From contig CANJIS010000021.1 in the NCBI GenBank assembly GCA_947474565.1, positions 1 to 34,425 on the forward strand: a stretch of 34,425 nucleotides of DNA, given 5' to 3'. Source of the DNA: Alphaproteobacteria bacterium. Lineage in GTDB: Bacteria > Pseudomonadota > Alphaproteobacteria > Micropepsales > Micropepsaceae. A program made the position numbers and the translations under genes. The notes beneath the pieces were generated by a model. That model did not search any database. It was not told where the DNA came from and was given only the letters and a program-made list of their open reading frames with translations. Shown here one piece after another: positions 1 through 34,425 of the stretch. The stretch's first letter is position 1; the number at the start of each line of letters is the position of its first letter.

Positions 1-135
1 GCTAACCGGACGGTGGCTGGCTGGACGGTGGCTAGAGGGCGCTGGTTAGGCTCGCCGCCATAGGGAATCTATTGGGGGGTACATTGGTGGGTAGAGACCC
101 AAAACCATCGTAACCCGTTGTTTTTGAATCGGCGT

Positions 136-225
136 TGGCGGACAGGGTGGGATTCGAACCCACGGAACCCTTGCAGGTTCGCCGCATTTCGAGTGCGGTG
201 CCATCGACCACTCGACCACCTGTCC
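136..225 (-). tRNA. tRNA-Ser (anticodon CGA)
   Basis: The minus strand folds as a class II tRNA. The acceptor stem GGACAGG pairs with CCTGTCC, followed by discriminator G and an encoded CCA. The anticodon loop CTCGAAA gives CGA, a long variable arm typical of serine tRNAs is present, and the T-loop GTTCGAATC is intact. Length is 90 nt including CCA. Confidence 0.95.
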
Positions 226-330
226 ACCGGCGGTGATAATTGAGAGCGTCCGGGATGGCAAGCGTTTGGGAAACGGCGCTTTTTTACGGCACTTCGCGTT
301 TCTGAGCCCGGCTGCGACGGCGATGGATGG

Positions 331-1158
331 CTAGAGAGCGCCGGCGGCAAATGTGTCGCAACCCGGCAAATCACCCTCCAGCCCACGCTGAAACCAGCGC
401 CGGCGCTGCGCGCTGGAGCCGTGCGTGAAACTGTCGGGCACCACATAACCCTGCCCCTGTTTTTGCAGCGTGTCGTCACCCACCGATGCGGCTGCCGCCA
501 GCCCCTGCTCGACATCACCCGCCTCCAAAAGATGGAAGCGCTGATCGGCTCTTTTGGCCCAGACGCCGGCATAGCAATCGGCCTGCAATTCCATCCGCAC
601 GGCATCGCTGTCTGCGCCGCGTTCGCCCGCCCGGTGGCGGTCCATCGTGCCCATCAGCGCCTGAATATGGTGGCCATACTCATGCGCCAGCACATAGGCG
701 CGCGCGAATTCACCCGGCGCGCCGAAACGCGTTTCCAGTTCGCGGAAAAAATTCAGGTCGACATAGATCGTCTGGTCGGACGGGCAATAGAACGGCCCCG
801 CCGAGGCCTGGCCGTTTCCACAGGCCGTGGGCGTCGCATCATCGTAGGTCACGAAGGTCGCGGGGGAAAAGCGCAAGCCTTGTTCCTGCATCAGCGGTCC
901 CCACACATCCTCTGCCGAACCGACAATGCGGCGCGAGAAATCAAAAGAAGCATCTTGGGCGCCGGCCGGCTGGCGTTGCCCCGGCATGCTCTCCGAACCG
1001 CCATTGAGCAGCGATGAGGGATCAACACCGAACAGCAGCGAAACAACGATCACCGCCACCATGCCCAGGCCGCCGCCGCCCAGGACAATGCCGCGCCCGC
1101 CAAAACCGCCGCGCCGGTCCTGGACATTGTCCGAGGGTCGTAAATCGTCCCACCGCAT
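331..1158 (-). CDS. YpfJ-type neutral zinc metallopeptidase
   Basis: This is a predicted membrane-anchored zinc metallopeptidase of the YpfJ/Zn_peptidase family (PF04228 type). The N-terminus MRWDDLRPSDNVQDRRGG is the usual family opening. A glycine-rich stretch and one transmembrane segment (about residues 30-44) follow, then the periplasmic or extracellular catalytic part. The zinc motif HEYGHH lies at residues 159-164, with family Cys residues before it (CG near 113, C125). I chose the start at 1158 because it matches the family N-terminus and has a GAGGCGG ribosome-binding site; the frame is open five codons further. The natural substrate is not known for this family. Antisense open frames here are shadows. 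Confidence 0.9.
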   Translation of the reverse strand: MRWDDLRPSDNVQDRRGGFGGRGIVLGGGGLGMVAVIVVSLLFGVDPSSLLNGGSESMPGQRQPAGAQDASFDFSRRIVGSAEDVWGPLMQEQGLRFSPATFVTYDDATPTACGNGQASAGPFYCPSDQTIYVDLNFFRELETRFGAPGEFARAYVLAHEYGHHIQALMGTMDRHRAGERGADSDAVRMELQADCYAGVWAKRADQRFHLLEAGDVEQGLAAAASVGDDTLQKQGQGYVVPDSFTHGSSAQRRRWFQRGLEGDLPGCDTFAAGAL

Positions 1159-1235
1159 GAAAGCCCGCCTCAAACCTGAAAAATCTTACCGTAATAAGCC
1201 GGACGCGCCCAAAAGGCTCCGCGTTTGTGCCGGGG

Positions 1236-1676
1236 CTACTTCGCGCTTTTGAGACCCGCCGCCACGTCCGCCGAGGCTGTGCCCGTGACGATGGTTTCGA
1301 TCTTGATGGCGCTCTTGGCATCCAGCGGCGCCGTGCCTGTCTTGGCGCCATTGGCGTGCAGCAGGAAGGCGACCAGGTTCAGATACACATCGTCGCTGAG
1401 ACTGCCCGGATCATTCTGGGGCATTTCGATCCGCACAGACGTATAAAGCTCGGCCGCCGTGTCATGGCCCCACAGATCAACAAAGTCCTTGCCCACCAGC
1501 GGCTGCGCCTCGCCCAGGCCTTGCAGCCTGGCGCCATGGCACATCATGCAATGATCGATATAGGCGGTGCGTCCCGCATCCACCTGGGCAGCGGTGAAGG
1601 GACCTGCGGGCAAGTCCTGCGCAGAAGCTCCGGAAGCCAGCAGAAGCAAAGCGGCAATGACGGGAAATGCGCGCAT
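1236..1676 (-). CDS. Small exported mono-haem c-type cytochrome
   Basis: This is a periplasmic electron carrier of about 146 residues. A signal peptide (MRAFPVIAALLLLASGASAQ) precedes a class I cytochrome c fold. One haem-binding motif, CMMCH, sits about 45 residues in, and a Met after the helix near 'EMPQNDPG' is a plausible axial ligand. The frame also opens two codons earlier at 1682; the 1676 start gives the cleaner signal peptide. It lies just downstream of rlmJ on the same strand (gap under 15 bases), so the two may be co-transcribed. No specific redox partner can be named from the sequence. Confidence 0.85.
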   Translation of the reverse strand: MRAFPVIAALLLLASGASAQDLPAGPFTAAQVDAGRTAYIDHCMMCHGARLQGLGEAQPLVGKDFVDLWGHDTAAELYTSVRIEMPQNDPGSLSDDVYLNLVAFLLHANGAKTGTAPLDAKSAIKIETIVTGTASADVAAGLKSAK

Positions 1677-1685
1677 GGGCAAATC

Positions 1686-2501
1686 CTATGCTTCCCGCTT
1701 CAGCCATTCCAGTGCCGCCTTGCCGCCGGGCAGGCGGGGCGCCACCAGCGCCAACATCGCCTCCATATCGGTATCGAAACCGAAAGGCGGGTTCAGCACC
1801 AGCAAGCCCGTTTTGCCCAGCTTGCCTTCCGGTGCGGCGATGGACACATCCATCGTCAGCGCCGTCACCGTGGTGGGAAGCCCGGCCAGCACTTCGCCGC
1901 AAAAGCTGCGTGCCGCTGCCTGCGACTTGACGGGATACCAGATCAGGAAAATGCCGGTGGCGAAGCGGGCGATGCCCTGCTTCACCGCCGCCGCCAATGT
2001 TTCGAATTCATCCTCGGCTTCGAACGGCGGATCGAGCAGCACCAGCCCACGCCGCTCCGGCGGCGGCAACAGGGCGGCAAGGGCGCGATAGCCGTCGCCC
2101 TCCTCCACCCGCGCCTTGCGGAATATCGCGAGGGTATTTTTCAATTCCTCTGCTTCCTCAGGATGCTTCTCCACCGCGACCAGCCGGTCCTGGGGCCGCA
2201 GCAGCTTGGCTGCGATCAAGGGTGAGCCGGGATAGGCGCGGGCGTCAGCGGCAAGGGACAGATAGGTCTGAAGCGCCTCGACCTGGCTGGTAAGCCCGCG
2301 CACCGCTTCAATCCCGGTTTCGGCTTCCCCGGTGCGCTTGGCGGCATTGGAGCCAAGATCATAAAGCCCGCGCCCGCCATGGGCGTCGATCACCGCAAAT
2401 GGCGCATCCTTGCGGCGCAAATGCAGCAGAAGACGGACCAGGGCGAGGTGCTTGACCACATCGGCGAAATTGCCGGCATGAAAGGCGTGGCGGTAATTCA
2501 T
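1686..2501 (-). CDS. rlmJ: 23S rRNA (adenine(2030)-N6)-methyltransferase RlmJ
   Basis: This enzyme transfers a methyl group from S-adenosylmethionine to N6 of A2030 in 23S rRNA. The family start MNYRHAFHAGNFADVVKHL is present. The SAM-binding region follows (AVIDAHGGRGLYDL, residues 37-49), and the catalytic N6-adenine methyltransferase motif is DPPF at 157-160. At 271 residues it has the usual length and ends normally. A strong terminator-like hairpin lies only about 20 bases upstream of the start on the same strand (2524-2557), so rlmJ is either transcribed from a promoter inside that short gap or subject to attenuation. Confidence 0.95.
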   Translation of the reverse strand: MNYRHAFHAGNFADVVKHLALVRLLLHLRRKDAPFAVIDAHGGRGLYDLGSNAAKRTGEAETGIEAVRGLTSQVEALQTYLSLAADARAYPGSPLIAAKLLRPQDRLVAVEKHPEEAEELKNTLAIFRKARVEEGDGYRALAALLPPPERRGLVLLDPPFEAEDEFETLAAAVKQGIARFATGIFLIWYPVKSQAAARSFCGEVLAGLPTTVTALTMDVSIAAPEGKLGKTGLLVLNPPFGFDTDMEAMLALVAPRLPGGKAALEWLKREA

Positions 2502-2523
2502 GGCGCGATATTAGCGCAAGCCG

Positions 2524-2557
2524 CAAAAAGAAAACCCCGGGCTTTCGCCACGGGGTT
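2524..2557 (-). terminator. Intrinsic terminator upstream of rlmJ (minus strand)
   Basis: On the minus strand AACCCCG pairs with CGGGGTT (2551-2557 with 2533-2539), followed by the T-rich tract TTTTCTTTTT. A second hairpin, GCCGGTAC with GTACCCGGC (2566-2586, one bulge), lies just before it. No convincing gene ends here, so it may close a small RNA or act as a leader attenuator of rlmJ. Confidence 0.6.
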
Positions 2558-2781
2558 CAAGGGGGGCCGGTACAGAGGTACCCGGCGCGCTCCCTATCGC
2601 CGGTTTGCATGACAGTTCGATGATCGGACCCGGTTTTTCCCAGTGTTTACACATATTCTGCGTCATCATGTCCGCACGGGACAGTTCGCGACAAAGCACG
2701 CTTTTTCCGCCGCAGTTGGTTCATGCCGAGTTCATCGCCCGCGCGTTATTTCCTTGGGCAGACATGCAAGAGGAAATCACC
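2558..2781. other. Intergenic region between rlmJ and the RcnB-like gene
   Basis: This gap separates divergent genes. A 62-codon minus frame (2511-2699) runs through the terminator hairpin and has no recognisable domain, so I do not call it a gene. The minus-strand part nearest rlmJ is structured (a hairpin at 2566-2586 plus the terminator) and is a candidate small RNA or leader. No clear promoter boxes were identified. Confidence 0.4.
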
Positions 2782-3096
2782 ATGAAAAAACTGGTCACGC
2801 TTATCGCTACCGCCGCGCTTCTGGCGGGCACGGGCAGCGCCTTCGCTCAGCCCGGCCGTAACGATCGCCATGACGATCATCGCGGCCCGGCCATGCAGGG
2901 CCCCAGCCATCCCAATTGGCGCCAGGGTGGCCGTATCGACCGCAACGATTGGGGCCGCGGCAGGCGGGTGGATTATCGCAGCCATCATCTGCGCACCCCG
3001 CCGCGCGGCTATGAATGGCGCCAGGTGGACAACAACTATGTGTTGGCCGCCGTCGCCACCGGCCTGATCGCTTCGGTGATCCTGGCCAACCAATAA
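2782..3096 (+). CDS. RcnB-family exported protein
   Basis: This is a periplasmic protein of 104 residues resembling RcnB, which in enterobacteria modulates nickel/cobalt homeostasis; metal binding here is inferred only. A signal peptide (MKKLVTLIATAALLAGTGSAFA) is followed by a His/Asp/Arg-rich segment (NDRHDDHRG). The typical RcnB tail comes next, with 'LRTPPRGYEWRQVDNNYVL' and a C-terminal hydrophobic stretch that can insert in the membrane (VATGLIASVILANQ). The ATG at 2782 is preceded by AAGAGGAAA; the frame is open far upstream, but that part shows no protein character. The gene is followed by a strong terminator. Confidence 0.85.
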   Translation: MKKLVTLIATAALLAGTGSAFAQPGRNDRHDDHRGPAMQGPSHPNWRQGGRIDRNDWGRGRRVDYRSHHLRTPPRGYEWRQVDNNYVLAAVATGLIASVILANQ

Positions 3097-3116
3097 GCAG
3101 TAGTCACACGGCAACA

Positions 3117-3152
3117 AGCGGCGCGCTCGCGATGAGCGCGCCGCTTTGTTTT
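3117..3152. terminator. Bidirectional intrinsic terminator
   Basis: A perfect 12-bp inverted repeat (AGCGGCGCGCTC, loop GCGAT, GAGCGCGCCGCT) is followed by TTGTTTT on the plus strand. It lies between the convergent RcnB-like gene and the alpha-CTD-like gene and probably serves the former. Confidence 0.8.
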
Positions 3153-3373
3153 CAGGACATCTGTCCGGCACCGTTATGAGCGCGCAAGCGCGCCACCGAT
3201 GTGGGCCCGAAATGGGGAAGCGAAAGCAGATCGCGGTCGCTCCATTCGGCCGCGTCAGCCACGGTGCGGATACCGGCGCGCACCAGGGCATTGGTAGCGC
3301 GCTTGGGCAGGCTCAATTCTTCAATGGCGACGGGTGCCGGCATCGTCTGGCCCAACACGCCACCGCTCATCAC
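3152..3373 (-). CDS. Mini-protein resembling the RNA polymerase alpha C-terminal domain
   Basis: This is a 73-residue protein. Its core (IEELSLPKRATNALVRAGI, then TVADAAEWSDRDLLSLPHFG and TSVARLRA) matches the helix-hairpin-helix fold of the RNA polymerase alpha CTD, including the 'L..R..N.L..AGI.T' and 'L...P.FG..S..RL' signatures. It has no alpha N-terminal domain. The start is GTG at 3373 or the adjacent ATG at 3370, and it overlaps the stop of the upstream gene, which indicates translational coupling. Such stand-alone domains could bind DNA or sigma/activator surfaces, but the role here is inference. Confidence 0.75.
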   Translation of the reverse strand: MMSGGVLGQTMPAPVAIEELSLPKRATNALVRAGIRTVADAAEWSDRDLLSLPHFGPTSVARLRAHNGAGQMS

Positions 3374-3872
3374 GCCACTGCCTTGGGCCGTTCGCCCGCG
3401 CCGGGAATCTCATGCACGGGCAAAGTGAGATTGAGTTCGTGGAAGGCCAGAGCCCGCGCCAGGGCGCCGGTGGCGATTTCCAGGATGCGGCGCTTTTCCG
3501 GAATGGCGATCCAGCGCATATGCGCGTCCAGCAATGCCGGGCCGTCTCCTTGCGCCGCCGCCAGCAGCGTCAGCACCTGGCGCTCATCGGCAGTGATGGC
3601 GGCACAGCCCGGCGCACCGATCAGAAATTGCCGCCGGCTGGCCACCGCCAGCGCCTGCAAAAAGGTGCAGAAGGTGACAAAAGATCCGGTCCATCCTCGC
3701 CGCACGCGGACGCAAAAGTGTCCATCATCACGGGGCAGGAAGATCGCCCGATCGCGACCCGCCGCCAGGACCACACCAGCAGATATTCGGCGGGGCTGAA
3801 ATTCTGAACCTCTCCCACCACCGTGACATCTGCCTTACTGGCATCTCCCTTACTGGGCAGCGCGTACGCCAT
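3370..3872 (-). pseudogene. Unknown-function gene with a one-base frame break
   Basis: Two overlapping minus frames read as one protein of about 167 residues. The first (from 3872) includes 'FSPAEYLLVWSWRRVAIGR' and 'MMDTFASACGEDGPDLLS'. The second (ending at 3370) continues with 'FLQALAVASRRQFLIGAPG' and 'TADERQVLTLLAAAQ'. The switch occurs at a CTTTTG run (about 3682-3686 on the minus strand), where adding one T restores a single frame. I cannot name the family. Its stop overlaps the start of the alpha-CTD-like gene, so the two form a coupled pair. This is either a true pseudogene or a homopolymer consensus error. Confidence 0.6.
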
Positions 3873-3914
3873 CTGGCTTCTCCACGGCTCAACACCCCAC
3901 CATTATAATTGCGA

Positions 3915-3943
3915 TTGATTTGCAATTGCAAATAAAATATATG
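3915..3943 (+). promoter_or_regulatory. Putative promoter with palindromic operator before the GT41 gene
   Basis: A -35-like TTGATT (3915-3920) and a -10-like TATATG (3938-3943) are 17 bases apart. The spacer overlaps a perfect 16-bp palindrome, ATTTGCAATTGCAAAT (3918-3933), and a further TTGCGA lies at 3909-3914. Repeated TTGC(A/G)A units loosely resemble metal-regulator boxes of Alphaproteobacteria, but the regulator is unknown. The surrounding stretch is much more AT-rich than its neighbours. Confidence 0.5.
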
Positions 3944-4000
3944 ACAGAGGCTGTGTTTTCCGTGCCCTCAGGAGGCAATCGGGTTTGCTAGTGTGCCGCC

Positions 4001-6610
4001 ATGAACCCCGCCCAGCTTCAAGCCCTCAGCGATCAGGCCGTCGCTCTGATTCAAGCCGGCCGCCTTGCCGAATGCGAGCAGGTCTGCATCCAGCTTCGCC
4101 AAGCTGATCCCAAGGCTTTTATCGGCTGCTATCTGCAAGGCGTGATTCAATTCGGGCGCGGCGAAAAGCTGCCGGCCAAATCCTCGCTGGAAGCGGCCAT
4201 CGCCGCTGAGCCCTTTGCGCCGCAACCCTGGATCTATCACGGGCTGTTGCTGGAAGCGGACGCCAGGGATGACCAGGCGCTTGCCAGCTACAGCAAGGCG
4301 CTGGCGTTGCAGCCCGACATGGTGGAAGCCATGGCCCATCGCGGCAATGTGCTGCAGCGGCAGCGGCGCTTCGCCAACGCGTTCGCTGATTTCGATCTGG
4401 CCGCAAAATTGCGGCCCGATTTTGTGCCCGCACTGATTGGCCGTGGCCTGGCGCTGGAAAGCCTGGGCAGGCTGGAAGAAGCGCTGGCGGCGTTCGATCA
4501 GATTCTGGCGCGCGATCCCAATTTTGCCGCTGCCTGGAACAGCCGCGGCACGGTGCTCAGAGCTGCCAAGCGTTTGGATGAAGCCTTGGCCAGCGTGGAC
4601 AAGGCGCTTTCTCTGCAAGCCGACTATGCCGATGCCTGGAACAATCGCGGCAACATTCTGCGCGACATGAAACAGCCGGAGGACGCGATGGCCTGTTACG
4701 ACAAGGCCATCGCGATTGCGCCGGGTCATGCCTTGGCCTGGAACAATCGCGGTTTGGCGCTCAGGACCATGAAGCGCACCGAAGAGTCGCTGGCCAGTTA
4801 CGACAAGGCCATCGCCATTGCCCCCACCCATGCCTATGCTTGGGACAATCGGGGCGTCGTGCTGCTGGACCAGAAAAAGCCGCAGGACGCGCTGGCCTGT
4901 TTCGACAAGGCGGTGGGTTTTCAACCCGACCATGCCGATGCCTGGAACAATCGCGGGTTTGCGCTCAAGCTGCTGAAGCGGCTGGATGAGGCGCTGGCCA
5001 GCATCGACAAAACAATCCAGCTCAATCCCAATTCGGCGGAAGCCTGGAGCAACCGCTGCGCCACCCTGCACGACATGAAGCAGCCGGAAGAAGCCCTGGC
5101 CGCCGCCAACAAGGCGCTGCAACTGCGGCCGGATGACGCCCACGCCTGGAACAACCAGGCCGCCGTGCTGATGGATTTGAACCGGTTTGAAGAAGCGGCG
5201 GAAAGCTGTGCCCGGGCGATGGCGATCGATCCGGATTATGACCTGATCCTGGGCCATTACCTGGCCGCCAAGATGAAGGCCTGTGACTGGAACGGGCTGG
5301 AAGAAAATCTGGCGCGCTGCGCCGCCGCCATCGAAGCGAGACAGAACATCATCGCGCCCTTCACCTTGCTGGGCGTACTGGGCGATCCCGATTTGCAAAA
5401 GAAAGCGGCGCGGATTTTTTCAGAAGCGCGCTATCCGGCGCGGCCCCTTCCGGCATTTCCGACGCGCGCCAGCAGCGGCAAAATCCGCATCGGCTACTTC
5501 TCCGCCGATTTTCATCATCACGCCACCGCCTTCCTGATGGCGCAAATGCTGGAAGCGCATGACGTTTCGCGCTTTGAACTGACCGGATTTTCTTTCGGCC
5601 CCGATACCGGCGACGCCATGCGCGAGCGCATCCGCGTGCCGTTTCACGAATTTATCGATGTGCGCGGGATGAGCGACGCCCAGATCGCCCGCCTGTCGCG
5701 CGAACGGGGCATTGATATCGCGGTGGACCTGAAAGGCCACACCCAGGATTCACGGGAGAATATTTTCGCGGAAGGCGCCGCCCCGATACAGGTTCAATAT
5801 CTCGGCTATCCCGGAACCATGGGCGCCGATTACATCCATTACCTGATTGCCGACCACACCATCATTCCGGCGGGGGCCGAAGGCGATTACACGGAAAAAG
5901 TGGTGCGCCTGCCCCACTCCTACCAGCCCAACGATTCCACGCGGAAAATCTCGTCGCGGGTTTTCACGCGCGCTGAAGTGGGCTTGCCGCCTTCCGGCTT
6001 TGTGTTCAGCTGTTTCAACAATGGCTACAAAATCCTGCCCGCCACCTTCGACAGCTGGATGCGGATTTTGAAGACGGTGGATGGCAGCGTGTTGTGGCTG
6101 CGGGAAGACAACAAGTCCGCTTCCGAAAATCTGCGCCGCCAGGCCATCGCAAAAGGCGTGGACCCCGCGCGGCTGGTTTTCAGCGGCTTTATGAAGGTGG
6201 ATGACCATCTGGCGCGGCAGAAGCTGGCGGATCTGTTTCTCGACACATTGCCCTACAACGCCCACACCACCGCCAGCGACGCGTTGTGGGCGGGCGTGCC
6301 GGTGCTGACTTTCATGGGAAAATCCTTCGCCAGCCGGGTGGCCGCCAGTTTGCTGAACGCGGTTGGCCTGCCCGAACTCGTTACCGAAACGCCGGACGAT
6401 TATGCGGCGCTGGCGATTGCCTTAGGTAGCGACCCGGCAAGGCTGGCAGCGATCAAGCAAAAGCTGGCGGACAATCGCACCACGGCACCGCTGTTCAACG
6501 GCAAGCTGACCGCGCGGCATCTGGAGGCGGCCTACGACGCCATGCTGGCGCGCCACCGCCAAGGCCTTGCGCCCGATCACATCGACGTGGCTTCTCAAGC
6601 GCTTGAGTGA
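4001..6610 (+). CDS. TPR-containing O-GlcNAc transferase-like (SPINDLY/GT41) glycosyltransferase
   Basis: This is a large (869 residue) predicted cytoplasmic glycosyltransferase. Residues from about 1 to 430 are a solenoid of 34-residue TPR units, many containing 'AWNNRG' and 'ALASYDKAIA'. The C-terminal half (from about 485) is the GT41 catalytic region, with 'KIRIGYFSADFHHHATAFL', 'VDLKGHTQDSR', 'IQVQYLGYPGTMGADYIHY' and 'DTLPYNAHTTASDALWAGVP'. His in 'DFHHHA' and Lys in 'NNGYKILP' match conserved family positions. GT41 proteins move a sugar from a nucleotide sugar (GlcNAc or, in bacteria, others) to Ser/Thr of proteins; the substrate here is unknown. There is no signal peptide. The start codon follows a stop at 3989 and has no close ribosome-binding site (AGGAGG lies 27 bases upstream). 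Confidence 0.9.
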   Translation: MNPAQLQALSDQAVALIQAGRLAECEQVCIQLRQADPKAFIGCYLQGVIQFGRGEKLPAKSSLEAAIAAEPFAPQPWIYHGLLLEADARDDQALASYSKALALQPDMVEAMAHRGNVLQRQRRFANAFADFDLAAKLRPDFVPALIGRGLALESLGRLEEALAAFDQILARDPNFAAAWNSRGTVLRAAKRLDEALASVDKALSLQADYADAWNNRGNILRDMKQPEDAMACYDKAIAIAPGHALAWNNRGLALRTMKRTEESLASYDKAIAIAPTHAYAWDNRGVVLLDQKKPQDALACFDKAVGFQPDHADAWNNRGFALKLLKRLDEALASIDKTIQLNPNSAEAWSNRCATLHDMKQPEEALAAANKALQLRPDDAHAWNNQAAVLMDLNRFEEAAESCARAMAIDPDYDLILGHYLAAKMKACDWNGLEENLARCAAAIEARQNIIAPFTLLGVLGDPDLQKKAARIFSEARYPARPLPAFPTRASSGKIRIGYFSADFHHHATAFLMAQMLEAHDVSRFELTGFSFGPDTGDAMRERIRVPFHEFIDVRGMSDAQIARLSRERGIDIAVDLKGHTQDSRENIFAEGAAPIQVQYLGYPGTMGADYIHYLIADHTIIPAGAEGDYTEKVVRLPHSYQPNDSTRKISSRVFTRAEVGLPPSGFVFSCFNNGYKILPATFDSWMRILKTVDGSVLWLREDNKSASENLRRQAIAKGVDPARLVFSGFMKVDDHLARQKLADLFLDTLPYNAHTTASDALWAGVPVLTFMGKSFASRVAASLLNAVGLPELVTETPDDYAALAIALGSDPARLAAIKQKLADNRTTAPLFNGKLTARHLEAAYDAMLARHRQGLAPDHIDVASQALE

Positions 6611-6663
6611 ACAGTGCTGACTTAAGAACCTTCTTGCCCAACCTTCGCTGCGCCAACCTGTAG

Positions 6664-7629
6664 CACCCCTGGAGTCGGCATCCTGGGGTAAATGACAAAA
6701 ATTATCTGCCGGCAATCGTTGAGAATATTCGAAAAAATGCGACGGCAGAGAAAGAGGAGAAGGAGCGTCAATCGGCTGAGGCCGAGGAGAAGCGCAAAGC
6801 AGCTGCGGCTGAGCGGGAGGCCAAACGAAAAGAAGAGGAAATAGCAAAGGAGAAAAAGCGCAGAGACCGTGAAGAAAATGCGGTCTTTCTTGGCCTGTCC
6901 ACCAAGGAATTAATTCTGGGAACGCTAGGGGCTCTGCTCGTAATCGCGGTTCTTGTCGCACTTTTCTGGCATAGCAATCAAACACCGACCGTTCTTAACG
7001 CGCCCGTAGAAGCGACCACACAAAGCGAGCCCACTCCCCAGGCCAGTGCAACTCCAAGCTTCGATTGCGGCCGAGTTCAAAGCGCTGTACTTAAATTGAT
7101 ATGCAGTACACCGGAATTGGCGGCTTTAGATCGTCAATTAGCGAGCGCTTACTCCGACGCCTTGGCGAAAGCTCCTTCACGCAACGCCTTGCGAGATGAA
7201 GAGAGAGTCTGGATCAGAAGCAGAAATAACTCTGATGCTGAAGTAGAAAAAATTCGCGGGATGTATCAATCCAGAATTGCCGCCCTTAGAGACATTTCTG
7301 CAGATCCATTTGCTGCAACCACACCTTCGATAGGTGCCAACTCGGTCAACATCACCCCCTCTGTCAGCCCAAGTTTTGATTGTCGCGCAGCTAGCAAGCC
7401 TTCGGAACGATTGATCTGCTCCAGCCCTTCGCTATCCGCCCTGGATGTTGAAATCGCCACGCTTTATGCGCAGGCACGCGTAAGGGCGGCGGATTCGCCC
7501 ACTCTCATTGATGAGCAAAAAGGGTGGCTGTATCAGAGAGACGATTGCGTCACGATAGCGTGCTTGACGCAAAGCTATGTAGAACGCAGGGCCAATATCA
7601 ACCGCTGGCTTGCCTCCAACAATCGCTGA
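6664..7629 (+). pseudogene. Membrane protein with two DUF1311/LprI-like repeats, start codon missing
   Basis: The frame is open from just after a TAG at 6661 to 7629 (321 codons) but has no ATG or GTG; its first TTG is at 7096, in mid-domain. The translation has a highly charged helix rich in E, K, R and A (6727-6880), a transmembrane segment (about 6910-6965), and two DUF1311-like units: 'FDCGRVQSAVLKLICSTPEL' and 'FDCRAASKPSERLICSSPSL', each with paired Cys and the 'ALD' turn. An ATG at 6692 in another frame has a GGGG ribosome-binding site and would join if one A were added to the A6 run at 6732-6737. The segment is less GC-rich than its neighbours. Confidence 0.65.
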
Positions 7630-7694
7630 GCATGGAGCACGATTAAATGACCAAACAGGCCGGCGGGCACCGCGAACGAGCGTAAGCGAGAGAG

Positions 7695-7778
7695 TGGTGC
7701 CCCCGGCCGGACTTGAACCAGCACGCCTTGCGGCAATAGATTTTGAGTCTACCGCGTCTACCATTCCACCACGGGGGC
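7695..7778 (-). tRNA. tRNA-Leu (anticodon CAA)
   Basis: The minus strand shows acceptor stem GCCCCCG with CGGGGGC, discriminator A and encoded CCA. The anticodon arm TAGA-CTCAAAA-TCTA gives CAA, and the long variable arm marks a class II leucine tRNA. The T-arm GGTTCAAGTCC is intact. Confidence 0.95.
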
Positions 7779-7883
7779 ACGAGGCCGGGAATATAGCGGC
7801 GCTTTTTGCGGGGTCAAACGGGGACAATTCCGGCCAAAATCAGGGCTTTGCAGGCAGGCCCCCAGCCGCGATAATGCGCTCCC

Positions 7884-8870
7884 ATGAACGCACCCCTGCC
7901 CGCCGATCTCACCCCCCGCCACGATTGGACGCGTGATGAGATCGCAGCCCTCTTCGCCCTGCCCTTTCCGGAACTGCTCCATCGCGCCATGACGGCGCAC
8001 CGGCGGTATTTCGATCCCAACGAAGTGCAGATTTCCACCCTGCTGTCGATCAAGACCGGCGGCTGCCCGGAAGATTGCGCCTATTGCCCGCAAGCCGCCC
8101 AATACGATACCGGCGTCAAAGCCGAGAAGCTGATGGATATCGACGCAGTGCTGGAAGATGCAGCGCGCGCCAAGGCGGCCGGCGCATCACGCTTCTGCAT
8201 GGGCGCGGCCTGGCGCAGCCCGAAGGACAAGGACCTGGATGCCGTCTGCCGTATGGTCGAAGGCGTCAAGGCGATGGGCCTGGAAAGCTGCGTCACGCTG
8301 GGCATGCTCACGGGCGCGCAGGCGGGGCGCCTGAAAGATGCGGGGCTCGACTACTACAATCACAATCTCGATACCTCGCCGGAATATTATCGCCACATCA
8401 TCACCACCCGCACCTATCAGGATCGCCTCGACACGCTGGCGGCTGTGCGCGGCGCGGGCATCAACGTCTGCTGCGGCGGCATTGTCGGCATGGGCGAAAG
8501 CGAAAAAGACCGCGCCGGCATGATCGCGGCGCTGGCGACGCTCAATCCCCATCCGGAATCGGTGCCGATCAACGCCCTGGTGCAGGTGGAAGGCACGCCC
8601 GCCGCCAAAGCCGCGCCGCTGGACGCGATTGATTTTGTCCGCACCATCGCGGTGGCCCGCATCACCATGCCGGCTTCGGTGGTGCGCCTGTCGGCGGGGC
8701 GCGAAACGATGACCGAGGAAGCCCAGGCCCTGTGTTTCCTGGCCGGGGCCAATTCCATCTTTTATGGCGAAAAGCTGCTCACCACCCCGAACCCGGAAAC
8801 CCACAAGGATATGGCGCTGTTCGCCCGCCTGGGGCTGGCGCCGATGCCCACGAAATCGGCAGGAAACTGA
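7884..8870 (+). CDS. bioB: Biotin synthase BioB
   Basis: This radical-SAM enzyme inserts sulfur into dethiobiotin, the last step of biotin synthesis. The radical-SAM cluster motif is C61-x3-C65-x2-C68 ([12 protein letters not shown]), followed by '[12 protein letters not shown]'. Residues that hold the second [2Fe-2S] cluster are seen in '[11 protein letters not shown]', 'ESCVTLGML', '[12 protein letters not shown]' and the Arg in 'VVRLSAGRE'. '[13 protein letters not shown]' is also typical. At 328 residues it is full length. No other biotin genes are adjacent. Its stop overlaps the ATG of the following DUF2905 gene (TGATG). Confidence 0.97.
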
Positions 8871-9069
8871 TGCGACAATTCCTTCTGCTTTTGGTGATTC
8901 TGGCGATCGGGGCGGTGTTCCTGCCCCGGCCATTTCCCTGATCGGGCTGGAGCCCGTGCCCGGCGATTTCGCTGTTCATCTGGGCAATTTCCGGATGAAC
9001 GTGCCTGTGACCTATTCGCTGTGCGCAAGCCTTGGGTTGGGGCTTTTTTATTACTTCATGAAGCGATAA
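8870..9069 (+). pseudogene. DUF2905 small membrane protein with a one-base frame break
   Basis: A 23-codon frame starting at 8870 ([20 protein letters not shown]) is the first half of a DUF2905 protein, a transmembrane helix. The second half lies in another frame after about 8932: 'LEPVPGDFAVHLGNFRMNVP' then 'VTYSLCASLGLGLFYYFMKR', with the family's 'PGD...GNF...P' signature and second helix. Adding one base in the TTTCCC run (8931-8936) joins them into about 66 residues. The function of DUF2905 is unknown. The gene is coupled to bioB and ends about 30 bases before purH. Confidence 0.7.
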
Positions 9070-9102
9070 GAGCGGCGGAGATTTCCTCCCTCGCGCGAGT
9101 CG

Positions 9103-10707
9103 ATGTCCATGACAAATCGCAAGATTTCCCGGGCCCTGCTTTCGGTGTCCGACAAAACCGGGCTGATTGATTTCGCCAAAGGCCTCAGCGCCCATGGCGT
9201 GATGCTGATCTCCACCGGCGGCACCGCTAAATCCCTGCGCGATGCGGGATTGAAGGTCGCGGACGTTTCGGAAATCACCAACTTTCCCGAAATGATGGAT
9301 GGCCGGGTCAAGACCCTGCATCCCAATGTTCATGGCGGGCTGCTCTCGCTGCGCGACAAGGCCGATCATGCACAATCCATGAAGGCGCATGGCATCGAAG
9401 GCATCGATCTTCTGGTCTGCAATCTTTATCCGTTTGAAGCCACCGTGGCGCGCGGCGCCGATTTCGAAACCACTATCGAAAACATCGATATCGGCGGCCC
9501 GGCCATGACCCGCTCCGCCGCCAAGAACCATGACTGGGTGACGGTGGTGGTGGATGTGGAAGATTACAAAGCCGTGCTGGACGAGATGGCAGCCAACAAC
9601 GGCGCCACCACGCTGGGATTGCGCCGCACGCTGGCGCAGCGCGCCTTTGCCCGCACCGGCGCTTACGATGCCGCCGTTTCCAGCTGGTTCGCCGGTGAAC
9701 TGGAAAAAGGCGGCGACAAGAACCCGCCCCGCCGCCGCGCGCTGGGCGGGCTGCTGCGCCAGTCCTTGCGTTATGGCGAGAACCCGCATCAGGAAGCGGC
9801 TTTCTATGTCGATGGCTCGAACCGCCCCGGCGTCGCCACCACCACCCAGCTTCAGGGCAAGGAATTGTCCTACAACAACATCAACGACACCGATGCCGCC
9901 TATGAGCTGGTGGCGGAGTTCGATCCCAAGGCTGGCGCTGCCTGCGCCATCATCAAGCACGCCAATCCTTGCGGCGTTGCCTTGGGCACCAGTCTGAAAG
10001 ACGCTTATTTAAAAGCCCTGGCCTGCGACAGCGTCAGCGCCTTTGGCGGCGTGCTGGCTTTCAACCAGACGCTGGACGGCGAGACGGCGGAGGAAATCTC
10101 CAAAATCTTCACCGAAGTGATTATCGCGCCCGATGCCGATGAAGACGCTCGCCGCATACTGTCGGCGAAAAAGAATCTGCGCCTGCTGATCGCGGGCGGC
10201 TTGCCCGACCCCCTGACGCCCACCCTTACTTATCGTTCGGTAGCGGGCGGCTTCCTGGTTCAAACCCGCGACAATGGCCGCGTCACCCGCGACAAATTGA
10301 AGGTGGTGACCAAGCGTGGCCCCACCGAGCAGGAAATCAAGGACATGCTGCTGGCCTTCACCATCGGCAAGCATGTGAAGTCCAACGCCATCATCTATGT
10401 GAAGGATGGTTCGACCGCCGGTATCGGCGCGGGGCAAATGTCTCGCGTGGATTCGGCGCGCATCGCCGCCATCAAGGCCAAGGACGCGGCCAAGATCGCG
10501 GGCTGGGCTGAGCCCCGCACGGTGGGATCATCGGCCGCTTCGGAAGCCTTCTTCCCCTTCCCCGACGGCTTGATGGCGGTGGCGGAAGCTGGCGCCACGG
10601 CGGTGATCCAGCCGGGCGGCTCGATGAACGATCAGAAAGTGATCGATGCCGCTGATGAAGCGGGCCTGGCGATGGTCTTTACGGGCATGCGCCACTTTAG
10701 GCATTAG
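9103..10707 (+). CDS. purH: Bifunctional AICAR transformylase / IMP cyclohydrolase PurH
   Basis: This enzyme carries out the last two steps of purine synthesis: it formylates AICAR with 10-formyl-THF, then closes the ring to IMP. The N-terminal MGS-like cyclohydrolase domain shows '[19 protein letters not shown]', '[12 protein letters not shown]', '[20 protein letters not shown]' and '[11 protein letters not shown]'. The transformylase domain shows '[14 protein letters not shown]', '[19 protein letters not shown]', the catalytic 'KHANPCG' and 'GSDAFFPF'-like '[10 protein letters not shown]', ending with the family tail 'GMRHFRH'. It is 534 residues and intact. The start may be at 9103 or at the internal Met two codons later. 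A terminator follows directly. Confidence 0.98.
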
Positions 10708-10712
10708 CGCAA

Positions 10713-10742
10713 AAAAACGGCCCGGGTTGCCCCGAGCCGTTC
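10713..10742. terminator. Terminator between purH and the convergent exported-protein gene
   Basis: AACGGC-C-CGGG pairs with CCCG-A-GCCGTT across a short TTGC loop. An A7 run precedes it on the plus strand, which gives a strong T-run on the minus strand, and a weaker TTC tail follows on the plus strand. It fits the convergent arrangement of purH and the gene at 10765. Confidence 0.7.
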
Positions 10743-10764
10743 ATGTCGTCATGCGATGAACTGG

Positions 10765-11199
10765 CTAGCCGCAAGCCGCGTTAGGTCCGCCACCGCGCAT
10801 GTATTCCGGGCCGAGACGCGGCGAACCACCCGTAGCGGTAACATCCGAGGCGAGCTGAATCTGCGCCGGATTGACGATCCAGACTTCGCCGCGGGCCAGA
10901 TAGACATGCGGCACGCCGGTAATGCGGACACGCTGGCCGTCCAGGCTGGCAAGCTGCGGCATTTGCCGCTCATTGCCCATCGGGATGAAGCCAAGGAAGC
11001 CGCTCTTGGGGCCATCCAGATCAACGATGGTGCACGGGCGTTGCGGATCGCGCCGCACCGTGGCGATGCCTTCGACCGCAACACACTGACCGATATTGCT
11101 GAGGGAACGCGCCGGGGTGATGGGTGTCAGCGCAGCATAAGCGGGCACCGCCATCACGGCGGCGACGGCAACGGCGGAAAGAGACAGAAGATGTTTCAT
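10765..11199 (-). CDS. Small exported protein of unknown function
   Basis: This is a 144-residue protein with a clear signal peptide (MKHLLSLSAVAVAAVMAVPA, cleavage after AYA). The mature part resembles a small beta-barrel (OB-fold-like) domain: 'GQCVAVEGIATVRRDPQRPC', 'LASLDGQRVRITGVPHVYLA' and 'EVWIVNPAQIQL'. The fold call is an inference from the pattern. Two Cys before the barrel and one near the C-terminus may form a disulfide. The ATG at 11199 has GGAGG eight bases upstream, so I prefer it to the longer open frame reaching 11346. The family is not recognised. Confidence 0.75.
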   Translation of the reverse strand: MKHLLSLSAVAVAAVMAVPAYAALTPITPARSLSNIGQCVAVEGIATVRRDPQRPCTIVDLDGPKSGFLGFIPMGNERQMPQLASLDGQRVRITGVPHVYLARGEVWIVNPAQIQLASDVTATGGSPRLGPEYMRGGGPNAACG

Positions 11200-11284
11200 G
11201 GAAAGGCCTCCGGGGATCAAAGGGCTAACGTCCAACTCTACGCCCGTATCCGTGCCGTCCAAAGCCGGAAATATTCCCGTGCCG

Positions 11285-11749
11285 CTACTTGAAATCTTCG
11301 CCCGGTCCCACGCCCCAAAGCCGGTCGCGGGCGATCCAGCCGTCAATATCCCGGCCCGAAATGTGGCAGACCTGAGACGTGCAGCTTTTCAGCCCGGCAA
11401 TGGCGCCCGGATCGGCCAAACCGACCAGCTTGCCGCCCTCTTCCTTGGCGTGAATCTGGACCCGGCCCTTGCCCGTGATCAGGACCGTACGGCGGTCCGA
11501 CAGCATGGTGGCGCTCATCCAGCCCACCGCGCCGTCAGGCGTTTCCACCCTCCGCCAGACATCAAAGCTGGCGGTGACCCGGAAGGGATAGCCGCGATGG
11601 CGATATATCCAGACGATCTTGTGCTGATAGCTGGGGCCTTCGCGCAGATAGGCCTGTTCGCCCCGCTGGCTGGCGAAACGGGTGGGCGGCTGGGCAGCGA
11701 ACGCCGCGCCAACACCCAGCACCAGCAATAAGACAGTCAGGCGAATCAT
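11285..11749 (-). CDS. Exported bacterial SH3-domain protein
   Basis: This is a 154-residue secreted or periplasmic protein with a signal peptide (MIRLTVLLLVLGVGAAFA). It carries tandem SH3-like units: 'EQAYLREGPSYQHKIVWIYR' to 'WRRVETPDGAVGWMSATML', and a second from 'VQIHAKEEGGKLVGLADPGA' to 'DGWIARDRLWGV'. Bacterial SH3 domains of this type often bind peptidoglycan; that role is inferred. Two Cys in 'LKSCTSQVC' may be disulfide-linked. It sits about 15 bases after the dienelactone hydrolase gene on the same strand, so co-transcription is plausible. Confidence 0.85.
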   Translation of the reverse strand: MIRLTVLLLVLGVGAAFAAQPPTRFASQRGEQAYLREGPSYQHKIVWIYRHRGYPFRVTASFDVWRRVETPDGAVGWMSATMLSDRRTVLITGKGRVQIHAKEEGGKLVGLADPGAIAGLKSCTSQVCHISGRDIDGWIARDRLWGVGPGEDFK

Positions 11750-11763
11750 CTTGGCGATTTTCG

Positions 11764-12501
11764 CTAGCCGATGGTGCGTTTCAATAGATCGAACAGCTTT
11801 TCGTAATGCCGCTCTGCCTGCTTTTCGTTGTAGGGCTCGCGGCCGGGCACCGTCCAGCCATGCCTGGCGCCTTCATACATTTCACTCTGGAACGCGCCGC
11901 CCCAGCCTTTGATCGTGTCATCCAGCTTGGCGATCTGCGCCGGGGTGGCGCTTTGGTCTTCAATCGCGTGGCCGAAATAAAGCTCGCCTTTCACGTGTGG
12001 GATGCGGCTGTGGGGGCTGTCGTCCTCCTCGGTCACCAAGCGCCCGCCGTGGAAAGAAGCCGCGGCCGCCACCTTTTCGGGCGCGACGGCGGCGGTACGC
12101 AGCGCCATGGCGCCAGTGAAGCAATAGCCCACCACCGCGATCGTGGGGCCTTTGACATCATCGCGGGCCAGCAAGGCGTCCACATAATGCGGCGCATCCT
12201 TTTCCATCATCGCGCCGGTGAGCGCGCCGAACAGGGCGCCGACCCGCTGCATGGAACGTTCCTCGCCCATTTTGAATTCGAAATCGAACAAGGGCAGTGT
12301 GCCGCCGCGATAGAAGACGTTGGGCATCAGCACGGTATAGCCGGCCGCGGCGACGCGCTTGCCCATGCCTTCCGTCGCCGGGCGGATACCGAAAAGATCG
12401 GTGAGATAGAGCACGCCCGGGAATTTGCCGCCGCCCGGACTATAGAACACGGCCTCGGCCACACCGTCCGCCGCCGCAATGGCGATCTTCTGTTCGATCA
12501 T
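11764..12501 (-). CDS. Dienelactone hydrolase family protein
   Basis: This is an alpha/beta hydrolase of 245 residues of the dienelactone hydrolase family, which cleaves ester or lactone bonds; the true substrate is unknown. The nucleophile elbow GYCFTG places the catalytic Cys at residue 127, as in classical members. A His in 'GARHGWTVPGR' and an Asp near 'GHAIEDQSAT' complete the triad, and 'LYLTDLFGIRP' matches the family N-terminal loop. There is no signal peptide, so it is probably cytoplasmic. It overlaps the upstream phosphatase gene by four bases (ATGA), which points to an operon. Confidence 0.9.
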   Translation of the reverse strand: MIEQKIAIAAADGVAEAVFYSPGGGKFPGVLYLTDLFGIRPATEGMGKRVAAAGYTVLMPNVFYRGGTLPLFDFEFKMGEERSMQRVGALFGALTGAMMEKDAPHYVDALLARDDVKGPTIAVVGYCFTGAMALRTAAVAPEKVAAAASFHGGRLVTEEDDSPHSRIPHVKGELYFGHAIEDQSATPAQIAKLDDTIKGWGGAFQSEMYEGARHGWTVPGREPYNEKQAERHYEKLFDLLKRTIG

Positions 12502-13115
12502 GTCGCCTCTCCTTTTTTCCAGTCATAGATGACGGCGTTCCAATAGCGCGCCCGGTGACTGCCGGTGCGCGACCAGCCGCGCCGCCGCAAGTGCCGCCCG
12601 ATCATGGCATTGAAATAGCCATGCGCCACCAGCGCAACCGCGCCGCCATCCATTACCCGTGAGATCAGAATATTCGCAGCATCGTTGGCGCGCTGGCGGG
12701 CCTTGGGATAATTCTCGATGCCGGGATTATAGCCCGCGTGCCAAAGCAGGCGCGCCATCACCGCCCATTTGACCACGGTCATGCGCAGCAGCGGAATCTT
12801 CGGGCTGGCCAGCGGCGCTTCGGCGAACAACGGGTCCACCACCAGATTGGCGTGCGGCGCCAGCTTGACGGCGCTTTCATGGGCGCGAGGCCGGCCGCTG
12901 GTGAACACCTCTTTCAACTCCCGCACCAGATCGGCGAGTTCACGCGGCGGCAGGCTGGCGGGATCGAGCCCCGCTTCTTCATAGGCGTCGATATAGGCGT
13001 GAAATTCCCGATGGCTGGTGCGCGGCCGGAGCGGAATGGCGGGCTGGCCATGACGGATCAGGATGATCCGGGCTCCTCTTTTCGGCTCATCGGGATGAAG
13101 CGGCTGCATGGTCAA
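12498..13115 (-). CDS. Histidine phosphatase superfamily protein
   Basis: This is a 205-residue protein of the phosphoglycerate-mutase-like histidine phosphatase fold. The RHG motif is at residues 21-23 (IILIRHGQP), with the catalytic His phosphorylated during turnover in this family. A second conserved Arg lies in 'TSGRPRAHESA' and the distal His in 'VALVAHGYFNAMIGRHL'. The substrate cannot be named. It is the first gene of a two- to three-gene minus-strand unit with the dienelactone hydrolase and perhaps the SH3 protein. It lies downstream of the broken response regulator but is separated from it by about 75 bases. Confidence 0.87.
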   Translation of the reverse strand: MTMQPLHPDEPKRGARIILIRHGQPAIPLRPRTSHREFHAYIDAYEEAGLDPASLPPRELADLVRELKEVFTSGRPRAHESAVKLAPHANLVVDPLFAEAPLASPKIPLLRMTVVKWAVMARLLWHAGYNPGIENYPKARQRANDAANILISRVMDGGAVALVAHGYFNAMIGRHLRRRGWSRTGSHRARYWNAVIYDWKKGEAT

Positions 13116-13190
13116 ACATCACCCCAAAAACAGGGGTGCGCCATAACCTTCGTATGCCGGGCCTGCGGCATGAAGGCCCCCACCAGGCCT

Positions 13191-13495
13191 TTACACCGTT
13201 TCCAGGGCGCGCCGGGGCTGGGAAAGATCGAAGGGTTTGGTGAGGCGCAGCGCAGCGGTGCCTTGCGGCGCCTTGGCGTCTTCCGTGGAATAGCCCGACG
13301 CGATGATGACTTTCAGGCTGGGCTTGATGCGCAAAGCCTCTTGCATCAACTGGCCGCCATTCATGCCCGGCAGGCCCAAATCCGTGAGCAGGATTCGATA
13401 TCGGGATGCTGCTGCAACGGCGCCAGGGCTTCGGCGCCATCGCCGGCTTCCAAATCGGCAAAGCCGATCTGCTCAAACATATCCACCGCGGCCAT
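13191..13495 (-). pseudogene. Response-regulator receiver domain, truncated and frame-broken
   Basis: The first frame (ATG at 13495) gives 'MAAVDMFEQIGFADLEAGDG' and 'AEALAPLQQHPDIES'. A second frame continues with 'LLTDLGLPGMNGGQLMQEAL', which holds the phospho-acceptor Asp, then 'KVIIASGYSTEDAKA' and 'LRLTKPFDLSQPRRALETV', with the conserved Lys. Adding one T at GAATCC (13391-13396) joins them. The usual N-terminal 'VVDDE' acidic strand is absent, so even the joined protein would lack the metal-binding pocket. It looks like a decayed receiver, possibly once the tail of a hybrid kinase. Confidence 0.7.
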
Positions 13496-13578
13496 GCCCG
13501 ATGAAGGGACATCGCGGAAAAGCTATGCTTTAAGCTTAATGCGGCAATTTTAGCCCTGGGACTTATGGGTGCGGGCTA

Positions 13579-13608
13579 TTGATTTCCTTTCCGTTCCTGT
13601 CCTAAGAT
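13579..13608 (+). promoter_or_regulatory. Possible promoter of the sugar-dehydrogenase operon
   Basis: TTGATT (13579-13584) and TAAGAT (13603-13608) lie 18 bases apart in an AT-rich stretch upstream of the Tat subunit gene. The match to consensus is moderate; this is a guess from position and composition. Confidence 0.3.
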
Positions 13609-13699
13609 ATTGTAACAAATAAAAATATTTCTTGGTTTCATTAACCTAAACATTCACTTGTGCCGGCCGGGCTTTCGCTCGGCGGCAGTTGGGCATGGC

Positions 13700-14452
13700 A
13701 TGAGGGGAAATCTGAAAATTTGCCGGCGGCGCTTTATGGCGTCGGTGGCTGCATTGCCAGCGCTGACCGGCGGCGTATTCGCGAGCACGCTTCCAAATCG
13801 TCTGCCCTGGTCGCCCTTTGCCGGTGATCCGCCCAAGCCTGTCAATCCGCTGGGCTGGTACTTCTTCCATGCCAATGAAGTGGCGGCCGTCGAAGCCATC
13901 GTCGACCGGTTGATCCCCGGCGATAAGCTGTCGCCCGGCGGCAAGGACATGGGCTGCGCCGTGTTCATCGACCGGCAATTGGTGGGGGCCTTCGGCACCT
14001 CCAGCCGCCTTTATAACAAGGGCCCTTTCGCCGCCGGGCTTCCCACCCAGGGCTATCAGGGTGCGCTGAACCCGCAGGGCCGCTACCGGCTGGGGCTGCG
14101 CGCACTGGATGATTATGTGAAAACAGCTTTCACCAGAAAGTCTTTCGCCGAATTGGCCGCCGCCGACCAGGACGCGGTTCTGGAAGGCATGGAAAGCGGC
14201 AAGATCAAGCTGAAACTGGCGCAGGGTTTCGATACGCGCGGCTTCTTCGATCTGATCCTACAAAACACCATGGAAGGCTTCTTCGCTGACCCGCTTTATG
14301 GCGGCAACCGCAACATGGCGGCGTGGAAGATGATCGGCTTCCCCGGCGCGCGTTACGATTATCGCGCCTATGTCGGCAAGCATAACCAAGCTTATCCCCT
14401 GCCGCCCGTCTCCATCTATGGCGGCGCCAGCGATTGGGCGCAGAAGGGATAA
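13700..14452 (+). CDS. Tat-exported small (gamma) subunit, gluconate 2-dehydrogenase subunit 3 family
   Basis: This is the small subunit of a flavoprotein dehydrogenase complex. A twin-arginine signal is seen near the N-terminus (CRRRFMASVAALPALTGG), followed by the subunit-3 domain with 'FFHANEVAAVEAIVDRLIPG' and the C-terminal 'GFFADPLYGGNRNMAAWKMI'. In known FAD-dependent glucose, sorbitol and gluconate dehydrogenases this subunit carries the Tat signal and drags the folded flavoprotein to the periplasm. The frame extends to a TTG at 13658, but the ATG at 13700 leaves a normal Tat n-region. The gene is directly followed (3-base gap) by the GMC subunit. Confidence 0.85.
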   Translation: MRGNLKICRRRFMASVAALPALTGGVFASTLPNRLPWSPFAGDPPKPVNPLGWYFFHANEVAAVEAIVDRLIPGDKLSPGGKDMGCAVFIDRQLVGAFGTSSRLYNKGPFAAGLPTQGYQGALNPQGRYRLGLRALDDYVKTAFTRKSFAELAAADQDAVLEGMESGKIKLKLAQGFDTRGFFDLILQNTMEGFFADPLYGGNRNMAAWKMIGFPGARYDYRAYVGKHNQAYPLPPVSIYGGASDWAQKG

Positions 14453-14455
14453 ATC

Positions 14456-16219
14456 ATGGCCAGGATTCTCCCCCGCAAGGATGTCGTGATCATGGGATTG
14501 GGCTGGACCGGCTCCATCCTGGCGCAGGAACTTACCGAAGCCGGCCTGGAAGTGCTGGCGATCGAACGCGGCCCCTGGCGCGACACCGCCACCGATTTCA
14601 ATATCGGCTATATGGCCGACGAATTGCGCTACGCCATTCGCCGCGACCTGTTCCTGCAACCGGCGCAGGAAGCCATGACCATGCGCAACAATCTCGGCCA
14701 GACCGCGCTGCCGATGCGCGACTATGGCTCCTTCCTTCCCGGCGCGGGCGTGGGCGGTGCGGGCGTGCACTGGAACGGCTTTACGTGGCGCTATATGGCG
14801 TCGGATTTCACGCTGAAGACCACGATGACCCAAAAATACGGGGCGCGGAAATTCGACGGTCTGACCATCCGCGATTGGGGCATCACCTGGGAAGACATTG
14901 AGCCCAGCTACGACAAGTTCGAATATCTTTGCGGTGTCTCCGGCAAGGCCGGCGTGATCAAGGGCAAAGTGCAGCCCGGCGGCAATCCCTTTGAGGGCTC
15001 ACGCTCCCGCGAATATCCCAATCCGCCGCTGACCATGCCTTATGTTTCCACCCTGTTCGCCAAGGCGGCGGCGGAGGCGGGATTGCATCCCTTCCCCTCG
15101 CCGTCATCCAACATGTCCAAGGCCTATGTGAATCCGTTGGGCATCGCGATGGGCGAATGCACCTATTGCGGCTATTGCGAGCGCTTCGCTTGCGGCAACT
15201 ATTCCAAATCCAGCCCCCAGACCTGCATCCTGCCGGTGCTGATGAAGAATCCGAACTTCTCGGTCCAGGCGAACTGTGAAGTCCTGAAGATCAATCTTCA
15301 TCCCGACGGAAAAACCGCCAAGAGCGTCACCTATGTCGACACATCGGGGGTGGAATATGAGCAGCCGGCCGACCTTGTCATCCTGGCTGGCTACGGACTG
15401 ATGAATGTGCGCATGATGATGCTGTCGGGCATCGGTAAGCAGTATGATCCCAAGACCGATGCTGGCGCGGTCGGCCGCAACTATTGCTACCAGACCGGCG
15501 GCGGCGGCGCCTCGATGATTTTCGAGGACAAGAAGTTCAATCCCTTCATGGGGGCCGGCGCACTTAGCATGTCGGCGCATGACTACAATTCCGACATGGA
15601 TCATTCCAACCTGGATTTCATCGGCGGCTGCTCCATCGGCAGCGGCCAGAGCAATGGCCGCCCCATCTCCAATCGGCCCGTGCCGCCCGGCACGCCGCGC
15701 TGGGGCAGCAAATGGAAAAAAGCCACCGCCGAGACTTATGGCCACACCATGAGCATCGGCGGCTCGGGCTCGTCTTACGCCCAGCGGGGCAACTATCTGG
15801 ATCTCGACCCTACCTATAAAGACGATTACGGTCGCCCTTTGCTGCGCGTCACCTTCGACTTCCCGGAAAATGACATCCGGATGCAGAACTGGGTGGGCGA
15901 GCAATGCGTCAAGCTGGCCAAGACCCTCAATCCCACGCATCTCAACTCCGGCACTTCGCGCAAGGGTTGGAATTCGGTGCCCTATGGCACCACCCATAAT
16001 ACCGGCGGCGCCATCATGGGCGATGATCCGCGCGAAACCGCGGTCAACCGCTATCTGCAGAGTTGGGACGTTTCGAACGTCTTTGTGCTGGGCGCCAGCG
16101 CCTTCCCGCAGAATGCCGCGATGAATCCCACCGGCACAGTATGCGCCCTGGCCTATTGGGCGGCCGACGCCATCATCAAGCGCTACGTCAAGGCGCCCGG
16201 CGCGCTGGTGCCGGTATGA
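14456..16219 (+). CDS. GMC-family FAD-dependent dehydrogenase, catalytic subunit
   Basis: This is a 587-residue flavoprotein that oxidises a sugar, sugar acid or polyol. The FAD-binding Rossmann motif is at the N-terminus (VVIMGLGWTGSILAQELTEA, with unusual GLGWTG spacing typical of this subfamily). The GMC C-terminal part has 'SVPYGTTHNTGGAIMGDDPR' and 'WDVSNVFVLGASAFPQNAAM', with active-site His and Asn candidates. A Cys cluster C235, C238, C241 and C246 (CTYCGYCERFAC) resembles the [3Fe-4S] site of bacterial FAD-glucose dehydrogenase. It has no signal peptide, consistent with export by the Tat-bearing gamma subunit. Its stop overlaps the cytochrome start (ATGA). Confidence 0.9.
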   Translation: MARILPRKDVVIMGLGWTGSILAQELTEAGLEVLAIERGPWRDTATDFNIGYMADELRYAIRRDLFLQPAQEAMTMRNNLGQTALPMRDYGSFLPGAGVGGAGVHWNGFTWRYMASDFTLKTTMTQKYGARKFDGLTIRDWGITWEDIEPSYDKFEYLCGVSGKAGVIKGKVQPGGNPFEGSRSREYPNPPLTMPYVSTLFAKAAAEAGLHPFPSPSSNMSKAYVNPLGIAMGECTYCGYCERFACGNYSKSSPQTCILPVLMKNPNFSVQANCEVLKINLHPDGKTAKSVTYVDTSGVEYEQPADLVILAGYGLMNVRMMMLSGIGKQYDPKTDAGAVGRNYCYQTGGGGASMIFEDKKFNPFMGAGALSMSAHDYNSDMDHSNLDFIGGCSIGSGQSNGRPISNRPVPPGTPRWGSKWKKATAETYGHTMSIGGSGSSYAQRGNYLDLDPTYKDDYGRPLLRVTFDFPENDIRMQNWVGEQCVKLAKTLNPTHLNSGTSRKGWNSVPYGTTHNTGGAIMGDDPRETAVNRYLQSWDVSNVFVLGASAFPQNAAMNPTGTVCALAYWAADAIIKRYVKAPGALVPV

Positions 16220-17448
16220 AAATTCGAGCGCGCATCACGGTGATGGCGGCCTTGCTGGCAAGCGCCGTTTGCGGCGTGGCGATTGCTTCGGGCGATGCCA
16301 ATCCAGACTACGAACAGGTCAAGGCCGGCCGCGCTCAGGCGGTGCTGGCCGATTGCATGGGCTGCCACACCAGGCCAGGCGGCGAATTGTTCGCCGGCGG
16401 CGCGGCCCTTGAAACCCCGTTCGGCAAGATCACCGCGCCAAACATCACCGTAGATGACGAAACCGGCATAGGCGAATGGACCAAAGAAGAATTCCGCCGC
16501 GCCGTGAAGCATGGCGTATCACCGGGCGGAAAATTGCTCTACCCCGCCATGCCTTACGTCAATTACGCGCGGATGAGCGATGACGATGTTGATCGCATCT
16601 ACGACTACCTGCAGACAGTCCAGCCGGTACATGCCAGGTCCGAGGGCAATCATCTCTCCTGGCCGTTCAATATCCGCGCCCTAGTCGCGGGCTGGAACAT
16701 GCTGTACTTCAAGGCTCTTCCCGCTGCCCCGGCTGGAAAATCGGCGGAATGGAATCGCGGCGCCTATCTGATCAATGGTCCGGGCCATTGCGACACCTGC
16801 CACACCCCAAAATCCATGCTGGGCGGCAATGCCGGCGTGCCGCTCAGCGGCGGCTCCTTGCAAGGCTGGTTCGCGCCCGACATCACCAAGGATGCCCAGC
16901 GCGGCGTGGGCAAGTGGAGCGTGAGCGATGTCGTCGCTTACCTGAAGACCGGCCATAACAATTACTCAATGGCCACGGGCCCGATGAGCGAAGTGATCGA
17001 GAATTCCACCGCGTTTATGAACGGCGCCGATTTGCACGCCATGGCAGTTTATCTGAAAGACATGGGTACATCTGGCGGCGCGGCCGTGGCGCGGGCGGAC
17101 ATGAATGACGCGCGTATGAAAGCGGGCCTGTCACTTTATCGCGACAATTGCGCCGCCTGCCACAACGATGACGGCAAGGGTCAAAGCGTTATCTTCCCGC
17201 CGCTGGCCGGCAACCCGATCATCAGCCAGACCAGCGTAGACACCATCACCCGCGTGGTGCTGGCGGGCACCCAAAGCGCCAACACGACGGGGGCGCCCAC
17301 ACAATCATCAATGCCGGCTTTCGCTTGGCGGCTGAATGACGCCCAGGTGGCGGATATCCTCACCTATGTGCGGGGAAGTTTCGGGAGCGGCAGCGCGGTT
17401 TCCGCCAGCACGGTCCAGAAAATCCGGGGCGATCTGCAGAAGAGATAG
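16216..17448 (+). CDS. Tri-haem cytochrome c subunit of the dehydrogenase complex
   Basis: This is a 410-residue exported cytochrome with a signal peptide (MKIRARITVMAALLASAVCG) and three haem-c motifs: CMGCH (from residue 47), CDTCH (from 192) and CAACH (from 312). This is the layout of the beta subunit of membrane-bound FAD-dependent gluconate, sorbitol or glucose dehydrogenases, which passes electrons from the flavoprotein to quinone or terminal oxidase. The Cys in 'AVCGVAIA' is in the signal region and could be a lipid anchor, but no clean lipobox is seen. The start at 16216 overlaps the stop of the GMC gene; the longer open frame upstream is antecedent coding in another frame. Confidence 0.92.
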   Translation: MKIRARITVMAALLASAVCGVAIASGDANPDYEQVKAGRAQAVLADCMGCHTRPGGELFAGGAALETPFGKITAPNITVDDETGIGEWTKEEFRRAVKHGVSPGGKLLYPAMPYVNYARMSDDDVDRIYDYLQTVQPVHARSEGNHLSWPFNIRALVAGWNMLYFKALPAAPAGKSAEWNRGAYLINGPGHCDTCHTPKSMLGGNAGVPLSGGSLQGWFAPDITKDAQRGVGKWSVSDVVAYLKTGHNNYSMATGPMSEVIENSTAFMNGADLHAMAVYLKDMGTSGGAAVARADMNDARMKAGLSLYRDNCAACHNDDGKGQSVIFPPLAGNPIISQTSVDTITRVVLAGTQSANTTGAPTQSSMPAFAWRLNDAQVADILTYVRGSFGSGSAVSASTVQKIRGDLQKR

Positions 17449-17453
17449 GCCTG

Positions 17454-17717
17454 CTAGGACTTGGCTTTCAGTAGCGGAATAACTTTTCCCAACGCACTAT
17501 CCCAATCACCGGGCCTGTCCTGGCGATGCAGTGTGGCGGAGTAGTAAAAGGGCGTATCGATGCGCTTCAACAGCCAGCGCCAGTCCGGCGCATAGGCCAG
17601 AAGAATGTGTCGCGGCCGCCCCAACGCGCCGGCCAGATGCCCCAGGCTTGTGTCGACGCTGACATGCCGGTCCAGGCAGCACAGGATCGCCATCGCATCG
17701 GGAAAGTCTTCTGCCAG
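17454..17717 (-). pseudogene. C-terminal fragment of a GT9-like glycosyltransferase, cut by an IS3 copy
   Basis: The minus frame reads 'LAEDFPDAMAILCCLDRHVS', then 'VDTSLGHLAGALGRPRHILL' and 'APDWRWLLKRIDTPFY', ending at a TAG. This matches the C-terminal part of heptosyltransferase-like (GT9) domains found behind TPR repeats, with the 'VDTSLAHLAGALG' motif. The 5' end stops exactly at the IS3 terminal repeat at 17718. The sequence beyond the IS (19231 on) does not give a clear continuation, so most of the gene is gone. Function in protein or lipid glycosylation is inferred only. Confidence 0.65.
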
Positions 17718-17792
17718 TGTCCGTCGTCAAAACATTTGGGACAGTCGAGGGCATAATTTAAGGAAGCATTGGCCTCATCTGGTTGGTTGATC

Positions 17793-18773
17793 TTATGCGG
17801 CGATCTTTTGGTGAAGCAAGCGTCTTTGAGTAATGGTGTTTCGTTTGATGCGTGCACGTTCGAGCAGGATTTCCTGGCCCCTACCGAAGTAGACGTCTGC
17901 TGGCGTTACGTTTTCCAGGCTCTCGTGGTAGCGCCGATGATTGTAGTAATCGATGAAGGCTGCGATCTGCGCCTCCAAATCACCAGGCAGGTAATAGTGT
18001 TCTAGCAAGATGCGGTTCTTGAGTGTCTGGTGCCAGCGCTCGATCTTGCCCTGGGTCTGGGGATGATAGGGCGCCCCACGGACATGGCTCATGTTCTGCT
18101 TGTCCAACCATTCGGCCAGTTCCCCAGAGACGTAACTGGAACCATTGTCGGACAGCAGCCTGGGTCTGTGCCGGACATGGGCCTGATTGCAGCCTGATGC
18201 CGTCAACGCTAGCTCCAGCGTATCGGTGACATCCTCGGCCTTCATCGTGGTGCACAGCTTCCAGGCGATGATATAGCGCGAGAAGTCATCCAGGATGGTC
18301 GAGAGATAATACTAGCCCCAGCCGATGATCTTGAGATAGGTGAAGTCGGTCTGCCACATCTGGTTCACCGTCGTGGTCTTGTCCTGGAACTCGTTGGCTG
18401 CCTTCATCACGATGAAGGCAGGGCTAGTAATCAGGTCATGCGATTTCAACAGCCGGTAAACAGTGGCTTCCGATACGAAGTAGCCCTGGGTATCGGTGAA
18501 CCGCACTGCCAATTCTCGCGGACTCAGTTCGGATTGTTCGAGCGCCAGTGCAACAATCTGGCTTCTGACCTCATTAGGAATGCGGTTCCAGACCCAGCTT
18601 GGCTGCGAGGGCCGGTCTTCCAGCGCTTCGGGGCCGCCAACCTGATATTGGTCATACCAGCGGTAAAACGTGGCCCGCGGCACACCGATCTGCTCCAGCG
18701 TCTTGCGCGCAGGCAGGTGTGATTGCTCGACAATTCTGATGATCTCGATCTTCTCCGATGCTGGATACCTCAT
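17793..18773 (-). pseudogene. IS3 orfB transposase (DDE integrase) with an in-frame stop
   Basis: Residues 1-153 (from ATG 18773) carry the HTH part 'TLEQIGVPRATFYRWYDQYQ' and the start of the rve core 'MWQTDFTYLKIIGWG', whose Asp is the first catalytic residue. A TAG at 18312-18314 replaces the Trp expected after 'IIGWG'. The frame then continues in phase with 'YYLSTILDDFSRYIIAWKL', 'RPRLLSDNGSSYVSGELAEW' (second Asp) and 'HPQTQGKIERWHQTLKNRIL' (catalytic Glu). The reading frame after the stop is intact to 17793, so a single nonsense mutation is the only visible defect of orfB. Confidence 0.85.
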
Positions 18774-19145
18774 TCGGCGTCTTCCCCATCCGGAAGTATG
18801 CTTTTTTTAAGCAGGCGGATTTCGAGCGCCTAGTCGACGACAACCTCCTTCAACGCCGTGGATTCTCGGCGCAGGCCTTTTACCTCATCCGTGGTCGCAG
18901 CCCGTGCCGTGTCCCCAGCCAGCCGGCGCTTGCCAGCCCCCAAGAACTCCTTGGACCAAACGTAATACATCGATTGGGCTATGCCCTCGCGCCGGCACAG
19001 CTCGGCTATGCTGTCCTCCCCGCGAAAGCCCATCCAGCACAATCCGGATCTTGTCCTCGGCAGAGTAATGCTTGCGGGTGGCCCGGCGGATGTCTTTCAA
19101 AACCCGCTCGGCGGGCGCCTTAGGGCTTGGGGATTTCGTTCTCAT
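18770..19145 (-). pseudogene. IS3 orfA with a frameshift and a nonsense codon
   Basis: The HTH protein begins 'MRTKSPSPKAPAERVLKDIR' and 'KHYSAEDKIRIVLDG', then loses frame at CTTTCG (19024-19028 on the plus strand; one extra base). It continues as 'FRGEDSIAELCRREGIAQSM' and 'EVKGLRRESTALKEVVVD'. A TAG at 18830-18832 stands where Leu is expected, and the frame goes on through 'ALEIRLLKKSILPDGEDAE' to the TGA overlapping the orfB start. The AAAAAAAG tract in the 'LLKKS' codons is the usual frameshift site of the family. Confidence 0.75.
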
Positions 19146-19230
19146 CGGTAGTCCTTTCTCAAGGCGATGAGACCAAATTCCTCCCTTAGCTAAAACCCCT
19201 TTTCTGTCTCATAGGCTCTGACGGCGGACA

Positions 19231-19352
19231 CTGCCAGATTGATGATCGGCGTCTTGCCGAAATAGCGTCCGATCTAGCCTTGCGCCGCGCTGGAAGAAAA
19301 TCAGCACCGTTTCTTCCATCTTCTAAAACAGCGCTAGATGATGAAGCGGAAT
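19231..19352. other. Short residual segment between the IS3 copy and the RND pump gene
   Basis: About 120 bases carry no gene. The minus strand can be read as 'IGRYFGKTPIINLA' after a stop, running into the IS terminal repeat; with the IS removed it would run into the GT9-like fragment (17454-17717) in the same frame. I could not recognise a protein family in it. Confidence 0.3.
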
Positions 19353-22300
19353 TTACTCGGCGGGAGCGAGGTGGCTGCGGCCAAACACCTTGCGGCCCAG
19401 CCAATGCTCCAGATCGTCGATATAGGTATAGACCACTGGCACCACCAACAAGCTGAGGCCGGTGGAGGTGAGCAAGCCGCCGATCACCGAAATCGCCATG
19501 GGCTGACGGAAGGAATCGTCGCCGCCGAGCCCGATGGCGATGGGCAGCATACCGGCGATCATCGCCACCGTGGTCATCACAATCGGGCGCGCCCGCTTGT
19601 GACAGGCATCCAGCAGGGCATCGGCGCGCGACAGCCCGCGCTGCTCGATGGCGACAATGGCGTATTCCACCAGCAGGATGGAGTTCTTGGTGACAATGCC
19701 CATCAACATGATGAAGCCGATCATGGACGGCATATCCAACTCGCTATGCACGATCAGCAGCGCCAGGAAGGCGCCGCCCAGCGACAAAGGAATGGCCGAC
19801 AGAATGGTAATGGGCTGGAAGAAATCGTGGAACAGCAGCACCAGCACACAAAAGACCGAGAGAATGCCGACCACAATGGCCATGCCGAAGCCGCCCATCA
19901 ATTCCTGGGCGATTTCTGCGTCGCCGCTGCGGATCAGTTGCGCGCCTGCGGGCAAGTGCTGCACCGCCGGCAATTGCTGGGCCGCGGCCAGCGCGTCTCC
20001 CAAGGCCATGCCGCCCAGGTCGGCGCTGATGGTGACGTAACGATTTCTGTCATAGCGGTCGATCTGCGACGGGCCGCTTTCCACCGAAATGCGGGCAACG
20101 CTGGAAAGCGGCACGGTGCCGCCGCGGGCGCTGACCCGCAGATTTTCAAAGGTGGAAACGTCCTGGCGCAAGGCATCGGGCATGCGCACTTTTATATAGA
20201 CCTGGCGATTGTCCAGGTTGAGGCGCGCCACCATGGGGTCGAAATCGCCGCTGGTGGCCACCCGTACCACACTGCCGATGGCGGCGGTGGTAACGCCGCG
20301 CTCCGCCGCGCGCTGCAAATCGGGGCGCACGATAATCTCAGGCCGCTCCAGGCTGGCGGTACTGCTGGTGTTGGAAAGGCTGCCGACGCCGCGCAGATCG
20401 CGCTCCACCGCCTGGGAAGCGGCTTTCAGCGCGGTGGGGTCGTCGCTGGCGATGATCAGGTTGACCTTTTCACCGAAGCCGCCCTGGCCCACCGTGAAAC
20501 GGGCGCCGGGTATCGCCAGCAGCCGGGCGCGAATCTGGTTTTCAATCACCTGCTGCTTGGGCCGCTGGCCGCGCGGCGACAGCGTCAATGTCAGGGAGGC
20601 GCGGCGCACTTCGCCGGCGCCGACCGCGCCCATTCCGGCCTGGCGGCCATTGCCCACCATGGTGAAAGCACTCGCAACGCCCGGCACGTCCGAAATCGCG
20701 GCGCGCGCCTGTTCCGCCACGGCGCGGCTTGATGTCAGCGCACTGCCCGGCGCCAGTTCAATACTGACGACGGTAAAGCCGCTGTCGGCCGGCGGGATCA
20801 AGCCGCTGGGAATGAACGGCACCATCGCGACGGACGCCAGGAAGAACAACGTCGCGCCGATGATCGTCTTGCGGCGATGCGCCAGGCACCACTGAATGGC
20901 GCGCAGATAATTGCGCATCACATAACCATCCGCCTGATCGTGGACGGGCTGAGACTTCAGGAAATAGGCCGCCAGCATCGGCGTCAGCAAACGCGCCACC
21001 AACAACGAGCTCAGCACCGCGATCACGGCGGTCCAGCCGAATTGCTTGAAGATCATGCCCGGAACGCCGCTCATCAGCGCGGTGGGCAAAAACACCACCA
21101 CCAGGCTGCAGGTCGTGGCGATCACCGCCAGGGCGATTTCCGTCACCGCATCGGCAGCGGCGGTCTTGATCGGTTTGCCCATCTGGGCGTGGCGGGCAAT
21201 GTTTTCGATTTCGACAATCGCGTCATCCACCAGGATGCCCACGATCACCGCCAGCGCCAGCAGGGTCAGGGTGTTGAGCGAATAGCCAAGCCAGTACATC
21301 GCGGCGAAGGCCGGCAGGATGGAAAGCGGCAGCGCCAGGGCGGCAATGGCAGTGGCGCGCCAGTCGCGCAGGAAGGCCCAGACCACGACAATGGCCAGCA
21401 GCGCACCTTCGTAAAGCATGTCCATGGAGCCGTTATATTGCTCCAGCGTGTAACCCACGGTGCCGGAAACCAGCGCGACACCCAGGCCCGGCGTGGCGGC
21501 GGTGAGTTTATCCAGCGCCGCGCGCACATCGGTGGCAATGCGCGTCTCGTCATAGCCCTTGGCGGGATAGATGCGGAAACCCACCACCGGGTTGCCGTTC
21601 AACAACGCCGCCTGGGCCCGTTCGGCGATGGAATCGCTGACGGTGGCGACCTGGTCGAGGCGAATATTGCGGCCCGATGCCAGTGCGATGGGCAGCGCGT
21701 TCAGATCAGAGGCCTGGGCCACAGTGGCAATGGTGCGGATGGATTGTTCGCCTTGCCCCAATTGACCGCGCCCGCCCGATGTTTCCATCTGCGTTTGTTG
21801 CAGGGCGCGCGAGACATCGGAGGCGGTGATGCCCAGCGCCGCCAGCCGCACCGGATCAACCTCGATCCGGATTTCGCGGTCGACGCCGCCGACACGGTCC
21901 AGCCTTCCGACCCCGGGCACTGCCAGCACGGTCTTGGCCAAAGTATCGTCCACGAACCAGGACAACGCCTCTTCATTCATTTGCGGCGCAGAGACAGCGT
22001 AAGTCTGGATCGGCTGGCCGCCGATGGTGACGGCGCTGACCGTGGGCTCATACAGATCGGCCGGCAGATCGGAGCGCACCCGGTCGATGGCGTTCTTTGT
22101 TTCAATCAGGGCGTCGGAGAGTTTCTTCTCCAGCACAAACTCCACCGCGATGGAGACCCGCCCATCGGTGATGGTGGTGCGCAGATGATGCAGACCACTG
22201 AGGGTGGACAGCGAATTTTCCACCCGCCGCGCCACTTCGGTTTCCAGCTGGGACGGATCGGCGCCCGGCTGCGACAGGGTCACACTGACGGTGGGCAGTT

Positions 22301-22421
22301 CCAGGTCCGGGAAATTCTGAATCGCCAGCTTGTGGAAACCCCACAGGCCCGCCAGCGCCAGCAGCCCGAACAACAGGATGCTGGGAATCGGATTGCGGAT
22401 GGACCAGGTGGCAAGATTCAT
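19353..22421 (-). CDS. RND-family efflux transporter, inner-membrane permease
   Basis: This is a 1022-residue proton-driven RND pump of the AcrB/HAE1 group. The N-terminus 'MNLATWSIRNPIPSILLFGL' is TM1, followed by a large periplasmic porter loop, TM2-6 with the proton-relay 'VGILVDDAIVEIENIARH' (paired Asp), a second periplasmic loop and TM8-12 including 'MLMGIVTKNSILLVEYAIVA'. Full length and intact. It is the second gene of an operon, overlapping the adaptor gene by four bases. Substrates cannot be told from sequence; the neighbouring TetR gene suggests induction by a toxic small molecule. No outer-membrane channel gene is nearby. Confidence 0.95.
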   Translation of the reverse strand: MNLATWSIRNPIPSILLFGLLALAGLWGFHKLAIQNFPDLELPTVSVTLSQPGADPSQLETEVARRVENSLSTLSGLHHLRTTITDGRVSIAVEFVLEKKLSDALIETKNAIDRVRSDLPADLYEPTVSAVTIGGQPIQTYAVSAPQMNEEALSWFVDDTLAKTVLAVPGVGRLDRVGGVDREIRIEVDPVRLAALGITASDVSRALQQTQMETSGGRGQLGQGEQSIRTIATVAQASDLNALPIALASGRNIRLDQVATVSDSIAERAQAALLNGNPVVGFRIYPAKGYDETRIATDVRAALDKLTAATPGLGVALVSGTVGYTLEQYNGSMDMLYEGALLAIVVVWAFLRDWRATAIAALALPLSILPAFAAMYWLGYSLNTLTLLALAVIVGILVDDAIVEIENIARHAQMGKPIKTAAADAVTEIALAVIATTCSLVVVFLPTALMSGVPGMIFKQFGWTAVIAVLSSLLVARLLTPMLAAYFLKSQPVHDQADGYVMRNYLRAIQWCLAHRRKTIIGATLFFLASVAMVPFIPSGLIPPADSGFTVVSIELAPGSALTSSRAVAEQARAAISDVPGVASAFTMVGNGRQAGMGAVGAGEVRRASLTLTLSPRGQRPKQQVIENQIRARLLAIPGARFTVGQGGFGEKVNLIIASDDPTALKAASQAVERDLRGVGSLSNTSSTASLERPEIIVRPDLQRAAERGVTTAAIGSVVRVATSGDFDPMVARLNLDNRQVYIKVRMPDALRQDVSTFENLRVSARGGTVPLSSVARISVESGPSQIDRYDRNRYVTISADLGGMALGDALAAAQQLPAVQHLPAGAQLIRSGDAEIAQELMGGFGMAIVVGILSVFCVLVLLFHDFFQPITILSAIPLSLGGAFLALLIVHSELDMPSMIGFIMLMGIVTKNSILLVEYAIVAIEQRGLSRADALLDACHKRARPIVMTTVAMIAGMLPIAIGLGGDDSFRQPMAISVIGGLLTSTGLSLLVVPVVYTYIDDLEHWLGRKVFGRSHLAPAE

Positions 22422-23527
22422 CGCGAGAGCCGCACCACGTCATTGTCGTTCAAAAAGCCGGCCCCTTCCGCCACCACGCGGTCGGATTCGGAAAGGCCCT
22501 GCACAACTTCAATGTCGTTGCCCTGGCGCCGGCCAATGGTCACCATCTGCCGCGTCACCTTGGGCGTATCGCTGTCATCGGCCAGCCTGAGGACATAATT
22601 GCGCCCATCGTGCAGCACCACCGCTTGCGCCGGGACCACGAGCGCCGGGGTCTGGCCTAGCGCCACTTTGCCGTCGGCATACATGCCGGCGCGGGCATGG
22701 CTGCCCGGCGCGATATCGGCATAGACGGTGCCCAGCCGCGACTGGCTGTCCAGAGACGGCGCGATTTGGCGCACCGTCGCCACGGATTCCGAACCATCCG
22801 GCAACACGATGGCGATGCGCTGGCCGGATGCAATGTGAACCATTTGCGCCGCGGTCAATTCACCGCGCCATTCCAGCCGGTTCTGGCGGATCATGCGGAA
22901 TAGCTCCTGCCCCACCGGCGTCACCGCGCCCAAAGTCGCGGTGCGCGCACTGATGGTGCCGTCATCGGGTGCCACCACATCGGTATAGCGGAGCTGCAAT
23001 TGCCGGGCGGCAAGCTGGGCCTTGGCCACCTTGGCGGTGGTGACGGCGGCCAGCACATTCTGTTCCGCTATGGCGTTTTCTTTTTGCAACGCGACGGCGC
23101 GCCGTTCATTCAACAGCGCCTGGTCGTAATTGGCCTGAAGCTGCGCTTCATCGGCGTGCAGCAGATCGGCGTCGAAACGGGCCAGCACCTGACCCTTCTT
23201 CACCGCATCGCCGACATTCACGCGCACATCCACCAGCTGATAGCCGCCGATCTGGGAGCCGATGATCGCTTCCTGCCAGGGCGCGACGGCGCCCGAAGTC
23301 TGCATCATGTCGGTCCACATCACTTTGCGCGGGCTGGCGGCGGTGATGGTCATGCTGGGCGCCGGCTTGGCGGCAACGTCTGGCGCGGTGGCACGGTGCG
23401 ACAGGAAGAAGGCGATCCCCGCCCCCACCGCAATTAGAACGGCAAGCGGCAGGCCAAGGGTCAGCCAGCGGCTGTTCTTTTTCGCAGCCACGCCGGAATG
23501 CCTTTCAAAATTCTGCACCACGTTCAT
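22418..23527 (-). CDS. RND periplasmic adaptor (membrane fusion protein)
   Basis: This is a 369-residue MFP that links the RND pump to an outer-membrane channel. An N-terminal transmembrane anchor (LTLGLPLAVLIAVGAGIAFF) is followed by a biotinyl-lipoyl half ('VDVRVNVGDAVKKGQVLARF'), an alpha-hairpin with 'EAQLQANYDQALLNERRAVA', the second lipoyl half ('LRYTDVVAPDDGTISARTAT') and a beta-barrel. I take the ATG at 23527 ('MNVVQNFERHSG'); the frame is open to 23767, but that part runs through the shared regulatory region and the TetR start. It overlaps the pump gene (ATGA) and is divergent from the TetR gene. Confidence 0.93.
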   Translation of the reverse strand: MNVVQNFERHSGVAAKKNSRWLTLGLPLAVLIAVGAGIAFFLSHRATAPDVAAKPAPSMTITAASPRKVMWTDMMQTSGAVAPWQEAIIGSQIGGYQLVDVRVNVGDAVKKGQVLARFDADLLHADEAQLQANYDQALLNERRAVALQKENAIAEQNVLAAVTTAKVAKAQLAARQLQLRYTDVVAPDDGTISARTATLGAVTPVGQELFRMIRQNRLEWRGELTAAQMVHIASGQRIAIVLPDGSESVATVRQIAPSLDSQSRLGTVYADIAPGSHARAGMYADGKVALGQTPALVVPAQAVVLHDGRNYVLRLADDSDTPKVTRQMVTIGRRQGNDIEVVQGLSESDRVVAEGAGFLNDNDVVRLSR

Positions 23528-23578
23528 GCCTTCGACCTTTTCCAGATCCAGCTGTCGCCGCTCTGACAAAATTAGACA

Positions 23579-23634
23579 ATTCGCTCTATTTATATTGCGG
23601 CCGCACAAAGCGGTCAAGGATTGATAGAGCGAAT
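23579..23634. promoter_or_regulatory. Paired inverted sites in the pump/TetR intergenic region
   Basis: ATTCGCTCTAT (23579-23589) and its exact reverse complement ATAGAGCGAAT (23624-23634) lie 45 bases apart centre to centre, in the 130-base gap between the divergent adaptor and TetR genes. The spacing places one copy near each gene. They are the obvious candidates for operators of the TetR protein. A GCGGCCGC palindrome lies between them. The promoter boxes were not assigned. Confidence 0.6.
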
Positions 23635-23657
23635 AATCTATTATAGCGTTTGGGCCC

Positions 23658-24269
23658 ATGCGCACCCTTGATCCCGTCCGCCACGCCGAAAAAGCCGAGG
23701 AAATCCTTGGTGCGGCGGCCCGTTGCATCGCGCGGGACGGCTTTCGGGGCGCCAGCATTGCCTCCATCTGCGAAGAGGCCGGTATCAGTCCGGGACACCT
23801 TTATCACTACTTCGCCAGCAAAGAGGAAATCCTGGTCGCGTTGACCTCCATCGGTCTGGAGCGCTTCGCCGAACGTTTTGCGCAGATGATGAAAAGCGAT
23901 GACGCCATTGGTACCCTCACCGCCGAGATCGGCCGCCACAAGGGCAAGAAGAAAGACCCCCAGGCCCAGGTCATGAGCCGGCTGGTGCTGGAGATGCTGG
24001 TGGAAGCCGACCGCAATCCGGCCATCGCCCCTATTGTGCGCAAAAGCTCCACCACCCTGCGCGGCCTGCTGATGGATTTTATCGAGAATGGCCAGCGTCG
24101 CGGTCAGATCGATCCCGGCCTGGATCCCGCCGTCACCGCCGGCATGCTGCTGAGTGTGATGGACGGCATGCGCACGCTGACCATTCGCGATCCGAACGCC
24201 GACATCAATCGCAGCCTGGACATGCTGAACACCGTCATCACCCGCCTGCTCTCCCCGCCGAAGCACTGA
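23658..24269 (+). CDS. TetR/AcrR-family transcriptional regulator
   Basis: This is a 203-residue one-component regulator. The DNA-binding domain is at the N-terminus, with helix-turn-helix 'ASIASICEEAGISPGHLYHY' followed by 'FASKEEILVAL', and the remaining two-thirds forms the ligand-binding and dimerisation domain ending 'MLNTVITRLLSPPKH'. Divergent orientation from the RND adaptor and pump and the inverted sites between them indicate that it represses the pump and probably itself; this is inferred from context. The start ATG at 23658 gives a normal N-terminus. A terminator follows. Confidence 0.93.
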   Translation: MRTLDPVRHAEKAEEILGAAARCIARDGFRGASIASICEEAGISPGHLYHYFASKEEILVALTSIGLERFAERFAQMMKSDDAIGTLTAEIGRHKGKKKDPQAQVMSRLVLEMLVEADRNPAIAPIVRKSSTTLRGLLMDFIENGQRRGQIDPGLDPAVTAGMLLSVMDGMRTLTIRDPNADINRSLDMLNTVITRLLSPPKH

Positions 24270-24281
24270 GCAGAAAAGAAA

Positions 24282-24317
24282 ACGGCGCCGCGCGATAAAG
24301 CGCAGCGCCGTCTTTTT
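24282..24317 (+). terminator. Terminator after the TetR gene
   Basis: ACGGCGC-C-GCGC pairs with GCGC-A-GCGCCGT around a GATAAA-type loop, followed by CTTTTT on the plus strand. It lies between the convergent TetR and cupin genes. Confidence 0.8.
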
Positions 24318-24332
24318 CAAACACGAAGTCGC

Positions 24333-25001
24333 TTAGAGGCCCGGATAAATGTAACCGGCCTTGGGCAGCACATGCTTGGGATCGGGACGAACCGACAGAT
24401 AGTCCACCATCTGCGGAATGTCGCTCCAGCCGTGCGGAACACCGGCCGGGATGACGATGATATCGCCGACCTTCACATTTTCCGTCTTGAAGTCGCCGAA
24501 GACGCCGCCGGTGCAGCTGGGGCCGTTCAAGGTGGTGGTCATCGGGCTGTCAGCCGCATCGCGCTTGGCGTTGTACAGCGTGCCGCCGGTCACCAGCGTG
24601 CCCGCGCCCTTGATGATGATGTAGGTTTCGGCGGTGTCGTCATGGCTGAGCATGCCCGTCGCCTGTGTCTTGGCGCCAGCCGGAGCGGACGCCGCCTTGC
24701 CGGCGCAAGCCGCCAGCTTGGCCTGGGCCGCCGCGCGCGCCTTGGCTGCTTCCGGCGTCGGGGCAGGACGATTGCGGGAGGAATCGCGATGCACAACGGC
24801 AACCGACATCTGATAATTTTGGCCCATCTCAACCACCTTGATGGTGTGGTCGGTTTCCTTGGGGCCCAGCTTCAGGACCTTCTGCACATCTTCGGCAGTG
24901 ATGGTGGTGGAGGATTTCGGGGCCGCGCCTTGCGCCCAGACAGCGGCGGCGGAAACGGCCACGCCGAACAGCACGGCAGAACCCAACAGAACTTTCTTCA
25001 T
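24333..25001 (-). CDS. Exported cupin-domain protein
   Basis: This is a 222-residue periplasmic protein. A signal peptide (MKKVLLGSAVLFGVAVSAAA, cleavage after VWA) is followed by an Ala/Lys-rich segment and a cupin beta-barrel. Cupin motif 1 is seen in 'HDDTAETYIIIKGAGTLVTG' and motif 2 in 'VGDIIVIPAGVPHGWSDI', whose His residues can hold a metal. No catalytic activity can be assigned. Two Cys (in 'AACAGK' and 'PSCTGG') may form a disulfide. The ATG at 25001 has AAGGAAG just upstream. It is convergent with the TetR gene and not obviously in its regulon. Confidence 0.85.
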   Translation of the reverse strand: MKKVLLGSAVLFGVAVSAAAVWAQGAAPKSSTTITAEDVQKVLKLGPKETDHTIKVVEMGQNYQMSVAVVHRDSSRNRPAPTPEAAKARAAAQAKLAACAGKAASAPAGAKTQATGMLSHDDTAETYIIIKGAGTLVTGGTLYNAKRDAADSPMTTTLNGPSCTGGVFGDFKTENVKVGDIIVIPAGVPHGWSDIPQMVDYLSVRPDPKHVLPKAGYIYPGL

Positions 25002-25049
25002 ATGAACTTCCTTTTGGTGACGGATATTCCCTGCCGCTCCAACGGCGGC

Positions 25050-25306
25050 GGCGGAATATAGCGCCCCCAAACAGGCGGCAATAGGGCTTGAAAAGCCTGG
25101 CCGGCATAAGCGGCGGCCATGACGGTGGCGCTGGTAGTGCCATCTTTGGGAAAACCGCCACGCTTGCCGATATGGCAGCCAATATCATCGCCCCGCGCAA
25201 GTTCGGTAAGAAGCTGACCGAACGCGGCCAGCAGAAGATCGACGCCTTCATGACCATAAGCATCGTTGAAGCGCTGGACGTGGCGCGGGTCCGTCACCAA
25301 CACGCA
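25050..25306 (-). pseudogene. Remnant of a GGDEF domain
   Basis: The minus strand reads 'VLVTDPRHVQRFNDAYGHEG' then 'VDLLLAAFGQLLTELARGDD' and 'IGCHIG', which is the first half of a diguanylate cyclase GGDEF domain (compare 'D.D.FK.FND.YGH..GD..L'). Where GG(D/E)EF should follow, the sequence becomes unrelated (GKRGGF), so the signature and the rest are lost. There is no good start codon. I treat it as a degraded fragment beside the tRNA-Pro gene. Confidence 0.55.
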
Positions 25307-25340
25307 TGTGCTTTGGGTTTATTGGCGCGAAGGCCCGGTG

Positions 25341-25413
25341 TTTTCGCGTGACGTGCCCGCCTTCTTCCCGCTGTCGCGGCGGGCGAACTTGGCATCTTCG
25401 CGGCACGCGAAAA
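25341..25413. repeat. Long imperfect inverted repeat downstream of tRNA-Pro
   Basis: TTTTCGCGTG (25341-25350) is matched exactly by CACGCGAAAA (25404-25413), and inside it GCCCGCC (25355-25361) is matched by GGCGGGC (25378-25384). It starts five bases from the 3' end of tRNA-Pro in the direction of its transcription, so it may help 3' processing or termination, but no T-run is present. Confidence 0.45.
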
Positions 25414-25417
25414 TAGA

Positions 25418-25494
25418 TGGTCGGAGAGAGAGGATTCGAACCTCCGGCCCCTACGTCCCGAACGTAGTGCTCTACCAGGCTGAGCTACTCTCCG
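25418..25494 (-). tRNA. tRNA-Pro (anticodon CGG)
   Basis: On the minus strand CGGAGAG pairs with CTCTCCG, followed by discriminator A and encoded CCA. The anticodon stem CTACG/CGTAG with loop TTCGGGA gives CGG. D-arm AGCTCAGCCTGGTAGAGC and T-arm GGTTCGAATCC are normal. Length is 77 nt. Confidence 0.95.
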
Positions 25495-25633
25495 ACATTC
25501 AAGGCGCGAGGCCTGCGGGAGCGCCCTTATAAACATGCCCCCTCCCCCCCGCAACTCACCCCGAAGCTGTTGAGATGTCGCGGATTTTCCCGGTTTGCGG
25601 GCGGGCTCAAGCCGGGTTATAGGGGGCCAGCCT

Positions 25634-25708
25634 TGGGGCGTCGCCAAGTGGTAAGGCACTGGATTTTGATTCCAGCATTCGAAGGTTCGATCCCTTCCGC
25701 CCCAGCCA
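25634..25708 (+). tRNA. tRNA-Gln (anticodon TTG)
   Basis: TGGGGCG pairs with CGCCCCA, then G and encoded CCA. The anticodon stem CTGGA/TCCAG with loop TTTTGAT gives TTG. The T-arm GGTTCGATCCC is intact. The accessory region begins at its 3' end: a repeat starting CAGCCA there recurs 8.1 kb downstream. Confidence 0.95.
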
Positions 25709-25940
25709 ACCAGTCCATGCTCCGCGTGGACTATCCGACCATAGGGAATTTCTGCCGCGCTTTCGGGCGGTTGGCCGGTCCCGTTTTCTATCTGAGCATA
25801 AGTAGCGGGGAAATAACCCGCAGAAAATGGCGCCCGTGTCGGTCCGTCTCAGGTCGCCGATTTTCAATTTCCAGAATGCAGACCCCATGCCGGGCAGAGA
25901 CCGGTTCGATGTCAGCGGAGACCGGTTCGAACAATCGCCA
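25703..25940. repeat. Copy A of a ~230-bp diverged direct repeat, at the tRNA-Gln 3' end
   Basis: This stretch starts in the last six bases of tRNA-Gln (CAGCCA) and aligns with 33817-34053 over its whole length with one single-base gap. Shared blocks include CCAGTCCATGCTC, TTTCTGCC, GAGCATAA and GCAGAAAATGGCGC. At its right end are two 21-bp tandem units beginning GAGACCGGTTCGA (25897 and 25918). The recombinase gene ends just beyond it. No gene is called here; minus-strand open frames contain the tRNA and look accidental. Confidence 0.75.
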
Positions 25941-25968
25941 ATGGCGCGAATAGGCCGCTCGAAAAATT

Positions 25969-27561
25969 CTAATATCCCCAACAATGGGGTACCGATTTTG
26001 CAAGGCCGGTGACCGTTAAGTGTGCAGGCGCTGAGCCGTCCACTATCTCTCTCACGAACGCTGGCGCAACGAACGCCAGTGGTAATAGCAGACGAACATG
26101 CCGCTCCACTTTGTTTTCCCTGTGAGCGATGTCCCCGATGGTCGCAACGCGGCCGCTGACCAGATCATCGAGCCATTGTCGCGCTTTCGCAATTGCTTTC
26201 AGCAATGCGTCACGGCTCTCGGGCTTTAATGCAGCCGTCGATTGTGCAGGCGCCTGAACCAGCCCTTTGACGGCGGTGAACGTGGTCGTTTCCCAAGGTA
26301 CCGACAATATAGTTGGCTGACGGACTTGATTGTGCAGCGAGCGATCTTCTTCGGTATCAGGCTCCGATGAGACGGACGACACGCGGCTAATAACGTGGAG
26401 TTCAATTGCCGTCGGCGTGACGACTGCGCGGGCCAATCTGTCTAGAGGATCTCCGTTTCTTTCCAGGGCGGAGCCGGTTTCTAACTGGTAACATGTTCGA
26501 AGAGTACGGGTCACGAGTTCTTCTATCTCCGCCGCCGGAATCCGCGGGATTGAGCCCACTAATTTGTCCCGCTTCTGGAGCACTGCATTGGACACGTAAT
26601 ACCGGTAGCGCACGCCGTTCTTTCTGGTGTGAGATGGCGTCATGCGATTGCCGCGATCATCATAGATACGACCGGCAAGAACCGAGGGTGAGGCTTTCAG
26701 TTTCAGTTGTCGCTCGACATTGTTTTTGGCGAGCAAAGCCTGCACTTCCTCGAAGAGGGGCCGGTCCAGAATGGGCTCATGCTCTGCCTGATGGATTTCG
26801 CCGTGGTAGGCGACTTCCCCGATATAGAAACGGTTTTTCAGAAAATAGGAGAGGGCGCCCACGCCAAACCGCCCGCCGCCGATAATTTGGCCATTGGCCA
26901 ATGTTCGACGTTTGGTCCGGATTCCGCTCTGATCGAGATCCGCCGCGAGGGTGCGGACTGCGCCCAGTTCCAGATACCGCCGAAATATCCCCCGCACCGT
27001 TTCGGCCTCGTCCTGCACGATGATGATTTTTTTGCTGACGCTGGCATATCCGAGCGGGACAGGTCCGCCCACCCAGATTCCCTTGCGCTTGGATGCAGAG
27101 ATTTTGTCCCGCACCCGCTCCCCGATGACCTCCCGCTCGAACTGGGCAAATGACAGCAGGACGTTGAGGGTTAGCCGCCCCATGCTGGTCGTGGTGTTGA
27201 AGGATTGGGTTATGGAGACAAACGACACGCCGTGCCGGTCGAAAAGCTCCACCAGCTTGGCAAAGTCGGCCAGGGACCGGGTGAGCCGGTCGACCTTGTA
27301 GACAACCACGATGTCGATCTTGCCGGCCTGGATTTCCGAGAGAAGAGCCTTGAGGCCTGGCCGTTCCAGGGAGGCTCCTGATATCCCGCCATCATCGTAG
27401 GGGGCATCGACAAGGCGCCAGCCCTCATGGGCCTGGCTCTTTATGTAGGCCTCACAGGCTTCCCGCTGGGCGTCCAAGGAATTGAACTCCAGGTCCAGGT
27501 TATGTTCGGTCGATTTGCGGGTGTAGATGGCGCAGCGGGCGACCTTGTTCGGGGTGGTCAT
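25969..27561 (-). CDS. Large serine recombinase (resolvase/invertase family)
   Basis: This is a 530-residue site-specific recombinase that cuts and rejoins DNA through a Ser nucleophile. The resolvase catalytic domain is N-terminal: 'ARCAIYTRKSTEHNLDLEF' with Ser17, then 'DIVVVYKVDRLTRSLADFAK' and 'LLSFAQFEREVIGERVRDKI'. The 'recombinase' domain follows ('GIWVGGPVPLGYASV', 'FLKNRFYIGEVAYHGEIH'). The zinc-ribbon Cys residues of some relatives are absent. It is the second gene after the DUF2924 gene, overlapping it by four bases, a pairing common in alphaproteobacterial islands. Its position next to tRNA-Gln and repeat A makes it the likely integrase of the island. Confidence 0.93.
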   Translation of the reverse strand: MTTPNKVARCAIYTRKSTEHNLDLEFNSLDAQREACEAYIKSQAHEGWRLVDAPYDDGGISGASLERPGLKALLSEIQAGKIDIVVVYKVDRLTRSLADFAKLVELFDRHGVSFVSITQSFNTTTSMGRLTLNVLLSFAQFEREVIGERVRDKISASKRKGIWVGGPVPLGYASVSKKIIIVQDEAETVRGIFRRYLELGAVRTLAADLDQSGIRTKRRTLANGQIIGGGRFGVGALSYFLKNRFYIGEVAYHGEIHQAEHEPILDRPLFEEVQALLAKNNVERQLKLKASPSVLAGRIYDDRGNRMTPSHTRKNGVRYRYYVSNAVLQKRDKLVGSIPRIPAAEIEELVTRTLRTCYQLETGSALERNGDPLDRLARAVVTPTAIELHVISRVSSVSSEPDTEEDRSLHNQVRQPTILSVPWETTTFTAVKGLVQAPAQSTAALKPESRDALLKAIAKARQWLDDLVSGRVATIGDIAHRENKVERHVRLLLPLAFVAPAFVREIVDGSAPAHLTVTGLAKSVPHCWGY

Positions 27562-28100
27562 GTGTGGGCCTCTGCAGGCTTTTTATGACCCTTAGCTGGC
27601 TTTTGCCGGCCGGCTCCCCCCGGTTCGGCCGCCGCGGTTGGTTCGCTCATCCCGCCCATCCGAAGGCCAAAAAACCGGGGCCCATTGCAGCTGGTGCCGG
27701 TGATAATCCGGGCAATGGCCGTCAGGCTGGGATAGTCCCCGTCACGCCAACGAAATCCCGCCGCCGTGACCACCACGGTGTGACGCTCGCCCTGGAATTC
27801 ACGGATGATTTCGGTGCCGGGCTTCAGGTAACGGGGTCTCTGGGCATCGCCGGGCCTGCCCTTGGCGTAGCTCTCCAGGATTTTAAGCGTCGCCCGGTCA
27901 TGGCCGCCAAAGGCATGTTCCTGGATGTGCCAAATGATGATTCGTACCAGCAGATCCCGGGTTAGGGCCTTGGGGACGTCCCTCTTGAAAACCTCGCGCC
28001 ATAGCGATCGCAAATCATCCAAGCACAGGGATTGGATGCGCTGAATTTCAGCCTCGATTTCCGCGGCGGCCGCAGGCCTCCCGGTATCTTTGGTGGTCAT
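27558..28100 (-). CDS. DUF2924-domain protein, partner of the recombinase
   Basis: This is a 180-residue protein with the DUF2924 signatures 'LRSLWREVFKRDVPKALTRD', 'LLVRIIIWHIQEHAFGG', 'LKPGTEIIREFQGERHTVVV' and 'FRWRDGDYPSLTAIARIITG', ending the domain with 'SCNGPRFFGL'. It starts 'MTTKDTGRPAAAAEIEAEIQ' and has a Lys/Ala-rich tail ('GRQKPAKGHKKPAEAHT'). The function is unknown. It is translationally coupled to the serine recombinase and is usually found beside such enzymes, so a role in recombination or DNA binding is the natural inference. Confidence 0.9.
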   Translation of the reverse strand: MTTKDTGRPAAAAEIEAEIQRIQSLCLDDLRSLWREVFKRDVPKALTRDLLVRIIIWHIQEHAFGGHDRATLKILESYAKGRPGDAQRPRYLKPGTEIIREFQGERHTVVVTAAGFRWRDGDYPSLTAIARIITGTSCNGPRFFGLRMGGMSEPTAAAEPGGAGRQKPAKGHKKPAEAHT

Positions 28101-28412
28101 GATTTGGCTCCGGTTGTGCAGCAGGCGCTGTCACTGCCGAAGGCCCAATCGGCTTTTCGCCACGGGCCGTGTCGGTTCGAACCGTTGCTCAGCTGCGCTC
28201 CATTCCCTCCGGAAGTCGAGTGGAAAACTTGCTTTTCTGGGGCGATTTTGGCGGAGAAATCCGGAGTTTGGCGACCACGCGCTGGGTATCGCCACAAAAG
28301 ACCGTAACTTTGGGATGCCTTCTCTATAAAGGCATCTCAGTCACGCTGAACGACCGCTGTTGACCTAAAGTGGACAGAGCGACCGTTGACTGAATGGCCG
28401 CTTCTGACCGAT
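28101..28412. other. Gene-free stretch between the DUF2924 gene and the IS1182 fragment
   Basis: About 310 bases contain no convincing gene. A 17-base sequence AGGCATCTCAGTCACGC (28330-28346) recurs with one mismatch at 33006-33022 directly after the autotransporter gene. The promoter of the DUF2924/recombinase unit should lie at its left end, but I see no clear boxes. Confidence 0.4.
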
Positions 28413-29420
28413 TGTGTTGAAAAAGTCGGTTCTGGAGGCGGAGTTGGTCTGGCTGGGACTGTTGCTGGCGCGGTGCCGGTAGCTGGTGGCGCCTACATGG
28501 CCGGTATTGGCAGTGGCATCGCGATCAACTTGGCCATCTTGCGTAGGTTCTGGGCGGTGGCGGCGAGGAGGAACTCGTCGCGGGCGCCGCAGGGGCTTCG
28601 TAGTCGCAATCGGTCAAGCCTGAGAATGCGTTTGAGGGGAGCGAACAGCATCTCGATTTTCTTGCGCTCTCGTCGCGAGGTCAGAAAAGCGTCAGTCTTG
28701 ACAATATCGCGCGCCCTGTCGCAGGCGGCTTCGAGGATTGAACGTGGCACTATGCGCGCCGGGGTCTTCGGGCAACACCGGGGTTTCAGGTCGCAGGCAT
28801 CGCAATCGTGTTTTCTGGCCCGATAGAGCAGCGCGGCACCATCGGTCAGTGTGCCCGTCGTGGTCATCGTCTTGCCAGCTGGGCAGACGTAGACGTCTGC
28901 CTCATGGTTGTAACCAAAATCGTCCCGCGAGAACGTGCCGTCCTTCCGGCCGGACTTGTCGAACACTGGGATATGCGGCTCAATCGCGCGCTCATCGACC
29001 AGCCAGGCGAGCATCTCGGCCGAGCCATAACCGGTGTCGGCCGCCAGACGCGCGGGCCTTACGTCGAACCGGTCTGCGGTGCGGGTAATCATCTTCCTGG
29101 CCGCCGTGACCTCGGCCTGACGCACGGCGGTCGTGGCTTCCACGTCCATGATCACCGCATGCTTCAGGTCAATCAGATAATTGTCGGCATAGGCATAGAA
29201 GGCAGGGCCGCCGCTGGCGGCAGCCCAGCGGGCGGCAGGATCGGTCGGGGAGACGAACTTCGGCTCGACTGGGGTTACGCCACCAAACGCGGCATCATTG
29301 AGAACAGCCAGATACTCCGTGACCGCGCGATTTGAGCTCGGGTCCAGGGGCCCAGTTCCAGTTACACCGCGCCGACGGTGGGCGTCCGCGGTGATCACGC
29401 TGGCGTCGACCGCGAAGCCT
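28413..29420 (-). mobile_element. Truncated IS1182-family element
   Basis: Only the 3' two-thirds of the transposase and the downstream end remain. TGTTGAAAAAGTCGG (from about 28413) is typical of the terminal region of such elements, but no partner repeat is present because the transposase N-terminal end is replaced by pyrophosphatase sequence at about 29420. Confidence 0.65.
28493..29419 (-). pseudogene. IS1182-family DDE transposase, N-terminally truncated
   Basis: About 309 residues survive. The frame runs from '[19 protein letters not shown]' through '[20 protein letters not shown]', 'RLAADTGYGSAEMLAWLVDE' (second catalytic Asp region), and 'RKHDCDACDLKPRCCP' with the family Cys cluster. 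The catalytic Glu region is 'SRRERKKIEMLFAPLKRILR', and it ends 'FLLAATAQNLRKMAKLI'. The usual protein is about 450 residues; the N-terminal DUF772 domain is missing. The first residues shown directly abut the pyrophosphatase reading frame on the other strand, so the break is a deletion or recombination joint. Confidence 0.85.
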
Positions 29421-29821
29421 TTCCTCTACACCCCGATGCGTTATCCGGGAAATTACGGTTTCATTCCCCACACGCTTTCCGGCGACGGCGATCCGGTGGA
29501 TGTGCTGATCTGCAATACAAGGGCGCTTTTCCCGGCGCGATGATCAACGTGCGCCCCATCGGCGTGCTCTTGATGGAAGACAATGCCGGCAAGGATGAAA
29601 AGATCATCGCCGTGCCCTCCGACCACCTCACCGCCCGCCATGATGGCATCAATGAATATTCCGACCTGCCCGACATCACCCGTCAGCAGGTCGAGCATTT
29701 CTTCGAGCATTGCAAGGATCTGGAGCCCAACAAATGGACCAAGATCCTGCGCTGGGGCGACGCCGCCGAGGCTCGCCAGATGATCCTTGAAGGCATCGAA
29801 CGCGCGAAGACCAATGGCTAG
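29420..29821 (+). pseudogene. ppa: Inorganic pyrophosphatase (class A), 5'-truncated and frame-broken
   Basis: The first part reads '[20 protein letters not shown]' and '[18 protein letters not shown]', with the active-site Asp cluster. In another frame it continues '[20 protein letters not shown]', '[13 protein letters not shown]' and '[20 protein letters not shown]', ending 'GIERAKTNG'. Adding one base in the TTTTCCC run (29527-29533) joins them. About 50-55 N-terminal residues and the start codon are missing because the IS1182 fragment begins there. The enzyme hydrolyses pyrophosphate to two phosphates and is normally essential, so another copy must exist elsewhere or the joint is an assembly artefact. 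Confidence 0.85.
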
Positions 29822-29991
29822 GCGCTGCGGCGCCATCTCTTTCCATCCCCGGAGCCACCCGCGCCGGGCCCGAATCCCCGTCGAGCCTGATAGACAACAA
29901 GCTTAAACGGCGCTACAGCCGCATGGGGACTTGAGATTCAGACATCGCCACAGTGCCAACAGCATTGGCGATGGTTCTGGGTTAGGCAAAT

Positions 29992-31077
29992 ATGACGAAG
30001 GCGCATTTCCTTGGATTGGATGCTACGCGCGGCGTCGCCGCACTCTGCGTGACCCTGCTCCATATCCAGATGTACTATTCAAAAAACGCAATCTATTTGC
30101 CGCACGCATATTTGGCGGTGGATTTTTTCTTTATGCTGAGCGGTTTCGTGCTGGCTCACTCCTACGAACCAAAATTCTCAACCGGCATGACATGGTGCAA
30201 GTTCATGCGGATCAGGGTTATCCGGCTATACCCCCTGCTCATCGCCGGACTTGTCGTAGGCATCGCGTACGTTGTCTTGCGCAATATGTTCTTGCCGAAA
30301 TACGCGACACCGGCGTCCGAGCTGTTCATGGCGATCGGGTTCGGGCTTCTGCTTGTCCCCACTTTTACGGATACCGGGGCCACCCTGAACGCGCCAAGCT
30401 GGTCAATCTTCTTTGAGTTGGTCGTAAACGCGTTTTATAGGTTTCTCGGAAAAAAAATCAGCAACACATTACTTCTTTTCATCATTTTGTTTTTTTTTGC
30501 AGTCCTGGGCGTCTTAGCCTGGTTCTCAGACTGGCAGGGCATCACCATTCCGGCGAACCGCTCTTGCGCAGCGAACCGCGCCGTTGGTTTTTTGCTGATG
30601 GGATCAGCCAGGGTGGGTTTCTGCTTCTTTGCCGGCGTGTGGCTTTACAGGCTGTTTACGCGCCAGCGCTTTCCCAAGTCGCTCGGCGCGCACCCTCTGA
30701 TTGCCAGCATCGTTCTTGTGGGCATCTTCTGCGCGCCGGAGACCTTTCCCGATACGTATAATTTTCTCGTTACAGTCCTGATATTTCCAATAGTCATTTT
30801 GGCAGCAGCGTCTTTCAAGCCGGCGAACATATGGGCGACACTGTCCAAATTCGGTGGCTGGATTTCGTACCCTTTATACGCCATCCACATGCCAGTCGCG
30901 GCAATAACAACGGCGGCGTTGGTGCATTTTCGAATGTACGATCTTTTATCTCCGACTATACGGGTGAGCGCCATTCTTTGCGTGTCCGTTATAGCGGCCG
31001 CCCTGTTGGGGAAGTTTTTCGATGATCCCATCCGGGCGTTCCTCGCCCGGCGAGCGGGCCCTAAGCGCAGCGCCTGA
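29992..31077 (+). CDS. Acyltransferase 3 family membrane protein (OafA/YrhL type)
   Basis: This is a 361-residue integral membrane protein with about ten transmembrane helices. The family start 'FLGLDATRGVAALCVTLLHI' (with the conserved His) is followed by 'AYLAVDFFFMLSGFVLAHSY' and 'WSIFFELVVNAFYRFLGKK'. Members acylate sugars of cell-surface polysaccharides or other small acceptors; the acceptor is not known. GC content is clearly lower than in the core genes around, with AT-rich codons and T-runs, consistent with recent transfer. It is followed 55 bases later by the autotransporter gene on the same strand. Confidence 0.9.
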   Translation: MTKAHFLGLDATRGVAALCVTLLHIQMYYSKNAIYLPHAYLAVDFFFMLSGFVLAHSYEPKFSTGMTWCKFMRIRVIRLYPLLIAGLVVGIAYVVLRNMFLPKYATPASELFMAIGFGLLLVPTFTDTGATLNAPSWSIFFELVVNAFYRFLGKKISNTLLLFIILFFFAVLGVLAWFSDWQGITIPANRSCAANRAVGFLLMGSARVGFCFFAGVWLYRLFTRQRFPKSLGAHPLIASIVLVGIFCAPETFPDTYNFLVTVLIFPIVILAAASFKPANIWATLSKFGGWISYPLYAIHMPVAAITTAALVHFRMYDLLSPTIRVSAILCVSVIAAALLGKFFDDPIRAFLARRAGPKRSA

Positions 31078-31132
31078 CGGGGCGGCATCCCACGCGGACG
31101 GCCAGTTTCAATAATCCTCAGACCAGCATATC

Positions 31133-33007
31133 TTGAGGCACGGGCTAGTCTGTGGGGGCGTTGGAGTGGGTTGCGGGCAGATATCATTAAGATTGACATT
31201 GCGAAGGTGTTTCCTGAAGGGATTCTTGCCAATCAGCGCGATCAGTGCTGCCGTTTTAGCGCCGCAGCCGGCTTTGGCCCAATCTTTCAGCAAGCTCATC
31301 GTATTTGGCGACAGCCTGAGCGATAACGGAAACGCGTCGCGATTTGGCGTCGTAGCGCCTGCAGTGTTTAACAACGGCCGTTTCTCGAATGGACCGGTCT
31401 GGGCAGAACAGCTGGGATTTAGCCCCCTCGGTGGGTATGGCATCGTCACCGGAAGCGCGGACTATGCGGTTGCGGGCACTTTGACCGGCGCGCAGGTTAC
31501 CCATCCCGGGATGCAGACCCAGATCATCAACTATCTGCAAGGCGGCGGGATTTTTACGGGGAGCACGCTCACGACTGTTTGGGGCGGCGTGAACGATATC
31601 ATCGCCGGCGTTAATCTGGCGAACAACGCAGCGAATTCCCAGGCCATTGTGTCTCAATATGCCACCGATGCAGCCAACAATATCGGAAGCGTACTCGAAG
31701 TGATCGCAAGTTCGGGCGGCGGAACGGTGTTGATCCTGAACCAGCCCAACCCGTCCTTGACCCCCTATTTCAAGGGCGCTGCCGGCGGGTCTCTCGCCGG
31801 TGCGGGTGCTGCGGTTTTGAACACGGCACTGGCTGCGCATATTGAGACGGAGCGGGCCGCACATCCGCAGACCAAATTTGTCGTTCTGGATGTTGCCGCC
31901 CTTTACAGCGCAGTGGTCAAAAACCCGACTGCCTTTGGTTTCGAGAACGCCACCGATTCCTGCTTTGGAGCGGGTAATCCATGTGATAATCCCGGAAGAT
32001 ATTTTTTTGGCGATGGCCTTCACCCCACCGCCGCCGGGCATATCTTGATAGCTCAGTTTGCCAAAGAAACACTCGACGGCCTGTCGAACTACGGCACCAC
32101 CGGCATTGCAACGGCCGCCGAGGCGGAAACCGTTCTGCGCCGACGCACCCATGCGATAGCGAACGCGCAATCCCATCTTCATGGCGCATATTTCGAGCGC
32201 GCCAGCCCGAAGTTGTCCTTTTCCGGATCAGAAAACCTCGCGCGTCAGAATGCACGAAACGGAGGCGCCATGCCCTCCGTATCGGATCAAATCATGAGTT
32301 TGACGGCATTCCTGGACTTCTCCCCTTCTCAAAACTGGAAATGGGGAGGGCAACTCGGATTCTCCTCATCGGATAGTAAAGCCGGGACGCTGAATTATGC
32401 CGACAAGGGTGCATCGGCCGATATGTATATTGGCTGGCGTTCGTCACGCGGCTGGTTCTGGAATGCATTTGCAGGCGCCGGATACGACAGCTTGAGCGTG
32501 AAACGTGGCCCGGCAGCCGGGCTGGTAAATACCGCGAGAACGACAGGATGGAGCGGCAGCGGAAAGTTTCAGACTGGCATATATCTGCCTTTGAGAAACT
32601 GGACGGTGTCGCCTCGCGCCGCTGTCGCATATATAAAAAATTCGGTGCAACCCTATTCTGAAAGCGGCCTTCTGCCTCGCATGAGCGTTTCCCGCCGCGA
32701 GATCACTGCACCTTCCGCTGAAGCCAGCTTGCGATTCGAAACCCCTGCGAAAAGCGTCTATGCTGAGTTGGGATGCCAAAAATATCTTTCCTTCGATATG
32801 AGTCCCGTCGAGGTAGCGCTTGTTAATAGCCTCGCGCCGAGTGTTACGACCGTCGTCGCAAGCCCCCCCACGGATCGCATGACATTTTCAACCGGCTTCC
32901 ACAGACAGCTTAGCGCAGGTTTTTCGCTCAACGTGGATTACCGTGGTGAATTTGGCAGAGGTTATGGGGCTCATACAGTGGCTCTGAGCTTGAACCTTAA
33001 CCGGTAG
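31133..33007 (+). CDS. GDSL-type esterase autotransporter
   Basis: This is a secreted esterase/lipase joined to an outer-membrane beta-barrel. The signal peptide region is 'FLPISAISAAVLAPQPALAQ'. The GDSL hydrolase passenger has block I 'LIVFGDSLSDNGNAS' (nucleophile Ser), block III 'VWGGVNDIIAG' and block V 'FFGDGLHPTAAGH' (Asp and His). From about residue 365 the autotransporter barrel runs with 'SSRGWFWNAFAGAGYDS' and ends 'HTVALSLNLNR', an Arg rather than the common terminal aromatic. The frame opens at TTG 31133 with other GTG/TTG choices at 31166, 31193 and 31199; no ATG precedes the signal peptide, so the start is uncertain. GC is lower than in the core region. Confidence 0.9.
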   Translation: MRHGLVCGGVGVGCGQISLRLTLRRCFLKGFLPISAISAAVLAPQPALAQSFSKLIVFGDSLSDNGNASRFGVVAPAVFNNGRFSNGPVWAEQLGFSPLGGYGIVTGSADYAVAGTLTGAQVTHPGMQTQIINYLQGGGIFTGSTLTTVWGGVNDIIAGVNLANNAANSQAIVSQYATDAANNIGSVLEVIASSGGGTVLILNQPNPSLTPYFKGAAGGSLAGAGAAVLNTALAAHIETERAAHPQTKFVVLDVAALYSAVVKNPTAFGFENATDSCFGAGNPCDNPGRYFFGDGLHPTAAGHILIAQFAKETLDGLSNYGTTGIATAAEAETVLRRRTHAIANAQSHLHGAYFERASPKLSFSGSENLARQNARNGGAMPSVSDQIMSLTAFLDFSPSQNWKWGGQLGFSSSDSKAGTLNYADKGASADMYIGWRSSRGWFWNAFAGAGYDSLSVKRGPAAGLVNTARTTGWSGSGKFQTGIYLPLRNWTVSPRAAVAYIKNSVQPYSESGLLPRMSVSRREITAPSAEASLRFETPAKSVYAELGCQKYLSFDMSPVEVALVNSLAPSVTTVVASPPTDRMTFSTGFHRQLSAGFSLNVDYRGEFGRGYGAHTVALSLNLNR

Positions 33008-33816
33008 GCATCTCAGTAACGCGCGGCGACTCGGAACTAAAAAGAACCGCACCGTCAGAACTTCCTGCCATGCGCATTGAGCGCCGTCCTGACGGCAACC
33101 ACACTTTCGCGCACGCCCTGCTTCTTGTTGCCCATGCTGATCACCGCCTGCGCCGCCGGAGCATACTGCACCGTGATCCCGGCGCGTTTGCAAAGGTATT
33201 CCCAAGTCGCAGATTTTGGTGCGACTGCGAATGCCCGCTTTGGGTGGCGGGTTCAATAGGTCGGTGCAACACCTTCTAGTCTTTCTAGATCAGGAGGTAA
33301 GCGCATGGAATGGACGGCCCGGATACCCGCCAGATCTAGCAGTCGGTCGAAGCCGACCCGGATGTCACTGTCGAGGCTCGGCAGCAGGATTGGCTCGCTG
33401 CGAAGATCCTCCGGGAAGCGGAGCATGGATTTGTCGCGCCTCGGCCGGCCGACTAGGCTGACGGGCTGCTGGTTGAGCAGCTGATTGCGAAATGGAACGC
33501 GGACGTCTCGTTGGCTATTCTGCGCATAGGAGTTGGGCACGCCGGGGCGGCGCGCGCCATGAACGCGCCTTCTCGGTATTAAGGGCGCAATCCATTGGAT
33601 GCTGGCAAATTCCCCTGTTCCGCTAGAAAAATTCCCTGTTATCCGGAGAAAATTCCCTGATAATTGTAGCAGGAAATTGCGGGTAACTCCCTGACTCTGC
33701 CTTCGTATCTGGCTACGCGAGCGTGCCAAAACCGCCTTTTTTCCTAAAATTCCCTGTTATTTTCCCTGTTAGCAGAGAATTTTAGGCGGAGCCCGGTTCG
33801 GACAGCACTGCGTCCA
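33008..33816. other. Degenerate accessory stretch with no confident gene
   Basis: About 800 bases hold fragments only. A 59-codon minus frame ending at 33055 ('TWEYLCKRAGITVQYAPAAQ', 'VVAVRTALNAHGRKF') looks protein-like and faintly recalls serine recombinases, but has no start. A 158-codon minus frame (33253-33729) spans tandem AAATTCCCTG repeats and has no known domain. I do not call either as a gene. Confidence 0.45.
33607..33786. repeat. Cluster of AAATTCCCTG repeats with a palindromic hairpin
   Basis: AAATTCCC units begin at 33607, 33629 and 33650 (steps of 22 and 21 bases), with another at 33747 and a related TTTTCCCTGTT at 33760-33770. The last group forms a hairpin: CCTAAAATTCCCTG (33743-33756) pairs with CAGAGAATTTTAGG (33773-33786) with one mismatch. 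Confidence 0.7.
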
Positions 33817-34053
33817 CAGCCATCCAGTCCATGCTCTGGGTGGAATATCCAAACGCCAGAATTTTCTGCCGTGTATTCAGTCGGTTAGCCGGCGATGTTT
33901 TCGGTATGAGCATAAAATGGGTTGAATTGGCGTGCAGAAAATGGCGCTCGCTTCGGCCAGTCTCTGGTCAGTGATTTTCGATTTCCCGATTTTGCGAAAC
34001 ACTTAGCTTGAGACCGGTTTGAGTCCACCAGAGACTGGTTTTGGACGCGTAAC
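33817..34053. repeat. Copy B of the ~230-bp diverged direct repeat
   Basis: Homologous to 25703-25940 in the same orientation with one single-base gap. It begins CAGCCATCCAGTCCATGCTC, matching the tRNA-Gln end and following bases of copy A. It contains 21-bp units beginning GAGACCGGTTTGA (34010) and GAGACTGGTTTTG (34031), and a third partial unit (TTGAGAC, about 34059). Confidence 0.75.
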
Positions 34054-34059
34054 CCGCTT

Positions 34060-34280
34060 GAGACAAAATTATCGCGGGCGACAAGGACTAAGTATTTATG
34101 ACAAGTGGAAATGTAGGCCCGATCGTTCCGACCCTTCATGTTGTTTACTACAGGAATTGAAATCACGGTAAATCTCGGAAAAGTCTCTTTCAGCAAGATC
34201 TCAAAATTTGCGATTTCGTTCGCATCTATAGATGCGAACATCACGCCATCATCGGCAAGAAATTCCCGCAAAAGCCAAGG
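34060..34280 (-). pseudogene. Fragment of a site-specific DNA methyltransferase (type III Mod-like)
   Basis: The minus frame reads 'LLREFLADDGVMFASIDANE' then 'IANFEILLKETFPRFTVISI' and 'KGRNDRAYISTCHKYLVLVA', matching the middle of type III/beta-class adenine methyltransferases ('L..DG..F.SIDDNE'). The catalytic DPPY and SAM motifs are not present in the piece. It runs into repeat copy B at its 3' side and into unrelated plus-strand coding at its 5' side. It is a remnant, not a working enzyme. Confidence 0.6.
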
Positions 34281-34425
34281 ATTATGGCGACCAAAATTTC
34301 GAGTTGGGCGGATTTGGGCTCTTCGCCAATCTGCATCCCGGCGACGACAAGACCGTGCTGGCGACGGATGGCTACACCGATCTTGGGCTGGATGCCTCCT
34401 ACCAATTCACCGGCAACCCGATGAA
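34275..34425 (+). pseudogene. Partial outer-membrane-type coding segment, cut by the joint and the window end
   Basis: The plus strand gives 'KDYGDQNFELGGFGLFANLH' then 'PGDDKTVLATDGYTDLGLDA' and 'SYQFTGNPM' to the last base. Alternating polar and aromatic strands and 'YTDLGLDASYQ' suggest an outer-membrane beta-barrel or porin-like protein. There is no start codon and the 5' side is replaced by the methyltransferase fragment. The gene may continue beyond the window. Confidence 0.5.

What the first reader, a model, noticed from the sequence alone, without database searches (positions are those of the whole stretch)
25703..34053. A diverged, nearly gap-free ~230-bp direct repeat brackets an accessory region starting at the tRNA-Gln 3' end
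25703-25940 and 33817-34053 align end to end with a single one-base gap, although many bases differ. Copy A begins inside the last six bases of tRNA-Gln and copy B begins with the same CAGCCA. Both end in 21-bp tandem units starting GAGACYGGTT. A serine recombinase ends next to copy A. The gap-free alignment despite high substitution suggests a selected element (attachment site, structured RNA or mobile repeat family) rather than a recent duplication. It may mark the limits of an island of about 8.1 kb.
Basis: partly seen in the sequence, partly recalled or inferred. Interest (0 to 1): 0.75.

Follow-up and report, generated by a model that had tools for sequence, protein, structure and literature searches.

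The report
Serine-recombinase island at tRNA gene ends
The two look-alike stretches mark an 8.1-kb mobile DNA island sitting directly behind a tRNA gene, and it belongs to a widespread family of serine-recombinase elements that land at many different tRNA genes, a job usually credited to another class of enzyme.

Summary
The repeat is real and marks an island, 25709-33822 (8,114 bp), directly behind the CCA of tRNA-Gln. Copy A is the element arm next to the tRNA. Copy B is a junction. To its left lies a conserved element end (GAGACNNGTTCG-N7-CTGCGTC before the CCA) also found in other Alphaproteobacteria and in viral contigs. Its right half is an older copy of the same arm; in relatives G015 and G086 a similar arm follows tRNA-Gln directly. 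The neighbouring large serine recombinase with DUF2924 belongs to the element: of 80 related loci, 47 have a tRNA within 1 kb of the recombinase 3' end, 47/47 convergent, 17 anticodons; 19 show none. In G070 a sister element is followed by what, in relatives, directly follows tRNA-Gln: an empty-site match. [quoted passage not shown] I found two isolated precedents. New variant of a known kind. Recombination, the exact crossover and the role of DUF2924 are inferred, not shown.

The parts
25634..25708 (+). tRNA-Gln(TTG), target gene, intact
   Evidence: ARAGORN, Rfam tRNA
25703..25708 (+). CAGCCA, shared core on the attL side (last six bases of the tRNA)
   Evidence: sequence
25709..25940 (+). 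copy A, tRNA-proximal element arm (P'), sites GAGCAT 25794, GTCTC 25846, GAGACCGGTT 25897 and 25918
25969..27561 (-). large serine recombinase, 530 aa (Resolvase PF00239 + Recombinase PF07508)
27558..28100 (-). DUF2924 protein, 180 aa, overlaps the recombinase start by 4 nt
28493..29398 (-). DDE transposase ORF (insertion-sequence remnant) inside the island
   Evidence: PF13751, PF01609
29415..29806 (+). broken inorganic pyrophosphatase gene (two frames, stop inside)
   Evidence: PF00719
29992..31077 (+). acyltransferase, cargo
   Evidence: PF01757
31133..33007 (+). GDSL lipase-autotransporter, cargo, found in 1 of 69 genus genomes (this one)
33750..33814 (+). distal element end (P half): TTCCCTG 33750 and 33762, CAGAGAA 33773, GAGCCCGGTTCGGACAGCACTGCGTC 33789-33814
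33817..33822 (+). CAGCCA, shared core on the attR side; right limit of the island
33823..34053 (+). copy B, arm of an older element, with sites GAGCAT 33908, GTCTC 33960, GAGACYGGTT 34010 and 34031

Best explanation
25709-33822 is an integrated mobile element of a family whose integrase is a large serine recombinase encoded next to a DUF2924 protein and whose target is the 3' end of tRNA genes. The free form is inferred to carry an attP made of the P half (TTCCCTG/CAGGGAA arms, GAGACNNGTTCG-N7-CTGCGTC, CCA) joined to P' (the copy-A arm with GAGAC/GTCTC sites, followed by the recombinase gene). The T-arm and acceptor end of the tRNA gene (GGTTCGA...CCA) would serve as attB. Integration leaves the tRNA whole, puts P' behind it and pushes the former downstream DNA behind P-CCA at the far end. 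In this genome the former downstream DNA was itself the arm of an earlier element, so two diverged arms bracket the island. Shown by sequence: the fixed layout, the convergent tRNA-recombinase linkage, the conserved distal end and the empty-site match for G070. Inferred: that this recombinase does the joining, the exact crossover, recognition of the T-loop, and DUF2924 as arm-binding or directionality partner.
For: Convergent tRNA within 1 kb of the recombinase 3' end in 47 of 80 loci, 47/47 in the same orientation, none within 1.5 kb on the other side in 73 loci with room; 13 of 22 genus loci likewise, all convergent. Distal end with fixed geometry in the window, L118, L119, L127, L128 and G066 contig 29, 43 matches in 31 of 385 class genomes against 12 for the reversed control, 16 viral contigs; the window site scores 61.9 with a matrix trained without it, shuffled maximum -4.5. 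That end followed by CCA, arm and recombinase in viral contigs L226, L231, L232, L236, L240 and genomic L119, L127, L224. Empty site: sequence behind the distal CCA of G070 equals what follows tRNA-Gln in G071 and G087, scores 87 and 80, shuffled maximum 26; for the window, G015 and G086 score 54 and 44, shuffled maximum 28. GAGAC sites at fixed distance. Own genome has only two PF00589 matches, both on other contigs.
Against: No activity data. 19 of 80 loci show no tRNA downstream in the DNA held and 6 end too early. The arms with distant sites are unlike the compact att sites of known serine integrases (recalled). L164 carries a distal end 1.7 kb in front of its tRNA, which does not fit one simple element. 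G018 and G066 distal junctions match no tRNA-Gln downstream sequence above shuffles. Among PF07508 loci without DUF2924, 2 of 16 also face a tRNA.
Confidence: 0.82

Rival explanations
1. A tyrosine integrase, now lost, built the island, and the serine recombinase is cargo or a later arrival at a tRNA hot spot.
For: tRNA 3' ends are the usual target of tyrosine integrases (Islander paper PMC4383910, passages); arm-like sites resemble tyrosine-integrase attP (recalled).
Against: The recombinase keeps one orientation and a small distance to 17 kinds of tRNA in 47 of 47 loci with a tRNA within 1 kb; viral contigs carry the P-CCA-arm-recombinase junction; PF00589 only on contigs C2 and C8 of this genome.
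Confidence: 0.07
2. A and B are ends of two different elements; the 8.1 kb between them is a mosaic left by deletions and insertion sequences, not one unit that moved.
For: Insertion-sequence remnant and broken pyrophosphatase inside; tandem ends occur elsewhere (G066 contig 29 has two distal-end sites 5.6 kb apart); the contig ends soon after B.
Against: Arm next to the tRNA, recombinase, cargo and distal end lie in the order and orientation seen in L128; B-right matches what follows tRNA-Gln in G015 and G086.
Confidence: 0.15
3. The repeat is a conserved RNA or terminator region of tRNA-Gln, inherited with the tRNA and once duplicated.
For: Copy B folds somewhat better than shuffles (z -2.3).
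Against: 45 of 55 tRNA-Gln loci start differently after the CCA; related arms follow tRNA-Lys or no tRNA; covariation term 0.1 and consensus -8 kcal/mol for 9 sequences; copy A z -1.2; no Rfam match other than tRNAs.
Confidence: 0.03

Closest known systems
Large serine recombinase (serine integrase) elements such as TP901-1, A118, SPbeta, phiC31
   Same: Resolvase and Recombinase domains in one protein; profile of 12 family members matches TP901-1 integrase 3bvp at 1.9e-31 and further serine integrases.
   Different: Target is the 3' end of tRNA genes of many kinds, arms carry sites 100-210 bp from the core, and a DUF2924 gene precedes the recombinase.
tRNA/tmRNA genomic islands of the Islander type
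   Same: Intact tRNA at one end and, in L142 and L154, a displaced tRNA 3' fragment at the other.
Phage WO of Wolbachia (recombinase beside DUF2924)
   Same: Recombinase 34% identical over 99% of the length; DUF2924 next to a recombinase in wStri (PMC10299305, passages).
   Different: WO sites named in the passages seen are a magnesium chelatase gene and an intergenic region, not tRNAs (PMC9203015, passages); no phage structural family matched in the island ORFs scanned.
Acidithiobacillus phage AcaML1
   Same: Recombinase 49% identical over residues 9-374; listed attB 'srrA' with 10-bp repeats (PMC3826726, passages), which I take to be the tmRNA gene ssrA; record end carries GGGTTCG...CCGCCACCA.
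   Different: tmRNA instead of tRNA; recombinase annotated as large and small subunits.
Paracoccus phage vB_PamS_Pami6
   Same: Serine recombinase with tRNA-Met as predicted site (PMC6536676, passages).
   Different: Single case; that study identified no site for 11 of 15 serine recombinases; its sequence was not compared here.

Membership tests
Large serine recombinase (serine integrase) | Resolvase domain followed by Recombinase domain | tested here: met
   PF00239 1.6e-41 and PF07508 1e-14
Large serine recombinase (serine integrase) | Catalytic serine in the N-terminal motif | tested here: met
   S17 invariant in 12 aligned members; that it is the catalytic one rests on the recalled motif
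Large serine recombinase (serine integrase) | Zinc-ribbon domain | tested here: inconclusive
   No such Pfam match at E 0.001; not part of the definition used in PMC12884075 (passages)
Large serine recombinase (serine integrase) | Joins attP to attB | not testable with these tools
   needs an assay
tRNA genomic island (Islander type) | Intact tRNA gene at one end | tested here: met
tRNA genomic island (Islander type) | Displaced tRNA 3' fragment at the other end | tested here: inconclusive
   Window has only CAGCCA plus a GGTTCG further left that belongs to the conserved P half; clear fragments in L142 and L154
tRNA genomic island (Islander type) | Tyrosine integrase on board | tested here: not met
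   PF00589 only on C2 and C8
Phage WO-type prophage | Recombinase next to DUF2924 | tested here: met
Phage WO-type prophage | Phage structural modules | tested here: not met
   None among the island ORFs scanned with Pfam and PHROGs
Structured RNA element | Covarying helices shared by the copies | tested here: not met
   covariation term 0.1 over 9 sequences

The most novel reading that the evidence does not exclude
A whole clade of serine integrases has evolved to read what all tRNA genes share (T-loop GGTTCGA plus the acceptor CCA), changes its tRNA target freely, and works with a SAP-RAMA protein (DUF2924) that binds GAGAC sites on long arms, so that a serine integrase uses a lambda-like arm complex.
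Probability: 0.35. Interest if true: 0.78.

Novelty: new variant of a known kind. Interest (0 to 1): 0.64.

Why it matters
[quoted passage not shown] A serine-recombinase family that sits at tRNA ends would explain islands and prophages whose sites were not found (11 of 15 serine recombinases in Paracoccus, PMC6536676, passages), gives a recognisable distal-end signature for delimiting such islands, and would offer serine integrases whose landing sites, tRNA genes, exist in all bacteria. It also makes a question testable: how one recombinase lineage changes among at least 17 tRNA anticodons.

Tried and rejected
Repeat as DNA query: in phages the 20 rows listed of 350 records cover only the tRNA part of the query (bases 1-73 of 321); in plasmids no match. 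First idea of a tyrosine integrase with arm sites: dropped after PF00589 was found only on C2 and C8 and after the serine-recombinase linkage. First reading of B-left as a decayed tRNA-Gln end: replaced by the conserved P half once the same spacing appeared in other genera. The strict regular expression also hit L195 once on the other strand without arms, taken as chance. The matrix scan gave 21 hits above its threshold; 12 score 14.8 or more, 9 lie between -2.0 and 2.1 and were not used. tRNA 3' fragments at distal sites: L142, L154, L126, L165, L153, L182.

G018 and both G066 contig-29 junctions: no match to tRNA-Gln downstream sequences above shuffles, so G070 alone gives a clean empty site, with the window as a second, less clean case.

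Control with PF07508 recombinases in 58 class genomes (33 matches listed, 30 loci held): with DUF2924, 7 of 14 (the window among them) face a convergent tRNA in the short flank; without it, 2 of 16 do, and one more has a tRNA on the other side. Fisher p 0.046. tRNA siting may therefore not be exclusive to the DUF2924 clade.

DUF2924 model: Foldseek against the PDB gave no match at E 0.001 or less; profile search of PDB sequences gave nothing better than 0.29. The second look gave chain 4qoz_E (Z 8.5, 2.5 A, 56 residues), which I recall as a SAP domain, and the MPND-DNA complex 7ydw (Z 6.0, 3.3 A, 62 residues); the tool calls such Z values middling. Pfam RAMA matched 16 of 50 members, best 7.7e-6.

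Rows left out: partial L110 and L111 and other tRNA-less loci from the tree (L096 was kept with a tRNA 3.3 kb away); the window's own site from the matrix; 13 of 43 pattern matches have no locus held.
Full report
Observation. The repeat is confirmed: 128/176 gap-free identities, E 5e-26, continued after a one-base shift by a weakly conserved tail (29/71) that holds the 21-bp pair GAGACYGGTT. Copy A starts with the last six bases of tRNA-Gln. In 69 genus genomes the paired motif occurs 7 times in 5 genomes, its reversed control never.

The arm belongs to a mobile family rather than to the tRNA. Of 55 tRNA-Gln(TTG) loci, 10 begin NNCAGTY after the CCA like copy A, and 6 carry GAGACYGGTT within 800 bp; the other 45 start differently (one of them has only one base after the CCA). 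Similar arms follow tRNA-Lys in G013 and stand without a tRNA in the 3 kb seen of G066 contig 29. The sequences diverge strongly while the sites keep their distances. RNA folding finds no shared structure.

The recombinase goes with it. The window's recombinase gave 22 matches in 18 of 69 genus genomes. In 13 of the 22 loci a tRNA lies beyond the recombinase 3' end, convergent in all 13: Gln-TTG, Gln-CTG, Val-GAC, Val-TAC, Thr, Lys, His, Ser, Met. G066 has 46 residues near the C-terminus of such a recombinase behind its tRNA-Gln arm, at a contig end. A scan of named genomes kept 80 loci. There, 47 have the nearest downstream tRNA within 1 kb (150-804 bp), 47/47 convergent, 17 anticodons; of 73 loci with room on the other side none has a tRNA within 1.5 kb. 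The 80 loci hold 62 tRNAs in 1.33 Mb, so 47 of 62 sit in this one small place. Eight more loci have the nearest one at 1.6-8.9 kb, all convergent; 6 end too early; 19 show none. DUF2924 lies next to the recombinase in 77 of 80. On a quick tree of 59 recombinases the target amino acid changes at least 25 times (least possible 11; shuffled mean 37.6, as low in 0 of 200): targets are inherited but switch often, for example in the sister pairs Val/Lys, Gln/Tyr and Ser/Asp.

The distal end. Left of copy B the window has TTCCCTG, TTCCCTG, CAGAGAA and GAGCCCGGTTCG-N7-CTGCGTC, then CCACAGCCA. The same layout stands in L118, L119, L127, L128 and G066 contig 29. As a pattern with one mismatch it has 43 matches in 31 of 385 class genomes, against 12 for the reversed control (my count from the table); exact matches occur in 16 viral contigs. 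Of the 30 genomic loci held (one is the window) 20 have CCA at the fixed place and 18 of these also arms; of the 16 viral sites 13 and 11. Some matches are therefore chance. The last bases resemble tRNA ends (GCCA or ACCA). A matrix trained without the window scores the window site 61.9 (training minimum 37.7, shuffled maximum -4.5). In five viral contigs (L226, L231, L232, L236, L240) and three genomic loci (L119, L127, L224) this end is followed by CCA, an arm and the recombinase 215-375 bp away, as attP or a tandem junction should be.

Empty site. G070 has an arm behind tRNA-Gln and a distal end 3.2 kb further. The 85 or so bases after that distal CCA are the hairpin region that directly follows tRNA-Gln in G071 and G087 (scores 87 and 80; G017 and G008 48; shuffled maximum 26). 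That element sits exactly between the CCA and the native downstream sequence. In the window, what follows the distal CCA resembles what directly follows tRNA-Gln in G015 and G086 (scores 54 and 44, shuffled maximum 28; 69% over 224 bases for G015). That sequence is itself an arm, and copy A scores slightly higher (58), so the island most simply landed in front of the arm of an older element; this is why two diverged arms bracket it. The G018 and G066 junctions gave no such match.

Arms and partner. In the 47 intervals GAGAC/GTCTC occurs 81 times against 27.4 in shuffles; 20 of these fall in the bin at 100-109 bp (maximum of any bin in 1000 shuffles 7), and GTCTC gathers at 130-150. In the window's clade the sites lie at about 85, 137, 188 and 209 bp. 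DUF2924 is modelled (mean pLDDT 84, pTM 0.51) with an N-terminal part like chain 4qoz_E (a SAP domain, recalled) and a C-terminal part like the MPND RAMA-DNA complex; Pfam RAMA matches 16 of 50 members. I infer, without test, that DUF2924 binds the arms or sets direction.

Literature. [quoted passage not shown] TIGER/Islander 2025 (PMC12424338, passages) gives integrase types and site types but does not cross them in the passages seen, so its data may already hold cases. Durrant 2022 (PMC10083194, passages): the word tRNA occurs 0 times in the text held. Precedents: phage vB_PamS_Pami6, tRNA-Met predicted (PMC6536676, passages), and AcaML1, listed at 'srrA' (PMC3826726, passages), whose record ends carry CCACCATTTA and GGGTTCG...CCGCCACCA. 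Ten paper searches listed no paper that I recognised as describing a tRNA-targeting serine-recombinase family; most subscription papers and all preprints are not held.

Limits. No activity data; the crossover is not resolved; the contig ends soon behind B; the 80 loci are the most similar ones, not a random sample; not every locus has a tRNA; L164 has a distal end in front of its tRNA.

Noticed in passing
window 29415-29806 (+): Broken inorganic pyrophosphatase gene inside the island; the genome has another match at the start of contig C33 (positions 144-545, E 1.7e-47).
   Followed up: partly
window 28493-29398 (-): DDE transposase ORF directly before the broken pyrophosphatase, an insertion-sequence remnant.
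   Followed up: no
window 17793-18773 (-): Transposase split over at least two ORFs, with HTH_32 and rve_3 matches.
   Followed up: no
window 34218-34239: Perfect 22-bp palindrome near the contig end.
   Followed up: no
window 33885-34271 (-): Fragment resembling a DNA methylase (PF01555, E 0.001, below the curated cut-off) overlapping copy B.
   Followed up: partly
L142, distal site about 9.5 kb from its tRNA-Gln: Displaced copy keeps about 45 nt of tRNA-Gln, from the anticodon region to the CCA, followed by a second arm.
   Followed up: partly
L165, about 200 bp behind its tRNA-Ser: A tRNA 3' fragment lies between the tRNA and the recombinase, as if a very small element stood in front.
   Followed up: no
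L082 4700-10324 (G066 contig 29): Two distal-end sites 5.6 kb apart enclosing helicase, AAA and RNase_H_2 type genes, possibly a tandem array with defence-like cargo.
   Followed up: partly
L252, L262: Two serine recombinases without DUF2924 also lie convergent to a tRNA (Asn, Gln); tRNA siting may reach beyond this clade.
   Followed up: no
L101, L113, L114: GAGACC[GA]GTT motifs also occur three times each within or near the recombinase gene itself.
   Followed up: no
L164 7983: High-scoring distal end (69.4) 1.7 kb in front of tRNA-Gln, with further TTCCCTG repeats; does not fit one simple element.
   Followed up: no
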